The notes below the pieces were generated by a model. The model did no database searches. It saw only the letters and a list, made by a program, of their open reading frames with translations, and was not told where the DNA came from. From Streptomyces kanamyceticus (lineage in GTDB: Bacteria > Actinomycetota > Actinomycetes > Streptomycetales > Streptomycetaceae): DNA of 64,000 nt. The position numbers were made by a program, and so were the translations under genes. Shown one piece after another: positions 1 to 64,000 of the stretch. The stretch spans positions 2,480,001 through 2,544,000 of the forward strand of contig NZ_CP023699.1 in the NCBI RefSeq assembly GCF_008704495.1. Direction: 5' to 3'. The first letter of the stretch is position 1. The number at the start of each line of letters is the position of its first letter.

Positions 1-791
1 ACCTCCAGGAGAACGGGCTCCCGCTGCACCCGCGCGAGGTCCTGCACCGCTTCCTGCGGGCCCTCGGCACCCCCGCCGACCGCATCCCCGTCGGCGTCGA
101 GGAGTGTGCCGCGCTCTACCGCAGCAAGCTCGACGGCCGCCGCGTCCTCATCACCTTGGACAACGCTGTCTCCTTCGCCCAAGTGCGGCTTCTGCTGCCC
201 GGCAGCGGCAAGTGCGGGGTCCTGGTCACCGGCAGGGACGGTCTCAACGACCTCCTCGAGAGCTCCGACACCCTGCGCGTACGGCTCGGCGCCCTGTCGT
301 CCGACGAGTCCGTGTCGATGCTGCGCTCCATCACCCGCGACAGCCTCACGGCCACGGACCCGGAGACCCTGCGCACGCTCGCCGCGCTCTGCGACCACAT
401 TCCGCTCGCGCTGCGCGCCGCCGGGATCCGGCTGCAGAGCAGGCAGCACTGGTCGGCCGACGACCTGGTGGCCCGGCTGCGGGACCCCGAGCAGCGGCTC
501 GCCGAGCTCAGCCACGGGGAGAACTCGCTGCGCAGCAGGTTCGACCGCTGCTTCCAGAACCTGAGCACCCGGGTGGCCGCCGCCTACCACCGGCTCGGTT
601 CGATCGACACCCCGGAGTTCGACCTCACCACCGGCGCCAAGACGCTCTCCACGACGTCGGCCGAGGCGGAGGACCTGATCGAACGCCTGGTGGACGCCCA
701 CCTCCTGGAGGTCGTGGGGCGTGACGCGTGGGGCGGCTTCCGCTACCGCTGGAAGGAACTCCTGCGCTTCCACGCGCGCGCGGCCGGCTAG
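1..791 (+). CDS. NB-ARC (AfsR/SARP-like) regulatory ATPase, C-terminal part
   Basis: The 5' end lies outside the window, and reading starts in frame at base 3. The visible 262 residues resemble the second half of the NB-ARC ATPase module of AfsR/SARP-type regulators: a Walker-B-like VLITLDNA, then QVRLLLPG and VLVTGRDGL (the sensor strand), a GxP-like IPLALRAAG segment and a winged-helix-like tail ending RWKELLRFHARAAG. The protein stops right after this module, so it lacks the TPR region of full AfsR. These proteins usually act as cytoplasmic ATP-dependent switches controlling secondary metabolism. It sits just upstream of the tail of the convergent FAAL gene, so control of that module is possible but not shown. 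The N-terminal domain is unknown. Confidence 0.75.
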   Translation, partial: LQENGLPLHPREVLHRFLRALGTPADRIPVGVEECAALYRSKLDGRRVLITLDNAVSFAQVRLLLPGSGKCGVLVTGRDGLNDLLESSDTLRVRLGALSSDESVSMLRSITRDSLTATDPETLRTLAALCDHIPLALRAAGIRLQSRQHWSADDLVARLRDPEQRLAELSHGENSLRSRFDRCFQNLSTRVAAAYHRLGSIDTPEFDLTTGAKTLSTTSAEAEDLIERLVDAHLLEVVGRDAWGGFRYRWKELLRFHARAAG

Positions 792-847
792 ACCGGCACA
801 ACGGCGTACGGCGCTCCCGGCCGTCGTACGCCGGACACTGACGCACC

Positions 848-876
848 GGCCGGGGCCCGTCCACGGAGCCCCGGCC
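848..876. terminator. Hairpin between NB-ARC gene and FAAL gene
   Basis: A GGCCGGGGC stem (848-856) pairs with GCCCCGGCC (868-876) around an 11-base loop. It lies in the short gap between two convergent genes, so it may end transcription from either side. There is no U-tract, as is common in Streptomyces. Confidence 0.45.
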
Positions 877-901
877 CGACCCGCTCAGCAGGTGCGTACC
901 G

Positions 902-2692
902 CTAGTCCTGCCAGTCCGCGTACAGCGGCTGGAGCGCGTCGGCGAGATAGAGCTCCCGCATCGCCACGCGCTGGATCTTCCCGCTCGTCGTACGCCGGAC
1001 GCCGCCCCTGCGCAGCAGCGCCACGCCGCGTACCGGAAGGCCGAACTCGCGGCTGACCGTCTGCTTCATCTCGGCGGCGAGCCGCGCGTACTCCTCCTCG
1101 GGGAGCTGCCCCGTGACCTCCTGGGCCACCACGAGCACCTCCTCGTGACGGCCGCCGCGCTCCTCGACGACCGTGAAGGCGGCGCCGGGCAGTGTCGCCA
1201 GCTCCGTGTGGTGGCTGCGCAGTTCGTGCTCGACGTCCTGCGGGTAGAGGTTGCGGCCGTTGATCATCAGGGTCTCCTTCATCCGGCCCGTGATGAACAG
1301 CTCGCCGTCCAGGAGCGCGCCGAGGTCGCCCGTGCGCAGATAGCGGTCGCCCTCCAGCGTGGCGCCGAACGTCTCCACGGTGGCGGCCTCGTTGTCCCAG
1401 TACCCCTTGGCGACGCTGGGGCCGTTCAGCCAGATCTCGCCGACGTGCCCCTCCGCCAGGGCCTCGCCGCTGACGGGATCCACGATCCGGCAGGCCAGGT
1501 CGTGGACGTCGCCGCAGCTGACCAGCTCACGGGTCGCGGTCTCGGCGCCAGCGGCCCCCGTGGCCGGGGCGAGCACGTTCTTCTCCAGGAACTCGGCGTC
1601 GGCCACCAGCGTGACGGGCTCCCGCAGCACGGATCCGGAGACGTACAGGGTCGCCTCCGCCATGCCGTAGCAGGGCACGAGCGCGTCGGCCCGGAAGCCG
1701 TAGGGGGCGAACCGCTCGGTGAACTCCCGCAGCGTCGCGGCGTGCACGGGCTCCGAGCCGTTGATCGCGTAGCGCCAGCGCGACAGGTCGAGCCCCTCGA
1801 TCTGCTCGTCCGTGACGCGCTGCACGCACAACTCGTACGCGAAGTTGGGGGCGTTGGAGTGCCCGATGTCGAACCGGTCGATGGCGCGCAGCCATTGGTG
1901 CGGGCGGCGCACGAACGTGATCGGGTTGAGCGTGACCACGCCCCTGCCGAGCAGCACGCCGGTGAGCAGGTGCCCGATGAGGCCCATGTCGTGGTAGAGC
2001 GGGATCCAGCCGCCGTGCCGGGTGCCGGGGGCTATGGCGAAGCTCTCCCCCATCGCCGCGACGTTGTGCAGCAGGTTGCCGTGGGTGATCACCACGCCCT
2101 TGGGGTCGGAGGTCGAGCCCGAGGTGTACTGGATCAGGGCGGGGGTCTCGGGGTTCGCGGCCTCGCCGGGCAGGCTCGCCGCGTCGTCGTACGAAGCCTC
2201 GCCGTCGTACGAAGCCTCGTCGTACGAAGCCGGGTCCTCCCCCGCGGTCACCAGCAGCGGCACGTCGTCGAGGGACTCCGTGCGCGCCCACTCGGAGACC
2301 GCGGGGTGGTTCTCCTCGTCGGTGAGGATCGCGCGGATGCCGCCCTGGCGCACGATGCCCTTGACCCGCTGGCGCTCGCGCCGGTTGCGTCCCGGCAGCG
2401 GGGCGGGGACGGTGATCAGACCCGCGTACAGGCAGCCGAAGAAGGCGATGGGGAACTGGGTGCCCGACGGGTACTGCAGGAGCACCCGGTCGCCCGCCCG
2501 CAGGCCGAGTTCCGTGCGCAGCCGGTCGGCGAGACGGCGGGCCGCCAGGTCGAGCCGGGCATAGGTCAGCGTGTCGTATCCGTCGTCGGTGTCCGGGACC
2601 CGGATGTGGATCACCGCCGCCTCGTCGGGCCGCGAGCGGGCGAGCCCGCGCAGGACCTGGGACAGGCTGGACGCCTTGCGTACGTCGGTCAT
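902..2692 (-). CDS. Fatty acyl-AMP ligase (FAAL)-type adenylating enzyme
   Basis: 596 residues. It activates a fatty acid as acyl-adenylate for transfer to an acyl carrier protein. Visible ANL-superfamily motifs in order: IQYTSGSTSDPKGVV (P-loop-like), IPLYHDMGLIG, YGMAEATLYVSG, YLRTGDLG, ITGRMKETLMINGRNLYPQDVE, and a terminal TTSGKIQR lysine. The YHDMGLIG and RNLYPQDVE forms are typical of FAALs rather than acyl-CoA ligases. The ATG at 2692 was chosen because GGAG lies 6-7 bases upstream and the family N-terminus starts there; the frame remains open upstream without coding support. It is divergent from the KAS III/ACP/KAS II genes, and the ACP at 4001 is the obvious acceptor. A low-complexity EASYD repeat interrupts the N-terminal domain (about 2183-2232). 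Confidence 0.88.
   Translation of the reverse strand: MTDVRKASSLSQVLRGLARSRPDEAAVIHIRVPDTDDGYDTLTYARLDLAARRLADRLRTELGLRAGDRVLLQYPSGTQFPIAFFGCLYAGLITVPAPLPGRNRRERQRVKGIVRQGGIRAILTDEENHPAVSEWARTESLDDVPLLVTAGEDPASYDEASYDGEASYDDAASLPGEAANPETPALIQYTSGSTSDPKGVVITHGNLLHNVAAMGESFAIAPGTRHGGWIPLYHDMGLIGHLLTGVLLGRGVVTLNPITFVRRPHQWLRAIDRFDIGHSNAPNFAYELCVQRVTDEQIEGLDLSRWRYAINGSEPVHAATLREFTERFAPYGFRADALVPCYGMAEATLYVSGSVLREPVTLVADAEFLEKNVLAPATGAAGAETATRELVSCGDVHDLACRIVDPVSGEALAEGHVGEIWLNGPSVAKGYWDNEAATVETFGATLEGDRYLRTGDLGALLDGELFITGRMKETLMINGRNLYPQDVEHELRSHHTELATLPGAAFTVVEERGGRHEEVLVVAQEVTGQLPEEEYARLAAEMKQTVSREFGLPVRGVALLRRGGVRRTTSGKIQRVAMRELYLADALQPLYADWQD
2183..2232. repeat. In-frame short tandem repeat inside the FAAL gene
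   Basis: GTCGTACGAAGCC occurs three times with short spacers, giving repeated EASYD/ASYD units in the FAAL N-terminal domain. The frame is kept. It looks like recent slippage in a surface loop. Confidence 0.6.
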
Positions 2693-2967
2693 CGTTCTCC
2701 ACGTCGTCCGGGGCCGGCGGGCGGCGCGCGGCCGAGGGTGCGCTTGCCGAAAAGGCGCTTCTGATGCTGCCGCCCGACCGTAGAGAACTGCCTTATGTAC
2801 CGAATATCGAGCAGCCATTCCCCGGCACAGGGCGCCGGATAACAGGGCGATACGCACCCCATATCCCTCGATCCGAGACTGAGGGGGCTCGACTGGTGGG
2901 CCGCCGGAATCCCCGCGGACCGCAGACCCGGGCCGCAGAGAGCGGATCCCCGTCCAAGGAGTGCCGG
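2693..2967. promoter_or_regulatory. Divergent promoter region of the FAAL / KAS III module
   Basis: 275 bases between the divergent FAAL and KAS III starts, with a locally AT-richer stretch around 2785-2860. It must hold both promoters and any shared operator. I could not assign -10/-35 elements or a clear palindrome with confidence. Confidence 0.5.
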
Positions 2968-3981
2968 ATGACAAGAGCGGGCACGAACACGGCAGTGATC
3001 GCCGGAGTGGGCGCCCATCTGCCGCCGAACACGGTGTCCAACCACGAGCTCGTGCGACGCCTGGACACGACGGACGACTGGATCCGGTCCCGTACCGGCA
3101 TCGCGGTGCGGCACGTCATCTCCCCCGGGACCACCACCGCCGACCTCGCGGTCGAGGCGGGCGGGCGCGCGCTGAAGTCGGCGGGCCGCGACCGGGTGGA
3201 CGCCGTCGTGCTCGCCACCACCACGCCCGACAGGCCCTGCCCCGCGACGGCCCCCGAGGTGGCGTCGCGGCTCGGTCTGACCGGCGTCGCCGCCTTCGAC
3301 GTGTCGGCGGTGTGCACCGGATTCCTGTACGGCCTCGCGACCGGCGCCGGACTGATCGCGGCGGGCACCGCCGAGCACGTCCTGGTGATCGCCGCGGAGG
3401 CCTTCACCACCCTGATCGACCCCGACGACCGTACGACGGCGCCCATCTTCGGCGACGGCGCGGGCGCGGTGGTGCTGCGCGCGGGCACGCCCGACGAGCC
3501 CGGCGCCGTGGGCCGGACGCTGCTCGGCAGCGACGGCGAGAACGCCGACCTCGTCGCCGTCGGCACCAGCGGCACGGCGCGCCGCACCGAAGGCCCGCTG
3601 CCCCGCGAGGAGCGGTACTTCCGGATGGCGGGCAGCCAGGTCTTCCGGCACGCGGTGACGCGGATGTCCGTCGTCTGCGCCGACGCCCTGGCCGCCGCCG
3701 ACTGGCGGGCCGAGGACGTCGACCTGCTCGTCGCCCACCAGGCCAACGCCCGCATCACATCCGCCGTGGCCGACTTCGTGGGCATCCCGCCCGAGCGGCG
3801 CGCCTCCAACATCGAGCGGGTCGGCAACACCGCGGGCGCCTCGGTGCCGATCCTGCTCGCCGACGCCGCGGCCGACGGCACCCTGCGCCCCGGCCACCGG
3901 GTGCTGCTCACCGCCTTCGGCGGGGGCCTCACCTGGGGTGCCACCACCCTCGTCTGGCCCGATGTGTCCCCCGTCCTCTGA
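2968..3981 (+). CDS. Beta-ketoacyl-ACP synthase III family protein (KAS III / FabH-like)
   Basis: 337 residues. It should condense a starter acyl-CoA or acyl-AMP-derived acyl group with malonyl-ACP, or transfer an acyl group. The KAS III triad is visible: Cys116 (SAVCTGF), His257 (VAHQAN) and Asn287 (VGNTAG). The N-terminal TDDWIRSRTGI and the glycine-rich FGDGAGAVVL loop are also typical. The ATG at 2968 has AAGGAG upstream; the frame is open farther upstream, but that part lacks family character. It is followed after 19 bases by the ACP gene, forming a three-gene unit with KAS II. It is probably a second, specialised copy rather than the housekeeping FabH, which normally sits with fabD/acpP/fabF. 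Confidence 0.88.
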   Translation: MTRAGTNTAVIAGVGAHLPPNTVSNHELVRRLDTTDDWIRSRTGIAVRHVISPGTTTADLAVEAGGRALKSAGRDRVDAVVLATTTPDRPCPATAPEVASRLGLTGVAAFDVSAVCTGFLYGLATGAGLIAAGTAEHVLVIAAEAFTTLIDPDDRTTAPIFGDGAGAVVLRAGTPDEPGAVGRTLLGSDGENADLVAVGTSGTARRTEGPLPREERYFRMAGSQVFRHAVTRMSVVCADALAAADWRAEDVDLLVAHQANARITSAVADFVGIPPERRASNIERVGNTAGASVPILLADAAADGTLRPGHRVLLTAFGGGLTWGATTLVWPDVSPVL

Positions 3982-4000
3982 AAAACGCTTGGAGTTCAGC

Positions 4001-4231
4001 ATGTTCGACAAACTGCTCGCCATCCTCGGTGACCAGCTGCACCTCCCGGTCGAAGGCCTCACCCCCGAGACGACGCTCGCCGACGCCGAGCTGGACTCGC
4101 TCGCCCTGGTCGAGCTCAGCCTGATCCTGGAGAAGTCGCTCGGCTTCGAGATCCCGGAGGACTCCCTCACCGGCGTCACCACCCTCGGCGACGTCGTGGG
4201 CCTCATGGAGAACGCGGGCACGAGGGCCTGA
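4001..4231 (+). CDS. Acyl carrier protein
   Basis: 76 residues, the usual ACP size. The phosphopantetheine attachment Ser33 lies in the ELDSLALVELSL motif, and the helix II/III pattern (LEKSLGFEIPEDSL) fits a discrete ACP. A GGAG site precedes the ATG. Its stop overlaps the KAS II start by one base (TGATG), implying translational coupling. Likely partners are the FAAL (loading), the KAS III and the KAS II on either side. Confidence 0.92.
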   Translation: MFDKLLAILGDQLHLPVEGLTPETTLADAELDSLALVELSLILEKSLGFEIPEDSLTGVTTLGDVVGLMENAGTRA

Positions 4232-5451
4232 TGGAGCGTCACGACATCGCCGTCACCGGCCTCGGTCTCGTCACCCCCGCCGGCATCGGCGTGGAGACCA
4301 ACTGGGAGACGGTGTGCGCCGGTCGGCCGACGGCCGCCATCGACGAGTCGCTCGCGGACAACCCGGTGCGGATCTCCAGCCGGGTGCCCGGGTTCGACGC
4401 CGCCGCGCTGCTCGGCGCCCGCCGCGCCCACCGCCTCGACCGCTTCATCCAGTACGCGCTCGTCGCGGTGCACGAGGCCCTCGCGGACGCCGGACTCGAC
4501 GCGACGACGTGGGACGCCCCGCGCGTCGGTGTCGTGCTCGGCACCGCCCAGGGCGGGCAGTCCACCGTCGAGCGCCAGTACCAGGTGCTCGTCGACGAGG
4601 GCGCGTCGCGCGTCTCGCCGCTCCTGCTGCCCATGCAGCTGCCCAACATGCTGGCCGGGCAGGTCGCCATGGAGTGCGGGGCCCGCGGCCCGAACCTCGT
4701 CGTGGCCACGGCCTGCGCCTCGGGCACGACGGCCGTCGGCGTGGCCAGGGACCTGCTCCTCCTCGACCGCTGCGACATCGTGATCACCGGCGGCAGCGAC
4801 GCGATGGTGACCCCGCTGATCATGGCGGGCTTCGCGCAGATGGGCGCGCTCTCGCGCCGCCAGGACGACCCGGCCGCCGCGTCCAGGCCCTTCGACGCGG
4901 ACCGGGACGGCTTCGTGGGCGGCGAGGGCGCGGGCATCCTCGTCCTGGAACGCCTCGCGGACGCCAGGGCCAGGTCGGCCCGGGTGCACGCGCGCGTGGC
5001 CGGGTACGGCGCCAGTGCGGACGCCCACCACCTCAGCGCTCCCGACCCGCAGGGCCGCGGCATCGAGGCCGCCGTCCGCGCGGCGCTCGCGGACGCCGGG
5101 GCGGGTCCGGCGGACGTACGGCACATCAACGCCCATGGCACGTCGACCCCGTTGAACGACAGGGTCGAGGCCGCGGCGATCGAGCGCGTCTTCCCCGGCG
5201 GCCCGCTCGTCACCTCGACGAAGGGCGTCACCGGGCACCTCCTGGGTGCCGCGGGCGCGGTCGAGAGCATCTACACGGTCCTCGCGATCGAGCGCGGCGT
5301 GGTGCCCCCGACGGCGAACCTCAGCACCCTCGACCCCGCCGTCAACCTGGACGTGGCCGCCCTGGCCACCGAGGCCAAGGTCGACTTCGCGCTCAGCCAT
5401 TCCATGGGATTCGGCGGCCAGAACGCGGTGCTCGCCTTCCAGGCGGCCTGA
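4231..5451 (+). CDS. Beta-ketoacyl-ACP synthase II family protein (KAS II / FabF-like)
   Basis: 406 residues. It elongates acyl-ACP with malonyl-ACP by decarboxylative condensation. The KAS I/II triad is complete: Cys162 (TACASGTTAVG), His302 (INAHGTSTPLND) and His336 (GVTGHLLGAAG), followed by the terminal SMGFGGQNAVL. It lacks the chain-length-factor change of the active Cys to Gln. It overlaps the ACP stop by one base and ends at a strong hairpin. No ketoreductase, dehydratase or enoylreductase lies nearby, so reduction would rely on the primary fatty-acid enzymes. Confidence 0.9.
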   Translation: MERHDIAVTGLGLVTPAGIGVETNWETVCAGRPTAAIDESLADNPVRISSRVPGFDAAALLGARRAHRLDRFIQYALVAVHEALADAGLDATTWDAPRVGVVLGTAQGGQSTVERQYQVLVDEGASRVSPLLLPMQLPNMLAGQVAMECGARGPNLVVATACASGTTAVGVARDLLLLDRCDIVITGGSDAMVTPLIMAGFAQMGALSRRQDDPAAASRPFDADRDGFVGGEGAGILVLERLADARARSARVHARVAGYGASADAHHLSAPDPQGRGIEAAVRAALADAGAGPADVRHINAHGTSTPLNDRVEAAAIERVFPGGPLVTSTKGVTGHLLGAAGAVESIYTVLAIERGVVPPTANLSTLDPAVNLDVAALATEAKVDFALSHSMGFGGQNAVLAFQAA

Positions 5452-5468
5452 CACCCCCCCCCACGGGT

Positions 5469-5510
5469 GACAGCGGGCCCGAACCGCGAAGGCGGTTCGG
5501 GCCCGCTGTC
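5469..5510. terminator. Strong bidirectional hairpin terminator
   Basis: A perfect 19-bp inverted repeat (5469-5487 with 5492-5510) around a four-base loop lies between the convergent KAS II and prephenate dehydrogenase genes. Confidence 0.85.
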
Positions 5511-5521
5511 GTCGTTCCCGC

Positions 5522-6670
5522 CTACGCGGGTGTCGGCGCGTGCACCTGCCACCCCAGGTCCGTGAGCCACCGGGCGAGCTTGTCGGCCTCGGTCTCGTCG
5601 ACGAGGAGCTCGATCAGACCGCTCGGCGACTTGGGGTCGTTGTCGATGCGCAGGTCCTCGACGTTGACCCCGCGACGGCTCACGTCCGAGAGCAACCGGG
5701 CCAGTTCGCCCTCGCGGTCGGGCAGCGCCACCCGCAGCTGGGCGAAGACCCGGTCCTGCGGGCCGTACTTGACGGGGATCCTGGCGCGGCCGTCGCGGCC
5801 CTCCTCCAGGACGGTGCGCAGCCACTGCCTGGCCTCGGCGTCCTCGTCGGCGGCGCGGTCCTCGCCGCCCGCGGTCAGCGAACGCAGCGCCCGCAGCGTC
5901 GTGTCGACGTCATGGGCGAGCACCTCCAGGGCGTCGCGGACGGCCGTCGCGTTGGAGCCGAGGATGTCCGTCCACAGCTCGGGGTCGCCCGCCGAGATCC
6001 TGGTGAAGTCGCGCAGGCCGGAGCCGACGAGGGTCAGCGCGTGCGGGTCGGCCTCGCGAAGGAGCCGCGCCGTGAGGCTGGAAAGGAGGTGCGGCAGGTG
6101 CGAGGTGACGGCGATGGCCCGGTCGTGGTCGTGCGCGTCCATCGTCACCAGGTTGGCCCCGCACAGCTCGACGAGCTGCCGGGCCGCGCCGGACGTCGCG
6201 TCGGAGGTGTGCGCGGTGGGGGTGAGCACCCACGGCTTGGCGTGGAAGAGGTCGCCGCGCGCCGCCGCCGGGCCGGGCTTCTCGCGCCCGGCGATGGGGT
6301 GCCCGCCGACGAAGCTGGACGTGTCGAACCCGGGACCGCCCGGCCCCGCGCGGCCGAGCGTCTTCACGCTGGCCACATCGGTGTAGTGCAGGGCGGTCCC
6401 GCGCCGCTGCGCGTCGCTCAGGACGCCGGGCACGTGCCGGGGAGGCACCGCGAGCACGGCGAGGTCCGTCGGCCCGCCGGGCGCCGCGAGGCTGCCCGCG
6501 CCCATCGCCTCGGCGATGCGCAGTGCTTCCTCGCTGGCGTCCTGGAGGTGGACCCGCACGCGCCGCTCGGTGAGGGCCAGGGCGATGGACGTCCCGATCA
6601 TGCCGGTGCCGATGATCGTGACGGTGTCGACGGGGGTCATGGGGGCTGAGCCCACGGAAGTGTTCCCCAC
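5522..6670 (-). CDS. tyrA: Prephenate dehydrogenase (tyrosine biosynthesis)
   Basis: 382 residues. It oxidatively decarboxylates prephenate to 4-hydroxyphenylpyruvate with NAD(P)+. The N-terminal Rossmann fold shows IIGTGMIGTSIALAL. The central part has SVKT and FVGGHPIAGREK, the substrate-site histidine segment of the family. The C-terminal 80 residues form an ACT domain (LPDREGELARLLSDVSRRGVNVEDLRI), suggesting aromatic amino-acid feedback. The GTG at 6670 has GAGAAGAA just upstream; an ATG at 6640 is the alternative. It is flanked by a thioesterase remnant and not by other aro genes. Confidence 0.9.
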   Translation of the reverse strand: MGNTSVGSAPMTPVDTVTIIGTGMIGTSIALALTERRVRVHLQDASEEALRIAEAMGAGSLAAPGGPTDLAVLAVPPRHVPGVLSDAQRRGTALHYTDVASVKTLGRAGPGGPGFDTSSFVGGHPIAGREKPGPAAARGDLFHAKPWVLTPTAHTSDATSGAARQLVELCGANLVTMDAHDHDRAIAVTSHLPHLLSSLTARLLREADPHALTLVGSGLRDFTRISAGDPELWTDILGSNATAVRDALEVLAHDVDTTLRALRSLTAGGEDRAADEDAEARQWLRTVLEEGRDGRARIPVKYGPQDRVFAQLRVALPDREGELARLLSDVSRRGVNVEDLRIDNDPKSPSGLIELLVDETEADKLARWLTDLGWQVHAPTPA

Positions 6671-6826
6671 TTCTTCTCGGCAACGAAGGCGTGACAGGAC
6701 TCCCGAACGCTAACCACGCCCGTTATCGCTCACTTATCGGGAAAAGACGATCAAGAAGCCATTCGCATACGCGGAGTTCCCGGGGCATTCAGCCGGGATT
6801 TAGCCCGCCCGTGGACCGTGTCCCGC

Positions 6827-7313
6827 ATGAATCCCGTGGTGCACAGGGCCGCCGAACTCGACGCCTGGATCAGGAGTTTCCACGACTCCGCCGAAGCCGC
6901 ACGTACTCCTGGCTCCCACGGCGGCGTACGCCTGGTGTGTCTGCCGCACGCCGGGGGCAGCGCGAGCTGATCGCCGTACGCATGGAGGACCGGCTCGGCA
7001 CACCGCCCGCGGCCCTCTTCCTCTCCGGACGGCGGGCGCCCTCACACTTCCGTACGGAGCGGGTGCACCTCCGCGACGACGCGGGGTCCTCGCCGAACTC
7101 GCCGCGCAGGGCGGCACGGACATGCGGCTGCTGCGGGACCCGGACGTACTGGCCATGGTGCTGCCGACGGTCCGCAACGAGGAGCGGCACAGCCGTGGCG
7201 CCTTCGCCCTGCGGACCTTCCCCGGTGGCCACTTCTTCCTGGACGACCACCGGGAGTCCGTCGTGGACCTCGTGCGCACGACCCTCGCGGGACTCAGCCC
7301 TCGTCGGCCGTGA
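6827..7313 (+). pseudogene. Type II thioesterase remnant (RifR/GrsT family)
   Basis: Three reading frames together spell a shrunken type II thioesterase. Frame A (6827-6970) gives LVCLPHAGGSAS and then a stop. Frame B (about 6965-7085) gives MEDRLGTPPAALFLSGRRAPSH and VHLRDDAG. Frame C (about 7085-7313) gives LAELAAQGGTDMRLL, VLAMVLPTVRN and FPGGHFFLDDH. The central block carrying the catalytic GHSMG serine and the block carrying the catalytic Asp are deleted; the final His motif survives. Total length is under 490 bases against about 750 for an intact gene. Such enzymes edit misloaded carrier domains in PKS/NRPS systems, so this is probably a fossil of a former cluster. Its end overlaps msrB. 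Confidence 0.8.
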
Positions 7314-7701
7314 GCCGCAGCGAGATCGAGTTGATGCAGTACCGCTGGTCCGTGGGCGTCGCGTACCCCTCGCCCTCGAAGACGTGCCCGAGGTGCGAGC
7401 CGCAGCGTGCGCAGCGCACCTCGGTGCGCACCATGCCGTGCGAGGTGTCCGCGATCAGCTCGACCGCGTCCGTGTCCTTCGGGTCGAAGAAGCTCGGCCA
7501 GCCGCAGTGCGACTCGAACTTCTCGCCGGAGGTGAAGAGCTCGGCGCCGCACGCCCGGCAGGAGTAGACGCCCTGGGTCTTGGTGTCGGTGTACTCGCCG
7601 ACGAACGCGGGCTCGGTGCCCGCCTGGCGCAGGACCGCGTACTCCGAGGGGCTCAGCTGCGCGCGCCACTCCTCGTCCGGCTTCTCTACGTCGTACGACA
7701 T
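7294..7701 (-). CDS. msrB: Peptide-methionine (R)-S-oxide reductase
   Basis: 135 residues, the standard MsrB size. It reduces methionine-R-sulfoxide in proteins. Two CxxC zinc pairs (SCRACG and RCARCG), the HCGWPSFFDP segment and the catalytic RYCINSISL cysteine are all present. It starts 19 bases after the murC stop on the same strand and is probably co-transcribed with murC. Its last 20 bases overlap the thioesterase remnant. Confidence 0.93.
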   Translation of the reverse strand: MSYDVEKPDEEWRAQLSPSEYAVLRQAGTEPAFVGEYTDTKTQGVYSCRACGAELFTSGEKFESHCGWPSFFDPKDTDAVELIADTSHGMVRTEVRCARCGSHLGHVFEGEGYATPTDQRYCINSISLRLTADEG

Positions 7702-7720
7702 GACGGGAACCTCTTGCTTC

Positions 7721-9115
7721 CTACTTCGAGAGATCGGCCAGGATCCGCGGGCCGAGGTCCGTGACGTCGCCCGCGCCCATGGTGAGAACGAGATCGCCGG
7801 GCTTCGCCATTCCCGCGATCTCCCGCACCGCCTCGTCCTTGTCGCCCGCGGCCCGCACCTCGGCGCCCGCGGCACGGGCGGCGTCGATGATCAGGGTGCT
7901 GGTGATGCCGGGGATCGGGTCCTCGCGGGCCGGGTAGATGTCGAGGACGACGGAGGAGTCGGCGAGCGCGAGGGCCTGGCCCATCTCCGTGCCCAGCTCC
8001 TGGGTGCGCGAGAAGAGGTGGGGCTGGAAGAGGACGAGGATGCGGGATTCGCCCGCGGCGGAGCGCATCGCCTCCAGGTCGGCCGTCATCTCGGTCGGGT
8101 GGTGCGCGTAGGAGTCGATGACCTGGACGCCCGCGGCCTCGCCCTTGAGCTGGAGGCGGCGCTTGACGCCCGTGTACGACTTCAGGGCGCCTGCCAGGTT
8201 CCGGGACGGGATGCCGAGCGCGATGCCCGCCGCGAGGGCCGCGACCGCGTTGCCCGCGTAGTGCCGCCCGGGCACCGAGACCGTGAAGGTGAGCAGCTTG
8301 CCGTCGAGCAGGACGGTGACCTCGCTGGTCAGGCCGCGCGCGGTGATCTTGTGGATGCGCAGGTCGGCGTCCTCGGACTCGCCGTAGGTGACGACCTTCA
8401 GCTCGCCCAGGTCGCGCACGCGCTTGGTCAGCTCGACCGCGCCCGCCTGGTCCGCGGAGATGACGAGCGTGCCGCCGGGCACGACCTTGCCCGCGAAGAT
8501 CTCGAAGGACTCGTAGATCTCGTCCATCGACGCGTAGTTGGCGTGGTGGTCGAGCTCCACGTTGAGGACGATGGCGACCTCGGGCGCGTACTTGTGGAAG
8601 CTGCGGTCGCTCTCATCCGCCTCGGCGACGAAGATGTCGCCCGCGCCGTGCAGCGCGTTCGAACCCGGCACGTCCAGGTCGCCGCCGATCGCGTACGACG
8701 GGTCGAGGCCGAGGGCGGCGAGCGTGACCGCGAGCATCGAGGTCGTGGTGGTCTTGCCGTGCGTACCGGCGACCGCGATCGGGCGCAGGCCCCCCATCAG
8801 GGCGGCGAGGGCGTCCGAGCGGTGCACGACGGGGATGCCGAGCTCGGTGGCGCGGGCCAGCTCGGGGTTGTCGGCGCGGATCGCGGAGGAGACGACGACA
8901 CAGCTCGCGTCGGACGCGAGGTGCGCGGCGTCGTGCCCGATGTGGACCGTGGCACCGAGGGCGCGCAGCGAATCGGCGGTGGCGGAGTCCCGGGCGTCGC
9001 TGCCCGCGACCTCGGCGCCGCGCTGGGCCAGGATCTTCGCGATGCCCGACATTCCGGCGCCGCCGATGCCGATGAAGTGCGGTCGGTCCATGGCGGTAGG
9101 AAGGCCGGGTGCCAT
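7721..9115 (-). CDS. murC: UDP-N-acetylmuramate--L-alanine ligase
   Basis: 464 residues. It adds L-Ala to UDP-MurNAc in peptidoglycan precursor synthesis in the cytoplasm. Visible: N-terminal FIGIGGAGMSGIA (UDP-binding Rossmann), ATP loop GTHGKTTTTSML, LVAEADESDRSF, LNVELDHH and a C-terminal HHPTEMTADL. The ATG at 9115 is favoured by GGGAG nine bases upstream, and the family begins here. It lies apart from the dcw cluster, as is seen in Streptomyces. msrB follows in the same direction. Confidence 0.93.
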   Translation of the reverse strand: MAPGLPTAMDRPHFIGIGGAGMSGIAKILAQRGAEVAGSDARDSATADSLRALGATVHIGHDAAHLASDASCVVVSSAIRADNPELARATELGIPVVHRSDALAALMGGLRPIAVAGTHGKTTTTSMLAVTLAALGLDPSYAIGGDLDVPGSNALHGAGDIFVAEADESDRSFHKYAPEVAIVLNVELDHHANYASMDEIYESFEIFAGKVVPGGTLVISADQAGAVELTKRVRDLGELKVVTYGESEDADLRIHKITARGLTSEVTVLLDGKLLTFTVSVPGRHYAGNAVAALAAGIALGIPSRNLAGALKSYTGVKRRLQLKGEAAGVQVIDSYAHHPTEMTADLEAMRSAAGESRILVLFQPHLFSRTQELGTEMGQALALADSSVVLDIYPAREDPIPGITSTLIIDAARAAGAEVRAAGDKDEAVREIAGMAKPGDLVLTMGAGDVTDLGPRILADLSK

Positions 9116-9168
9116 GCGTATGTCTCCCAAATCGTACGTAGCTGAGCACCCCAGCCTAGTAGCACCCG

Positions 9169-9287
9169 AGCCCCGCGAGGGGCGCGGGGAACTGCGCAAG
9201 GGCCGCAAAGCGGCCCGTCAGGGGCGCGGGGCTGTGACACTGGCGGCTCCGCCGCGGGGCGCGCCCAGCCACGACGGACCCGCAGCC
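9169..9287. repeat. Dispersed intergenic repeat, copy 1
   Basis: GC-rich palindromic segment with the core GGGGCGCGGGG (twice), GCGGCTCCGCCGCG and CCCAGCCACGACGGACCCGCAG. It shares blocks with copies near 42670-42745 and 59628-59735 in this window. This kind of interspersed repeat is common between Streptomyces genes. Function unknown. Confidence 0.7.
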
Positions 9288-9315
9288 TGAAATCCGCCCA
9301 ACCCAGCGGTAGCGC

Positions 9316-9798
9316 CTACGCCTCGTCGGCAAGACTGTGCGAGAACAGCTTCAGCACCGGAACCCCCACCTTGTGCCGCGCCCGCGAAGCCCAGTCCCGG
9401 TGGAAGAACTCCTCCACGTAGTGGGGATCGGTCAGCACGATGACCTCGTCGGCGTCCACGTCGTCGACGAGGGACTTGAGCGCGTCGAGGGGGTGATCCT
9501 CGATGAGCCGCCCCGTCGCCTCACAGCCCGCCGTGCGCAGCGCGACCAGGGAGACCTGCAGCGCCTGCTCGCCGGGCCCCGTCGCGTCCTGCCCCTCGGG
9601 CGTCTCCCCCTCGCGCGCCGCCTCGTCGAGCTCGCCGAGCGCGACGTCGTCGATGGCCCTGAGGAGCCGGTCCGCCTGGTCGCCCCTGGGCTGGAGCAGC
9701 ACGTGGAAGGTGACCTGCTCATCGCCGTGCAAGGTGGTGACGAACTCCACGTCGGCGGACGTCAGGGCCTTCTCGATCATCAATACGCTCGTGAACAC
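9316..9798 (-). CDS. Conserved hypothetical protein, possible Usp-like fold
   Basis: 160 residues, GTG start. I do not recognise a defined family. The C-terminal half (VIVLTDPHYVEEFFHRDWASRARHKVGVPVLKLFSH) alternates beta strands and helices as in universal-stress-type nucleotide-binding proteins. The middle part is acidic (GELDEAAREGETPEGQD). There is no signal peptide or membrane segment. It lies 132 bases downstream of the RibD-like reductase on the same strand. Similar actinobacterial proteins are, as I recall, sometimes labelled indole-3-glycerol phosphate synthase, which the sequence does not support. Confidence 0.65.
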   Translation of the reverse strand: MFTSVLMIEKALTSADVEFVTTLHGDEQVTFHVLLQPRGDQADRLLRAIDDVALGELDEAAREGETPEGQDATGPGEQALQVSLVALRTAGCEATGRLIEDHPLDALKSLVDDVDADEVIVLTDPHYVEEFFHRDWASRARHKVGVPVLKLFSHSLADEA

Positions 9799-9930
9799 TG
9801 CAGGCGCCCTTCTCGTCCGTGGGCCGTCGCGAGGCCCCTGCGGAAACCATCCTGCCCCGTGACCGCACGGGGTCTGCGAGATCTAGTGTGCCCAGCGGAA
9901 GGCAAACGGAACGACTGATTCCGCTGATTG

Positions 9931-10812
9931 TCAGGTACGACGGTATCGGGTGAAGAGAAACCCGGCCTCCTCCAGTACGGACGTCAGTACGAATTTTTCG
10001 GGCACCGAGACCGAGGGCCCGCCCGCGATGCGCTGGGCGTCCCCGGCGGTGAGCATCGGCGAGATCGTCAGACAGAGCTCGTCGAGTACCCCAGCCGCCA
10101 CGAACTGACCCAGCAGCCGGGGCCCCCCTTCGGTGAGCAGCCGGGTGAGACCCCGCTCGGCAAGGGCCGGGGCCACCCGCTCCGGCGCCACGGCCGCGCC
10201 CTCGCCCGCGATCACCACGACGGCGCCCGCCTTGCGGGCCTCGGCCATCCGGTCGGCGGGGGCGGCCGCGCCGGTCACCACGAGCGTCGGCGCGAGCGGC
10301 GCGGTGAAGAGCGGAAGCGTGAAATCCAGGTCCAGACCGGCGCTGACCACGGCGACCGCGGGCGCCGCGGTCTGCCCGGCGGCCGCCCTGCGGGCCGCGA
10401 ACGCCTCACGCGCGCGCGTCGGCCGGTACCCCTCCTGGCGCACCGTCTGCGCCCCGACGATCACCACGTCGGCGAGCCCGCGCAGGGTGCCGAAGATCCG
10501 CATGTCGGTGTCGTTGGAGATCGGCTGGGAGCGCCCGTCGTGCTGGGCTGCGCCGTCGAGCGTGGACACCATGTTGGCGCGCAGCCAGGGTGCGCCGCCG
10601 CCGGGATAGGCGTACGCGTCGGCCAGCTCGTCGAGCCCCCACGCCCTGCCCGCCGCACCGGCCGCGCCGCCCACGCCGGGCGCACTGTCCGTGCCGTGCG
10701 CGCCTTCCGCACGATCATCCGTACGGTCGTGCGCCCGGTCAGGTGTCCGGTCCTCCGTCCGGGCGTCCTTCCGGTCGCATGTCTGGTCGGTCACAGGGAA
10801 CAGGCGTCGCAT
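9931..10812 (-). CDS. Pyrimidine reductase family protein (RibD C-terminal domain)
   Basis: 293 residues. The core from about residue 60 is a RibD-C/dihydrofolate-reductase-like fold: RANMVSTLDGAAQHDGRS, SNDTDMRIFGTLRGLADVVIVGAQTVRQEGY, RLLTEGGPRLLGQFVAAGVLDELCLTISP. Such proteins reduce a pyrimidine or pteridine-like substrate with NADPH. The first 55 residues are a charged, Asp/Arg/Thr-rich, poorly conserved extension built on TEDRTPDRAHDRTDDRAE, probably disordered. There is no deaminase domain, so this is a stand-alone paralogue rather than the riboflavin RibD. It is divergent from zapE with a 36-base gap. Confidence 0.8.
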   Translation of the reverse strand: MRRLFPVTDQTCDRKDARTEDRTPDRAHDRTDDRAEGAHGTDSAPGVGGAAGAAGRAWGLDELADAYAYPGGGAPWLRANMVSTLDGAAQHDGRSQPISNDTDMRIFGTLRGLADVVIVGAQTVRQEGYRPTRAREAFAARRAAAGQTAAPAVAVVSAGLDLDFTLPLFTAPLAPTLVVTGAAAPADRMAEARKAGAVVVIAGEGAAVAPERVAPALAERGLTRLLTEGGPRLLGQFVAAGVLDELCLTISPMLTAGDAQRIAGGPSVSVPEKFVLTSVLEEAGFLFTRYRRT

Positions 10813-10848
10813 ATCCGCAGTCTTGCACGCCCCTTAAGGTTGGGAACC

Positions 10849-11943
10849 GTGTCGTCCTCCACCGCCGCCCTCGGGCAGACCCCCATAGCCGAAGCGGCTC
10901 CGCTGTCCCTCTGCGCACGCGAGCCCCACGTCCCCGCCGACCGTCTGGTCGCCGAGATGGTGCCGCCGCCGCGCTTCGACTCGGTCCGCTTCGCCACGTA
11001 CATCCCCGACCCGAACCAGCCGAGCCAGACCGAGGCCGTCAGCGTCCTCAGCGGCTTCGCCGCAGGGCTCGGCGGGGCGCACGCCAGCGGCGCGGCCAAG
11101 AAGCGGTGGTTCGGCAGGTCCAAGCCCGTCGCACCCGCGGGCCCCCGCGGCGTCTACCTCGACGGCGGCTACGGAGTCGGCAAGACCCACCTGCTCGCCT
11201 CCCTCTGGCACGCGACGCCCGCGGCGCCCGAGAAGAAGGCGTTCGGCACCTTCGTGGAGCTCACCAACCTGGTCGGCGCGCTCGGTTTCCAGCAGACCGT
11301 CCGCACGCTCGGCGAGCACCGGCTGCTCTGCATCGACGAGTTCGAGCTCGACGACCCGGGCGACACGGTGCTCGTCTCCTCGCTCCTCGCCAGGCTGGTG
11401 GACCAGGGCGTCGCCCTGGCGGCGACCTCGAACACGCTGCCGGGCAAGCTCGGCGAGGGCCGGTTCGCCTCCGTCGACTTCCTGCGCGAGATCCAGGGCC
11501 TTTCCGCCCACTTCAAGGCGCTGCGCATCGACGGCGACGACTACCGCCACCGGGGTCTTCCCGAGGCCCCCGCCCCGTACTCCGACGAGCAGGTCACCAA
11601 GGCGGCGTACGCGACCGACCGCGCGGCCCTCGACGACTTCCCGCACCTGCTCGCGCACCTGGCCAAGGTCCACCCCAGCCGGTACGGCGCGCTGACGGAC
11701 GGCGTCGCCGCGGTGTGCCTGACCGATGTGACACCGGTGCCCGACCAGTCGACCGCCCTGCGTCTCGTGGTGCTCGCCGACCGGCTGTACGACCGGGAGG
11801 TGCCGGTGCTCGCCTCCGGTGTGCCCTTCGACCGGCTCTTCAGCGAGGACATGCTCAACGGCGGGTACCGGAAGAAGTACTTCCGCGCCATCTCGCGTCT
11901 CACGGCGCTCGCGCGGGACGCCAAGGGGCTCGTGGGCGAGTAG
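10849..11943 (+). CDS. zapE: AFG1/ZapE-family ATPase, cell division protein
   Basis: 364 residues. A P-loop ATPase of the ZapE family, linked in other bacteria to FtsZ-ring behaviour. Walker A is GGYGVGKTHLL (about residue 106), Walker B is LLCIDEFELDDPGD, and ATSNTLPGKLGEGRF is a sensor-like segment. The GTG at 10849 is the first in-frame start after the divergent gene, with AAGG 10-15 bases upstream. The family start (about 30 residues before the PPPRF motif) fits. It probably acts in the cytoplasm near the division site. Confidence 0.85.
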   Translation: MSSSTAALGQTPIAEAAPLSLCAREPHVPADRLVAEMVPPPRFDSVRFATYIPDPNQPSQTEAVSVLSGFAAGLGGAHASGAAKKRWFGRSKPVAPAGPRGVYLDGGYGVGKTHLLASLWHATPAAPEKKAFGTFVELTNLVGALGFQQTVRTLGEHRLLCIDEFELDDPGDTVLVSSLLARLVDQGVALAATSNTLPGKLGEGRFASVDFLREIQGLSAHFKALRIDGDDYRHRGLPEAPAPYSDEQVTKAAYATDRAALDDFPHLLAHLAKVHPSRYGALTDGVAAVCLTDVTPVPDQSTALRLVVLADRLYDREVPVLASGVPFDRLFSEDMLNGGYRKKYFRAISRLTALARDAKGLVGE

Positions 11944-12070
11944 CCCCACCGGGGCGGGGACGCGGAACGGCAGGCGAAAACAGATAGCTACGCGCGTGGT
12001 TCCCGTGCACCAGAGCGCGTGGTACACACATCCGGTCACATTCCTGTCCGCCAGCAGGAGGTTGCCCATC

Positions 12071-13432
12071 ATGTCTGCCACTCGACGTCAGGTTCTCGCC
12101 CGTACCGGTGCTGTAGGCGCGGGAATCGCCTTCACCGGAGCGCTTTCGGAACTCTTCGCGGGCACGGCCGCCGCACACGGGAAGGCCGGTTACGGCCCCC
12201 TCGTCCCCGACCCCGAGGGGCTGCTCGACCTCCCCAAGGGCTTTCGCTACAAGGTCCTTTCGCGCGAGGGCGACGACCTTCGCTCCGGTGAGGGCAAGGT
12301 GCCGAGCAACCACGACGGCATGGCCGCCTTCCGAGGCAAGCACGGCGGGGTCAACCTCGTGCGCAATCACGAGAACCGCGTCACCGGCAAGATCGGCGTA
12401 CCGACGGTCGAGGGCCTGACGTACGACCCGATGGCCAAGGGCGGCTGTACGGCGCTCGCGCTCGACCGGAGAAACAACGTCGTCGGCGAACGCGTCGCCA
12501 TCGCCGGAACCGCCGTCAACTGCGCGGGCGGGCCCACCCCTTGGGGCACCTGGCTGACCTGCGAGGAGACCGAGGACAAGGCCGGTACCAACGGCTACAC
12601 CAAGGACCACGGCTTCATCTTCGAGGTCGACCCGGTGGACCCGCACCGCACCGGCGCCGTGCCGCTGACCGCGATGGGCCGCTTCCAGCACGAGGCGATC
12701 GCCGTCGACCCCCGGCGCGGCGTCGTCTACGAGACCGAGGACGCCTTCCTCAAGCCCTTCGGCCTCTTCTACCGCTTCCTGCCCAACAAGCCGGAGGGCG
12801 GCCGGGGTTCACTGCGCGCGGGCGGCAAGCTGCAGGCCATGCGGGTGCCCGGCGTCCCCGATCTCTCCGCCGTCCAGGAGACGGGCGCGTGCTTCGACGG
12901 CGTCGAATGGGTCGACGTCCCCGACCCGCTCGCGGCCCAGACCCCCATCCGCCTCCAGGACTTCGGGCCCAAGGGCATCACGCACGCGCAGAAGCTGGAG
13001 GGCTGCTACTGGGGCGGCTCGTCCGTCTACTTCGTGTCCTCCTTCGCCCACAGCGCGGAGGGCTCGGCGGCCGACCACTTCGGCCAGATCTGGCGCTACG
13101 ACCCGTCCAGGCGCCGCCTCACCCTGGTGATCGTGTTCGGCCCGAGCACCGACATCCAGCTGCCAGGCGAGTCCCCCGACAACATCTGCCTCGTGCCCAC
13201 CGGCGGCCTGATGGTCTGCGAGGACGGCAGCGGCGCCCAGCACGTCTACGGCCTCACCCGGCGCGGCGAGGTCTACCCGATGGCCCGCGGCCGCCAGAAC
13301 ATCGGCACGCCTCAGGAGCCCGAGTGGGGCGAGTTCGCCGGGGTGACGTTCTCGCCCGACCACGACACGATGTACGTGAACTGCTACACGCCCGGCACGA
13401 CGTTCGCCGTGACGGGGCCCTGGCACAAGTAG
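12071..13432 (+). CDS. Tat-exported PhoX-like phosphatase (DUF839)
   Basis: 453 residues. It begins with a twin-arginine signal (RRQVLARTGAVGAGIAFTGAL) and a likely cleavage region near AAAHG, so it is exported folded. The mature part shows PhoX/DUF839 features: LVRNHENR, GGCTALALDR, CAGGPTPWGTWLTCEE, GRFQHEAIAVDP and SPDNICLVPTGGLMVCEDG. Members bind Ca/Fe and hydrolyse phosphate esters, though substrates vary. A perfect AGGAGG lies nine bases before the ATG. No phosphate-regulon box was identified by eye. ppk2 follows 54 bases downstream in the same direction, an attractive phosphate-metabolism pairing that is inferred. Confidence 0.85.
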   Translation: MSATRRQVLARTGAVGAGIAFTGALSELFAGTAAAHGKAGYGPLVPDPEGLLDLPKGFRYKVLSREGDDLRSGEGKVPSNHDGMAAFRGKHGGVNLVRNHENRVTGKIGVPTVEGLTYDPMAKGGCTALALDRRNNVVGERVAIAGTAVNCAGGPTPWGTWLTCEETEDKAGTNGYTKDHGFIFEVDPVDPHRTGAVPLTAMGRFQHEAIAVDPRRGVVYETEDAFLKPFGLFYRFLPNKPEGGRGSLRAGGKLQAMRVPGVPDLSAVQETGACFDGVEWVDVPDPLAAQTPIRLQDFGPKGITHAQKLEGCYWGGSSVYFVSSFAHSAEGSAADHFGQIWRYDPSRRRLTLVIVFGPSTDIQLPGESPDNICLVPTGGLMVCEDGSGAQHVYGLTRRGEVYPMARGRQNIGTPQEPEWGEFAGVTFSPDHDTMYVNCYTPGTTFAVTGPWHK

Positions 13433-13486
13433 CGGCCCCCGGGCCCTCGTCGCACGATCGAGGGACACGACCGGAAGGGGTGCGCG

Positions 13487-14449
13487 GTGGCGAAGGCCAA
13501 GAAGGACGGCAAGAGCGCCAAGAAGGACGGCAGGAGCGCCAAGGAGGACGGCAAGGGCGCGAAGAAGCGGGGCAAGGGCGCCAAGAAGGACGCGGGAAAG
13601 ACGGCCCCGCCCCGGCTCGGTGACCTGCTGCGCATCCCCGAAGGGGAGAGGGTCGACCTCTCCTCGTACGACGCGGCCGCGACCCCCGCGGGCCCCGCAG
13701 ACAAGCTCGCGGGCCTCGCGGCCACCGCCCGCATGGGCGAACGCCTCGCCGACCTCCAGGAGCGCCTGTACGCCGCGAGCACCGCGGGCGACCGCCGCCG
13801 CGTCCTCCTGGTCCTCCAGGGCATGGACACCAGCGGCAAGGGCGGCACGGTGAAGCACGTCATCGGCCTGTTCAACCCCTCGGGCTGCCGCATCAAGGCC
13901 TTCAAGGCGCCCACGTCCGAGGAACAGAACCACCCGTTCCTCTGGCGCGTCATGAAGGCGCTCCCCCAGCCCGGCGAGATCGGCATCTTCGACCGCTCGC
14001 ACTACGAGGACGTCCTCATCGCCCGCGTCCGCGAACTGGTCCCCCGCAGCCAGCTCGGCCGCCGCTACGGCCAGATCAACCGCTTCGAGAAGTCCCTGGC
14101 CGACGACGGCGTCACCGTCGTCAAGTGCTTCCTCCACATCTCGTACGCCCAGCAACGCCGCCGCCTCCTCGAACGCCTCGACAACCCTGACAAACACTGG
14201 AAGTTCAACCCCGGCGACATCGAGGAACGCGCCCTGTGGCCCGCCTACCAGGAGGCCTACGAACTGGCCCTGGAACGCTGCTCCACCGAGGCGGCCCCCT
14301 GGCACCTGATCCCCGCGGACCGCAAGTGGTACCGCAACTGGGCCATCAGCAAGCTGCTCCTGGAACACCTGGAGTCGCTGGACCCGAAGTACCCGGCGGC
14401 GGACTTCGACGTCGAGGAGAGCAGGAAGAGGCTGCTGAGCGAGGGCTGA
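13487..14449 (+). CDS. ppk2: Polyphosphate kinase 2 family protein
   Basis: 320 residues. It uses polyphosphate to phosphorylate nucleotides or the reverse. The P-loop is VLQGMDTSGKGGTVKHV; the second signature is FDRSHYEDVLIARV with the lid region QINRFEKSLADDGV, plus the conserved RWYRNWAISKLLL-like C-terminus (KWYRNWAIS). A GGAAGGGG site precedes the GTG. The first 40 residues are an unusual lysine-rich tail of KDGKSAK-like repeats (KKDGRSAKEDGKGAKK) before the catalytic domain. It could contact polyphosphate or nucleic acid. It sits next to the PhoX-like gene. Confidence 0.88.
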   Translation: MAKAKKDGKSAKKDGRSAKEDGKGAKKRGKGAKKDAGKTAPPRLGDLLRIPEGERVDLSSYDAAATPAGPADKLAGLAATARMGERLADLQERLYAASTAGDRRRVLLVLQGMDTSGKGGTVKHVIGLFNPSGCRIKAFKAPTSEEQNHPFLWRVMKALPQPGEIGIFDRSHYEDVLIARVRELVPRSQLGRRYGQINRFEKSLADDGVTVVKCFLHISYAQQRRRLLERLDNPDKHWKFNPGDIEERALWPAYQEAYELALERCSTEAAPWHLIPADRKWYRNWAISKLLLEHLESLDPKYPAADFDVEESRKRLLSEG

Positions 14450-14483
14450 GGGGCGGCGGCTGCTGCCCCGTACCCGGTTCCGA

Positions 14484-15416
14484 TCAGAGGGTGAGGACGA
14501 GCTTGCCCTGAAGGTGGCCGCCGTCGAGCAGCCGGTGTGCGTCGGCCACGCGCTCGAAGGGGAACGTCTCCTGCACGTGGACCCGGAGCCTGCCCTGTTC
14601 GGCGAGGGCGACGAGACCACGCAGGGCGACCGGATCGGGGTCGACCGCGATGCCGCTGAACCGCATACCGGCCGCCTCGTACATGGCGATGAGCCCCGAG
14701 TCCTCCTCGGCGACCGCCGTCACCAGGTGGCCGCCCGGGCGGAGCACGCCGAGCGACCGTTCGCCGGTGTCGCCGCCGATCGTGTCGAGCACGACGTCGA
14801 CGTCCCGGACCGCCTCGGCGAAGTCGGCCTTCGTGTAGTCGATCACCTCGTCGGCGCCGAACTCCTCGACGAACGTCCGCTTGCTCGCACTCGCGGTCGT
14901 GATCACGTACGCGCCGAGCGCTTTCGCGATCTGGATCGCGACGTGGCCGACCCCGCCGCCACCGCCGTGGACCAGGACGCGGTCGCCCTCGCTCACGCCG
15001 CCGAGATCGACGAGGCCCTGCCACGCCGTGAGCCCGACGATCGGCAGCGCCGCCGCCTGGACGTGCGAGAGAGAATCCGGCTTACGCATGAGGTGCAACG
15101 CCGGGGCCGACACGACCTCGGCGTACGCACCCGCGGCCCGCGGGAACAGCGGCATCCCGAACACCTCGTCACCGGGCCTGAACCGATAGGTCAGCGACCC
15201 CTTCTCGACCACGCCGCTGATGTCCCAGCCGAGGACGAACGGCGGCCGGCCGATCAACGGCGGGAACTCACCGGCGCGCAGGCGCGCCTCCAGCGGGTTC
15301 AGCCCGATCGCCTTGACGCGGACGAGGACTTCGGTCGGCAGGGGCCGGGGCTCGGGGGCGTCCACGATGCTGAGCACTTCCGGGCCGCCGAGCGTCTCCT
15401 GGGTAATGACTCGCAT
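14484..15416 (-). CDS. NADP-dependent zinc-free alcohol dehydrogenase / quinone oxidoreductase
   Basis: 310 residues, a medium-chain dehydrogenase of the quinone-reductase branch. The GroES-like part carries LGWDISGVVEKG and FRPGDEVFGM; the nucleotide fold has VHGGGGGVGHVAIQIAKALGAYVITTAS. The structural zinc Cys cluster is absent, as in this branch. It likely reduces quinones or enones with NADPH. The ATG at 15416 was chosen for the AGGAGAG upstream and the MRVITQETLGGPEVL family start. Its leader carries three copies of CCAGGAGAA, each of which contains a Shine-Dalgarno-like core. Confidence 0.88.
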   Translation of the reverse strand: MRVITQETLGGPEVLSIVDAPEPRPLPTEVLVRVKAIGLNPLEARLRAGEFPPLIGRPPFVLGWDISGVVEKGSLTYRFRPGDEVFGMPLFPRAAGAYAEVVSAPALHLMRKPDSLSHVQAAALPIVGLTAWQGLVDLGGVSEGDRVLVHGGGGGVGHVAIQIAKALGAYVITTASASKRTFVEEFGADEVIDYTKADFAEAVRDVDVVLDTIGGDTGERSLGVLRPGGHLVTAVAEEDSGLIAMYEAAGMRFSGIAVDPDPVALRGLVALAEQGRLRVHVQETFPFERVADAHRLLDGGHLQGKLVLTL

Positions 15417-15419
15417 GAC

Positions 15420-15446
15420 TCTCCTGGTTCTCCTGGTTCTCCTGGC
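15420..15446 (-). repeat. Triple CCAGGAGAA repeat in the leader of the oxidoreductase
   Basis: On the minus strand the bases just before the start read CCAGGAGAA, CCAGGAGAA, CCAGGAGAG. These are three tandem 9-bp units, each with an AGGAG ribosome-binding core; only the last is correctly spaced. Confidence 0.75.
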
Positions 15447-15474
15447 TTTGGAAGGGGAGAGAACCCAGGCTAGG

Positions 15475-15648
15475 AATGCGCGAGGAACCAGCCGGTACCT
15501 GCGGCACAGAGCCCTGGTGGAGGACGGCCGCCACGTCGGCACCAATGACAGCGGGTCCTACGAAATCGCGTATCGGCTTTCATGGCGCGAGGGCGAGGCC
15601 ACGAGGTACGTGGACGACGCTCACATCCGGTTCGTCTTCACCCCGTAG
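15475..15648 (+). pseudogene. Possible remnant of a small protein gene (C-terminal piece)
   Basis: A stretch ending DDAHIRFVFTP and a stop has plausible protein character (GRHVGTNDSGSYEIAYRLSW), with no credible start and upstream sequence that merges into the oxidoreductase leader. I do not recognise a family. Its end falls in a 22-bp tandem duplication. Confidence 0.3.
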
Positions 15649-15680
15649 GAACACCCGTTTCACCCTGTAGGAACACCCGT
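15637..15680. repeat. 22-bp tandem duplication at convergent gene ends
   Basis: Two adjacent 22-base units (15637-15658 and 15659-15680) differ by one base; each contains GTAGGAACACCCGT. The duplication covers the stop region of the plus-strand remnant and the last codons of the DUF6069-like gene. Confidence 0.8.
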
Positions 15681-16085
15681 AGAGGTGCTCGCGGGAACAC
15701 GGGGGGATTTCGTGCCGCCGAGCCCCGGGATCAGCACCACCGCCACCGCCAGGTGCATCAGCGCTAGGGCGACCCGGGTGCCGCCGTCCATGCCGTCGCC
15801 GAGCAACGGCAGGAAGGACACGGCGAGGACGGCGCAGGCCACCCCGGTCCAGATGGCGCGGGCGCGCGGCACCCCGAACCGCTCCAGGGCGGCCAGCAGC
15901 CCCCAGCCGAGGAGCGACGCGAGCAGCGCGACGACCGCCACGGGCGCGGCGCCGATGTCGAGCGTCTGCTCGCCGTCGACGATCCGCAGCCGGTGCCCCA
16001 GCAGCGGGTCCACGACCAGCCACACCAGGACGGGGGCCAGGACGGCCGGCGCCGTGACCCCCAACCGCATTCTCCGCGCGCTCAC
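15660..16085 (-). CDS. Four-helix small membrane protein (DUF6069-like)
   Basis: 141 residues from the GTG at 16085, which overlaps the tetR stop by four bases (GTGA); an ATG at 16070 is the alternative. Hydrophobic segments lie roughly at residues 12-29 (VTAPAVLAPVLVWLVV), 45-66, 78-98 and 108-125, so it is a polytopic inner-membrane protein. It resembles the DUF6069 family often found beside TetR regulators; no biochemical function is known. Being coupled to the regulator, it is probably the regulated product of the operon. The C-terminus has been altered by the 22-bp duplication. Confidence 0.7.
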   Translation of the reverse strand: MSARRMRLGVTAPAVLAPVLVWLVVDPLLGHRLRIVDGEQTLDIGAAPVAVVALLASLLGWGLLAALERFGVPRARAIWTGVACAVLAVSFLPLLGDGMDGGTRVALALMHLAVAVVLIPGLGGTKSPRVPASTSTGVPTG

Positions 16086-16705
16086 TCGGCGTCCCCCGAC
16101 AGCGCCCCGTGCAGGAAGACCTCGGCCAACTCCTGCGGGGTCAGGTCGGGTTCGTCGTCCGTACGCGGCTGGGTGAAGAGCAGCCCGAAGAAGAGGGCCG
16201 CGATCTGCTCCGGCGGGCGGCGCAGAGAGGCCTCGTCGGGCTCCAGCAGGTCCACGAGGGCCGCGCGGATACGGGTCGTCGACTCGCTGCGACCCGCGCC
16301 GCGCACCGTGCCGGGGTGCTTGCCGCCGAAATGCCCCACCGCCCCGGCGATCGCGCCCATCCTGGCCAGGTGCGCCTGCAACGCCTCGGCCGCCTCCGCG
16401 AGCCGGTCGGCCAGCGGCTGGGACACGTCGATCGCGTCGAGCTCGCGGACGGCGTGCTCGGGAGAGAGCGCCTCGGCCATGCAGGCCTGCAGCAGCTCGT
16501 CCTTGTCGGCGAAGACCCGGAAGATCGTGCCCTCGCCGATGCCAGCGGCACGGGCGATCTTCGCGGTCGTCACCGCGGCGCCGCACTCGGCGATCAGGGG
16601 GATCGCGGTCTGAATGATCATCTCTCGGCGCCGCTCCGGCGACATGCTGGGGGCGCGACGGCGGGTGGTCCGGTTCTCGTTCTCCTTGGCTGCGGTCATG
16701 GCCAC
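16082..16705 (-). CDS. TetR-family transcriptional regulator
   Basis: 207 residues. N-terminal TetR helix-turn-helix: MIIQTAIPLIAECGAAVTTAKIARAAGIGEGTIFRVFADKDELLQA. The C-terminal ligand domain is variable. Start is GTG 16705 or ATG 16699. Two palindromes of the same half-site (GAGTGAG / CTCACTC) lie immediately upstream at 16712-16753, a clear self-regulation signal. It is translationally coupled to the downstream DUF6069-like membrane protein, which it probably represses along with itself. Confidence 0.9.
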   Translation of the reverse strand: MAMTAAKENENRTTRRRAPSMSPERRREMIIQTAIPLIAECGAAVTTAKIARAAGIGEGTIFRVFADKDELLQACMAEALSPEHAVRELDAIDVSQPLADRLAEAAEALQAHLARMGAIAGAVGHFGGKHPGTVRGAGRSESTTRIRAALVDLLEPDEASLRRPPEQIAALFFGLLFTQPRTDDEPDLTPQELAEVFLHGALSGDAE

Positions 16706-16711
16706 GATGGT

Positions 16712-16733
16712 ACGGAGTGAGTCCTCACTCCGT
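16712..16733. promoter_or_regulatory. TetR operator 1
   Basis: A 10+2+10 perfect inverted repeat with arms ACGGAGTGAG and CTCACTCCGT, seven bases upstream of the regulator start. Confidence 0.8.
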
Positions 16734-16737
16734 CAAT

Positions 16738-16753
16738 GAGTGAGGACTCACTC
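16738..16753. promoter_or_regulatory. TetR operator 2
   Basis: Arms GAGTGAG and CTCACTC around GA; the same half-site as operator 1, with its centre 23 bp away (about two helical turns), which suits cooperative binding. Confidence 0.75.
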
Positions 16754-16901
16754 CGTTCAGGGGGTGGCACTCAGTGCCGCGAAAAGGCCCAGGGGGCGAC
16801 CCCGAGTGCACTCTGCCGCGCAACCTCGGGCATGCTGAATTCACCGCGCCAAACGAACCCAATCACCCTGTCCTGCACGGGACTTGATGGAGGGCGAACC
16901 A

Positions 16902-17045
16902 ATGGAGACCGACCACAAGGCACCCGCACTCGACATCCGAATCGGCGGGTTCCGCATGACCCTTCAGCGCGTCCCCGTGAAGCTCCTGACACTGCTGGCG
17001 GCCACCGCGTGCTCGGGCTTCACCGCGTGGATCACTGGCCGTTGA
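16902..17045 (+). CDS. Small single-pass membrane protein
   Basis: 47 residues. The N-terminus METDHKAPALDIRIGGFRMTL is followed by a hydrophobic segment (KLLTLLAATACSGFTAWI, about residues 27-45) ending in GR. A GGAGGG sits about nine bases before the ATG. The amphipathic xIRIGGxRxTLQRVP motif before the membrane helix recurs, as I recall, in short Streptomyces proteins of unknown function. It lies between the TetR operators and the HxlR gene, reading convergently with the latter. Confidence 0.6.
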   Translation: METDHKAPALDIRIGGFRMTLQRVPVKLLTLLAATACSGFTAWITGR

Positions 17046-17073
17046 GACCCTCGGGACGGCTGTGGCGAGACGG

Positions 17074-17487
17074 CTAGTTGGCGGATGCCTCGTCGGCGAG
17101 CTGGTTGTTGTGGTCGATCTCCGGCATGTGTGTCTCGGCCCAGACCCGCAGGGCGGAGAGCGGTCCTTCGAGGGACAGGCCGAGCTCGGTGAGCCGGTAG
17201 TGGACGGCGGGCGGCACGGTGGGTTCCACTCGGCGCGCGACCAGGCCGTCGCGGACCAGGCTCTGCAGGGTGACGGACAGCATCTTCTGCGAGATGCCGG
17301 GGATACGGCGCCGCAGCTCCGCGAAACGGATCTCGTCCGGAGCCTCCTCGGCCAGCACCTTGACCGTCATCGACGTCCACTTGGTGCCGATGCGGTCGAG
17401 CAACTGGCGGGTCGGGCAGAGCGGATCCAGCAGATCACCCCGCTCACCGCGCTGCCGGACGGATTCGCCGGGCCTTGATGTGGTCAC
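17074..17487 (-). CDS. HxlR-type winged-helix regulator
   Basis: 137 residues. HxlR/MarR-like domain: CPTRQLLDRIGTKWTSMTVKVLAEE, FAELRRRIPGISQKMLSVTLQSLVRDGLV, VHYRLTELGLSLEGPL. The CPTRQ cysteine corresponds to the conserved redox-sensitive Cys of many HxlR proteins. GTG start at 17487. It is divergent from the alpha/beta hydrolase at 17611, which it probably controls. Confidence 0.85.
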   Translation of the reverse strand: MTTSRPGESVRQRGERGDLLDPLCPTRQLLDRIGTKWTSMTVKVLAEEAPDEIRFAELRRRIPGISQKMLSVTLQSLVRDGLVARRVEPTVPPAVHYRLTELGLSLEGPLSALRVWAETHMPEIDHNNQLADEASAN

Positions 17488-17610
17488 TCAGGGCTCACCA
17501 CCTGTAGGGAAAGTGCCGTCTTGGACGGACCAGGATAGTTCCCTAGCGTGACCTGGTAACCATTCCTCACCACCCCTCACCATTCCTCACCACTCACCTG
17601 GAGCCACTCC
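17488..17610. promoter_or_regulatory. Divergent HxlR / hydrolase promoter with TAGGGAA inverted repeat
   Basis: TAGGGAA (17505-17511) and TTCCCTA (17539-17545) form a widely spaced inverted repeat with centres 34 bp apart, plausible HxlR half-sites. A 20-bp near-duplication starting CATTCCTCACCAC lies at 17561-17580 and 17581-17600 just before the hydrolase ribosome site. Confidence 0.5.
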
Positions 17611-18441
17611 ATGCCCGAGCTGCGGCGCGTCCCCGTCAACGGTGTCGAACTGAACGTCGCTCTCGCCGGATCGGGCCCGGCCGTACTCCTGCTGCACGGC
17701 TTCCCGCACACCTGGGAAGTGTGGACGGACATCATGGCCGACCTGTCCGACCGCTACCGCGTCATCGCCCCGGACCTGCGCGGGTTCGGCGCGAGCAGCC
17801 CGGCCGCCGCCGGGTACGACGCGGGCACCCTGGCCGAGGACGCCGCGGCGCTCCTCACCACGCTCGGCGTGTCCTCGGCCGCGGTGGTGGGCATCGACGC
17901 GGGTACCGCACCGGCCTTCCTCCTCGCCCTGCGCCGCCCCGGTCTCGTCCGGCGCCTGGTCGTCATGGAGTCCCTCCTGGGCAGGCTGCCCGGCGCCGAG
18001 GACTTCCTCGCCGACGGGCCGCCGTGGTGGTTCGGGTTCCATCGCGCCGCGCCCGGCCTCGCCGAAACCGTGCTGGAGGGCCACGAGGCCGCCTACATCG
18101 ACTGGTTCCTGCGCGCCGGGACGCTCGGCGACGGAGTGCGCCCCGCCCTCCGCGACGCCTTCGTCCGCGCGTACACCGGCCGCCAGGCGCTGAGCCGCGC
18201 GTTCTCGTACTACCGGGCGCTGCCCGCGAGCGCGGAACAGATCGAGCGGGCGGTCGCCACCGCCCGCCTGACGGTGCCGACGATGGCATTGGGCGCCCGG
18301 CCCGTCGGTACCGCGCTGGAACGCCAGCTCCGCCCGGTCACCGACGATCTCACCGGACACGTCATCGAAGACTGCGGCCACATCATCCCGCTGCACCGCC
18401 CGCGCGCCCTGCTCGCTCTGCTGCGTCCGTTCCTGGCCTAG
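17611..18441 (+). CDS. Alpha/beta hydrolase of the epoxide hydrolase / dehalogenase type
   Basis: 276 residues. The oxyanion segment LLLHGFPHTWEVW is followed by DLRGFGASS. The nucleophile elbow is GIDAGTA, with Asp where most esterases have Ser, as in epoxide hydrolases and haloalkane dehalogenases. The final His lies in EDCGHIIPL. GGAG precedes the ATG. The substrate is unknown; divergent pairing with an HxlR regulator suggests induction by a reactive small molecule. Its TAG stop shares the CTAG tetranucleotide with the stop of the convergent gene. Confidence 0.8.
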   Translation: MPELRRVPVNGVELNVALAGSGPAVLLLHGFPHTWEVWTDIMADLSDRYRVIAPDLRGFGASSPAAAGYDAGTLAEDAAALLTTLGVSSAAVVGIDAGTAPAFLLALRRPGLVRRLVVMESLLGRLPGAEDFLADGPPWWFGFHRAAPGLAETVLEGHEAAYIDWFLRAGTLGDGVRPALRDAFVRAYTGRQALSRAFSYYRALPASAEQIERAVATARLTVPTMALGARPVGTALERQLRPVTDDLTGHVIEDCGHIIPLHRPRALLALLRPFLA

Positions 18442-19427
18442 CCCGCCGTCAGCGGATAGTGGTCCGACAGGTTCGTGTACGTGTACTGCTTGCCCCAGCT
18501 GGAGACCGTCCAGGGCGCGCTCTGCTCCTTGACCACGTTGTTGCGCCAGGAGGCCGGGCGGGCGTGGCCCTTGCGGTGGAGGACGTAGTCGAGGTCCTCG
18601 CGGGGGTCGTCCGGGTAGCGCTCGGCGGCGATCGAGTTGTCCTGGGTGTCGAAGGAGTACGGGTGGCCCGTGCGGCTGTCGGCCGGGGCGAAACCGCCGT
18701 CGGCGAGCATCGAGGCGTACTCGGAGCTGTGCGAGTCGACGTTGAAGTCGCCCGCCACGATGACCTGTTCACCCGCCGGGATGTTCTTGGCGGCGAGGAA
18801 GGCGTCCATCTCCTTGAACTGCTTCGCCCGGGTCGCCGCCGCCTCGCCGCTGCCGCAGCCCGGGTCGGTGGACTGGGTGTGCGTGCCCACCACGTGCGTC
18901 TTCGTGCCGTTCACATCCAGGACGGCGTAGACGAAGCCCTTGTTGGAGTACGAGTCGGAGCCGCACGCGTCCTTGTAGACGTACTGCTCCTTGCGCAGGA
19001 TCGGCCACTTGCTCAGGACCGTCACGCCGCCGTCCTCGGGGGTCACCGAGGAGTAGGCACCTCCGGTGGCGTCCCAGCCGCTCTTGCCGCGGCCCATCAC
19101 GGGCGTCTGGTGCGGGTAGCGGTCCTTGGCATTGGCCTGCAGCGCGTCGGACGAGGAGTTGTCGAACGCCTCCTGCAGCACGACGACGTCCTGCCCCTGG
19201 AAGAAGTCCGCGGCCGGTATCGCCTTGGCCCGGTGGTCCTGGCCCCAGTTCGGGTAGAGCGTCTTGCTGAACAGGAACGTGTTGTACGTGAGCACCTTGA
19301 GCGAGGGCGGCGCGGCAGACGCGTCGGCGGCCGCGGTCGCGGACGGGGCGACGGCGGCGAGCGTGGCGGCGGCGAGCACGGTGGAGATCGCGGTCGCGTG
19401 GGTCCTGCGCAGCGCTGAGTGCGGCAC
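18438..19427 (-). CDS. Secreted sphingomyelinase C-like endonuclease/exonuclease/phosphatase-family protein
   Basis: 329 residues. A Sec-type signal (residues 1-36, ending SATAAADA) precedes the EEP fold: LKVLTYNTFLF, VVVLQEAFD, THTQSTD, VIVAGDFNVDSHS, EDLDYVL and the terminal LSDHYPL, i.e. the metal and catalytic Asn/Asp/His set. Length and order match bacterial neutral sphingomyelinases, which cleave phosphocholine or phosphate headgroups outside the cell. The GTG at 19427 has AGGAG six bases upstream. Substrate specificity is not certain. Confidence 0.83.
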   Translation of the reverse strand: MPHSALRRTHATAISTVLAAATLAAVAPSATAAADASAAPPSLKVLTYNTFLFSKTLYPNWGQDHRAKAIPAADFFQGQDVVVLQEAFDNSSSDALQANAKDRYPHQTPVMGRGKSGWDATGGAYSSVTPEDGGVTVLSKWPILRKEQYVYKDACGSDSYSNKGFVYAVLDVNGTKTHVVGTHTQSTDPGCGSGEAAATRAKQFKEMDAFLAAKNIPAGEQVIVAGDFNVDSHSSEYASMLADGGFAPADSRTGHPYSFDTQDNSIAAERYPDDPREDLDYVLHRKGHARPASWRNNVVKEQSAPWTVSSWGKQYTYTNLSDHYPLTAG

Positions 19428-19894
19428 TGAGACTCCTGGGTGTGGGGGGTGTTGCTGCGGGTTCCGGCCGTGCCGGAAGCGGCCGGTGTCCGGGCGCCCG
19501 CACATCCAACCAGCCACGATTACTTCTGGGGATACTTCGCGTGAACGCGGCGTTCACACCCGGGCGGGCCTTGGCGGGCCGGGACTGGCCTGGGCAGCCC
19601 CGGACGGTCCTGGGAGTCCTGAACGGTCCTGGGCAGTCCTGAACGGTCCTGGGCCGGGAACCCCGGAGGAAAGTCGCTCCCGCGCGGCCGAAATTGCCCC
19701 CGAACGGGCACCTCACGCGGGCGCCGACACCCCGTGGCGCCCTGGTCGACGGGCAGGGCCGGGCATCATCCCAAGCGCCTCCAGGCGCCCGCCGAAAGCC
19801 TTCGGACAGCTTCGAAGGATGCCCACCCATGCCTCCTGACCTGGGCATACGCGACAGTCGCCACCTACAATCGCCTTCCACGAAAGGGGACTTG
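19428..19894. other. 467-base gap with short tandem repeats
   Basis: It holds no credible gene. Three copies of ACGGTCCTGGG(C)AGTCCTGA (19-20 bp; 19604-19622, 19623-19642, partial 19643-19654) form a tandem array. The rest should contain the divergent promoters of the sphingomyelinase-like and methyltransferase genes. Confidence 0.6.
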
Positions 19895-20671
19895 ATGGAC
19901 CGCGACATCCACACGATCGACGACGTGATGAAGCTCCTCGACGGACTGTTCGCGCCGGAGGCCGACCGGTGGACCGCCGACGGGGCGGGCTGGTGGGACG
20001 GCTTCTACGCGGACCGCGGCAAGCCCGTGCCGTTCTTCGCCGCGAAGCCGGACGAAAACCTCGTCTCGTACGTGGAGCGAGGGCTGCTCACCCCGGGCCG
20101 CGCCCTCGACATCGGCTGCGGCCCCGGCCGCAACGCCCTCCATCTCGCCTCCCTCGGCTTCGAGGTGGACGCCGTCGACCTCTCGCCCGCCGCGCTCGAC
20201 TGGGCCGCGGGCCGGGCCGAAGAGGCGGGCGCCGACGTGCGCTTCCACCAGGGCGACGTCTTCGTACTGACGCGGACCGCGCTGGCCGGACCGTACGACC
20301 TCGTCTACGACTCGGGCTGCTTCCACCACCTACCGCCGCACCGCCGCATCAGCTATCTCGCGCTCCTGGACCGCGTCCTGGCCCCCGGCGGCCACTTCGC
20401 CCTCACCTGTTTCGCGGCAGGCGAGAACGGCATGGGATCCGAGCTGTCCGACGCGGAGTTCTACCGCACGGCGGGCCTGCACGGCGGCCTCGCCTACGAC
20501 GCGGACGCGCTGCGCCGGATCTTCGCGGGCCTGACGGAGCTCGAACTGCGCCGCATGCGCGACGAGAAGAACGGCTCGCCACTGTTCGGCGAGCCGTTCT
20601 TGTGGACGGCGCTGTTCCATCGGCCAGGCCTATCTCCTTCGCACCGGCAGGATCTGGGCGAAGGCGCGTAA
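19895..20671 (+). CDS. Class I SAM-dependent methyltransferase
   Basis: 258 residues. Rossmann methyltransferase motifs: motif I ALDIGCGPGRNALHLASLGFEVDAVDLS, motif II PYDLVYDSGCFHHLPPHRR, motif III LAPGGHFALTCF. It resembles small thiopurine/tellurite-type methyltransferases. The ATG at 19895 follows GAAAGGGGA. The last 42 bases overlap the end of the convergent small membrane protein gene. Substrate unknown. Confidence 0.85.
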   Translation: MDRDIHTIDDVMKLLDGLFAPEADRWTADGAGWWDGFYADRGKPVPFFAAKPDENLVSYVERGLLTPGRALDIGCGPGRNALHLASLGFEVDAVDLSPAALDWAAGRAEEAGADVRFHQGDVFVLTRTALAGPYDLVYDSGCFHHLPPHRRISYLALLDRVLAPGGHFALTCFAAGENGMGSELSDAEFYRTAGLHGGLAYDADALRRIFAGLTELELRRMRDEKNGSPLFGEPFLWTALFHRPGLSPSHRQDLGEGA

Positions 20672-20809
20672 GACCGTCGCGCGTTCTTCCGGGGCCGTGC
20701 CCCGGACCGCGATGGCGAGGGCGGTCAGGAAGGTCACGGCGATCACGATGACGGCCGCGAGCAGGATCTCGGGTGTTCCCGCGGCGAGTTCGAGCAGGAT
20801 GGTGGTCAT
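20630..20809 (-). CDS. Small membrane protein, function unknown
   Basis: 59 residues with one strong hydrophobic helix (ILLAAVIVIAVTFLTALAIAV, about 14-35) and a charged tail ending ILPVRRR. GGAGG precedes the ATG with ideal spacing. It overlaps the 3' end of the methyltransferase gene on the opposite strand. No family recognised. Confidence 0.6.
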   Translation of the reverse strand: MTTILLELAAGTPEILLAAVIVIAVTFLTALAIAVRGTAPEERATVLRAFAQILPVRRR

Positions 20810-20858
20810 GGGATTCCTCCGTCGGCAGGCCGGAGTCGGCGAGGGGCGAGGGGCGAGG

Positions 20859-20903
20859 TCCCTGGATCCAGGGATCCAGGGATCCGAAGGTCCGGGATCC
20901 GGA
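20859..20903. repeat. GGATCC-centred palindromic repeat cluster
   Basis: TCCCTGGATCCAGGGA is a perfect palindrome (20859-20874), followed by further GGGATCC/CCGGGATCCGG half-copies. It could fold as a hairpin in the leader of the 59-residue membrane protein. Confidence 0.55.
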
Positions 20904-21061
20904 ATGCCGAGTGGCCGACGGAGACGCGTCCGACGTCGAAGAGCACCGAGGCGGAGCCGAAACCGTACCGACGCCGCGCGGAACGCGACGGCAGCGCAAG
21001 GCAGTTCGGCCTCAATGATCAAACGCAGGAGCGCGTCCGGGGTCGGCCCCGGCGGCCGGGG

Positions 21062-21115
21062 TCACTTCCCGTGAACGGAGGCGCTCATGCGCCGGTAGTT
21101 CGCAGCCATGTCCAT
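21062..21115 (-). CDS. Possible very short peptide / leader ORF
   Basis: A 17-codon frame, MDMAANYRRMSASVHGK, with AGGGAG upstream (best spaced for the second ATG, giving MAANYRRMSASVHGK). It is followed by a CCCCGG/CCGGGG hairpin at about 21039-21061. It may be a leader peptide or chance; I see no homology. Confidence 0.25.
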   Translation of the reverse strand: MDMAANYRRMSASVHGK

Positions 21116-21250
21116 CACTCCCTGCGGTCGAACCCCATGACGGGTCCGGGCGCGATACGTGTGTCGCACCGCGAACCCCCACCATGCCCTGCCGAAACGC
21201 CCGAGCGCTAGACCCAACTCCCTTTCTGCCATGGGGTGTTACTCACACCC

Positions 21251-22315
21251 CTACGCCCGCCCCGACCGCACGAGCCGCACCTTGTCGACCCCGAGGAGCC
21301 CGGCGAGGGGCACCTTCGCGGTGGTCTGCCGCGGGTCGACCGTCATGCCGTCGGCGCGCAGGATGTCGAGGAGTTGACCAGCGAGCGGCATCACCATGTG
21401 CCGCCCCCAGCAGCGTTCGGAGACGTGGCCGAAGGGGAGGTAGCCGGGGTGGTCGTCGGGGTCGAGGGCGGCCCAGCGTTCGGGGCGGAACTCGTCGGGG
21501 TCCTTCCAGAGCGCCGGGTCCCGGTGGCTGAGCAGCGGCAGCAGCAGGACGTCGTCGCCCGCGCCGATGCGGTCGTCGATGGCCGGGTACTCGGGGGACG
21601 CGTTGCGCAGGATGTTCCAGGACGGCGGCAGCAGCCGCATGGACTCGTAGAGGATGTGCTCGTTCGGCGTCTCGTCGTCGAACGGCGCCCCCAGCCAGTA
21701 CGCGTTGGCGACGAGCGTGGAGACGGTGAAGCAGACCGGGGCCGCGGCCCGCCGGTACAGGCCCATCGCGTACCGCCGGTCGCTGTAGCCCGTGGCGTCC
21801 GCGGTGAGGCCCGCGATGCTGGTGACGGGCGCTCCGGGACGGAGCCTGCCGGGCAGCGCGGCGCCGACGGCGATCACCGACCAGGTGAGTTTGGGCGTCA
21901 GCTCCAGGGTCCGGTCCATGAGGATGCGCAGCCGGTACGGGTCGGTGCCCAGGATCAGATCGCGCAGGTGGACGTGGCCGACGTGCGGCCACTCACCGGA
22001 GAGGTCGACGTTCCCGGGCACGGGTTCGCGCAGCGCCCTGCGTACGTCGCGGCCGATGGCCTGCATGACGGTGGACGCCTCGGTACGCGGGATCGAACGC
22101 CCGTGCAGCGGCTTGAAGGTGGGGCGTTCGCGTTCGGTGGCCGGGCGGGCGGCGAGGATCCGGTCGCTCTGCTCGGGCCCGGCGACGCCGACGGTGTCGG
22201 AGTCGAGGCGGAACACGTCCTCACCGCGGCGGTCGCGCAGCAGGGCATGGAGTCGCGGCGTGAAGACGGTGGTCCTGGACAGCCGGTCGGTACCGGAGGA
22301 GGGCGTCGGGGGCAT
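21251..22315 (-). CDS. Short cytochrome P450, candidate atropopeptide cross-linking enzyme
   Basis: 354 residues, shorter than the usual 390-420. The heme ligand Cys302 lies in FGHVSERCWGRHM; the K-helix E224-x-x-R227 is in YESMRLLPP; FRPERW follows. The usual I-helix (A/G)GxxT acid-alcohol pair is not visible: the corresponding stretch (FTVSTLVANAYWLGAP) precedes ExxR by only about 25-30 residues, so the I-J region is shortened. The ATG at 22315 has GGAG six bases upstream; a GTG at 22363 has none. It starts 137 bases downstream of the stop of the 26-residue AWYHWY peptide gene on the same strand, with nothing between. This matches the precursor-plus-P450 layout of tryptorubin-type RiPPs, where the P450 makes C-C and C-N aryl cross-links. 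Confidence 0.88.
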   Translation of the reverse strand: MPPTPSSGTDRLSRTTVFTPRLHALLRDRRGEDVFRLDSDTVGVAGPEQSDRILAARPATERERPTFKPLHGRSIPRTEASTVMQAIGRDVRRALREPVPGNVDLSGEWPHVGHVHLRDLILGTDPYRLRILMDRTLELTPKLTWSVIAVGAALPGRLRPGAPVTSIAGLTADATGYSDRRYAMGLYRRAAAPVCFTVSTLVANAYWLGAPFDDETPNEHILYESMRLLPPSWNILRNASPEYPAIDDRIGAGDDVLLLPLLSHRDPALWKDPDEFRPERWAALDPDDHPGYLPFGHVSERCWGRHMVMPLAGQLLDILRADGMTVDPRQTTAKVPLAGLLGVDKVRLVRSGRA

Positions 22316-22452
22316 CGGGGTCTCCAGGTGCGGGAGGCCCGCACCCGGCGGCTGGTCGGGCACGCCGGGCGCGGTCTCGACGGCGGTTACGTCCCTACGG
22401 GATGCGCACCCCCGTCAGCGTGCGGGATGCGCGCGGTGAGCGCGTCGCCGGC

Positions 22453-22533
22453 CTAGTACCAGTGGTACCAGGCGTACGCCTTGAGGCTCTTCTCTCCGGT
22501 GATCCTCTTCTTGAGCGAGCGAACGATCTTCAT
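22453..22533 (-). CDS. Atropopeptide-type RiPP precursor with AWYHWY core
   Basis: 26 residues: a basic leader beginning MKIVRSLKKRI and ending GEKSLKAY, followed by a C-terminal aromatic core AWYHWY directly before the stop. GGAGG lies seven bases before the ATG at 22533; an ATG two codons upstream is too close to it. The core differs from the tryptorubin A hexapeptide AWYIWY by one residue (His for Ile at position 4), and a short basic leader plus C-terminal core is the known atropopeptide precursor form. The adjacent P450 is the expected cross-linking enzyme. No dedicated protease or exporter is adjacent. A biaryl product using the YHW segment is an alternative outcome. Confidence 0.9.
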   Translation of the reverse strand: MKIVRSLKKRITGEKSLKAYAWYHWY

Positions 22534-22690
22534 GCACATGCCTCCGGTCAATTCCATTGGTACATGACTGACTTGGACTCGCGGAGCCTGTCCGTATCCG
22601 ATCAACAACTGATAAACGGGCAGGTGACACGCGATGACGGGCATTTCCGGAGTGTGCGGGAGAGCGCCGCGTGACCGCGCTGACGCGACG

Positions 22691-23182
22691 TCAGCGCACG
22701 GCCCTGCGACGCCCGCTCGGACGCCGGAGCAGCCCCGCCGTCACGACGGCCGCGAGACCGATGGCCAGACCCAGGAGGAGGCTCCTCGACACGTCGGGGT
22801 TTTCCTCGACCCACATCGGACCACCCTGGAAGAGGGAGCCGAGCGGCTTTCCGTTGCGTCCGGGGAAGCACGAGAGAACGGCGGCCACGGCGCACGTGCC
22901 GATCACCGCGGCGACGGCCGCGAGCAGCGCGGGACCCACGACGCGGGCGGAGCCCCCGCCGATCGCGCGGACCCGGCGCCGGGCCTCGCTCGCCACCATC
23001 ACGGCGACGAAGCAGAGGATGCCGATCACGACCGCGAAGACGTGGCCGCCGCCGGGGCAGAGGGCCACGCCGTGGCGCCAGATCCAGTCGCCGGAGGTAC
23101 CGATCGCCACGAGGGCGGCGAGGGCGGCGACTCCTTCGGCGACGGACGCGACACGGGTACGCTTCTGTACTTCTTCGGGCAT
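22691..23182 (-). CDS. Integral membrane protein, function unknown
   Basis: 163 residues with about four hydrophobic segments: near 15-30 (GVAALAALVAIGTSG), 45-64 (HVFAVVIGILCFVAVMVA), 82-105 (VVGPALLAAVAAVIGTCAVAAVL) and 135-152 (SLLLGLAIGLAAVVTAGLL). The loops hold several Cys. No family recognised. It lies 157 bases upstream of the RiPP precursor in the same direction; the gap suggests separate promoters, so a link to peptide export is only speculative. Confidence 0.65.
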   Translation of the reverse strand: MPEEVQKRTRVASVAEGVAALAALVAIGTSGDWIWRHGVALCPGGGHVFAVVIGILCFVAVMVASEARRRVRAIGGGSARVVGPALLAAVAAVIGTCAVAAVLSCFPGRNGKPLGSLFQGGPMWVEENPDVSRSLLLGLAIGLAAVVTAGLLRRPSGRRRAVR

Positions 23183-23273
23183 TACGCCACTTTACGGGTC
23201 TCGCATGGGTGTACGAAAACCCGCCCGCTCCCTGCCCGCTCCCTGCCCTCTCCCCGTCATGGAGCAGCGCGCG

Positions 23274-23852
23274 TCACAGGTCGGCGAGTGCCCCGTCCAC
23301 CGTGGCGAGCAGGACATCGCGGTCGTCCTGCACCCGGCCGAGGACCCGCAGTCCGTAGTACGTGCTCTGCACCCGGCGGGCCACCGTCCGCGCGTCACCG
23401 GTGGAGCGGATCTCCCCCGCGCGGCGCCCCGCCTCCACGACCTCGCACAGCTCGTTCTCGACCCGGTCGAAGGTGCGCCGCACGGCCGCCCTGACCTCCG
23501 GGTCGGTACCCGCGACCTCGATGGCCGCGTTGATCGCGAAGCAGCCGCGTTCGTCGCGGACCTCCTGCTCCCCTTCGACGGCGAGCAGCATCATGGCGCG
23601 AAGGCGTTCCTTCGCGGGGCCGGGGCCGCGCAGGACGGCGACCTGTTCGGCGGTGCTGGTGTCGTAGTAGTGCTGGAGGGCGCGCAGGTAGAGCTGGCGC
23701 TTGCCGCCGAAGGTGTTGTAGAGGCTGGAGGGGCCGAGGCCCGTGCTGTCGCACAGGTCGCGCGTGGACGTGCCCTCGTAGCCGTGGCGCCAGAACGTCT
23801 CCATGGCGGCGCTGACGACACGGTCCTCGTTGAACTCTCGCGGCCTGGCCAT
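23274..23852 (-). CDS. TetR-family regulator
   Basis: 192 residues. HTH: VVSAAMETFWRHGYEGTSTRDLCDSTGLGPSSLYNTFGGKRQLYLRAL. The C-terminal region (RGCFAINAAIEVAGTDPEVRAAV) is of the TetR_C_16/YcdC-like type. An imperfect inverted repeat with AACGTT cores lies just upstream at 23862-23885. It follows the RidA gene (start of this gene 44 bases downstream of the ridA stop) on the same strand, so it may regulate the MFS-RidA unit and itself. Confidence 0.88.
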   Translation of the reverse strand: MARPREFNEDRVVSAAMETFWRHGYEGTSTRDLCDSTGLGPSSLYNTFGGKRQLYLRALQHYYDTSTAEQVAVLRGPGPAKERLRAMMLLAVEGEQEVRDERGCFAINAAIEVAGTDPEVRAAVRRTFDRVENELCEVVEAGRRAGEIRSTGDARTVARRVQSTYYGLRVLGRVQDDRDVLLATVDGALADL

Positions 23853-23861
23853 GGCTCCACC

Positions 23862-23885
23862 GTAAACGTTTTGGAACGTTCTTAC
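23862..23885. promoter_or_regulatory. Candidate TetR operator
   Basis: GTAAACGTT and AACGTTCTTAC flank TTGG, an imperfect palindrome overlapping the likely promoter of the TetR gene at 23274. Confidence 0.55.
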
Positions 23886-23896
23886 AAAACATCGGC

Positions 23897-24301
23897 TCAC
23901 TCCACGGCGCCGACCGCCTCGATCTCGACCAGCCACGCGGGATCCGCGAGCGCGGCGACCTGCACGAAGGACTCGGCGGGGAAGGGCGCGACGTAGAACT
24001 CCGCGCGCAGCCGGGCGAACACGTCCTGGTGGGCCACGTCGGTGACGAACACCGTGAGCTTCACGGCCCGGTCGATGCCGGACCCGGCGCGGTCGAGGAC
24101 GGTGGACACGTTGGCGAGCGCCTGCCTGGCCTGGGCCTCGAAGTCCCCGGCGCCGACGGTGGCGCCGTGCCCGTCGACCGGCGCCTGTCCGGAGGTGAAG
24201 ACCAGGTCGCCGACGCGGATGCCGAGCGAGATGCCCGCCGACTCGTACCAGTCGGGATCGGCGGTGACACGGGTGCGGCCTGACCGCTCCACGGCGCTCA
24301 C
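23897..24301 (-). CDS. RidA-family (YjgF/UK114) protein
   Basis: 134 residues. RidA members hydrolyse reactive enamine/imine intermediates. Visible: GDLVFTSGQAPVDGHG, DFEAQARQALANVSTVLDRAGSG, VKLTVFVTDVAHQDVFARLRAEFY, FVQVAALADPAWLVEIEAVGAVE. The canonical active-site Arg near position 105 (typically R in the xxRxxVxVxxLP segment) is replaced here by the ESFVQVAALADPAW form, so it may belong to an Rid subgroup without imine deaminase activity. The GTG start overlaps the MFS stop by four bases. Confidence 0.85.
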   Translation of the reverse strand: MSAVERSGRTRVTADPDWYESAGISLGIRVGDLVFTSGQAPVDGHGATVGAGDFEAQARQALANVSTVLDRAGSGIDRAVKLTVFVTDVAHQDVFARLRAEFYVAPFPAESFVQVAALADPAWLVEIEAVGAVE

Positions 24302-25548
24302 GCCTCCGCCCGCGCGGACTCACGGGCGGCCTGCGCCACGGGCAGCGGCGCAGATGGCGACACAGAGGGCGACACAGGCGTCGGCACCGACGGACGCCCA
24401 CGTTCCGCCCGCTGGAGCCGCGCCGCCCACAGCACGCCCAGCGTTCCCGCCGCGGCAAGACCGGTGCCGACCCAGGCCACCGACGCGTAGCCGAACCCGG
24501 CGTCGATGGTCAGGCCGCCGAGCAGCGGGGCCACGGTGTTGCCGACGTTGAACGCGGCCGTGTTCGTGGCGCCGACCAGCGTCGGGGCGCCCGGCGCGAG
24601 GGTGAACACCCGTGACTGCAGGGCGGGGTTGGTGACGTAGCCGACGAATCCGAGCAGGAAGACCAGGGCGATCACCACGGCCGTCACGTGGGCCGTCAGG
24701 GCGAGGAGCGCGGAGAACAGCGCGAGGGCGCCGAGCCCCAGGCCGAGCGTGCCCAGCGGCCTGGTCTCGCCGGTACGCCCGCCGACCACGATGCCGACCA
24801 GACCGCCGACCCCGAACAGCGCGAGGATCGCGGGCACCCAGCCCTCGGAGACCCCGCCGACCTCGGTAAGGAGCGCCGCCAGATAGCTGAAGGTGACGAT
24901 GACCGCGCCGAAGGCGAAGGCCGTGATGGCGTACGAGAGCCAGAGCTGCGGCCGCGCCATGCCGCGCAACTCGGCCCTGACGGAGGGGCGTTCGCCCTCG
25001 CCGCGTCCGCCGGGGACGAGGAGCAGGGTGCAGACGAGGCTGACCACAGTGGCCGCGGCCACTGCCCAGAACGCGGCGCGCCAGCTGGAGACCTGGCTGA
25101 GCAGGGTGCCCACGGGGACGCCGACGATGGTGGCGAGCGTCAGGCCACCGGCGACGACGGCGACCGCCCGCGCCTTGGCCGCGGCGGGGACGAGCGCGAC
25201 CGCGGTGGCCACGGCGACGCCCCAGTACCCGGCGTACGCGAGGGCGCTGATCACGCGCGTCACGAACAGGACGGCGTAGCCGGGCGCGAGGGCGCCGACC
25301 ACGTGGGCCACGACGAAGGCGGCCTGCAAGGAGACGAGCGCCGTGCGCCGCGGCCAGCCGAGCGTGACGACGGCGAGCAGCGGGGCGCCGACGACCATGC
25401 CGATCGCGAAGGCCGAGATGAGCAGTCCGGCGTCCGGGATCGAGACCCCGAGGTCGTCGGCCATGCCGGGAAGGAGCCCCGAGAGCATGAACTCCGAAGT
25501 CCCTTGGGTGAAGATGCCGAGCCCGACTATGTACACCGCTGGCGGCAT
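24298..25548 (-). CDS. MFS drug/metabolite exporter (DHA1 type)
   Basis: 416 residues with twelve predicted membrane helices and a Ser/Pro-rich cytoplasmic tail (VPTPVSPSVSPSAPLPV). The first helices carry GLGIFTQGTSEFMLSGLLPGMADDLGVS, typical of Cmx/AraJ-like H+-coupled exporters. It is translationally coupled (GTGA) to ridA. The upstream 100 bases hold two palindromes, indicating regulated expression. Substrate unknown. Confidence 0.87.
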   Translation of the reverse strand: MPPAVYIVGLGIFTQGTSEFMLSGLLPGMADDLGVSIPDAGLLISAFAIGMVVGAPLLAVVTLGWPRRTALVSLQAAFVVAHVVGALAPGYAVLFVTRVISALAYAGYWGVAVATAVALVPAAAKARAVAVVAGGLTLATIVGVPVGTLLSQVSSWRAAFWAVAAATVVSLVCTLLLVPGGRGEGERPSVRAELRGMARPQLWLSYAITAFAFGAVIVTFSYLAALLTEVGGVSEGWVPAILALFGVGGLVGIVVGGRTGETRPLGTLGLGLGALALFSALLALTAHVTAVVIALVFLLGFVGYVTNPALQSRVFTLAPGAPTLVGATNTAAFNVGNTVAPLLGGLTIDAGFGYASVAWVGTGLAAAGTLGVLWAARLQRAERGRPSVPTPVSPSVSPSAPLPVAQAARESARAEA

Positions 25549-25570
25549 TGAGGCGGTCCTCCCTCTCTCG

Positions 25571-25601
25571 GCACCCGCTCCACAAATTTTGGAGCGGGTG
25601 C
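25571..25601. promoter_or_regulatory. Palindrome upstream of the MFS gene
   Basis: Arms GCACCCGCTCCA (25571-25582) and TGGAGCGGGTGC (25590-25601) are perfect complements around an AT-rich CAAATTT. It could be an operator or a leader hairpin. Confidence 0.6.
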
Positions 25602-25634
25602 TTCAGAACTGACGAAGAGGGACGCTAACACATA

Positions 25635-25648
25635 CTGAAGCGTTCGCT

Positions 25649-25652
<4 letters not shown>
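25635..25652. promoter_or_regulatory. CTGAAGCG-TT-CGCTTCAG palindrome
   Basis: A perfect 8+2+8 inverted repeat of TetR-operator style upstream of the MFS gene, overlapping the stop of the neighbouring methyltransferase. GCTTCAGAACT recurs at about 25600 and 25646. Confidence 0.6.
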
Positions 25653-26944
<1,292 letters not shown>

Positions 26945-27167
26945 CAGGACTCCTCGTGATCGCAAGGCTCAGGGGCACGAAGAGCGCTTCGACGAGAGGG
27001 ACCTCAAGGATTGCCGGAACGACGGTCGGCGCGAAAGCGGCAGGACCGTGTCACCGGAGAGAGGCGTGCCGGGCGTCCGGCACTTCAGGGCAGGCGGAAC
27101 CCCCGCGTCGCGGCGCGCGAGCGGGAGTCAGCCGACAACCATGCCCAGAGTCATGACCGGGACGCTG

Positions 27168-27668
27168 TCACATCCCCGGCCCACCTGACAACGGCTTTTC
27201 CCCCGGGAGCACCTCGGCCCCTCCACAGGTATCCGCCTCGCCGGGGGCATCCGGCTCCTCCCCCGCGAGCCGTTCCGCCTCGCTGCGCAGCACGCAGAAT
27301 TCGTTGCGCTCCGGATCCTGGAAGACCACCCACCCCTTGCCGTCCGGCGTACGCAGGTCCGCGAGCACCGTCGCGCCCACGGCCTTGAGCCGATCCACCT
27401 CCGCGTCGCGCGGACCGTCGGGCTGGAAGCACAGGTGCAGGGGGTTCTTGGGGGCCCGGGCGGCACCGCTGGCGTCGGCGGCCCGCGCCTTCGCCTCCGG
27501 AGTCTCGGCGAAGTACAGCCGGACCCCTGTCGGGAGCCGCACGACGGCCGTGGACTCGCCGGGAAAGTCGTCGTCGTTCAACGGATGGCCGACGACCTTG
27601 CTCCAGAACTGTGCCAGTTCGTACGCGTTCGCACAGTCGACGGCGATGTTGAAGAGGTTCGAGCGCAT
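27168..27668 (-). CDS. VOC/glyoxalase-fold protein
   Basis: 166 residues. FNIAVDCANAYELAQFWSKVVGHPL is the usual first beta-alpha motif of the VOC fold, and the second half has PLHLCFQPDGPRDAEVDRLKAVGATVL and WVVFQDPERNEFCVL (metal-side Glu). One VOC module of about 135 residues plus a Gly/Glu-rich tail. Members bind or transform small molecules; the substrate is unknown. It is divergent from the hydrolase at 27813. Confidence 0.82.
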   Translation of the reverse strand: MRSNLFNIAVDCANAYELAQFWSKVVGHPLNDDDFPGESTAVVRLPTGVRLYFAETPEAKARAADASGAARAPKNPLHLCFQPDGPRDAEVDRLKAVGATVLADLRTPDGKGWVVFQDPERNEFCVLRSEAERLAGEEPDAPGEADTCGGAEVLPGEKPLSGGPGM

Positions 27669-27737
27669 CGGCGGACGCTACCCCAGCCGGGGGCCGCCGG
27701 TCATGCGGGAAACGGATCAGCCAAGATCGACGTGTTG

Positions 27738-27793
27738 CCACCCGTCCACCCGTCCACCCGTCCACCCGTCCACCCGCCTACCCGCCTACCCGT
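27738..27793. repeat. 8-bp minisatellite (CCACCCGT)7
   Basis: Seven tandem octamers (four identical CCACCCGT, then CCACCCGC, CTACCCGC, CTACCCGT) lie in the short promoter/leader region just 19 bases before the hydrolase start. Confidence 0.85.
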
Positions 27794-27812
27794 CCGCCAG
27801 AAGGGCACCACA

Positions 27813-28505
27813 ATGAAGCTGCACACCCACGAATGGGGCACCGGCGACCGGGTCGCCCTCCTGGTCCACGGGATCATGTCGGACCACCGCACCTGGCGGC
27901 GCGTGGGACCCGCCATCGCCGAGCGCGGCTACCGGGTGATAGGCGTCGACCTGCGCGGGCACGGGGAGAGCGGGCGCGGCGCGTACGGCGCGGAGATCTT
28001 CGCGGACGATCTCGTCGAGACGCTGCCGGTCGGCGCGGACCTCGCGATCGGGCACTCGCTCGGCGGGATGGCACTCGCCCTCGCGGTCGAGCGCCTCGCG
28101 CCCCAGCGCGCCGTCTACTCCGACCCGGCGTGGACGCTCGGGGCCGAACAGTCCGTGGACCCCGCCGTGTTCGTGGAGTTCCAGCGGGCGACGCGCGGGA
28201 TCATCGCGAACTTCAACCCGCGCTGGGAGGCGGCCGACGTGGACATCGAACTCGCCACGCTGGCCGCCTGGGACACGGACACCGCGCTCGGCCTCTCCGG
28301 CGCGAACGCCGTCGACCGCACCCCGGCCGCGCCCGCCGTCCCCTCCCTCGTCCAGGTCGCGGACCCCAGCCTCCTCGTCGACGAGGCGCTCAAGGACGAG
28401 CTGACCAGGCGCGGCTTCGAGGTGCGTACGGTCAAGGGGGCGGGTCACACGATCCACCGTGACGACTTCGACGGGTTCATGGCGTCGCTCGAGGGCTGGC
28501 TCTGA
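27813..28505 (+). CDS. Alpha/beta hydrolase
   Basis: 230 residues. Visible: LLVHGIMSDHRTWRRVGP (oxyanion), VDLRGHGES, Ser nucleophile elbow AIGHSLGGMA, and the final His in KGAGHTIHRDD. The Asp should be in VADPSLLVDE. It is a small single-domain hydrolase with little cap. Start chosen at the ATG after AAGGGCACCACA. The leader carries a variable 8-bp repeat. Substrate unknown. Confidence 0.85.
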   Translation: MKLHTHEWGTGDRVALLVHGIMSDHRTWRRVGPAIAERGYRVIGVDLRGHGESGRGAYGAEIFADDLVETLPVGADLAIGHSLGGMALALAVERLAPQRAVYSDPAWTLGAEQSVDPAVFVEFQRATRGIIANFNPRWEAADVDIELATLAAWDTDTALGLSGANAVDRTPAAPAVPSLVQVADPSLLVDEALKDELTRRGFEVRTVKGAGHTIHRDDFDGFMASLEGWL

Positions 28506-28560
28506 GCGTGGGGGCGGGTGGGGGGGCGGGTCGGGTGCGGGGCCGGGCCCGCCAACCGGC

Positions 28561-28618
28561 TTGACGTACGCGACCCTCCGCACAATTAAACGATTTATCC
28601 CATTTACACATATATCGT
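28561..28618 (+). promoter_or_regulatory. AT-rich promoter region of the deacetylase gene
   Basis: TTGACG (28561-28566) followed 16-17 bases later by AATTAA, in an unusually AT-rich stretch (to about 28618) directly before the GTG start. The gene may be read from a very short leader, since no clear ribosome site is seen. Confidence 0.45.
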
Positions 28619-28624
28619 CACCGA

Positions 28625-29533
28625 GTGATCACTCTCGTACGGAGCTGCGCCGCACTCTGCGCCCTGGGCGTCCTGACCACCGTCCTCGCCGGGTGTTCCG
28701 GTGACACCGCCGCGCCGGGGCACCCCGGCCGTCCCGCCAGGACCCCGGCGGCCGTCGCCCCTTCGGCGTCCGCCCCGCCCACCCTCGCCCCCGGGCCCTC
28801 GGGCCTCACCCCCGTGTTCATGAACGGGTCCCGCGCGCACGGACGCACCGTCGCGCTCACCTTCGACGCCGACATGACCGCCGACCAGGGGCCGCGCGCG
28901 GCGGCCGGCGAGAGGTTCGACAACCCCGCGCTCGTCGCCACCCTGCGCCGCCTCAAGGTGCCCGCGACCTTCTTCATGACGGGACGCTGGGCCGAGGAGT
29001 ACCCGGCGCAGGCCAAGGACATCGGCAAGGACCCGCTCTTCGAGGTCGCCAACCACTCGTACAGCCATCACGCCTTCACCGGCAGCTGCTACGGCCTGCC
29101 GACCGTCCCCGCGCCCCGGATGCGCACGGACGTGCGGCGCGCCTTCGACGCCTTCCGCAAGGCGGGCGTCGAGCGCGCGGTGCCGTACTTCCGCTTCCCC
29201 GGCGGCTGCTACGACCGGCAGGCCCTGCGCGCGCTCGCGCCCGGCGTCACCGCCGTGCAGTGGGACGTGGTGAGCGGCGACGCCTTCGCCACGGACTCGG
29301 CGGCGGTCGCCCGGCAGGTACTCGACGGGGTGCGGCCCGGTTCGGTGGTCGTCATGCACTGCACGCGCAGCGCGGCCCCCGCGACGGAGCGAGCCCTGCG
29401 GACGATCGTCCCGAAGCTGCGCGAGCGCGGATTCCGATTCGTACGGGTGTCGGAGCAGATCGGCGCGGCGGGCGGCGCGGCGGGGGCGACCGGCGCGGCG
29501 GCGACGGCCGGGCCCGTGGAGGCGCGGAGCTAG
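28625..29533 (+). CDS. Lipoprotein polysaccharide deacetylase (NodB domain)
   Basis: 302 residues. A type II signal peptide with lipobox LAGC (Cys at about residue 24) anchors it outside the cell, then a Pro/Ala linker. The NodB motifs are visible: TFDAD (catalytic base pair), NHSYSHH (metal His), RFPGGCYD, VQWDVVSGD and the terminal VVMHC. It should remove N-acetyl groups from a cell-wall or chitin-type glycan. The C-terminal GAAGGAAGATGAA tail is low complexity. Confidence 0.87.
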   Translation: MITLVRSCAALCALGVLTTVLAGCSGDTAAPGHPGRPARTPAAVAPSASAPPTLAPGPSGLTPVFMNGSRAHGRTVALTFDADMTADQGPRAAAGERFDNPALVATLRRLKVPATFFMTGRWAEEYPAQAKDIGKDPLFEVANHSYSHHAFTGSCYGLPTVPAPRMRTDVRRAFDAFRKAGVERAVPYFRFPGGCYDRQALRALAPGVTAVQWDVVSGDAFATDSAAVARQVLDGVRPGSVVVMHCTRSAAPATERALRTIVPKLRERGFRFVRVSEQIGAAGGAAGATGAAATAGPVEARS

Positions 29534-29543
29534 GCTGGTCGGT

Positions 29544-29750
29544 ATGGGCGACGACTGCTTCGGGGATACGGATACGGGTACCGGACGCTCTACCGCGAAC
29601 GACCCGGCACCGGCACCGGTTCCCGACGAGCCCCTCGCCGAGTGCGTCCTGTGCCGCGCGCCCACCGAGTACCCGGAGTCCCACAAGGGCATCACGCTCT
29701 GCCCCGTCTGCGAGTGGCAGGAAGCCCAGCGCACGGCCTGCTCGGGCTGA
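29544..29750 (+). CDS. Small zinc-ribbon-like protein
   Basis: 68 residues, ten bases after the deacetylase stop. CVLCRAPTEYPES followed by CPVCEW forms a CxxC...CxxC zinc ribbon; the N-terminal half is Asp/Thr/Pro-rich. Function unknown. It may be co-transcribed with the deacetylase. Confidence 0.7.
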   Translation: MGDDCFGDTDTGTGRSTANDPAPAPVPDEPLAECVLCRAPTEYPESHKGITLCPVCEWQEAQRTACSG

Positions 29751-29771
29751 GGGCCCCACGGACCCCGCCCT

Positions 29772-30443
29772 CTATCCGCCCCGCCTCGAACTGAGCGCGC
29801 ACGCCGCCCACACCGCCGCCGCCGCGACGGCCCCCGCCGCCGCGAGCGCGCCCACCGGTACCGGTACCACTCCGTCCCGCGAACCCGCCGTCAGATCCGT
29901 CAGGACGGACTTCGCGGGCGAGCCCGAGGTGACCAGGGCGAGGAGCGCCAGAAGCAGCAGCGCGGGGACGGCGCGGCCCGCCGAACGCAGCAGCGGCCAG
30001 TTGGTGAGCGCGCCGACCGCCGTGCCGACGAGCGCGCTGACCAGCATCGCGACGAGGCCCACGGCGGCCGAGGGCAGCCGGGGGACCGCATGCCGCGCGT
30101 CCGTGCTCGACGCGTCGCTGATGGCCGTCACCACCAGGACCGCGAGCGCGCCGAGCGCCGCCGACGCGAGCAGGGCGGCGAGCAGCGAGGCGAGGTGGGC
30201 GCGGCCGGGACCCGCCGCGGCCGCGGTGCAACCGCGCGCCGCGGGCGGCTCGTTGGTGGCGCAGATCCGCACCAGCCAGGCGGCCACGGGCAGCAGGGCG
30301 GCGGCCGCGTACGCGAGCGAGTCCAGGATGGGCTGGCCGCCCTGCACGCCGACGGCGAGGAAGACCGCGTAGAGAATCACGGGCGGCAGCCACCGCTGGG
30401 ACCGTGCGAGCAACGAGAGCTGATAGTGGAGCAGTGCGCTCAT
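29772..30443 (-). CDS. ABC transporter permease, ABC-2 type
   Basis: 223 residues with about six hydrophobic segments (WLPPVILYAVFLAVGV, SLAYAAAALLPVAAWLV, LASLLAALLASAALGALAVLVV, AAVGLVAMLVSALVGTAVGAL, PALLLLALLALV, GALAAAGAVAAAAVWAAC). It overlaps the upstream ATPase gene by four bases, so the two form one transporter. The substrate is unknown. Confidence 0.78.
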   Translation of the reverse strand: MSALLHYQLSLLARSQRWLPPVILYAVFLAVGVQGGQPILDSLAYAAAALLPVAAWLVRICATNEPPAARGCTAAAAGPGRAHLASLLAALLASAALGALAVLVVTAISDASSTDARHAVPRLPSAAVGLVAMLVSALVGTAVGALTNWPLLRSAGRAVPALLLLALLALVTSGSPAKSVLTDLTAGSRDGVVPVPVGALAAAGAVAAAAVWAACALSSRRGG

Positions 30444-31396
30444 CGGCGGTCACCCACTTCCACCGACGCCGATACCGACGCCACCGACGATGCCGATGTC
30501 GACGGCACATTCGCCCCCGCGCCGCCACCCACCGTCACCACATGCCAGGGCGGCAGGGCCGTGAGCAGTTCCTTCAGTACGACGTCGGAGCGGCTCTCCG
30601 GCACCGAGAGCCGCGTCACTCCCTCCGGAGTCGGCTCGCCGATCCCCGTCGCCGCCGACGCGACGGACGGCGGCAGCTCCGCGCCCAGCGGCCCCTGCGT
30701 CTCGATGACGACGGTGGGACCGGCGAGCACCGCGCTCCCGTCTTCCTCCTGGCTCCAAGTGCCGCCACCCATACGGCGGTTGAGCGCGTTGCCCACCACC
30801 GCGTACGTCTCGTCCGTCGCCCCGAGGAGCCGCCGCGGGTCATGGTCGACGAAGACCACCGCGCCGCCCGCCGCCCGCCGTTCGGCCACGGCGCGGTCGA
30901 GTTCGGCGCGGGCCGCGGCGTCCAGGCCCGTCCACGCCTCGTCGAGCACGAGCAGTTCGGGGTCGGCGAGCAGTGCCTGCGCCACGGCGACCTTCTGGCT
31001 GCTGCCCTTGGACAGCTCCGCCAGCGGCGTACGCGCGTAGCCGCCCGCGCCGAAACGCTCCAGCCACTGCTCGGCGCTCCGTTCCGCGGCGCCTCGCGCG
31101 AGTCCGTGCACGCGGCCCATGTGCGTCAGGTAGCCCACCGCGCTGAACGGCAGCGACGCGGGGAACCTTTCGGGGACGAACGCCGTGCGCGGGCGCCCCT
31201 CGCGGCGGCCCTCCGAGGGTGCGTCGATGCCCGCGAGGAGTCTCAACAGGGTTGACTTGCCTGTGCCGTTGGCGCCTTCGATCCGCACCAGGCTGCCCCC
31301 GCCGATGCCGAGGTCGACGCCGCGCAGCACCCAGGGACCGCGCAGCGCGTAGCGCCGACCCACCCCGGCGAGCCGTATCGCGAGATCACGTTCCAT
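30440..31396 (-). CDS. ABC transporter ATP-binding protein
   Basis: 318 residues. Walker A IEGANGTGKSTLLRLL, signature LSKGSSQKVAVAQALL (a degenerate LSGGQ, with LSKGS as in CcmA/gliding-type exporters), Walker B LLVLDEAWTGLD and H-loop VFVDHD. The last about 110 residues (after TYAVVGNALNRRM) are an extension ending in an Ala/Ser/Val-rich tail. Probable exporter ATPase for the coupled ABC-2 permease. Confidence 0.87.
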   Translation of the reverse strand: MERDLAIRLAGVGRRYALRGPWVLRGVDLGIGGGSLVRIEGANGTGKSTLLRLLAGIDAPSEGRREGRPRTAFVPERFPASLPFSAVGYLTHMGRVHGLARGAAERSAEQWLERFGAGGYARTPLAELSKGSSQKVAVAQALLADPELLVLDEAWTGLDAAARAELDRAVAERRAAGGAVVFVDHDPRRLLGATDETYAVVGNALNRRMGGGTWSQEEDGSAVLAGPTVVIETQGPLGAELPPSVASAATGIGEPTPEGVTRLSVPESRSDVVLKELLTALPPWHVVTVGGGAGANVPSTSASSVASVSASVEVGDRR

Positions 31397-31475
31397 GCGG
31401 TCATCCTCGCGCACGTCCCGTCGGCCGGGGCGAAATCCCAGGTACGGCCGATCTTCCGCCTGGCAGACTGGACGC

Positions 31476-32237
31476 GTGAGCAGTGACCAGACCCTCCCCG
31501 ACGCGCCGCAGGGCCCGCCCGCCCCGAGCGCGGCGGACAGCCCCTTCCGGCACGAGAACATCTCGCGCGACGAGGCCCCGCAGTTCGTGCTGCCCCTCGT
31601 CGCCCGCATCGAGCGCGCCGCTCCCCCGGCCCGCACGGACGCCCTGGAGACCGCGGCCCGCGCCGTCCTCGTGATGCTGAGCGACGAGCGCTCCGTCGGC
31701 GACGGCGAGTGGGCGCAGGCCGTGCGCGACTGGCAGGACGCCCGGATCCGCAAGGTGGTCAGGCGCGCCCGCGGCGCCGAGTGGCGGCGGGCTGAGACCC
31801 TGCCCGGCATCACGGTCACGGGCAAGTCGGCGGAGGTCCGCGTCTTCCCGCCGGTGCCGCTCGACGGCTGGCCCAAGGAGCTGGCCAAGCTCCAGGTCTC
31901 CGGCACCGAGCTCGACGACCCGGAGCCCCCGCCCGGCGCGGACACCACGCACCCCGTGCTCTGGATGAGCCCGGACGTCGAGATGTCGGCGGGCAAGGCG
32001 ATGGCCCAGGCGGGCCACGGCGCCCAGCTGGCCTGGTGGGAGCTGTCGGACGCGGACCGGGCCGCGTGGCGCGACGCGGGCTTCCCGCTGTCCGTGCGCA
32101 CCCCGGACGCGGCGCGCTGGCGCGAACTCACCGCGAGCGGCCTTCCGGTGGTGCGCGACGCGGGCTTCACGGAGATCGCCCCCGGCTCCTGCACCGTGGT
32201 CGCCGACCACCCCGCCCTGCGTACGGCGCGGGCATGA
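31476..32237 (+). CDS. Peptidyl-tRNA hydrolase Pth2-like protein
   Basis: 253 residues. The C-terminal 110 residues show Pth2-type features: LWMSPDVEMSAGKAMAQAGHGAQLAW, a stretch where MSAGKxxAQxxH is the Pth2 hallmark, and VVRDAGFTEIAPGSCTVVAD. The N-terminal half (QFVLPLVARIERAAPPARTDALETAARAVLVML) is an actinobacterial addition. GTG start at 31476. Its stop overlaps the start of the next tetR gene (ATGA). Confidence 0.8.
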   Translation: MSSDQTLPDAPQGPPAPSAADSPFRHENISRDEAPQFVLPLVARIERAAPPARTDALETAARAVLVMLSDERSVGDGEWAQAVRDWQDARIRKVVRRARGAEWRRAETLPGITVTGKSAEVRVFPPVPLDGWPKELAKLQVSGTELDDPEPPPGADTTHPVLWMSPDVEMSAGKAMAQAGHGAQLAWWELSDADRAAWRDAGFPLSVRTPDAARWRELTASGLPVVRDAGFTEIAPGSCTVVADHPALRTARA

Positions 32238-32914
32238 CGGGCGGCACCCGGCTCGACGGCCGGGTCGAGCGCGGCAACCAGACCCGCCGCCTGGTGCTGC
32301 GGCGCACGGTCGACGTCGCTTCGGTGGAGGGGCTCGACGCGCTGTCGCTCGGCCGGATCGCCACCGAGCTGAAGCTGAGCAAGAGCGGGGTGTTCGCGCT
32401 CTTCGGCTCCAAGGAGGAACTGCAGCTGGCGACCGTGCGGGCCGCCGGGCGCATCTATCTGGACACGGTGGTGGAGCCCGCCCTGCAGACCCCGCCCGGA
32501 GTCGGCCGCGTGTGGCGGCTCTGTACGGCCTGGCTCGACTACTCCGAGCAGCGCGTCTTCCCCGGCGGCTGCTTCTTCTACGGGGTGATCGCCGAGTTCG
32601 ACGCCCGCGAGGGTCCGGTGCACGACGCGCTGGTCCGCGCCAACCGCGACTGGAGCGAGCTGATGGAGCGCTCGCTCGCCGAGGCCGTCGACGCCGCCGA
32701 ACTGCACGCGGACACGGACCTCGCCCAGCTCGCCTTCGAGTGCATCGCCCTCATGGAGACGGCGAACGCGCACTCGGTGCTGCACGACGAGTCGCGGGCG
32801 TACCGCTTCGCGAGCACCGCCATCGCCGCGCGGCTGCGCGCGGCGGCGACGGATCCGGCGCTGGTACCGGCGCCGAGCCGGATCGATACCGGTCGGCCGG
32901 AACCTCAAATGTAG
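32234..32914 (+). CDS. TetR-family regulator
   Basis: 226 residues. HTH: RRTVDVASVEGLDALSLGRIATELKLSKSGVFALFGSKEELQLATV. The C-terminal domain (CTAWLDYSEQRVFPGGCFFYGVIAEFDAREGPVHDAL) is of the TetR_C_19/YxaF-like type. It is translationally coupled to the Pth2-like gene. Target unknown; it precedes the MNIO locus by 90 bases in the same direction. Confidence 0.85.
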   Translation: MTGGTRLDGRVERGNQTRRLVLRRTVDVASVEGLDALSLGRIATELKLSKSGVFALFGSKEELQLATVRAAGRIYLDTVVEPALQTPPGVGRVWRLCTAWLDYSEQRVFPGGCFFYGVIAEFDAREGPVHDALVRANRDWSELMERSLAEAVDAAELHADTDLAQLAFECIALMETANAHSVLHDESRAYRFASTAIAARLRAAATDPALVPAPSRIDTGRPEPQM

Positions 32915-33004
32915 CTCTGAACGTCTCCCCCCGGGGGTTCGATCCACTCGGCCGGGGCCATGGTCCTGGCAACGGGGGACGTACGGGGGACAGGGGGGAA
33001 CGAC

Positions 33005-34306
33005 ATGAGGCATCTGGGCACCGGAATCGGCTGGCGTCCCGAGATAGCTGACGCCGTGGAGGCGATGCCGGGCATCGACTGGGTGGAGGCCGTGGCGGAG
33101 AACGTCTGCCCCGGGCACCTGCCCGATTCGCTGCTGCGGCTGCGCGAGCGCGGGGTGACCGTGGTGCCGCACGGCGTCTCGCTGGGGCTCGGCGGCGCCG
33201 ACCGCCCCGACGAGGGAAGGCTGCGCGCGCTGGCGGAGCGCGCCGAAGCGCTCGGCTCGCCGCTCGTCACCGAGCACATCGCGTTCGTACGGGCCGGTGG
33301 TCCGCTCACCGCGACGCAGCCGCTGGAGGCCGGGCATCTGCTGCCGGTGCCGCGCACCCGCGACGCGCTCGACGTGCTGTGCGAGAACGTCCGCATCGCG
33401 CAGGACGCGCTGCCGGTGCCGCTCGCCCTGGAGAACATCGCGGCGCTGATCTCCTGGCCCGCCGAGGAGATGACGGAGGGGCAGTTCCTGTACGAGCTCG
33501 TCGAGCGCACGGGCGTCCGGCTGCTCATCGATGTCGCCAACCTCCACACCAACCACGTCAACCGCGGCGAGGACCCGGCCAAGGCCCTCGACGAACTGCC
33601 GGTCGAGGCCATCGCGTACGTCCACGTCGCGGGCGGCTTCGAACGGGACGGCGTCTGGCACGACAGCCACGCGCACCCGGTCCCCGAGGCCGTGCTCGCC
33701 GTACTCGCCGACCTCGCGTCCCGGGTGAGCCCGCCCGGTGTCCTCCTGGAGCGCGACGAGAACTTTCCGGCACCGGCCGAACTGGAGCGCGAACTGACCG
33801 CGATCCGGGCGACGCTCACGACCGCGGACAGCACCAACGCGGACAGCACTCACGGGGGCACCACCAGCACGGAGCCGCTGCCCGCCTCCCCCACCGCGCG
33901 CCAGCGCACCGGGCTCGCGCAGGCCGCGCTGCTCTCCTCGCTCGTGGCGGGAACGCCCGCGCCCGAGGGCTTCGACCACGCGCGGCTGCGGGTGCAGAGC
34001 CACGCGCTCGCGGCCAAGCGGGCCGACGTCGTGGCGAAGGTGGCGCCCGAGCTGCCGGGGATCCTCGGCGGGGAGTACCGCGCCGCGTTCGTCGAGTACG
34101 CCAGGGCCAGGCCGATGACCGGCGGCTACCGGCACGACGCGCTGGCCTTCGCCGAGCACCTGCTGCTCGCCGGGCGGCCCGAGAAGGCGCAGGCGCAGCG
34201 GGAGTTGAGCCACTGGTGGCTGGAGCGTTCGGGCCCCGAGCCGCTGTCCCGGCGGCCCGCCGCCCGGCTGCTGCACGCCACCCGCCGCGTCCTGCTGAGG
34301 CGGTGA
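33005..34306 (+). CDS. DUF692 multinuclear non-heme iron oxidative enzyme (MNIO) with fused C-terminal domain
   Basis: 433 residues. The N-terminal TIM-barrel (1-275) carries DUF692 metal-ligand segments: [61 protein letters not shown] and LERDENFP. After a Thr/Ser-rich linker comes about 140 residues ([18 protein letters not shown] to the end), helical, with [15 protein letters not shown] and HWWLER, resembling the DUF2063-type partner proteins that present peptides to MNIOs. MNIO enzymes oxidise Cys in RiPP precursors (e.g. MbnB, TglH). A GGGGGG site precedes the ATG at 33005. The gene four bases downstream encodes a membrane protein with a nine-Cys tail, the likely substrate. Confidence 0.87.
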
Positions 34307-34310
34307 CGTC

Positions 34311-35426
34311 ATGAACATCGCAGGCACGGTGTACACCGTCGTCGTCGCGCTCTCCTCCTGCGAGCTGCTCAGGGGCGTGGTGACGTCCCGCCGGACGAGG
34401 ACGTCGCCGCTGCACGCCGACGAGCGCTCCGAGCACGGCGTCTTCGTGCGCGGCACGATGGAGGCCGCGTTCCTCTCCGGCGGTCCCGCCCGGGTCGCCG
34501 ACGCGCTGATCGCGGGTCTGCACGAGGACGGCGGCCTGGTCGTCGGGGGCCCCGGCGTCGTCGGCATCACGCGGCCGACCGCGCGCAACGCCGCCGAGCA
34601 GGCCGTGTTCGACGCCCACACCGCGGCGCCGAACGGCGCGCTGCACTGGCTGCGGCTCGGGGTGATGCGGAGCGCCCCGGTCCAGGAGACGGGCGACGCG
34701 CTGGCGAGGCGCGGCCTCGTCGTACGGCCCGGCAGCCAGCGCAAGTGGCGCCGCTGGGCCGGGCTCCAGACGTTCCTGAGCGTCTTCGGGTTCATCGCCG
34801 CGGCCATGCTGACGACGGCTCAGTACGCCGCGGACAGCTATCCGGGGTCCGGTTCCGATTCGTTGTACGACAGGGTCGGCGAGCTGGTTCCCGTCGTCCT
34901 CATCGGCGTCGTGACCGGCCTGATCTGCCTGTACGTCACCGAGAAACGGCTCACCGTCGCCGGGCGGCGCGCCCTCTACGAGTACGTGCGTTCCTCGGGC
35001 CACCTGACGGGCGCGGCGCACCTCGTGGCGACGCACGGCCTGTCGGCGGCCCACCCCGACCTGCGCGGCCACCTGCTGGCCGCGGCGCGCGTCCGGGCCC
35101 CCGCGCCGCCTCGCATGAGCCCGTTGAGCCCGTACCCCGCGCCGTACCGGACTCCGGGCACGGGGAGTACGAACTCGGGGAGCACGAGCTCGGGGACGCC
35201 GACGTGGTGCGGCAGCGGAGGCGGCGGAGGAAGCGGTGGCGGTGGCGGAGGCGGCTGCTCCGGTGGCAGCGGAGGCTCGTGCTCCGGTGGCGGATCGACG
35301 TGTTCCGGCAGCGGAAGCTCGTGTTCGGGCGGCAGCGGCTCCTCCTGCTCCGGCAGCGGATCGTCCTGCGGCGGAGGCGGGTCCTCCTGTGGTGGAGGTG
35401 GCGGGTCCAGTTGCAGCAGTTCGTAG
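34311..35426 (+). CDS. TIGR04222-type membrane protein with Gly/Ser/Cys-repeat tail
   Basis: 371 residues. The N-terminal hydrophobic stretch is short; the TIGR04222-type motif EAAFLSGGPARVADALIAGL lies near residue 50. Two membrane helices follow, near 148-170 (FLSVFGFIAAAMLTTAQYA) and 188-206 (LVPVVLIGVVTGLICLYV). Residues 300-371 are almost only Gly, Ser and Cys, with nine Cys; from the second onward they recur every 7-8 residues (C-S-G-x-G-S-S). Members of this family are known beside DUF692 genes. The start is four bases after the MNIO stop. The tail looks like a membrane-tethered modification substrate. A structural or metal-binding role is the alternative. Confidence 0.85.
   Translation: MNIAGTVYTVVVALSSCELLRGVVTSRRTRTSPLHADERSEHGVFVRGTMEAAFLSGGPARVADALIAGLHEDGGLVVGGPGVVGITRPTARNAAEQAVFDAHTAAPNGALHWLRLGVMRSAPVQETGDALARRGLVVRPGSQRKWRRWAGLQTFLSVFGFIAAAMLTTAQYAADSYPGSGSDSLYDRVGELVPVVLIGVVTGLICLYVTEKRLTVAGRRALYEYVRSSGHLTGAAHLVATHGLSAAHPDLRGHLLAAARVRAPAPPRMSPLSPYPAPYRTPGTGSTNSGSTSSGTPTWCGSGGGGGSGGGGGGGCSGGSGGSCSGGGSTCSGSGSSCSGGSGSSCSGSGSSCGGGGSSCGGGGGSSCSSS
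35208..35423 (+). repeat. Cys-Ser-Gly repeat-coding region
   Basis: 72 codons with degenerate TGC/TGT-(TCC/GGC)-GG units of 21-24 bp. Codon usage between units differs, so protein repeats rather than DNA slippage alone seem to be kept. Confidence 0.7.
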
Positions 35427-35557
35427 TCCTCCTTCTGGCGGCGCGCGCCGTGGCCATCGACTCGGCGCGGGAGTACGGCGGTTGACGTACTCCCGCCCGT
35501 ATCCCGGTGCCCCCGGGTCGCCGCGCACTAACGTGCGGTGCCGCAACAGGAGGCACC

Positions 35558-36331
35558 ATGCGATCCCGAACCATCAACGGCACCGGCCTCATCGTCGCGG
35601 GGCTCGTCGCGACCCTGGCCGCCCTGCTCTTCCCCCTCTGGTCGTACGCGGACCGTTCGGGCACCACCCTCGACAGACTCAACGCGGAGACCGTGTCGAC
35701 CGACTTCGGGCCGCTGTCCGCCCTGGACAGGGAGTTCATCACCAAGGTGCGCCTCGCGGGCCTGTGGGAACTTCCGGCCGGACAGCAGGCCGAGGAGCGC
35801 GGCACCACCAAGGCGGTGCGCACGGCGGGTGAGCACCTCGTCCAGGGCCACACCTTCCTGGACGCGCGCGTGCGCGAGGTCGCGGCCCGGCTCAGCCTCG
35901 AACTGCCGAGCCAGCCCAACCCCCAGCAGCGCGGCTGGCTGGCCGAGTTGAGCGCGGCGCACGGGCAGACGTACGACGAGAAGTTCGCGAACGTCCTGCG
36001 CGGCGCACACGGCAAGGTCTTCTCGGTGGTGGCCGAGGTCCGCGCGGGCACCCGCAACTCGCTGGTCCGCGCCCTGGCCGACGACGCCAACACCACCGTC
36101 CTCGACCACATCAAGATCCTTGAGCGGACCGGCCTGGTCGACTTCGACGGGCTCGCGCGCGACGCCGCCACGGGCCAGGCCCCCGCGACCCGCTCCCCCG
36201 CCCCACCGGGCCCGGCCGCATCACCTCCCCCCGCCGAACCGGTCACCCCGTCACCGACGTTCTCGCTCCCTCCCGCGGCATCGCGCCCGAAACCGGAGAA
36301 GCAGGCCGCACCGAGCCCCGACAAGTCCTGA
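35558..36331 (+). CDS. DUF4142 secreted protein
   Basis: 257 residues. An N-terminal membrane segment (TGLIVAGLVATLAALLFPLW) is a signal/anchor. LSALDREFITKVRLAGLWELPAGQQAEERGTTKAVRTAGEHLV and LDARVREVAARL are typical of the DUF4142 helical-bundle (ferritin-like) family, followed by HGKVFSVVAEVRAGTRNSLVRALADDAN. The last 35 residues are Pro/Ser/Ala-rich. ACAGGAGG lies before the ATG. It is flanked by two TIGR04222-type genes, so it may belong to the MNIO locus; its function is unknown. Confidence 0.82.
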   Translation: MRSRTINGTGLIVAGLVATLAALLFPLWSYADRSGTTLDRLNAETVSTDFGPLSALDREFITKVRLAGLWELPAGQQAEERGTTKAVRTAGEHLVQGHTFLDARVREVAARLSLELPSQPNPQQRGWLAELSAAHGQTYDEKFANVLRGAHGKVFSVVAEVRAGTRNSLVRALADDANTTVLDHIKILERTGLVDFDGLARDAATGQAPATRSPAPPGPAASPPPAEPVTPSPTFSLPPAASRPKPEKQAAPSPDKS

Positions 36332-36449
36332 GCTCTGAGCCCTGAGCCTCGAACCCTGGGCGGAAGCGGAACGTTACCTACCCGTCACCCACTGTCCACA
36401 TAGTGAAATTGCCATGGCGCCGCGCGGCGCCTTCGCATAGAAAACCGCC

Positions 36450-37223
36450 ATGTTCTGGCTGCCCCTTCTCCTCCTCGCCTGGGCCGCGACCGGCCTCTCC
36501 TGCGGCAGGCTCTGCCTCGCCGCGAGCCGCGCCGCCGCCCACGAGAGGGCCGCGCCCCGCGGGCACGAACTGACGCTCTACGAGACGGCCTTCCTCTCCG
36601 GCGGCCCCTCGCGGGTCGCCGATGTGGCGCTCGTCGCGATGGCGGGGGCGCGCCGCCTGCTGATCGCGCACACCGGCTGGGCGACCGTCGTCGACCCGGT
36701 CGGCCGCGACGACATGGAGCGTTCGGTGCTCGGCGCGATCGGCCCCGCGGGCCAGTCGCGGATAGCGCCGATACGCAAGGGCGCGGCCACCGCCGACGCG
36801 GTGCGCGCCCTCGGCGAGCGGCTCGTCGCGGCGGGCCTCGCCGTCCCGGAGAGCGCGGGCTCGGGCGTCGCGGCCGCCGCGCGGCAGGTGCGCGCGGCGA
36901 CGGTGACGGTGCTCGCGCTCGGCACCCTGGCGGTGTGCATGCCGACCCAGGAGCGGGCGGCGGCGGGGCAGGTCCCGGTGGCGATCTGGTTCTCGCTGCC
37001 GCTGCTGCTCTGCGTGGGCTGCCTCCTCATCGCCCGCGTCGAGGTCCACCCGTACACGCGCTGGGCCTCCCCCGCCGGGCAGCGGCTCCTCGGCGCGCTG
37101 CCCGCGGCCCGTGACGAGTTGACCACCGTGGCCGTACGCGGTGTCCGCGCCCTTCCCGACCCCGGCCTGCGGGCGGCCTTCGCGCACCGCTCCCGGTCGG
37201 ATACGGCGCATCGGGGTCATTGA
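36450..37223 (+). CDS. Second TIGR04222-type membrane protein, without Cys tail
   Basis: 257 residues. Hydrophobic N-terminus (LPLLLLAWAATGLSC), the family motif YETAFLSGGPSRVADVALVAM near residue 45, and two more membrane segments at about 146-166 and 174-196. It is a paralogue of the protein at 34311 but ends with a short RSRSDTAHRGH tail and no Cys repeat. Together with the MNIO, the Cys-tail protein and DUF4142 it forms a four-gene group, perhaps as a membrane partner. Confidence 0.78.
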   Translation: MFWLPLLLLAWAATGLSCGRLCLAASRAAAHERAAPRGHELTLYETAFLSGGPSRVADVALVAMAGARRLLIAHTGWATVVDPVGRDDMERSVLGAIGPAGQSRIAPIRKGAATADAVRALGERLVAAGLAVPESAGSGVAAAARQVRAATVTVLALGTLAVCMPTQERAAAGQVPVAIWFSLPLLLCVGCLLIARVEVHPYTRWASPAGQRLLGALPAARDELTTVAVRGVRALPDPGLRAAFAHRSRSDTAHRGH

Positions 37224-37275
37224 GCCGACACGGCGGGCCGGTGCTTTACTTCGCCAACTGCCGCACGAAGTATCC

Positions 37276-37306
37276 CTTTTGTTCGAGTAGTGCCGCCGAA
37301 CAAAAG
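37276..37306 (+). promoter_or_regulatory. Leader hairpin overlapping the peptidase ribosome binding site
   Basis: CTTTTGTTCG (37276-37285) and CGAACAAAAG (37297-37306) are perfect complements; the second arm runs into the AGAGG ribosome site of the peptidase gene at 37321. It may act as an operator or as a structure limiting translation. Confidence 0.6.
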
Positions 37307-37320
37307 AGGTAAGAAGCGCG

Positions 37321-38889
37321 ATGAGAGCAGCAGCCGCCCGCTACGGAACCGCCGGATCCTTGGTCCTGACCGCCCTCGTCGCCGCCCCCGCGGGCTCCGC
37401 GAGCGGCGCTCCGCCGTCGCCCGAGACACGCGGCACCGCCGTCGCCGCCCAGCGCGCCGAGGCCGCCGGGATCCGCTGGGGCACCTGCGCCAAGGCCGAG
37501 GACCTCCCGCCGTCCGTCCGGTGCGGCACGGTCACGGTGCCGCTCGACTACGCGCACCCCGACGGCAAGAAGATCAAGCTGACCGTCAGCCGTACCAAGG
37601 CCACCAAGAAGGCGTCGGGCAAGGCGGTCGCGCGCCAGGGCGCGCTCGTCTTCAACCCGGGCGGCCCCGGCGGCTCGGGCATGTACTTCCCGCTGGTGGG
37701 CGTGCTGCCCGAGTGGAAGCGCATCGCGGCGGCGTACGACCTGGTCGGCTACGCCCCGCGCGGGGTGGGCCGCTCGGCGCCGCTGACCTGCCAGGACCCG
37801 AAGCAATACACAAAGGCACCCACTCAGTCACCGACCTACCCCGACGCCTCGTACAAGCGGGAGCGCATCGCGCGGGCGAAGGCGTACGCGCGCGGCTGCG
37901 GCGCCCGCAATCCGGGCCTGCGGCACTACACGACGCTGAACAACGCCCGCGATCTGGACGTGCTGCGGGCCGCCGTCGGCGAGCGGAAGCTGACGTTCAT
38001 GGGCGCCTCGTACGGCACCTACTTCGGCGCGGTGTACGCGACGCTCTTCCCCTCGCACGTGCGGCGCATGGTGTTCGACTCGGCGGTCGACCCCGACCCG
38101 GCGCAGATCTGGTACGGCAACAACCTCGAACAGTCCTTCGCGTTCGAGCGGCGCTGGGCGGACTTCCGTGCCTGGGTGGCCAAGCACGACAAGGCGTACC
38201 ACCTGGGCACGACGCCCGAGGACGTGCTGCGCAGCTACGACAAGGTCCGCGCCGAGCTGGCCCACAAGCCCGCGGGCGGCAAGGTGGGACCCGGTCAGCT
38301 GCAGTCCGCCTTCCTCCAGGCCGGGTACTACGACGACTACTGGCCCAAGCGCGCGGCGGCCCTGTCCGCGTATCTGAAGGGCGACCCGAAGCCGCTGATC
38401 GAGCAGGCGGCGCCGGAGCCGAAGGGCGCCGCGGAGGCGGAGAACGGCAACGCCGTCTACACCGCCGTCGAGTGCAACGACGCGCCCTGGCCGACGGACT
38501 TCCGGGTCTGGGACCGCGACAACTCCGACCTCGCGCGCGTGGCGCCGTTCGAGACCTGGGACAACGCCTGGATGAACCTGCCGTGCGCCTACTGGCCCGC
38601 GCCCCGGCAGCGGGCGGTGGACGTGCGCACGGCGCGGGGCGCGCTGCCCCCGACGCTGATCCTGGCCGCCGAGCGGGACGCGGCGACCCCGTACGAGGGC
38701 GCGCTGGAGCTGAACCGCAGGCTGCGGGGATCGGTCCTGGTGACCGAGGAGGGAGCGGGCACGCACGGCATCGCCGCCGGTCCCAACAAGTGCGTCAACG
38801 GCCACCTGGACGCGTATCTGCTTGAGGGCCGCCTGCCGGTGCGGCACGCGGAGTGCGCGCCGCACCGGGAGCCGAAGCCCCTGTCGTAG
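37321..38889 (+). CDS. Secreted tripeptidyl-aminopeptidase-like alpha/beta hydrolase (S33)
   Basis: 522 residues. Sec signal peptide (1-28, ending GSASGA). The S33/SlpD-type order is visible: VRCGTVTVPLDYAHPDG, LVFNPGGPGGSG (oxyanion), Ser nucleophile FMGASYGTYFG, Asp in AAERDAATPYEGA, His in GAGTHGIA, and the C-terminal TAP-like domain with paired Cys. It cleaves N-terminal tripeptides or similar from extracellular peptides. The leader hairpin over the ribosome site suggests control. Confidence 0.87.
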   Translation: MRAAAARYGTAGSLVLTALVAAPAGSASGAPPSPETRGTAVAAQRAEAAGIRWGTCAKAEDLPPSVRCGTVTVPLDYAHPDGKKIKLTVSRTKATKKASGKAVARQGALVFNPGGPGGSGMYFPLVGVLPEWKRIAAAYDLVGYAPRGVGRSAPLTCQDPKQYTKAPTQSPTYPDASYKRERIARAKAYARGCGARNPGLRHYTTLNNARDLDVLRAAVGERKLTFMGASYGTYFGAVYATLFPSHVRRMVFDSAVDPDPAQIWYGNNLEQSFAFERRWADFRAWVAKHDKAYHLGTTPEDVLRSYDKVRAELAHKPAGGKVGPGQLQSAFLQAGYYDDYWPKRAAALSAYLKGDPKPLIEQAAPEPKGAAEAENGNAVYTAVECNDAPWPTDFRVWDRDNSDLARVAPFETWDNAWMNLPCAYWPAPRQRAVDVRTARGALPPTLILAAERDAATPYEGALELNRRLRGSVLVTEEGAGTHGIAAGPNKCVNGHLDAYLLEGRLPVRHAECAPHREPKPLS

Positions 38890-38909
38890 GGACTCAGAAA
38901 ATCAGGGAC

Positions 38910-39284
38910 TCAGAGCGCCCCGAGCCGCTCCAGCGGGAAGGGCGTCTGCGCCAGCGGCCGCACGGCGAGACGGGTCAGCGGCAACGCGTTGTCGTCACCC
39001 GCCGTGCGGTTCGCGTGCAGGACGTCGCAGTGGACGCAGCGGTGGACGAGGACCCATTCGCCGTCTCCCTTGACGGATATGGCGAGGGGTTCCATCCGGG
39101 CACCGCAGTCCGCGGCCCGGTCGCCCGGCGTGTCGTCGAGGTGACGGCTCCACAGGCAGTTCGGACAGTGATTGCGGTGACTGGTGCCCGGCGCGGTCAT
39201 CGATACGTCGAGACCGCAGTGCAGGCAGCGGAAGGACTGGGCGCGTGCTTCAGTGCGCGCCCGCCTGGAAGTGTTGCGGGACAT
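38910..39284 (-). CDS. RNHCP-domain zinc-binding protein
   Basis: 124 residues. Four Cys-pair elements: FRCLHCGLDV, HRNHCPNCLWSRHLD, DCGARMEPLAI and VHRCVHCDVLHANRTAGDDN, the defining RNHCP layout. The basic N-terminus is SRNTSRRARTEAR. Probably a cytoplasmic zinc/nucleic-acid-type protein; exact role unknown. ATG chosen at 39284 with AGGAG 11 bases upstream. Confidence 0.8.
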   Translation of the reverse strand: MSRNTSRRARTEARAQSFRCLHCGLDVSMTAPGTSHRNHCPNCLWSRHLDDTPGDRAADCGARMEPLAISVKGDGEWVLVHRCVHCDVLHANRTAGDDNALPLTRLAVRPLAQTPFPLERLGAL

Positions 39285-39376
39285 GGTGGAAGGAACTCCT
39301 GAGCGATGCGGAATGGGGTGAGTTCGAGAGATTCCGCAGGGCCCTGGGCATACAACACCGGCTTTCTGTCCACGCA

Positions 39377-39410
39377 CGAGAGGCCGGGCCCCAGTCGGCC
39401 CGACCTCTCG
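39377..39410. terminator. Terminator downstream of hemG-hemQ
   Basis: A 14-bp stem (39377-39390 with 39397-39410, one G-U-type mismatch) with a six-base loop, 42 bases past the hemQ stop. Confidence 0.65.
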
Positions 39411-39451
39411 ATGAAACCCGCACCGGGCGGGCACGGCAACCGAATTACCGA

Positions 39452-40171
39452 CTAGGCGAGACCCGCCACGAGGTCCGCAACGTCCTTGCGGCGGCCGGTG
39501 TAGAACGGCACCTCTTCGCGTACGTGCATCCGGGCCTCGGAGGCGCGCAGGTGACGCATCAGGTCGACGATGCGGTACAGCTCGTCGGCCTCGAAGGCGA
39601 GCAGCCACTCGTAGTCGCCGAGCGAGAACGAGGCGACCGTGTTGGCGCGCACGTCGGGGTAGCCGCGGGCCATCATGCCGTGGTCCTTGAGCATGCGGCG
39701 GCGGTCCTCGTCGGGCAGCAGGTACCAGTCGTAGGAGCGCACGAAGGGGTAGACCGAGACGTAGTTGCGGGGCGTCTCGTCGGCCAGGAAGGCCGGGATG
39801 TGCGACTTGTTGAACTCGGCGGGGCGGTGCAGCGCCATGTTCGACCAGACGGGCTCCAGGGCGCGGCCGAGCTTGGTGCGGCGGAAGAGGTTGTAGGCCT
39901 CCTGCAGCTCGTCGGCGGTCTCGGCGTGCCACCAGATCATGACGTCCGCGTCGGCGCGCAGCCCCGACACGTCGTACGTGCCGCGGACGGTGATGTCCTT
40001 GGCGGCGAGCTGGTCGAACAGCTCCTGGACCTCTTCGGCGTAGCCGCCGCGGTCCTCGGGGAGCACGTCACGCAGCTTGAAGACGGACCACAGCGTGTAG
40101 CGGATGACCTCGTTGAGGTCCTTGGCCTTCTTGCCTGCGTTGGGGGTCTTGGCGGGGGCGTCGTCACTCAT
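39452..40171 (-). CDS. hemQ: Coproheme decarboxylase (chlorite dismutase-like)
   Basis: 239 residues. It converts coproheme III to heme b in the coproporphyrin-dependent pathway of Gram-positive bacteria. Visible: [46 protein letters not shown] with the catalytic-type Tyr, [34 protein letters not shown]. The ATG at 40171 begins the family-typical MSDDAPAK N-terminus and is four bases from the hemG stop, so the two heme genes are one unit. Confidence 0.93.
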
Positions 40172-40175
40172 GGCC

Positions 40176-41639
40176 CTATTCTCCTCCGCCGCCGTGCGGA
40201 CTCTGCACCGGGTTGGCGGTGAGCTCCTGCACACCGGCCTGGTCGCCGCCCAGCTGGTCGACGGCCGCGTGGGCGCTCGCGATGCAGGCGGGGATGCCCA
40301 CTCCGTCGTACGCCGCTCCGCAGACCGCGAGTCCTGGCAGCTTGCTCACGTGGTCGCGGACGCGGGCCACGCGCGCGTGGTGGCCGACGGGGTACTGCGG
40401 GAGTCCGTCGTGCCAGCGGGTGACGCGGGTGGCGACGGGGGCGGCGCTCAGTCCGGTGGCCTCGCGCAGGTCGCGCCGGGAGACGTCGACGAGCTCGGCG
40501 TCGTCCCGCTCCAGGATCTTCGTCTCGCCGTACCGCCCCACCGAGGTGCGCAGGACGAGCAGGTCGGGGTCCTCGTCGGCGATCCAGCCCCACTTGCGGG
40601 ACGCGAAGGTGGACGCCTTGATGGTGTGCCCGTCGATGGGCGGCACGAGGAAACCGCTGCCTTCGGGGAGGTCGATCTCGCTGCGGCGGTACGCGAGGGT
40701 CATCAGGGCCATGGAGGCGTACTCCACGGAACGCAGCTCGGAGGCGGCGGCCGGTACGTCATGGTCCAGGAGGCGGGCGGCGTGCGGGGCGGGCAGGGCG
40801 AGGACGACGGCGTCCGCCTCCAGGTTCCAGTCCTCGACGTACACCTCCCAGCCTTCCTCGGCCTTGCGCAGGTCGTGCGCCTGGCAGTTCAGCAGAATCT
40901 CACCGCCACGCGCGCGTACCGCATCGGCGACGGCGAGCGGGAGTTGGCCGATGCCGCCCTCGATGCCCATGAAGACGGGCCCGGTCTGCTGGTTCCGCGC
41001 GGCGCGGGCCTGGATGGCGCGGACGCCCTCCGTGAGCGAGCCGTGGGTGCGGGCGGCCTCGAAGAGCTGCGGGACGGCCGAGCGCATCGAGATGCGGTAC
41101 GCGTCACCGGCGTACACCCCGCCGAGCAGCGGCTCCACGAGGCGGTCGACGACCTCGCGGCCGAGGCGCTCGGCGACGTACGCGCCGACCGCGACGTCGT
41201 CGCCGACCTCGGTGGGCGGCAGCTCGCGGTCCCGCTCGATGCGGCGCAGGCCGTCGTCGGAGAGGACTCCGGAGAGGGCGGACGCGTCGCCGGGGACGCC
41301 CATCACGTGCCCCTTGGGCATGGGGCGCAGGGCGCCGCGGGTCCAGATCGACGCGGTCGCGGTGGCGGGCGGCTGAAGGCGGTCACCGAGGCCAACTTCG
41401 CGGGCGAGCGCGACGGCCTCGGGGCGGCGGGCCAGCATGGACTCGGCGCCGAGGTCGACGCGGACGCCCGCGATGTCACCGGCGAGCAGCTTGCCGCCGA
41501 GCCGGTCCGAGGCTTCCAGGACGGTGACGCGGGTGCCTGGGGCCGTGCCGAGCAGGCGGTGCGCGGCGGCGAGTCCGGCGATCCCGCCCCCGATGACGAC
41601 GGCATGGCCGTTCCCCGTACGTGTGTCCGTTTCGCGCAT
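40176..41639 (-). CDS. hemG: Coproporphyrinogen/protoporphyrinogen oxidase
   Basis: 487 residues. It oxidises the porphyrinogen ring using FAD (HemY/CgoX class, often named hemG in Streptomyces). N-terminal FAD motif [45 protein letters not shown]-terminal [25 protein letters not shown]. It is directly followed by hemQ; hemE lies 3 kb away on the same strand. Flavin-dependent, membrane-associated. Confidence 0.92.
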
Positions 41640-41763
41640 GTCTCCACTCTCTCAGACCGCCGAGTCCCGACCGTGACCGCATCGGGACCGGTCGGCAACC
41701 ACCGTCGGGCCCCCGTGCGGCGTCGAAGGAGCATCACTGGCCACGTCTCTCGGGGGTACGCCG

Positions 41764-42678
41764 ATGCACACGTCCAGCAAGTCGCGCCACGGCACGGTCC
41801 GGGCGCTCTCCGGAGTCCTTCTCGCCCTCGCCCTCGCGCTCACGGGGTGCAGCGGCGGGGGTTCGGACGACACCGACAGCGGCGGCGGCAAGGCGGCGGG
41901 CGTCGCGCCCGACGAGGCGGGGCGGTCCGACGGCAAGCAGGCCGGGGGCGGCCGCGGCGCGGATTCCCGCGCGGGCAAGAAGCAGCCGGTCAAGCCGACC
42001 GACACGCACGTCATCCGCACCGCGGAGCTCACCGTCCGCGTCAAGGACGTGCCCGCGGCCCTGGAGCGGGCCCGTACGGCGGCCGAGGACGCGGGCGGCA
42101 TCGTGGGGAACGAGAGCACCTCGCGCGACGACGCGGGCCGCGAGCGCTCCCGGGTCGTCCTGCGGGTTCCCCAGGACGAGTACGAGGACGTGCTCACCGC
42201 GCTCGAAGGCACCGGCAAGCTCATCGACCGGGACGCCAAGGCGCAGGACGTCACCGATCAGGTCGTCGACGTCGAGAGCCGCGTCGCCTCGCAGCGGGCG
42301 AGCGTGGCGCGGGTGCGGGAGCTGATGGACAAGGCGACGAAACTGAGCGACGTGGTCAGCCTGGAAGGGGAGTTGAGCACCCGTCAGGCCGACCTGGAGT
42401 CGCTGCTCGCGCAGCAGGCGTCGCTGAAGGACCGCACGAGCATGGCGACGATCACGCTGTCGCTGACCGAGCACGCGGTGGCGTCGGACGCCGGGGACGA
42501 TGATCCGACGTTCATGGACGCGCTCTCGGGCGGCTGGGACGTGTTCGTCACGGCGCTGCGGTGGGTCGGCGTGGCACTGGCCGCGGTGTTGCCGTTCGCG
42601 GTGGTCTTCGCGCTGCTGGTGCTGGTGTGGCTGCGGCGCCGTCCGCAGGGCGGACAGGGCGACGATGGCGCCCCGTAA
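41764..42678 (+). CDS. DUF4349 lipoprotein
   Basis: 304 residues. A type II signal with lipobox LTGC (Cys near residue 29) and a Gly/Asp-rich linker. The DUF4349 region is HVIRTAELTVRVKDVPAALERARTAAEDAGGIVGNE, RVPQDEYEDVLTALEGTGKLIDRDAKAQDVTDQVVDVESRVASQRASVARVRELM with a coiled-coil, then a C-terminal membrane helix (LAAVLPFAVVFALLVLVWL) and a basic end. Probably anchored at both ends on the outer face of the membrane. Its stop codon lies within dispersed repeat copy 2. Function unknown. Confidence 0.83.
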   Translation: MHTSSKSRHGTVRALSGVLLALALALTGCSGGGSDDTDSGGGKAAGVAPDEAGRSDGKQAGGGRGADSRAGKKQPVKPTDTHVIRTAELTVRVKDVPAALERARTAAEDAGGIVGNESTSRDDAGRERSRVVLRVPQDEYEDVLTALEGTGKLIDRDAKAQDVTDQVVDVESRVASQRASVARVRELMDKATKLSDVVSLEGELSTRQADLESLLAQQASLKDRTSMATITLSLTEHAVASDAGDDDPTFMDALSGGWDVFVTALRWVGVALAAVLPFAVVFALLVLVWLRRRPQGGQGDDGAP

Positions 42679-42745
42679 GGGGCGCGGGGCTGTGTCATGT
42701 GCGGCTCCGCCGCGTGGGCGCGACCAGCCACAACGAACCCGCAGC
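42670..42745. repeat. Dispersed intergenic repeat, copy 2
   Basis: GCCCCGTAAGGGGCGCGGGG, then GCGGCTCCGCCGCG and GACCAGCCACAACGAACCCGCAG: the same blocks as copies 1 and 3. The TAA of the DUF4349 gene is inside the first block. Confidence 0.75.
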
Positions 42746-42784
42746 TCTCCACCGCCTCGCCAGCGCAGCGCCTAGCGTGTCCTC

Positions 42785-44164
42785 ATGAGCAGCACACGAG
42801 AGCGACTTGTGGTCATCGGAGGCGACGCGGCCGGCATGTCCGCCGCGTCGCAGGCACGCAGGCTCAGGGGCCCAGACGAGCTGGAGATCGTCGCGTTCGA
42901 GCGCGGCCACTTCACGTCGTACTCCGCCTGCGGCATCCCCTACTGGGTGGGGGGCGACGTCGAGCAGCGCGACGCCCTCATCGCGCGCACGCCGGAGCAG
43001 CACCGGGAGCGCGACATCGATCTGCGGATGCGTACGGAGGTGACGCGGATCGACGTGGCGAACAGCCGCGTCCTGGACCGCGACCTCGAAGGGGGCGGCG
43101 AGTCCTGGACGACGTACGACAAGCTCGTGATCGCCACCGGCGCGCGGCCGATCCGTCCCGCGCTGCCCGGCATCGACGCGCCCGGCGTGCACGGCGTGCA
43201 GACGCTCGACGACGGGCAGGCCCTGCTCGACACCCTGGCCAGGACCGAGGGGCGCAGGGCGGTGGTCATCGGCGCGGGCTACATCGGCGTCGAGATGGCC
43301 GAGGCGATGGTCAACCGCGGCTACGAGGTGACGGTCGTCAACCGCGGCAAGGAGCCCATGTCGACCCTCGACGCGGACATGGGCCGCCTGGTGCACGAGG
43401 CGATGACCGGCATGGGCATCGAGATGGTGAACGACGCCGAGGTCACCAAGATCCTCACCGGCGACGACGGGCGGGTCAGGGCGGTGGCCACGGAGGACGC
43501 CGAGTACCCGGCCGACGTGGTGGTGCTCGGCATCGGCGTACGGCCCGAGACGGCGCTCGCCCGCGAGGCGGGGCTGCCGCTCGGCGAGCACGGCGGGATC
43601 CTCACCGATCTCGCGATGCGGGTGCGCGGGCACGAGAACATCTGGGCGGGCGGCGACTGCGTGGAGGTCCTCGACCTGGTGTCGGGCAGCCACCGGCACA
43701 TCGCGCTCGGCACCCACGCCAACAAGCACGGCCAGGTGATCGGTTCGAACGCGGGCGGCGGCTACGCCACGTTCCCCGGTGTCGTCGGCACGGCCGTCAG
43801 CAAGGTCTGCGACCTGGAGCTGGCCCGCACCGGTCTGCGCGAGAAGGACGCCCGGGCGGCCGGACTCCAGTTCGTGGCGGTGACCATCGAGTCGACGAGC
43901 AGGGCCGGTTACTACCCGGGCGCGGCCCTGATGACGGTGAAGATGCTGGCCGAGCGGCGCACCGGGCGGCTGCTCGGCGTGCAGATCGTGGGCCGCGAGG
44001 GCGCGGGCAAGCGCGTGGACGTGGCGGCCGTCGCGCTGACGGCGCGGCTGACGGTGGAGCAGATGACGGCGCTCGACCTGGGCTACGCGCCGCCGTTCTC
44101 GCCGGTGTGGGACCCGGTCCTGGTGGCGGCGCGCAAGGCGGTGGCGGCGGTACGGGCGGGCTGA
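42785..44164 (+). CDS. FAD-dependent CoA-disulfide-reductase-like oxidoreductase
   Basis: 459 residues. FAD motif LVVIGGDAAGMSAASQARRL, the redox Cys in FTSYSACGIPYWVGG (equivalent of the CoA-disulfide reductase/NADH oxidase Cys), NAD motif AVVIGAGYIGVEMAEAMVNRGYEV, second FAD motif GHENIWAGGDCVEV and the dimerisation domain (GTAVSKVCDLELARTGL). It may maintain low-molecular-weight thiols or act as an NADH oxidase. Ends before a convergent terminator with hemE. Confidence 0.87.
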   Translation: MSSTRERLVVIGGDAAGMSAASQARRLRGPDELEIVAFERGHFTSYSACGIPYWVGGDVEQRDALIARTPEQHRERDIDLRMRTEVTRIDVANSRVLDRDLEGGGESWTTYDKLVIATGARPIRPALPGIDAPGVHGVQTLDDGQALLDTLARTEGRRAVVIGAGYIGVEMAEAMVNRGYEVTVVNRGKEPMSTLDADMGRLVHEAMTGMGIEMVNDAEVTKILTGDDGRVRAVATEDAEYPADVVVLGIGVRPETALAREAGLPLGEHGGILTDLAMRVRGHENIWAGGDCVEVLDLVSGSHRHIALGTHANKHGQVIGSNAGGGYATFPGVVGTAVSKVCDLELARTGLREKDARAAGLQFVAVTIESTSRAGYYPGAALMTVKMLAERRTGRLLGVQIVGREGAGKRVDVAAVALTARLTVEQMTALDLGYAPPFSPVWDPVLVAARKAVAAVRAG

Positions 44165-44181
44165 CCGGTCCTGCCGGGTGC

Positions 44182-44219
44182 GAAAACGCCCCCCGCCGTC
44201 GCCGACAGGGGCCGTTTTC
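44182..44219. terminator. Convergent terminator between the oxidoreductase and hemE
   Basis: GAAAACG-CCCC (44182-44192) pairs with GGGGCCGTTTTC (44208-44219), one bulged base; A- and T-runs flank the GC stem, allowing function in both directions. Confidence 0.7.
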
Positions 44220-44229
44220 GGACAAAGTT

Positions 44230-45303
44230 TCAGACGGCTGTGCGCGTGTGCACGTACTCGACGAGCCTGGTCAGCGCCTCCGGGTCCATGGTGGGCAGGA
44301 CGCCGTGACCGAGGTTGAAGATGTGCCCCTCCAGACCGTTCGCGGCGGCGAGCACCTCGTCCGTCTTGGCCTCGACGGCATCACGCGGGGCGAAGAGGAC
44401 GGCAGGGTCGAGGTTGCCCTGGAGCGCCTTGCCGGGGCCGACGCGGCGCGCGGCCTCGTCCATCGGCACCCGCCAGTCGACGCCGACGACGTCCGCGCCC
44501 GCCTCGCCCATCGCACCGAGCAGCTCGCCCGTACCGACACCGAAGTGGATCCGGGGCACGCCGTACCCGGCGACGGCGTCGAAGACCTTCACCGACGCGG
44601 GCATCACCGCGCGCCGGTAGTCGGCGGGCGACAGCGCGCCCACCCACGAGTCGAAGAGCTGCACGGCGCTCGCGCCCGCCTCGATCTGCACCTTCAGGAA
44701 GGCGCCCGTGATCTCCGCGAGCCGGTCGAGCAGGTCGGCCCAGAGCTGCGGGTCGCCGTACATCAGGGCCTTGGTGTGCTCGTGGTTGCGGCTGGGACCG
44801 CCCTCGACGAGGTAGCTCGCGAGGGTGAAGGGCGCCCCGGCGAACCCGATGAGCGGCGTCGACCCGAGCTCGGCGGTCAGCATGCCGATCGCCTCGGTGA
44901 CGTAGTGGACGTCCTCGGGCGTGAGGTCCCGCAGCTGCGCGAGGTCGGCGCGGGTGCGGATGGGGTTGGCGACGACGGGCCCGACGCCGGGCTTGATGTC
45001 GAGGTCGATCCCGATCGCCTTCAGCGGTACGACGATGTCGCTGAAGTAGATCGCGGCGTCCACGTTGTGCCGCCGCACCGGCTGCAGGGTGATCTCGGTG
45101 ACGAGGTCGGGCCGCATGCAGGACTCCAGCATCGCGGTGCCCTCGCGGACCTTGCGGTACTCGGGCAATGAGCGCCCCGCCTGCCGCATGAACCAGACCG
45201 GCGTGTGCGGCACGGCCTCGCGCCTGCACGCCTTCATGAAGGGGGAGTCGTACGTCGCTGGGTTCGGCCGGCCCGCGGGGCTCTGGCTCTCGTTGGCACT
45301 CAC
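44230..45303 (-). CDS. hemE: Uroporphyrinogen III decarboxylase
   Basis: 357 residues. It converts uroporphyrinogen III to coproporphyrinogen III. Signature 1 is [18 protein letters not shown]; signature 2 is [21 protein letters not shown]; the catalytic-site [14 protein letters not shown] and the [13 protein letters not shown] segment are present. GTG start at 45303. It is divergent from DUF3000 (85-base shared promoter). With hemG/hemQ it supplies the coproporphyrin-dependent heme route. Confidence 0.95.
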
Positions 45304-45388
45304 GCGGAAAGTCTCGCACGTTGACCGGGAACCCCCTCACGGGTGTCTCTCCCTGCGCGAAGCCGCCGTTCCCCTTAACCTTCCCCGC

Positions 45389-46048
45389 ATGGCTGCGGCT
45401 CAGGGACAACGGTCGGACGGCGCTGGCGAGATGGAGAGTTCGGAGGGGAAGGTGGCGGATTCGGCTCCGTTGCCCTTCCGCGCGGCGGTCGAGGCGCTGC
45501 GGGGGGCACGGCTGCGGCCGGAGATCGAGATCGATGCGACGCGGGCGCCGCAGCGGCTCGCGCCGCACGCGTACGCGTTGGAAGCGGCGGTCGTGGACGG
45601 CGACGAGGACCTCGCGGACGGGCGTCTCGTGCTGCTGCACGATCCCGCGGGGCACGACGCCTGGCAGGGCACCTTCCGTCTGGTGACGCTGGTGCGGGCG
45701 GAACTGGAGCCGGAGATGGCGGCGGATCCCCTGCTTCCCGAGGTCTGCTGGTCCTGGCTGACCGGCGCGCTGCACGCGCGCGGGCTCTCGGTGGGCGAGG
45801 CGAGCGGCACGGTGACCCGCGCGGGATCCCAGTACTTCGGGGGTCTCGCCGAGCGCCCGCCCGCCTCCCAGATCGAGATCCGCGCCTCGTGGACTCCTCG
45901 CGAGGGGGCGGGCGGGGTGCCCGACACCGCGGCGCACCTCGCCGCGTGGTGCGATCTGCTCTGCCAGATCGCGGGGCTGCCGCCCGCGGGCCCCGGTGAC
46001 GGGTCCGTGGTCTCGCTCCCCCAGCGCCGGGGTCCGTCAACTCCTTGA
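45389..46048 (+). CDS. DUF3000 family protein
   Basis: 219 residues, actinobacterial conserved protein of unknown function. Typical parts: LPFRAAVEALRGARLRPEIEIDATRAPQRLAPHAYALEA, LLHDPAGHDAWQGTFRLVTLVRAELEPEMAADPLLPEVCWSWLTGALHARG, VTRAGSQYFGGL. No signal peptide or membrane span. It is divergent from hemE, an arrangement that seems conserved in Streptomyces. Confidence 0.85.
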   Translation: MAAAQGQRSDGAGEMESSEGKVADSAPLPFRAAVEALRGARLRPEIEIDATRAPQRLAPHAYALEAAVVDGDEDLADGRLVLLHDPAGHDAWQGTFRLVTLVRAELEPEMAADPLLPEVCWSWLTGALHARGLSVGEASGTVTRAGSQYFGGLAERPPASQIEIRASWTPREGAGGVPDTAAHLAAWCDLLCQIAGLPPAGPGDGSVVSLPQRRGPSTP

Positions 46049-46099
46049 CCCTCCGTCGACCGTCCGTCCCCGGGCGGTTTTTCGCCACCCTTCCGAGTG

Positions 46100-46126
46100 C
46101 CCCGCGGCCCCTTGCCGCGGGGTTTT
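46100..46126 (+). terminator. Intrinsic terminator of the DUF3000 gene
   Basis: A 9-bp GC stem (46100-46108 with 46114-46122), loop of five, followed by TTTT. Confidence 0.75.
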
Positions 46127-46333
46127 CGCATGTCACCCGTAGGGCGGCGTGTTCGGTTCGTTCTTCGGATGATCGAGTACGTGTCTGAATTGCCCGGATT
46201 GAGACTCACCAAATCGTGATCATTCCCTAAAGGCGGGCGGGATTGGTGCCGAAGAGGTTTGTGACCTTGAAAAGCACGGTTCGTCCCGGCTTCCTCCCCG
46301 AGCCGGTTCCGCCCCGCCACCCCAGGAGGCCTG

Positions 46334-46996
46334 GTGTCCGTTCTCCTCGAGCAGCCCGCAAGCCTGGTCGCCTACCGCCCGAACAAGCCGACCGCCATGG
46401 TCGTCGTGGCCGACCCCCGCGTGCGCTCCACCGTCACCCGCCACCTGTGGGCGCTCGGTGTACGCGATGTCATCGAGGCCTCGTCCATCGCTGAAGCTCG
46501 TCCCCGCATCGGCAACCCCCGTGACATCTGCGTCGCAGACGTCCACCTCCCCGACGGCTCCGGCCTGACGCTCCTCTCCGAAACCCGTGCCGCGGGCTGG
46601 CCCAACGGCCTCGCCCTCTCCGCCGCCGACGACATCGGTGCCGTGCGCAACGCCCTCGCGGGCGGCGTCAAGGGCTACGTCGTCACCGGCACGCGTACGA
46701 ATGTCGGACTCCCCACCCGTCCCGGCGCCGCACCGATCGGCTCGGCCGCCGCCCGAATGCACCGCCGCCCGCCGGGCGCCCCCAGCCACCCCGGTGGCTA
46801 CCGCGAGCTGTCCGGCCGTGAGGTCGAGGTGCTCCGCCTGGTCGCCGAGGGCCAGTCCAACAAGGCCATCGGCGTCTCCATGGGGCTCTCCGCCCTGACC
46901 GTTAAGAGCCACCTCGCCCGGATCGCGCGCAAGCTCGGCACGGGTGACCGGGCCGGGATGGTAGCGGTCGCCCTGCGCACCGGAATCATCCACTGA
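46334..46996 (+). CDS. LuxR-family response regulator (atypical receiver)
   Basis: 220 residues. Receiver-like domain (20-130): MVVVADPRVRSTVTRHLWALGV, phospho-acceptor-like Asp in CVADVHLPDGSGL, LALSAADDIGAVRNALAGGVKGYVV. The first acidic pair is reduced to one Asp and the T/K positions are unusual, so phosphorylation is doubtful. C-terminal LuxR HTH: YRELSGREVEVLRLVAEGQSNKAIGVSMGLSALTVKSHLARIARKLG. AGGAGG precedes the GTG at 46334. There is no sensor kinase nearby, so it is an orphan regulator. Confidence 0.88.
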   Translation: MSVLLEQPASLVAYRPNKPTAMVVVADPRVRSTVTRHLWALGVRDVIEASSIAEARPRIGNPRDICVADVHLPDGSGLTLLSETRAAGWPNGLALSAADDIGAVRNALAGGVKGYVVTGTRTNVGLPTRPGAAPIGSAAARMHRRPPGAPSHPGGYRELSGREVEVLRLVAEGQSNKAIGVSMGLSALTVKSHLARIARKLGTGDRAGMVAVALRTGIIH

Positions 46997-47015
46997 CTCA
47001 TTTACAACCCTCGCG

Positions 47016-47047
47016 CGCCCGTCGACGGAACGTTCCGTCGACGGGCG
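47016..47047. terminator. 32-bp perfect palindrome after the response regulator
   Basis: CGCCCGTCGACGGAACG and its complement meet without a loop (47016-47047). It lies 20 bases past the regulator stop and 28 bases before the rnd start, so it may terminate transcription or act as an operator. Confidence 0.6.
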
Positions 47048-47074
47048 CCGTGCATGCACAAGTACCCTTGACAG

Positions 47075-48352
47075 GTGACCGACGCCCAAGAGACCGCAGC
47101 AGACAGCTCACTGCGAACCACCGGAGGCGCCCCTCCGGCCGACGACGGCCTCGCTCCCGAAGGGCTGCCGATCCCCCTGCTGGAGCCGCGCGACGGCATT
47201 CCGCCGGTGATCGCCGACGAGGAATCCCTCGCCACGGTGGTCGCCGCGTTCGCCGCGGGCACCGGACCCGTCGCCGTCGACGCCGAACGCGCGTCCGGAT
47301 ACCGGTACGGACAGCGCGCCTATCTCGTCCAGCTGCGCCGCGAGGGCGCGGGCAGCGCGCTCATCGACCCCGTCGCCTGCCCCGACCTCTCCGGCCTCGG
47401 CGAGGCCATCGGCGACACCGAGTGGGTGCTGCACGCGGCGACCCAGGACCTGCCGTGCCTGCGCGAAATAGGCATGATTCCGTCGCGGATCTTCGACACG
47501 GAGCTCGCGGGCCGACTCGCCGGGTTCCCGCGCGTGGGACTCGGCGCGATGGTCGAGAGCGTCCTCGGCTACGTACTGGAGAAGGGCCACTCCGCCGTCG
47601 ACTGGTCGACGCGGCCGCTGCCCGAGCCCTGGCTGCGGTACGCGGCGCTCGACGTCGAGCTGCTCGTGGACCTGCGCGACGCCCTGGAGAAGGAGCTCGA
47701 CCGGCAGGGGAAGCTGGAGTGGGCCCGCGAGGAGTTCGACTCCATCGCCTCGGCCCCGCCCGCGCCGCCCCGCAAGGACCCCTGGCGTCGCACGTCCGGC
47801 ATGCACAAGGTGCGTCGGCGCCGTCAGATGGCGGTGGTGCGGGAGCTGTGGACCGCGCGCGACAAGGTCGCCCAGCGGCGTGACGTGTCCCCCGGCAAGG
47901 TGCTCAGCGACGGCGCGATCGTCGAGGCTGCGCTCGCCCTGCCGCCCAACGTGCACGCGCTCGCCGCGCTCACCGGCTTCGGGCACCGCATGGGGCGGCG
48001 CCAGCTGGAGCAGTGGCAGGCCGCGGTCGACCGCGCGAAGGCGCTGGCCGACTCCGAGCTGCCGCAGCCCGGGCAGGCGGTGAGCGGGCCCCCGCCGCCC
48101 CGGTCCTGGGCGGACCGGGACCCGGCGGCCGCGGCGCGGCTCTCCGCGGCGCGGGCGGCGGTCTCGGCGGTCGCCGAGCAGGTGAACATGCCGCAGGAGA
48201 ACCTGATCACTCCGGACACGGTCCGCCGCGTCTGCTGGGAGCCGCCGGCTCAGGTGGACGCGGAGTCCGTATCCGCGGCCCTCTCCGCACACGGCGCCCG
48301 CCAGTGGCAGATCTCCCTGGTGACCCCGGCCCTGGTTGCGGCCCTCGCTTGA
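47075..48352 (+). CDS. rnd: Ribonuclease D-like 3'-5' exonuclease with HRDC domain
   Basis: 425 residues. DEDD exonuclease motifs: PVAVDAERASGYRYGQRAYLVQLRR (Exo I, Asp-Glu), EWVLHAATQDLPCLREIG (Exo II), RYAALDVELLVDL (Exo III, Tyr/Asp). The HRDC domain starts around 240 (MAVVRELWTARDKVAQRRDVSPGKVLSDGAIVEAALALPPN). It trims structured RNAs such as tRNA precursors. GTG start at 47075, near a 32-bp palindrome; the ribosome site is weak. The first 25 residues are Ala/Ser-rich. Confidence 0.9.
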   Translation: MTDAQETAADSSLRTTGGAPPADDGLAPEGLPIPLLEPRDGIPPVIADEESLATVVAAFAAGTGPVAVDAERASGYRYGQRAYLVQLRREGAGSALIDPVACPDLSGLGEAIGDTEWVLHAATQDLPCLREIGMIPSRIFDTELAGRLAGFPRVGLGAMVESVLGYVLEKGHSAVDWSTRPLPEPWLRYAALDVELLVDLRDALEKELDRQGKLEWAREEFDSIASAPPAPPRKDPWRRTSGMHKVRRRRQMAVVRELWTARDKVAQRRDVSPGKVLSDGAIVEAALALPPNVHALAALTGFGHRMGRRQLEQWQAAVDRAKALADSELPQPGQAVSGPPPPRSWADRDPAAAARLSAARAAVSAVAEQVNMPQENLITPDTVRRVCWEPPAQVDAESVSAALSAHGARQWQISLVTPALVAALA

Positions 48353-48370
48353 CCGACTACCGGTTGGCGC

Positions 48371-48570
48371 CTGCCTGCGGGCCGGTCGCGCCCGCCTGAC
48401 CGCGGGCGGCCGGTCCCCGCCTGACCGCGTGCCGCTCGTCCGCGCCTGACCGCGTGCCGCTCGTCCGCGCCTGACGGCGGGCTGGCCGTTCGCACCTGGC
48501 TGCGGGCGGCCCGTTCGCACCTGACCGCGGGCCGACCGTTCCCGCCTGCCTGCGGGCCGCCCCCGCCCTG
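48371..48570. repeat. 25-bp tandem array, eight units
   Basis: Units begin at 48371, 48396, 48421, 48446, 48471, 48496, 48521 and 48546; consensus about CTGACCGCGGGCNGNCCGTTCGC. The 25-bp period is not a multiple of three, so it is unlikely to be kept as protein. Confidence 0.85.
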
Positions 48571-48642
48571 CCTGTCCCGCCGCTCCGCGGCGGATACCCC
48601 CCACCCGCCCACCCGTCACTCCGCACCGAGCGGTGGACGGGG

Positions 48643-48805
48643 TGGGCGGGTGGTTCCCGTTGGGCGCCGGTGCCGCGCTTCTCGCGGGTGGGCGGGTGGT
48701 TCCCGTTGGGCGCGGGTGACGCCCTTCTCACGGATGGGCGGGTGGTTCCCGTTGGGCGCGGGTGACGCCCTTCTCGCGGATGGGCCGGTGATTCTCGGTG
48801 AGGGC
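48643..48805. repeat. 46-bp tandem array, three full units and a partial
   Basis: Units at 48643, 48689 and 48735, with a degenerate fourth at 48781. Each starts TGGGCGGGTGGTTCCCGTTG; units 2 and 3 are nearly identical. Confidence 0.88.
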
Positions 48806-48914
48806 GGGGGCAGGCGCCCCCGGCCGTCCCGCTTGCGGGCCCGCGCGCCCGGCCCCCGTCACGGACGGGCCCGCCCGACCCCGTTGTGGGCAGGCGTGCC
48901 GCAGGGCGGTACGG

Positions 48915-49070
48915 GTGGGCACAACCCACGGTGCCGAGTTCCGGCACGGAGGGCCGCCGCCCCTGCCACAGGGCTCTCGCGCCGCCGCACACGTGGGTGC
49001 AACCCGCCGTCCCGAGTTCCGCCACGAGCGCCCCTGCCGCAGGGCTCTCGCCCAGTGGCGCCCGCAGGCG
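48915..49070. repeat. 78-bp imperfect duplication
   Basis: Blocks starting GTGGGCACAACCC (48915) and GTGGGTGCAACCC (48993) share GAGTTCCG(G/C)CACG and CCCCTGCC(A/G)CAGGGCTCTCGC. A weaker third relative begins near 48885. Confidence 0.7.
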
Positions 49071-49233
49071 CGAGCAGCCTTTTCACGTTCCCGCCCGGAG
49101 AGCCCGGGCAATGTGACCTTCGCCTCCCCCAGAGGGCACGGGGCGGCCCTTGGCCGCATAGTTACTGGCAAGTAGGGTGGATGGAGGAAGCGCGCCGCAG
49201 GCGTGGCGCACCGCACCCTGGAGGAGAGCCATC

Positions 49234-50460
49234 GTGCCTCGTACCGTCAGGGACGTCGTCTTCGTGGACGGCGTCCGCACCCCGTTCGGCAAGGCGGGCC
49301 CGAAGGGCATCTACCACGAGACCCGTGCCGATGACCTCATCGTGAAGGCCATCCGGGAGCTGCTGCGCCGCAACCCGGACCTCGACCCCGCCAAGATCGA
49401 CGAGGTCGCCATCGCCGCGACCACGCAGATCGGCGACCAGGGTCTGACGCTGGGCCGCACCGCCGGGATCCTGGCCGGGCTGCCGCAGTCCGTCCCCGGG
49501 TACTCCATCGACCGCATGTGCGCCGGTGCGCTGACCGCCGTGACCTCGGTCGCGGGCAGCGTCGCCTTCGGTGCGTACGACATCGCCGTCGCCGGTGGCG
49601 TCGAGCACATGGGCCGCCACCCCATGGGTGAGGGTGTCGACCCCAACCCGCGGTTCGTGAGCGAGAAGCTCGTGGACGAGTCCGCACTGTTCATGGGCAT
49701 GACGGCGGAGAACCTGCACGACCGCTACCCCACCATCACCAAGCAGCGCGCCGACGAGTACGCGGTGCGCTCGCAGGAGAAGGCCGCCAAGGCGTACGCC
49801 GACGGCAAGATCCAGGCCGACCTGGTGCCGATCTCCGTGCGTCGCACCAACGCCGAGGCCGGTGAGACCGGTTGGGGTCTCGCCACCGCCGACGAGCCGA
49901 TGCGCCCGGGGACGACCCTGGAGAACCTGGCCGGGCTGAAGACGCCGTTCCGTACGCACGGGCGGGTCACCGCCGGTAACGCGGCCGGGCTCAACGACGG
50001 CGCCACCGCCTCCCTCATCGCCTCCGAGGAGTTCGCGCGGGAGAACGGCCTGCCCGTCAAGATGCGCCTCGTGTCGTACGCCTTCGCGGGCGTCGAGCCC
50101 GAGGTCATGGGCTACGGCCCGATCCCGGCCACGGAGAAGGCCCTCGGCCAGGCGGGGCTCTCGATCGGAGACATCGGCCTCTTCGAGGTCAACGAGGCCT
50201 TCGCCGTGCAGGTGCTCGCCTTCCTGGAGCACTACGGCATCGCCGACGACGACGCGCGCGTCAACCAGTACGGCGGCGCCATCGCGTACGGCCACCCGCT
50301 CGCCTCCTCCGGCGTACGCCTGATGACGCAGCTGGCGCGGCAGTTCGAGGAGCAGCCCGAGGTCCGCTACGGCCTGACCACGATGTGCGTCGGCTTCGGC
50401 ATGGGCGCGACGGTCATCTGGGAGAACCCGAACCACAAGGACGCCGGAGGCGAGAAGTGA
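49234..50460 (+). CDS. fadA: Acetyl-CoA C-acyltransferase (thiolase)
   Basis: 408 residues. It cleaves 3-ketoacyl-CoA to acetyl-CoA plus shortened acyl-CoA. Active Cys in SIDRMCAGALTAV; GGVEHMGRHPMG; EVNEAFAVQVLAF; His in AYGHPLASSGVR; final Cys in LTTMCVGFGMGATVIWE. The GTG at 49234 follows GGAGGAG. Its TGA overlaps the fadB start by four bases, so the pair makes the beta-oxidation complex. Confidence 0.93.
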   Translation: MPRTVRDVVFVDGVRTPFGKAGPKGIYHETRADDLIVKAIRELLRRNPDLDPAKIDEVAIAATTQIGDQGLTLGRTAGILAGLPQSVPGYSIDRMCAGALTAVTSVAGSVAFGAYDIAVAGGVEHMGRHPMGEGVDPNPRFVSEKLVDESALFMGMTAENLHDRYPTITKQRADEYAVRSQEKAAKAYADGKIQADLVPISVRRTNAEAGETGWGLATADEPMRPGTTLENLAGLKTPFRTHGRVTAGNAAGLNDGATASLIASEEFARENGLPVKMRLVSYAFAGVEPEVMGYGPIPATEKALGQAGLSIGDIGLFEVNEAFAVQVLAFLEHYGIADDDARVNQYGGAIAYGHPLASSGVRLMTQLARQFEEQPEVRYGLTTMCVGFGMGATVIWENPNHKDAGGEK

Positions 50461-52592
50461 GCACCACTACCACCACTGAGCTTCTGAAGGGTGCGGCCGA
50501 GCTGTTCCCCGACGAGGTCGTGACGCAGGCGCACGTGCGCCACCTCGACCTGCCGCAGGGCGCGGGGCGCTTCGCGCTCATCACCCTGGACAACGGCTTC
50601 GACCACACCAAGCCGACCACCTTCGGCCCGGCCTCGCTGGCGAACCTCAACGCCGCGATCGACCAGGTCGAGAAGGAGGCCGCCGAGGGCGAGATCGTCG
50701 GCGCCGGCATCACCGGCAAGCCGTTCATCTTCGCCGTCGGCGCCGACCTCAAGGGCGTGGAGCTGCTCAAGCACCACGAGGACGCGCTGGCCATCGGCAA
50801 GGGCGGCCACGAGGTCTTCAAGCGGCTTGCCGGGCTCGCCGTGCCGACCTTCGCGTACTACAACGGTGCCGCCATGGGCGGTGGCGTCGAGGTCGGTCTG
50901 CACTGCACCTACCGCACCGTCTCCAAGGCGCTGCCCGCCTTCTCGCTGCCCGAGGTCTTCCTCGGCCTGGTCCCGGGCTGGGGCGGCTGCGCGCTGCTCC
51001 CGAACCTGATCGGCGCCGACAAGGCCGTCTCGGTCATCATCGAGAACTCGCTGAACCAGAACCGTCAGCTCAAGGGCAAGCAGGTCTTCGAGCTCGGCAT
51101 CGCCGACGCGCTCTTCGAGGGCGCGGACTTCCTGGAGCAGTCGCTGATCTGGACGGCCTCCGTCCTGACCGGTTCGACCCAGGTCGTGCGTCCCGAGATC
51201 GACCGCGCCGAGGGCTGGGACGCCGCCGTCGCGCGCGGCCGTGCCATCGCCGACTCCAAGGTGCACGGCGCCGCTCCGGCCGCCTACCGCGCCCTGGAGA
51301 TCATCGCCGCGGCCAAGGACGGGGACCTCCAGCAGGGCTTCGACGCCGAGGACACCGCGCTCGCCGACCTGATCATGGGTGGCGAACTGCGGTCCGGCAT
51401 CTACTCGTTCAACCTCGTCCAGAAGCGCGCCAAGCGCCCGGCGGGTGCCCCGGACAAGAACCTGGCGCGCCCGGTCACCAAGGTCGGCGTCGTCGGCGCG
51501 GGCCTGATGGCCTCGCAGCTGGCGCTGCTCTTCCTGCGCCGCCTCGAGGTGCCGGTCGTCCTGACCGACATCGACCAGGCGCGCGTCGACAAGGGCGTCG
51601 GCTACGTCCACGAGGAGATCGACAAGCTCCTCCTCAAGGGCCGCGTCAACCAGGACAAGGCGAACCGTCTGAAGGGGCTCGTCTCCGGCGTGCTCGACAA
51701 GGCCGAGGGCTTCTCCGACGCCGACTTCATCATCGAGGCCGTCTTCGAGGAGATCGGCGTCAAGCAGCAGGTGTTCGCCGAGGTCGAGGCCGTCGCCCCG
51801 GCGCACGCGATCCTCGCCACCAACACCTCCTCGCTCTCGGTCTCCGAGATGGCGTCGAAGCTGAAGCACCCCGAGCGGGTCGTCGGCTTCCACTTCTTCA
51901 ACCCGGTCGCGATCCTGCCGCTCCTGGAGATCGTGCGCGGCGAGCAGACCGACGACGCCTCGCTGGCCACCGCCTTCGGTGTCGCCAAGAAGCTGAAGAA
52001 GACCGCGGTACTCGTGAAGGACGCTCCGGCGTTCGTCGTGAACCGCATCCTCACCCGCTTCATGGGCGAGATCCAGAACGTCATCGACGAGGGCACCCCG
52101 GTCGAGGTCGCCGAGAAGGGCGTCGAGCCGCTCGGTCTGCCGATGTCGCCGCTGGTGCTCCTGGAGCTGGTCGGCCCGGCCATCGGTCTGCACGTCTCCG
52201 AGACCCTGAACCGTGCCTTCCCCGAGCGCTTCACGGTCTCCCCGAACCTCGCGGCCGTCGTCAAGGCGGGCAAGCGCGGCTTCTACGTGTACGACAGCGG
52301 GAAGCCGGAGCTCGACCCGGAGGTCGCCGCGCTCCTGAAGCAGGGCGACAAGGTCCTGACCGAGGAGCAGGTGCGCGACCGCGTCCTGGACGCGGTGGCG
52401 CAGGAGATCGGGCTCATGCTCGACGAGGGCGTCGTCGCCGAGGCCCAGGACATCGACCTCTGCCTGATCACCGGCGCGGGCTGGCCCTTCCACCTGGGCG
52501 GCATCACGCCGTACCTGGACCGTGAGGGCATCAGCGAGCGGGTGAACGGGAAGCCGTTCCTGGCGCAGGGCGTGGCGAGCGTCCCGGCGTAA
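50457..52592 (+). CDS. fadB: 3-hydroxyacyl-CoA dehydrogenase / enoyl-CoA hydratase (FadB/FadJ-like)
   Basis: 711 residues, bifunctional. N-terminal crotonase domain (1-310): FIFAVGADLKGVE, YYNGAAMGGGVEVGLHCTYRT, LPEVFLGLVPGWGG (catalytic Glu). C-terminal dehydrogenase: VGVVGAGLMASQLALLFLRRLEVPVVLTDID, NTSSLSVSEMASKLKHPERVVGFHFFNPV (catalytic His), VKDAPAFVVNRIL. The GTG at 50457 is inside the fadA stop (GTGA). It is followed by a strong terminator. Codon usage is highly optimised, consistent with high expression. Confidence 0.94.
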   Translation: MSTTTTTELLKGAAELFPDEVVTQAHVRHLDLPQGAGRFALITLDNGFDHTKPTTFGPASLANLNAAIDQVEKEAAEGEIVGAGITGKPFIFAVGADLKGVELLKHHEDALAIGKGGHEVFKRLAGLAVPTFAYYNGAAMGGGVEVGLHCTYRTVSKALPAFSLPEVFLGLVPGWGGCALLPNLIGADKAVSVIIENSLNQNRQLKGKQVFELGIADALFEGADFLEQSLIWTASVLTGSTQVVRPEIDRAEGWDAAVARGRAIADSKVHGAAPAAYRALEIIAAAKDGDLQQGFDAEDTALADLIMGGELRSGIYSFNLVQKRAKRPAGAPDKNLARPVTKVGVVGAGLMASQLALLFLRRLEVPVVLTDIDQARVDKGVGYVHEEIDKLLLKGRVNQDKANRLKGLVSGVLDKAEGFSDADFIIEAVFEEIGVKQQVFAEVEAVAPAHAILATNTSSLSVSEMASKLKHPERVVGFHFFNPVAILPLLEIVRGEQTDDASLATAFGVAKKLKKTAVLVKDAPAFVVNRILTRFMGEIQNVIDEGTPVEVAEKGVEPLGLPMSPLVLLELVGPAIGLHVSETLNRAFPERFTVSPNLAAVVKAGKRGFYVYDSGKPELDPEVAALLKQGDKVLTEEQVRDRVLDAVAQEIGLMLDEGVVAEAQDIDLCLITGAGWPFHLGGITPYLDREGISERVNGKPFLAQGVASVPA

Positions 52593-52617
52593 CCTTTCGC
52601 CGCGAGACATCAGCACG

Positions 52618-52654
52618 GCGGGGCCGTACGGGATCAACTCCCGTACGGCCCCGC
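52618..52654. terminator. Terminator of fadAB
   Basis: A perfect 16-bp stem (52618-52633 with 52639-52654), five-base loop, between convergent genes. Confidence 0.85.
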
Positions 52655-52665
52655 TGTCATGAGAG

Positions 52666-53802
52666 TCAGACCCGGACCCACGCCCCGAGCGCGAGCCCCG
52701 GCTCTGCCTTCTGCCGCGCGACGCGCAGCGTGCCGTCCAGGCCGATCGCGGCGATGACGATCCTGCCGTGCGCGTCGAGCGCCAACGCCGGTGGGCCCAG
52801 GCACGGTTCGCCGGTCTCCGCCCACCACAGGCCCGCGTCCTCGTCCTCCGTGGGGAACGCCGCGATGGCGGGGCGGCCCGAGCGGGAGCGGTGGGCGAGG
52901 ACCGTGCAGTCGTGGCCGTCGACGGTGGCGCGCAGGGCGGCCGTGGGGCCCGTGTCCGGTTCGCCGCCGAGCGGTACTGCGGGGCCGCCCGACGCGGGGC
53001 GGTGGGCGAGGACGCCCTTGCCGAGGGCGTCGACCGCGTAGTACGTGAGCCGGTCCTCGCCGGTCTCCAGGGCGGTGCCCGAGCCGGGTGCGGTGGTCAG
53101 CGGGATGTCGTCGGCGCGCTGCGGCTGGCTGCCGCGCTTGTCCTGGGCCCAGTGCTCCGTGACATCGGCGGTGGGCGCGAAGACCTCGATGCGGCCCGTC
53201 GACGTGACGATCGCGGCGATGCCGTCGAGGGCCTCGCTGGACTTGAGGTCCTTCCAGCCCTCCCACTTGCCGGTCTTGTCCTCGCGGCGCAGCCGGACGC
53301 TGCGCACCCCGTCGCGTACGAAGACGTGGACCGTGCCCGCCGTGTCCACCGCGACGGCGGGGTCGCCCAGGTGCGGGGCGCGCTCGACCATCTTGGTGTG
53401 CGGGTTGCCCGCCGACCGCCAGTCCATGAGCGGGCGCCCCGACTGGTACTGGACGGTGTGCATGAGGTCGACGAGCTTCTTGCCTTCGCCGTCGCGCCGC
53501 TCGCGCCTGCCGATGAAGTGGACGTATCCGTCGGCGCCCTGCGCGAGCGTGAGGTACGTCAGGTCCGGCACCTCGAAGAAGTCGGGCCCCGACCAGTCGG
53601 GGCCGCCGGGGCGCTCCTGTGTCCAGCGCAGGACTCCCCCGTCGGTGCGGGCGTACGCGGAAAGCCTGTCGTCCTTGCCCCGGAGCAGCCAGCGGCCGGT
53701 GTCCGGCGGGCCCGCGGCCACGCGTGCGGCGGCCGCCCCGGGTTGCGTGGCGGAGGGTCTGGCGGGCTGCCGCTCGGGCTTGCGGGCGGACCTCGACGGC
53801 AT
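52666..53802 (-). CDS. Beta-propeller (PLL-like) protein
   Basis: 378 residues. Repeated sheets with the pattern (hydrophobic)xVxxxGxxxVF/A and recurrent PAVAVDTAGTVHVFVRDG, GIAAIVTSTGRIEVFAP, RLTYYAVDALGKGVLAHRP, PPALALDAHGRIVIAAIGLDGTLRV resemble PLL/fucolectin-type six- or seven-bladed propellers. A basic Pro/Arg/Ala-rich N-terminus of 35 residues has no clear signal sequence, so export is uncertain. A ligand-binding (sugar) role is inferred only. ATG at 53802; a weaker GTG lies 27 bases upstream. Confidence 0.72.
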   Translation of the reverse strand: MPSRSARKPERQPARPSATQPGAAAARVAAGPPDTGRWLLRGKDDRLSAYARTDGGVLRWTQERPGGPDWSGPDFFEVPDLTYLTLAQGADGYVHFIGRRERRDGEGKKLVDLMHTVQYQSGRPLMDWRSAGNPHTKMVERAPHLGDPAVAVDTAGTVHVFVRDGVRSVRLRREDKTGKWEGWKDLKSSEALDGIAAIVTSTGRIEVFAPTADVTEHWAQDKRGSQPQRADDIPLTTAPGSGTALETGEDRLTYYAVDALGKGVLAHRPASGGPAVPLGGEPDTGPTAALRATVDGHDCTVLAHRSRSGRPAIAAFPTEDEDAGLWWAETGEPCLGPPALALDAHGRIVIAAIGLDGTLRVARQKAEPGLALGAWVRV

Positions 53803-53913
53803 GACTCGGTGCCAACCTTTCACGTTCACCAGCTCACAGCGTTGGCCTATTAGTCTACGTTTGCCGCAATCGAATCCGCCCACGGGCACCGCCCCGTGTG
53901 CCACCCTGGCGCC

Positions 53914-54327
53914 ATGAGCACGCCGGACACCCTTCTCGTCGTCGACGCGGCGAACGTCGTCGGCTCCGTCCCCGACGGCTGGTGGCGCGATCGCCGCGGG
54001 GCGGCGGAGCGGCTCAGGGACCGGCTCGTCGGGTACGCCGCCGAGGGGCTGCCGGATCATCCGGGACCACTGGACGTCGTCCTCGTCGTGGAGGGCGCGG
54101 CACGCGGCGTGGCGTCCGTGCCCGGCGTGCGGGTCGTCTCCGCGCCGGGCAGCGGCGACGACCGCATCGTGGAACTGGCGGCGGAGGCGGCGGACAGGCC
54201 CTGCCTGGTCGTCACGGCCGACCGCGAATTGCGGCGCAGGGTCGGCGAGTGCGGCGCCCGGTGTCTGGGGCCGCGCACCGTGCACGGCCCGGGTCAGACC
54301 CCTGGGCCGCCGCCGGGCCGCACGTAG
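53914..54327 (+). CDS. PIN/NYN-like nuclease-fold protein
   Basis: 137 residues. LLVVDAANVVGSVPDGWWRDRRGAAERLRDRL has the first conserved Asp (and Asn) of PIN/NYN folds; APGSGDDRIVELAAEA and LVVTADRELRRRVGECGA supply the later acidic residues. Similar actinobacterial proteins are often labelled NTP pyrophosphohydrolase. It probably cleaves RNA or nucleotides. Its last 34 bases overlap the convergent glycosyltransferase gene. Confidence 0.78.
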   Translation: MSTPDTLLVVDAANVVGSVPDGWWRDRRGAAERLRDRLVGYAAEGLPDHPGPLDVVLVVEGAARGVASVPGVRVVSAPGSGDDRIVELAAEAADRPCLVVTADRELRRRVGECGARCLGPRTVHGPGQTPGPPPGRT

Positions 54328-55793
54328 AGGACCGCGCCGTCGACCGTGAGCAGCGGCCGGTAGCCGGTCGCGAGGATCCGGCGCAGCGACGGCACCCGGT
54401 GCGGCGCGTACGGCTCGCCCCGGGAGTCGTCGACGACGAGCGTCGGCGGGTGCCGTCTCAACTCCTCGCGGAAGACCGGCCACGAGCCCGCCACGCCGTA
54501 CTTCTCGCCCACCTGGGGGCCGTTCCTGCCGCCGCTGTAGTTGGTGAGCAGCCCGGCCGTGAGGTAGCGGCTGGCGGGGGCGCGGTCGGCGAGCCAGTAC
54601 GCCTCGGGGTGCATCCCCCAGAACAGCACCCGGTCCCGCGGACCCGAATGCGCCCTGACCGTCTCCGCGAGGCGCGTGGCGTGCGCCAGTTCGGGGCGCG
54701 GCGCGAGCAGCCCCCAGGCCAGGAACACCGCACACCCGCACCCCGAGGCGACGATCGCCCGCAGCGTCCGCTCGCGCGGCAGGATCTGCAGCGCCGCCGC
54801 GCCCAACAGAGCCAGCGGCGGCATGAGTTGGAGGTAGTAGTGGCCGAAGAAGTGGAAGCCGAGCAGCACCGCGGCGACCGCCGATGCGAGCCAGAGCCAG
54901 AGGTCCGTCGAGCCGGTGCGGGCGATGCGCAGGACGCGTACGACCGGTGGGACGATGCCCGCGCAGGCCGCCGCGAGGATCGCCGCGTTGCCCAACCCGC
55001 GCCCCAGGACGTGGAGTTCGGAGCCCGTGAAGGAGGCGTACGCGCCCGAGCCCGTCACCGTCCAGAACAGGAAGCCCGCCGGGGTCGTCAGGACGGCCGC
55101 GGCGACGACCGGGCCGCACAGGCCCGCGGCCAGGCGCAGCACGTCCCCGCGCGGCGCCCCGTCCCGCCACAGCAGCCAGGCGACCGGGAGCAGGACCGCT
55201 CCCCCGGTCTGCTTGGCGAGGAAGGCGCAGGCCACCGCAGCGCCCGCGGCGCCCCAGCCGCGCCGGTCCGCGCACCACATGGCGGCGGCCGTGCAGGGCA
55301 GCGTGAAGACCTCGAAGGTGGCCGCCTGCGCGTCCTCGGGGTTGAGGCCGATGGAGATCAGGAGGTAGAGGACGCCCGCCGTGCGGCCCGCGCGGTCTCC
55401 CCAGCGGCGCCGGGCGATCGAGGCGAGGAGCACCGCCGTCAGGAGCTGGGCGGCGACCGCGAGGGCCTTCAGCGGGAGCAGCGAGTCGTCACCGAAGAGC
55501 GCGAAGGCGCCCGCGTACAGCCAGGGGACGAGCGGTGGCTTGCGGTCGACGACCGTCTCGTAGAGCGTGCCGCCGTCGGCGAGCAGCCGCGCCTGGACGG
55601 CGAGGTAGCCCTCGTCGGGGTTCCACAGGGGCCACCGGAAGGAGGGCGCCCGGGTCACGCACGCCAGCGCGGCCAGGAGCGGGAACAGCCGTGTCCAGTA
55701 CGGGTCGCGGTGGTCGGGGGCGTACTCCTTGCGCGGGCCCGGCACCCGGGTGGCGCGTACGGAGCGTAGCGAGGCGGAGGGCGCGGCGAGCAT
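54294..55793 (-). CDS. Membrane glycosyltransferase (GT39/PMT-like)
   Basis: 499 residues. A polytopic protein with about 9-11 helices. The extracytoplasmic acidic loop near the N-terminus shows WNPDEGYLAVQARLLADGGTLYETVVDRKPPLVPWLY (Asp-Glu as in GT-C enzymes using polyprenyl-phosphate sugars), then HFFGHYYLQLMPPLALL. The last 120 residues (LFWGMHPEAYWLADRAPASRYL, LVVDDSRG) form a periplasmic-like domain. ATG at 55793 chosen; an ATG at 55826 is possible, and neither has a clear ribosome site. Confidence 0.82.
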   Translation of the reverse strand: MLAAPSASLRSVRATRVPGPRKEYAPDHRDPYWTRLFPLLAALACVTRAPSFRWPLWNPDEGYLAVQARLLADGGTLYETVVDRKPPLVPWLYAGAFALFGDDSLLPLKALAVAAQLLTAVLLASIARRRWGDRAGRTAGVLYLLISIGLNPEDAQAATFEVFTLPCTAAAMWCADRRGWGAAGAAVACAFLAKQTGGAVLLPVAWLLWRDGAPRGDVLRLAAGLCGPVVAAAVLTTPAGFLFWTVTGSGAYASFTGSELHVLGRGLGNAAILAAACAGIVPPVVRVLRIARTGSTDLWLWLASAVAAVLLGFHFFGHYYLQLMPPLALLGAAALQILPRERTLRAIVASGCGCAVFLAWGLLAPRPELAHATRLAETVRAHSGPRDRVLFWGMHPEAYWLADRAPASRYLTAGLLTNYSGGRNGPQVGEKYGVAGSWPVFREELRRHPPTLVVDDSRGEPYAPHRVPSLRRILATGYRPLLTVDGAVLYVRPGGGPGV

Positions 55794-55877
55794 ACGACGC
55801 ACGCTATCCGGCCCCGCAGTCCCCATCGGAACGGGACATACGGGGCCGGGGAAGAAGCCTTGCCGAAAGGCCGATGA

Positions 55878-57371
55878 CTACGGTGCGTCGCTGGCGTGTG
55901 CGTCCCTCGCGTGCAGGCGGCTGTGCGAACGCCCGTACGCGAAGTAGATGACGACGCCGAGCACCATCCAGACGCCGAACCGCAGCCAGGTCTCCGCGGG
56001 CAGGTTGAGCATCAGCCACAGCGAGGCGAGGACCGAGAGGATCGGCACGTAGGGCACTAGCGGGGTGCGGAAGGAGCGCGGCAGGTCGGGGCGCTGCTTG
56101 CGGAGCACGATGACGCCGAGGGCGACCACGACGAAGGCGAACAGCGTGCCGATGTTGACCAGTTCGGCGAGTTCGTCGATGGAGGTGAAGCCCGCGACGA
56201 CCGCCACGATCCCGCCGAGCAGGACCGTCGAGCGGTACGGCGTGCCGAACGTCGGGTGGACCTTGGAGAAGGTCAGCGGAAGGAGTCCGTCACGGCTCAT
56301 CGCGAAGAAGACCCGGGTCTGGCCGAGCAGCAGGATCATGCAGACCGAGGTGAGACCGACGGCCGCGCCGAAGCTGATCAGGCCCGCCCAGAAGGGATGG
56401 CCGACCGCCTTGAAGGCGTCCGCGAGCGGCGCGTCCGTGGAGAGTTCGCTGTACTTCTGCATGCCGGTGACGACGATGGAGACCGCGACGTACAGGATCG
56501 TGCAGATGAGCAGCGAGCCGATGATGCCCCGGGGCACGTCGCGCTGGGGGTTGTGGGTCTCCTCCGCGGCGGTCGCGACGATGTCGAAGCCGATGAACGC
56601 GAAGAAGACGACGGCCGCCGCGGTGAAGATGCCCATCACGCCGAAGTGCGAGGGCGTGAAGCCGAACATCAGCTGCACCAGCGGCGCGGTGATGCCGCCG
56701 CCGCCCTCGGCGGGCTCGGACGGCGGGACGAACGGGTCGTAGTTGGCGCCGGTGATGAAGAAGGCGCCGACGATGATGACCAGGAGGACGACGGTGACCT
56801 TGACGGCGACGATGACGTTGGTGACCCGCGAGGACAGCTTCATGCCCGCGACCAGGATGCCGGTCAGGACGAGCACCAGGACGCAGGCGAGGAGGTCGAA
56901 GCCGAATTTCCCGTCGTGGGTGCCGCTCAGCGTCTGCGGCAGGTGCATGCCCGCGGTGTCCAGGAGCGAGCGCATGTACCCGGACCAGCCGACCGCGACC
57001 ACCGCGCAGCCGAGCGCCAGCTCCAGGATCAGGTCCCAGCCGATGATCCAGGCGGGGAACTCCCCGAGCGAGGCGTACGAGAAGGTGTACGCGGACCCGG
57101 CCACCGGCACGGTCGAGGCGAACTCGGCGTAGCAGAGCGCCGCGAGCGCGCAGACGAGTCCGGCGACGACGAAGGCGAGGGCCACCGCGGGCCCCGCCGT
57201 CTCCTTGGCGATCTTTCCGGTCAGGACGAAGATGCCGGTACCGATGATGACGCCGACGCCGAAGACCGTGAGATCGAGGGCTGACAGCGACTTCTTGAGC
57301 GCGTGCTCCGGCTCCTCGGTGTCCCTGATGGACTGCTCGACGCTCTTCGTCCTGAAGAGGGTGTTGCTCAC
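55878..57371 (-). CDS. Amino-acid permease (APC superfamily)
   Basis: 497 residues with 12-13 membrane helices. APC hallmarks: LTVFGVGVIIGTGIFVLTGKIA, LCYAEFASTVPVAGSAYTFSYASLGEFPAWIIGWDL, FFAFIGFDIVATAAEETHNPQRDVPRGI, LLGQTRVFFAMSRDGLLP. It resembles cationic-amino-acid (CAT/YfnA) transporters. The GTG at 57371 has GGGAGG seven bases upstream and the VSNTLFRTKSVEQS start typical of the group. Confidence 0.9.
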   Translation of the reverse strand: MSNTLFRTKSVEQSIRDTEEPEHALKKSLSALDLTVFGVGVIIGTGIFVLTGKIAKETAGPAVALAFVVAGLVCALAALCYAEFASTVPVAGSAYTFSYASLGEFPAWIIGWDLILELALGCAVVAVGWSGYMRSLLDTAGMHLPQTLSGTHDGKFGFDLLACVLVLVLTGILVAGMKLSSRVTNVIVAVKVTVVLLVIIVGAFFITGANYDPFVPPSEPAEGGGGITAPLVQLMFGFTPSHFGVMGIFTAAAVVFFAFIGFDIVATAAEETHNPQRDVPRGIIGSLLICTILYVAVSIVVTGMQKYSELSTDAPLADAFKAVGHPFWAGLISFGAAVGLTSVCMILLLGQTRVFFAMSRDGLLPLTFSKVHPTFGTPYRSTVLLGGIVAVVAGFTSIDELAELVNIGTLFAFVVVALGVIVLRKQRPDLPRSFRTPLVPYVPILSVLASLWLMLNLPAETWLRFGVWMVLGVVIYFAYGRSHSRLHARDAHASDAP

Positions 57372-57457
57372 GGGCGTACCTCCCACGCTTGTCGTCCCCG
57401 ACATGATCGAGAGGACGGGTACCCCGTAAGCCCCGGCGCGGGCCCATTCACGCGAAT

Positions 57458-57498
57458 GGGCCGGTTCCACCACCCGTACAGGGTGCTGGAACCGGCCC
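57458..57498. terminator. Terminator of dxs
   Basis: An 18-bp stem (57458-57475 with 57481-57498, one mismatch), five-base loop, 21 bases past the dxs stop. Confidence 0.75.
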
Positions 57499-57518
57499 TT
57501 CGGCGGTGCGCGTTGACG

Positions 57519-59450
57519 TCAGTCGCGGGCGGGCTCCACGGAGTCCACCGCCGCGGCGGTGCTCCGCTCGAAGCGACCGTCGAGCTTGGCGACGAGGCCG
57601 GTGACCTGACGCGCGATGTCCGGAGCCGTCAGGCCGATCTCGGCCAGGATCTCCTTGCGCGAGGCGTGGTCGAGGAAGCGCGGCGGGATGCCGAAGTCCC
57701 GCAGCGGCACGTCGACGCCCGCGTCGCGCAGGGCCTGCGCGATCGCCGAACCGACGCCGCCCGCACGGGAGTTGTCCTCGACGGTGACCACTACGCGGTG
57801 CTGCTCGGCGAGCGGCGCCATCGCCTCGTCGACCGGCTTGACCCAGCGCGGGTCCACGACGGTCGTGGTGATGCCCTGCTTGTCGAGCAGGTCCGCGATC
57901 TCCAGGCACATGGGGGCGAGCGCGCCGACGGAGACCAGCAGGACGTCCGCCTTGTTGGTGCCCGCCTTGCGCAGCACGTCCATGCCGCCGACCGTGCCGA
58001 CGGCCTTGACGGCGGGGCCGACCGCGCCCTTGGAGTAGCGCACGACGGTCGGGGCGTCGTCCACCTCGACGGCCTCGCGCAGCTGGAGGCGGACCTGGTC
58101 GGCGTCGCGCGGGGCGGCGATCCTGAGGGTCGGCACGCACTGCAGGATCGACATGTCCCACATGCCGTTGTGCGAGGCGCCGTCGGTGCCGGTGACACCG
58201 GCCCGGTCCAGGACGAAGGTGACGCCGCACTTGTGCAGGGCCACGTCCATCAGGAGCTGGTCGAAGGCGCGGTTCAGGAACGTCGCGTAGACGGCGAAGA
58301 CGGGGTGCAGGCCGCCGCTGGCGAGGCCCGCGGCCGACACGGCGGCGTGCTGCTCTGCGATGCCCACGTCGTAGACCCGGTCGGGGAACGCCTTGGAGAA
58401 CTTCTCCAGGCCGACCGGCTGGAGCATGGCGGCCGTGATGGCGACGATGTCCTCGCGCTCGCGGCCGAGCTTGACCATCTCCTCGCCGAAGACCGACGTC
58501 CAGTCCATGCCGCCCGCCGCGATCGGCAGACCCGTGTCGGGGTGGATCGGGCCGATGCCGTGGAAGTGGTCGGCCTCGTCCTCCTCGGCGGGCTTGTAGC
58601 CGCGGCCCTTCTCGGTGAGGCAGTGCACGATGACCGGGCCGCCGAAGCGCTTGGCGCGCTGCAGGGCGGACTCCAGGGCCTCCATGTCGTGGCCGTCGAT
58701 CGGGCCGACGTACTTGAGCCCCAGGTCCTCGAACATGCCCTGCGGGGCGATGAAGTCCTTGAGGCCCTTCTTGGCTCCGTGCAGGGTCTCGTAGAGCGGC
58801 TTGCCGACGACCGGCGTGCGCTCCAGGAGGTCCTTCCCACGGGCCAGGAACCGCTCGTACCCGTCGGTCGTGCGCAGGGTCGCCAGGTGGTTGGCGAGCC
58901 CGCCGATCGTGGGGGCGTAGGAGCGCTCGTTGTCGTTGACGACGATGACGAGCGGGCGGTCCTTGGCGGCGGCGATGTTGTTCAGCGCCTCCCAGGCCAT
59001 GCCGCCGGTCAGCGCGCCGTCACCGATGACGGCGACGACGTGGTCGTCCTTGCCGCGCACCTCATTGGCCTTGGCCAGGCCGTCGGCCCAGCCGAGGACC
59101 GTGGAGGCGTGGCTGTTCTCGATCACGTCGTGATCGGACTCGGCGCGCGAGGGGTAGCCGGACAGGCCGCCCTTGCTGCGCAGCTTGCCGAAGTCCTGGC
59201 GGCCGGTGAGCAGCTTGTGCACGTAGCTCTGGTGGCCGGTGTCGAAGAGGACCTTGTCCTGGGGCGACTCGAAGACGCGGTGCAGGGCGATGGTGAGCTC
59301 GACCACGCCGAGGTTGGGGCCGAGGTGGCCGCCGGTCTTGGAGACTGCGTCGACGAGGAAGGCCCGGATCTCTCCGGCCAGCTGGTCCAGCTCCTCGGCG
59401 CTGAGCCGGTCCAGATCGCGCGGTCCCGTGATGCGGGTCAGCAGCGGCAC
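57519..59450 (-). CDS. dxs: 1-deoxy-D-xylulose-5-phosphate synthase
   Basis: 643 residues. It condenses pyruvate and glyceraldehyde-3-phosphate (MEP isoprenoid pathway) with thiamine diphosphate. [54 protein letters not shown]-binding [15 protein letters not shown] ... NDNERSYAP, catalytic-site [33 protein letters not shown]. The GTG at 59450 has AAGGAGG upstream. It stands alone between a permease gene and the xyl-type transporter, each separated by hairpins. Confidence 0.95.
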
Positions 59451-59566
59451 CCGTGCCTCCTTGCAGTAGAGCTGAGATGTGCTGTTCGAGCGTTGCCGGG
59501 TCTGTCGAGTCTAATGTTCCGCGACTGACAACCGCGTCCGGGAGGCGTTTTCCCGGTCACACGAAC

Positions 59567-59608
59567 AGACGCACGGGGCGAGGAACAGGTGTTCCTCGCC
59601 CCGTGCGT
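59567..59608. terminator. Strong hairpin downstream of the xylFGH operon
   Basis: A perfect 19-bp stem (59567-59585 with 59590-59608) and four-base loop between xylH and dxs; probably ends the transporter transcript. Confidence 0.8.
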
Positions 59609-59627
59609 CCGCGGCGCTCACGTCGCT

Positions 59628-59735
59628 CCTGGGGCTCCGCCCCAGACCCCGCTCCTCAAACGCCGGAGGGGCTGGAATTCAGGCCCCGTAAGGGGCGCGG
59701 GGAACTGCGCGACCAGCCACAACGGGCCTGCGGAC
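59628..59735. repeat. Dispersed intergenic repeat, copy 3 (composite)
   Basis: Combines a GGGGCTCCGCCCCAGACCCC / CTCCTCAAACGCCGGAGGGGCTGGA block with the CCCCGTAAGGGGCGCGGGG and CGACCAGCCACAACGGG block shared with copies 1 and 2. Confidence 0.75.
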
Positions 59736-59745
59736 GACGAACTGC

Positions 59746-61047
59746 CTACGCTCGCCCAGCAGACTTCTGCGTACGCCGAGAGACGGAGTCGATGACCACC
59801 GCCGCGAGGAGAACCGCACCGGTGATCATGTACTGAATCTCACTCGCCATCCCGAGCAGGTTCAGCCCCTGCTGAATCGACTGGATCACGAGCATGCCGA
59901 GGAGCGCGGACCACACCTTCCCGCGCCCGCCGAAGAGGCTCGTGCCGCCGATGACCGCCGCGGCGATCACCATCATGAGCGTGTTGCCGCCGCCCAGGCT
60001 CTTCGTCGCGCCACCGGACAGGCTCGCGATGAACAGTCCGCCGAAGGCCGCGAGCATCCCGGAGATCGCGAAGACGGTGATCCGGACCCGGTCCACGTTG
60101 ATGCCCGCGCGCCGCGCGGCCTCCGCGTTGCCGCCGACCGCGAAGACCTGGCGGCCGAAGGTGGTGCGCCGGGCCACGAAGTCCGCGACGACCAGGACGG
60201 CGAGGAAGAGCACCAGGGCGAGCGGCAGGCCGCGGGCGCCCTCGGGCTCGTTCAGCTCGTAGGCCGCGCCGCCCGCGAGGACGGCGACGACGACCGTGCG
60301 AAGCACGATCTCGCTGACCGGCCGCGCGGGCAGCCCCGCGGTCTTGCGGCGGCGGCTGTCCAGGAGCAGCGACCCGGCGTACGCGACGATGGCGACGGCG
60401 GCGAGACCGTACGCGGCGCCCTTCTCCGCGAAGAAGTGCCCGGTGAGGTCCTCGACGACACTGCCCTCGGGCGTGTTGATGCTGCCCTCGCTGCCCATCA
60501 GCCAGATCTGCAGACCGCTCCAGCCGAGGAAGCCCGCGAGGGTGACCACGAAGGCGGGCACGCCTATCTTGGCGAAGAAGAAGCCGTGGGCGGCGCCGAT
60601 GACCAGGCCCGACGCGATGGCGATGAACACCGCGAGCCAGTCGTTGAGGCCGTGCGTGACGCTCAGCACGGCCCAGACCGCCGCGCCCATGCCCGCCACC
60701 GAGCCGACCGAGAGGTCGATCTCGCCGAGCAGCAGGACGAAGACGATGCCGACGGCCATGATGCCGAGGCCGGAGGTGAAGACCGCGATGTTCGCGAGGC
60801 TGCTCGCGTCCAGGAAGTGGTCGTTCTTCAGCTGGAAGATGATCGCGATGACGATCAGGCCGATGACGACGGGCAGCGAGCCGAGCTCACCGCCGCGCAT
60901 CTTGCGCTTGAACTCGGTCCAGTATCCGGCCAGGCCCTCCTCGCGGATGAGCAGGCGCGGGTCGACCGCGGGCACGGGCGCCGCCGAGGCGTCGGCCGCG
61001 TCGGGCGCGTCGGTGGCGGGCTTCGGGGTCTTGGCGAGATCGCTCAC
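59746..61047 (-). CDS. xylH: Sugar ABC transporter permease (XylH-like)
   Basis: 433 residues with about 12 hydrophobic segments: VVIGLIVIAIIFQLKNDHFLDASSLANI, GIMAVGIVFVLLLGEIDLSVGSVAGM (the EIDLSVGS motif of ribose/xylose-type permeases), AGFLGWSGLQIWLMGSEGSIN, and the EAA-like GRQVFAVGGNAEAARRAGINVDRV. The GTG at 61047 overlaps the ATPase stop (GTGA) with AGGAGG before it. The N-terminal 40 residues are Ala/Asp-rich. It forms a xylose-type importer with the two upstream genes. Confidence 0.9.
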   Translation of the reverse strand: MSDLAKTPKPATDAPDAADASAAPVPAVDPRLLIREEGLAGYWTEFKRKMRGGELGSLPVVIGLIVIAIIFQLKNDHFLDASSLANIAVFTSGLGIMAVGIVFVLLLGEIDLSVGSVAGMGAAVWAVLSVTHGLNDWLAVFIAIASGLVIGAAHGFFFAKIGVPAFVVTLAGFLGWSGLQIWLMGSEGSINTPEGSVVEDLTGHFFAEKGAAYGLAAVAIVAYAGSLLLDSRRRKTAGLPARPVSEIVLRTVVVAVLAGGAAYELNEPEGARGLPLALVLFLAVLVVADFVARRTTFGRQVFAVGGNAEAARRAGINVDRVRITVFAISGMLAAFGGLFIASLSGGATKSLGGGNTLMMVIAAAVIGGTSLFGGRGKVWSALLGMLVIQSIQQGLNLLGMASEIQYMITGAVLLAAVVIDSVSRRTQKSAGRA

Positions 61048-61835
61048 TTCGCGTCCTCCTTCGTCACCGTGGTCGTACGCGCCCTGCGGCGGGTGACGGC
61101 GTTGTCCGTGGCGCCGGTGATGGCGGCGATGATCTCTTCGTTGCTGGTGTCGGCGACGGAGAAGGTGCCGTTGTTGCGGCCGAGCCGCAGCACCGCGACC
61201 TTGTCCGCGACGGCCTTCACGTCGGCCATGTTGTGGCTGATGAGGATCACTCCGTGGCCGCGCTCGCGCAGCCGCTCCACCAGGTCGAGGACCTGGGCGG
61301 TCTGCTCGACGCCGAGGGCCGCGGTGGGCTCGTCGAGGATGACGACCTTGGGGTCGCCGACCAGGGCACGCGCGATGGCGACGACCTGGCGCTGACCGCC
61401 GGAGAGCGCCGCGACCGGGATGCGGACGCTGGGGATGCGGATGGAGAGGGTGTCCAGGAGCTCCCTGGCGCGCTTCTCCATCTTGATCTCGTCGAGGACG
61501 GAGGCGCTCTTCAGCTCGCTGCCGAGGAACAGGTTGGCGACGACGTCGAGGTTGTCGCAGAGGGCGAGGTCCTGGTAGACGGTGGCGACGCCGAGGTTCT
61601 GGGCGTCGTGCGGCCGTCCGATGCGGACGCTCCTGCCCTCCCACTCGATGGTGCCGTCGTCGATCGGGTGAACGCCCGAGATCGTCTTGACGAGGGTGGA
61701 CTTTCCGGCGCCGTTGTCGCCGACGAGGGCGACCACCTCACCGGTGCGGATTTCGAGGTCTACGTCCGTGAGCGCCTGGACGGCGCCGAACCGCTTGGAG
61801 ACCCCGCGCAACGCCAGCACGGGCGTAGCGGACAC
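61044..61835 (-). CDS. xylG: Sugar ABC transporter ATP-binding protein (XylG-like, single NBD)
   Basis: 263 residues. Walker A LVGDNGAGKSTLVKTI, Q-loop VYQDLALCDNLDVVANLFLG, signature LSGGQRQVVAIARAL, Walker B VVILDEPTAAL, H-loop LISHNM. Unlike E. coli XylG it has one nucleotide-binding domain, so a homodimer is expected. The GTG at 61835 is preferred: AAGGAG abuts an ATG at 61844 with no spacer but lies nine bases before the GTG. Coupled to xylH. Confidence 0.9.
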   Translation of the reverse strand: MSATPVLALRGVSKRFGAVQALTDVDLEIRTGEVVALVGDNGAGKSTLVKTISGVHPIDDGTIEWEGRSVRIGRPHDAQNLGVATVYQDLALCDNLDVVANLFLGSELKSASVLDEIKMEKRARELLDTLSIRIPSVRIPVAALSGGQRQVVAIARALVGDPKVVILDEPTAALGVEQTAQVLDLVERLRERGHGVILISHNMADVKAVADKVAVLRLGRNNGTFSVADTSNEEIIAAITGATDNAVTRRRARTTTVTKEDAK

Positions 61836-61931
61836 GTGAATCATCTCCTTCGCCGCCTGACCGGCGGGGATGGTGGTGCATCAAGGGCAGTGCCGCTTGA
61901 GCGGTCGCTTGAGCAGTCGCTGCAAGGGCGA

Positions 61932-61983
61932 GTCCGGTGCCCGCCCCCCGTTTGCGGGGCGGTGTACGGGGCGGGCACCGGAC
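61932..61983 (-). promoter_or_regulatory. Intercistronic hairpin between xylF and xylG
   Basis: A perfect 16-bp stem (61932-61947 with 61968-61983) with an internal small hairpin in the loop. It likely protects the binding-protein message or reduces read-through, giving more XylF than XylGH. Confidence 0.75.
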
Positions 61984-62033
61984 CGGTACTGGAGGAAGCC
62001 GTCTCGTACGAACGGCTTTACCGCAAGCGGGAG

Positions 62034-63131
62034 TTACTTGATACCCGCGGCGTCGCACGCCTTCTTGTACTGGGCCGTGCAGATCTCGCTGACCTTGTAG
62101 ACCTTGTCCTTGACGATCGTGTCGGCGACGTCGTCCTTGGTGATCGCCTGGGCGTCGTACAGCTTGGCCGGGATGCCCTTGACGTCGCCGCTGAGCGAGT
62201 CGACCTTGCGGTCGGTGATGTCGTCGATGTCCTTGCCCTTGAGCAGGCGCACGGCGATCTCGGCGGTGGTCTGCGCCTCCGGCTTGATCTCCTTGTAGAT
62301 CGTGTAGTCCTGGGTGCCGCTCAACAGGCGCTGCACGCCCGCGAGTTCGGCGTCCTGGCCACCGACGGGGACCTTGATGCCGCGCTGCTTGAGCGCGGTG
62401 ATCACGCCGCCCGCCATGCCGTCGTTGGCGGCGTAGACGCCCTGGATGCCGTCCTTGCCGAGCTTGTCGATCGCGGAGGACATCTTGCGGTTCGCCTCGT
62501 CCGAGGACCACTCGGGGATGTCCTGCTCGTACGCGATCTTCTTGACGGCCTTGTCGAGGACCGAGTGGGCGCCCTTCTTGAAGAAGGGGGCGTTCGGGTC
62601 GGTCGGCGAGCCGTTGATCATGACGACGTTCGCGTCCTTGGCCTTGGCGCCGAGCGCCTTGACCATGGCCCCGCCCTGGAGGCGGCCGATCTTCTCGTTG
62701 TCGTACGACACGTAGGCGGACAGCGGGCCCTCGGCCAGACGGTCGTACGCGACGACCTTCACGCCCTGCTTGTCGGCCTGCTTGACCCACGACTTCGTCG
62801 ACTTGTAGTCGACGGCGTCCAGGATGATGACCTTGATGCCCTGGGTGACGAGGGCGTCGAACTGCTTCTTCTGGGCCTCGATGTCTCCCGAGGCGTTGTT
62901 GTACTTGACGTCGCAGTCCGAGCAGAGTTCCTTGATCTTCGCCTCCATGATGGGGCGGTCGAAGGTCTCGTAACGCGTGGTCTTGTTCTCCGGGAGCAGC
63001 AGACCGATGGTCTTGCTGTCGCCGTCGCTGCCCTTGTCGTCGCCGTCTCCGGCCTTGCCGCAAGCGGTCATGGCCAGTGCCATCGAAACCGCTGCCGTGC
63101 CTATGACGACGCGACGCGTCATTGCGTTCAT
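62034..63131 (-). CDS. xylF: Sugar-binding lipoprotein of the ABC transporter (XylF-like)
   Basis: 365 residues. Type II signal with lipobox MTAC (Cys near residue 21). Periplasmic-binding-protein fold (ribose/xylose class): IGLLLPENKTTRYETFDRPIMEAKI, LCSDCDVKYNNASGD, DALVTQGIKVIILDAVD, YDRLAEGPLSAYVSYDNEKIGRLQG, VYAANDGMAGGVITALKQRGIKVPVGGQDAELAGVQRLLSGTQDYTIYK. The start MNAMTRRVV at 63131 has GGGAGG upstream. First gene of the operon, with a likely operator at 63207-63227. Confidence 0.93.
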   Translation of the reverse strand: MNAMTRRVVIGTAAVSMALAMTACGKAGDGDDKGSDGDSKTIGLLLPENKTTRYETFDRPIMEAKIKELCSDCDVKYNNASGDIEAQKKQFDALVTQGIKVIILDAVDYKSTKSWVKQADKQGVKVVAYDRLAEGPLSAYVSYDNEKIGRLQGGAMVKALGAKAKDANVVMINGSPTDPNAPFFKKGAHSVLDKAVKKIAYEQDIPEWSSDEANRKMSSAIDKLGKDGIQGVYAANDGMAGGVITALKQRGIKVPVGGQDAELAGVQRLLSGTQDYTIYKEIKPEAQTTAEIAVRLLKGKDIDDITDRKVDSLSGDVKGIPAKLYDAQAITKDDVADTIVKDKVYKVSEICTAQYKKACDAAGIK

Positions 63132-63206
63132 GGTGGGGTGCCTCCCTGACGAGGCCGCGTCGTTGCGGCCGAGGTGGCTCGAAGTCAACTCGGCCGCCAC
63201 ACCAGC

Positions 63207-63227
63207 GTCAAGGAGTAAATCCTTAAC
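63207..63227. promoter_or_regulatory. Candidate ROK-type operator of xylF
   Basis: On the minus strand GTTAAGGA-TTTAC-TCCTTGAC, an 8+5+8 imperfect palindrome (one mismatch), 76 bases before the xylF start. It is the AT-richest part of the gap and a plausible binding site for the adjacent ROK regulator. Confidence 0.5.
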
Positions 63228-63253
63228 GAGATGACAACGGTGCCATGCGTTAT

Positions 63254-64000
63254 CTAAGTGAAGGCAGGTGCACCCGCGGGGAGAGATCCGTCCAAAAGGG
63301 TCGAATCACCCATCTCGCTGAGTGCGAGCGCCAGCGCGCCGAGCACCTCGGCCCGGCCGCCAAGTGCCCCGGGAAGTACGGACAGTTGACGCGCCGCACT
63401 CGGGATCGCGTACCGCCCCACCGACTCCCTGATCGGCCCGAGCACCAGCTCACCGGCCTCCGCGAGGTCCCCGCCGAGCACGACACGGGAGGGGTTGAGG
63501 AGGTTGCAGAGATTGGCCACGCCGCTGCCGATGTGCCGCCCGACGTCCGCGATCACCCGGCGGCAGCCGGGGTCCCCGTCGCGCGCGAGAGAGACCACGC
63601 GCTCCATGGTCAGATCGGTGCCGTGGCTCGACTGCAGGAGCGGCAGGACGTACCGGGCCGCGGCGAAGGTCTCCAGGCAGCCGCGGTTGCCGCAGCGGCA
63701 GACGGGGCCCGACTCGTCGAGGGTGATGTGCCCGATCTCCCCCGCCGTGCCCCCGGGACCCCGGTAGATCCGGCCGCTGATCACCAGGCCAGCGCCGACA
63801 CCGCTGGCGACCTTGATGTACGCCAGGTCCTTGACGCCCCGGCCGCTCCCCCAGACCAGCTCGCCGAGCGCGCCGAGGTTGGCGTCGTTGTCGACGTGCA
63901 CCGGCACCCCGAGCCTGGACGCGAGCTCCTCGGCGGGCTTGGTGCCCGTCCAGCCCGGCAGGATCGACGTCGAGCCGAGCGTGCCGGACTCCACGTCGAT
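63254..64000 (-). CDS. ROK-family regulator (Rok7B7-like), 3' part
   Basis: 248 visible residues; the start and any N-terminal winged helix lie beyond the window. ROK sugar-kinase fold: VHVDNDANLGALGELVWGSGRGVKDLAYIKVASGVGAGLVISGRIYRG, TAGEIGHITLDESGPVCRCGNRGCLETFAAA, where GHxxxxxxGxxCxCGxxGCLE is the ROK zinc motif. In Streptomyces a ROK gene next to a xyl-type transporter (Rok7B7) is known to control xylose uptake and antibiotics; this identification rests on position and fold. It is transcribed in the same direction as xylF, upstream of it. Confidence 0.85.
   Translation of the reverse strand: MDVESGTLGSTSILPGWTGTKPAEELASRLGVPVHVDNDANLGALGELVWGSGRGVKDLAYIKVASGVGAGLVISGRIYRGPGGTAGEIGHITLDESGPVCRCGNRGCLETFAAARYVLPLLQSSHGTDLTMERVVSLARDGDPGCRRVIADVGRHIGSGVANLCNLLNPSRVVLGGDLAEAGELVLGPIRESVGRYAIPSAARQLSVLPGALGGRAEVLGALALALSEMGDSTLLDGSLPAGAPAFT

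Follow-up and report, generated by a model that had tools for sequence, protein, structure and literature searches.

The chromosome of Streptomyces kanamyceticus carries a genuine, intact member of the known atropopeptide family with a recurrent core. It consists of two adjacent genes on the minus strand, one for a precursor of 26 residues with AWYHWY at its C-terminus and one for a cytochrome P450. Both lie within the window, the whole stretch of 64,000 nucleotides that was analysed. Judged from sequence, the pair most likely forms a minimal cluster of two genes. The P450 is predicted to cross-link the Trp and Tyr residues of the core in a tryptorubin-like manner, and the His is likely to be left unmodified; we hold this reading to be a probable one. 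Since 683 putative atropopeptide clusters are counted in the available text of PMC11450843, the kind is well known. The features of the pair are as follows.

22541..22545, minus strand: ribosome-binding site GGAGG of the precursor gene, 7 nt 5' of the ATG (sequence)
22453..22533, minus strand: atropopeptide precursor gene, 26 aa, MKIVRSLKKRITGEKSLKAYAWYHWY, TAG included (open reading frame, NF038372)
22480..22491, minus strand: KSLK leader motif, residues 15-18 (sequence; motif as given in PMC11450843)
22456..22473, minus strand: core AWYHWY, residues 21-26, with His at core position 4 (sequence)
22322..22325, minus strand: ribosome-binding site GGAG of the P450 gene, 6 nt 5' of the ATG (sequence)
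21251..22315, minus strand: atropopeptide-class cytochrome P450, 354 aa from ATG (homology, trees)
21635..21646, minus strand: ExxR motif ESMR, residues 224-227 (E224 and R227 invariant in 48 aligned sequences)
21404..21433, minus strand: haem-binding motif FGHVSERCWG, residues 295-304 (Cys302 invariant in 48 aligned sequences)

A preliminary description of this DNA had pointed out the minus-strand reading frame, its GGAGG site, its AWYHWY end and the adjoining P450, and all of these were borne out in the sequence. The NCBIfam model NF038372, 'tryptorubin family RiPP precursor' (curated cut-off 33 bits), recognised the precursor with a score of 57 bits, and residues 1-26 of the peptide aligned with profile positions 1-26. 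When its codons were compared with those of His-core relatives in the same P450 group, synonymous and non-synonymous differences numbered 4 and 0 (L062), 4 and 1 (L084), and 2 and 1 (L046). A chance reading frame was rejected, since the NF038372 match, the synonymous differences, the ribosome-binding site and the genome-wide motif count given below all oppose it. An in-frame ATG further upstream would give a 63-residue reading; in relatives the extra N-terminal residues diverge and the final 26 are conserved. The genome is a single contig of 10.13 Mb, in which a 39-base stretch of the precursor is present once. The boundary of the core was set by analogy with the family (PMC11450843). A second motif-like sequence, RSLK, occupies leader residues 5-8 (22510-22521) and is also found in L046, L047, L062, L084 and L097. 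The earlier remark that most annotation pipelines miss genes this short no longer holds fully, since a curated NCBIfam model exists and AtropoFinder mines atropopeptides.

The P450 gene lies downstream on the same strand, with 137 nt between the precursor stop and its ATG at 22315. A GTG at 22363 would give a form of 370 residues; the ATG is favoured by the GGAG site and by the relative P0001, which begins identically. This genome has one P450 homologue at E <= 1e-30. The Pfam p450 match is confined to residues 237-323 of 370, and homologues that adjoin atropopeptide precursors align with the enzyme over nearly its full length. A structure model had a mean pLDDT of 82.7, and a fold search with it returned the P450 fold only, with moderate similarity to solved P450s (TM about 0.5-0.6 among the matches listed). 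An assignment as an ordinary monooxygenase was rejected; the best sequence match among solved structures was weak (E 1.5e-10, residues 226-336 of 370).

Two P450 trees were built, of 42 and 63 rows. For the first, 18 of 60 loci were excluded as same-genome repeats or cut P450s, with L077 and L023, from one genome, both kept; for the second, L023 and L036 were removed as repeats, and 20 loci and three proteins were added. The cut P450 of Streptomyces sp. A0642 (L082) is in neither tree and that of S. huiliensis (L079), also cut, is in both. The enzyme of the window grouped with those of L047, L046, L062 and L084, and in the second tree with L097 as well (support 99/98 and 100/98). It thus sits among precursor-associated P450s and not with unrelated enzymes, a placement that upholds the earlier proposal. 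A protein search scored 7998 sequences, 414 of them relatives at E <= 1e-20, and the named ones among the matches listed were mostly from Streptomyces. Also among those listed were P0028, P0030, P0045 and P0085, labelled as coming from Caulobacteraceae, Paraherbaspirillum and Collimonas, at 72-73% identity. Since these are closer than some Streptomyces P450s, their sequences suggest transfer of the P450 between phyla.

As defined in the available text of PMC11450843, an atropopeptide locus has a P450 of the class, a leader containing KSLK and a core whose second residue is Trp. The precursor has KSLK at residues 15-18 and Trp second in A-W-Y-H-W-Y, and the adjoining P450 belongs to the class by its grouping with precursor-linked P450s, in trees built without the reference WP_007820080.1. 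The bitryptide subfamily is described there by an xWxxWx core with a KSLK leader, which AWYHWY and the present leader match. Biarylitides have a five-residue precursor encoded by an 18-bp gene (PMC13417212, available text), against the 26 residues found here. The NF038372 score, these three defining features and the P450 placement together confirm the precursor-P450 pair that had been proposed.

The two genes co-occur tightly in Streptomyces. NF038372 matched 44 of 392 Streptomyces genomes, 42 of them above the cut-off, and none of 14 control genomes; a P450 homologue was present at all 30 of the NF038372 loci fetched. Conversely, 46 of the 392 genomes held a P450 at E <= 1e-100, 47 genes in all, and an atropopeptide-type precursor lay upstream of every one of the 47, in a search that was not blind, as short reading frames with aromatic ends were sought. 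The precursor is therefore conserved where the P450 is kept, a point on which the earlier proposal could have failed.

Some members depart from the usual pattern. Leaders with PSLK occur in four pairs (G315, G413, G343 and G390), and the precursor of L108 (G397), MKLIHSLKNKIRPEKNLKSYAWYIWY, has KNLK for KSLK and stands outside the motif list in the available text of PMC11450843. The same is true of Streptomyces sp. RPT161 (L075, 1373-1447, minus strand), whose precursor, MAKKIREAIFGARSFKRVAWYHWY, has RSFK for KSLK and reaches 18.4 bits with NF038372, below the cut-off of 33. The accompanying P450 shares 68% identity with that of the window and groups (100/100) with P450s of PSLK-type precursors. 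L014, L038, L041, L101, L103 and L107 form a distinct P450 clade (100/99) with the core AWYGWI, in which two P450 matches, in G019 and G188, contain an in-frame TGA.

A sister P450, 36-39% identical to that of the window, is present in four of the 392 Streptomyces genomes (L093, L094, L095 and L096) as a weaker match (E about 1e-62 to 1e-66). These genes lie 147-328 nt downstream of reading frames that end in a conserved DEDLAxHAWVLHVI; in L093 the frame is at 1239-1322 on the plus strand and the P450 at 1525-2580. The peptides lack KSLK, and His replaces the second Trp of atropopeptides (xWxxH). Two of the four AWVLHVI peptides were compared with NCBIfam and gave no meaningful match, and a literature text search for WVLHV found nothing. 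The group may be a separate family of P450-modified peptides, perhaps with a Trp-His bridge. Neither this sister family nor the RSFK leader was found in print in the literature searched.

The pair occupies the same chromosomal site in L045, L046, L047 and L084. On one side is DNA matching the gene at 18438-19517, a putative endonuclease/phosphatase-like gene as judged by eye, and on the other are TetR and MFS genes. The methyltransferase gene at 19895-20671, convergent with the pair, was rejected as a cluster member: L084 has no matching DNA, and among 76 genomes 12 of 13 other methyltransferase carriers lacked a P450 match and seven of eight other P450 carriers lacked the methyltransferase. 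Between the P450 and this gene is a 59-residue reading frame (20630-20809, minus strand, MTTILLELAAGTPEIL...) with a GGAGGA ribosome-binding site and a hydrophobic stretch. Upstream of the precursor is another of 163 residues (22691-23182, minus strand), without a Pfam or NCBIfam match; DNA matching it is present in L084 and absent at that place in L045, L046 and L047.

The site also bears on whether the pair is silent or decaying here and gives no product, for which we see only the slightest chance. A promoter scan upstream found no sigma-70-type match, as such a state might lead one to expect, but Streptomyces promoters often fall outside the model of that scan. Some family members may be broken, because the homologues in G019 and G188 have an in-frame TGA. 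Here, by contrast, neither gene is truncated, the ribosome-binding sites are good and the motifs intact, the precursor differs from its nearest relatives mostly by synonymous changes, and the chromosomal site is kept in four relatives.

AWYHWY had been put forward as a new core, and here the earlier proposal did not stand. A scan for AWYHWY followed by TRR through 84,980 species genomes (257 Gb) found 40 places in 36 stretches, with Trp (TGG) next at 24 of the 40 and a stop directly after at 16. Eight of these 16 belong to atropopeptide precursors, each from a Streptomyces genome: WAC 01529, G44, sk2.1, RPT161, ADI95-17, huiliensis, A0642 and silaceus. The other eight lack such a leader and set a chance expectation of about 2e-6 for a 64-kb stretch. 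The precursors or P450s of G218 and G286 differ from those in the scan, bringing the further His-core genomes to ten. A core unique to this genome was thus rejected, and with ten other Streptomyces genomes carrying AWYHWY precursors the pair looks like an ordinary representative of its known family. Main-text literature searches did not find AWYHWY, and the supplementary lists and figures of PMC11450843 may well contain it. Literature containing both YHWY and WYHW included nothing on atropopeptides among the matches listed, and the available portions of PMC13417212 and PMC13383641 hold nothing on an AWYHWY core.

Position 4 of the core is variable. Over the 47 pairs it is Ile in 17, Leu in 11, Phe in 7, His in 6 and Gly in 6, with the window among those with His. 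His-core leaders are of at least three kinds: RSLKK-ITGEKSLKAY in the window, TPEKSLKAY, and that of RPT161 with RSFK. In the 63-row tree, the ten P450s that go with His cores do not form one clade (AU p 1.55e-70; 307 log-likelihood units to unite them). Position 4 requires five changes on that tree, at least four of them forced by well-supported branches. The window's own group includes L047, with Ile at this position. The precursor peptides of L019 and L082 differ only in Leu or His at codon 24 (CTC/CAC), a single base; their stop codons also differ. Repeated gain or loss of His at position 4 was not found in print in the literature searched; the available text of PMC11450843 remarks similarly on the tryptorubin core.

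No column of the P450 alignment tracks His at core position 4, in a comparison that used the rows of the first tree minus L036 and counted one genome twice. Two columns, residues 49 (in the 370-residue form) and 18, parted the His rows from their nearest non-His rows (L047, L019 and L017). Both were rejected: the Asp of the His rows at residue 49 is also found in 22 non-His rows, and residue 18 lies in the ragged N-terminus. The pattern at position 4 fits a residue that the enzyme would tolerate rather than use.

Experiments on scabrirubin are relevant here (PMC12352619, available text). The enzyme ScaB accepted almost every substitution made at residues 24 and 25 of its precursor ScaA, I25R excepted, and His was among the substitutions at both; from the residue-25 variants other than I25R it formed the cyclic tetrapeptide that was expected. 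ScaA has 28 residues and ends in its core, TWFIWYS, so that by our count residue 25 corresponds to core position 4. Of 13 other natural precursors offered to it, ScaB cyclised 11, including one that gave WPHWY, with a loss of 2 Da; these results concern single C-N bridges and not the full tryptorubin pattern (PMC12352619). Because no P450 site tracks His and ScaA with Ile changed to His was still cyclised, His4 of the window peptide is probably a tolerated, un-crosslinked residue. The earlier suggestion that His would change the cross-linking is thus weakened, both by the exchange of Ile, Leu, Phe, His and Gly at position 4, with His gained or lost several times, and by the tolerance of ScaB and the absence from the alignment of a P450 column that follows this residue.

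The imidazole might nevertheless take part in a His-Trp or His-Tyr cross-link, a bridging pattern that would be new for atropopeptides; the predicted [M+H]+ of such a product (-8H) is 917.337 for the hexapeptide and 846.299 for the pentapeptide. P450s of another family, the biarylitide enzymes, do bridge His and Tyr (PMC11450843 and PMC12352619, available text), and the sister P450s with their AWVLHVI precursors, having His in place of the second Trp, hint at His as a partner there. Since the His core recurs, it may also be under selection. Set against this, position 4 swaps with Ile, Leu, Phe and Gly, most of which could form no such bond, and no P450 site follows the His; His in ScaA and in WPHWY gave a loss of 2H only, with the bridge between the first and fourth residues (PMC12352619). 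We therefore find an imidazole bridge very unlikely, and it would be equally surprising if AWYHWY introduced Trp-His or Tyr-His bridging to the atropopeptides, by a chemistry reached repeatedly through codon swaps at one position.

The reading in which His4 is left free leads to a definite course of events. The two genes, the family motifs, the P450 placement and the recurrence of the pair are seen directly, and the steps of the mechanism are ones that we infer. The KSLK leader would dock on the P450 and thread the core into its pocket. The single P450 would then make three bonds of the tryptorubin type, Trp2-Tyr3 C-N, Trp2-Trp5 C-C and Trp5-backbone C-N, with His4 as a variable position outside the cross-linking. 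In varsorubin B1, which is tryptorubin-like, the reported bonds are Trp1-Tyr1 C-N, Trp1-Trp2 C-C and Trp2-amide C-N, and the residue preceding the second Trp is absent from those listed (PMC11450843, available text). From these bonds and the ScaB results, two forms are predicted. A host protease encoded elsewhere would free AWYHWY-6H ([M+H]+ 919.352), and trimming of the Ala would give the pentapeptide WYHWY-6H ([M+H]+ 848.315). The mass sum was checked with AWYIWY-6H, computed as 895.377 against 895.376 reported for the lau hexapeptide (PMC11450843). The lau pentapeptide form has four bonds, made with a second P450 (PMC11450843); mass loss therefore sets a minimum for the kinds of bond and does not fix their places.

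From sequence one cannot predict how many cross-links form, and the same or a near core with a different P450 need not yield the same bridges. Varsorubins and scabrirubin have one or three cross-links from similar cores (PMC11450843, available text). A single-bridge (-2H) product, with predicted [M+H]+ 923.384 as hexapeptide or 852.346 as pentapeptide, is possible: with one Trp-Trp bridge the peptide would be monocyclic and scabrirubin-like rather than a tryptorubin-like cage, as scabrirubin, varsorubin B2a and the ScaB products have just one (PMC11450843; PMC12352619). This outcome is unlikely, in that the rooted tree sets the window P450 away from the Embleya P450s with the scabrirubin core, and AWY-WY is shared with tryptorubin, for which three bonds are reported. 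The likeliest product is a His analogue of tryptorubin A/B. A description of an AWYHWY product was not found in the literature searched.

With this pair, a recurrent core joins a family of very rigid peptides. At this one position His alternates with Ile, Leu, Phe or Gly, in one case through one base change in precursors that otherwise agree, and such a series tests naturally which parts of the core the P450 disregards. Because the His side chain is basic, binds metals and would sit on a rigid ring, the product could have properties absent from tryptorubin.

Tryptorubin A and B, with the core AWYIWY, are the closest named counterparts; tryptorubin B is also made from lauA and lauB1. They share with the window the two-gene plan, the KSLK leader, the core AWYxWY and a single P450 of the class, and differ in having Ile at core position 4, a likeness drawn without the tryptorubin P450 itself. 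For amyxirubin and clavorubin, the comparison is with the pair of Streptomyces clavuligerus, where the P450 is 70% identical to that of the window and the leader plan is alike. The reading frame upstream of it, a putative clavorubin precursor, ends in AWYIWW and so carries Ile in the fourth and Trp in the sixth place of the core. Scabrirubin (TWFIWYS; ScaB) is of the same family, and ScaB takes His at the residue matching core position 4 (PMC12352619, available text). It differs in its heptapeptide core and single bridge, and the two Embleya P450s beside TWFIWYS precursors are about 61% identical to that of the window. In biarylitides a P450 (P450Blt) likewise cross-links aromatic residues, but there His is a bridge partner and the precursor has five residues, in contrast to the 26-residue, leader-bearing precursor of the window.
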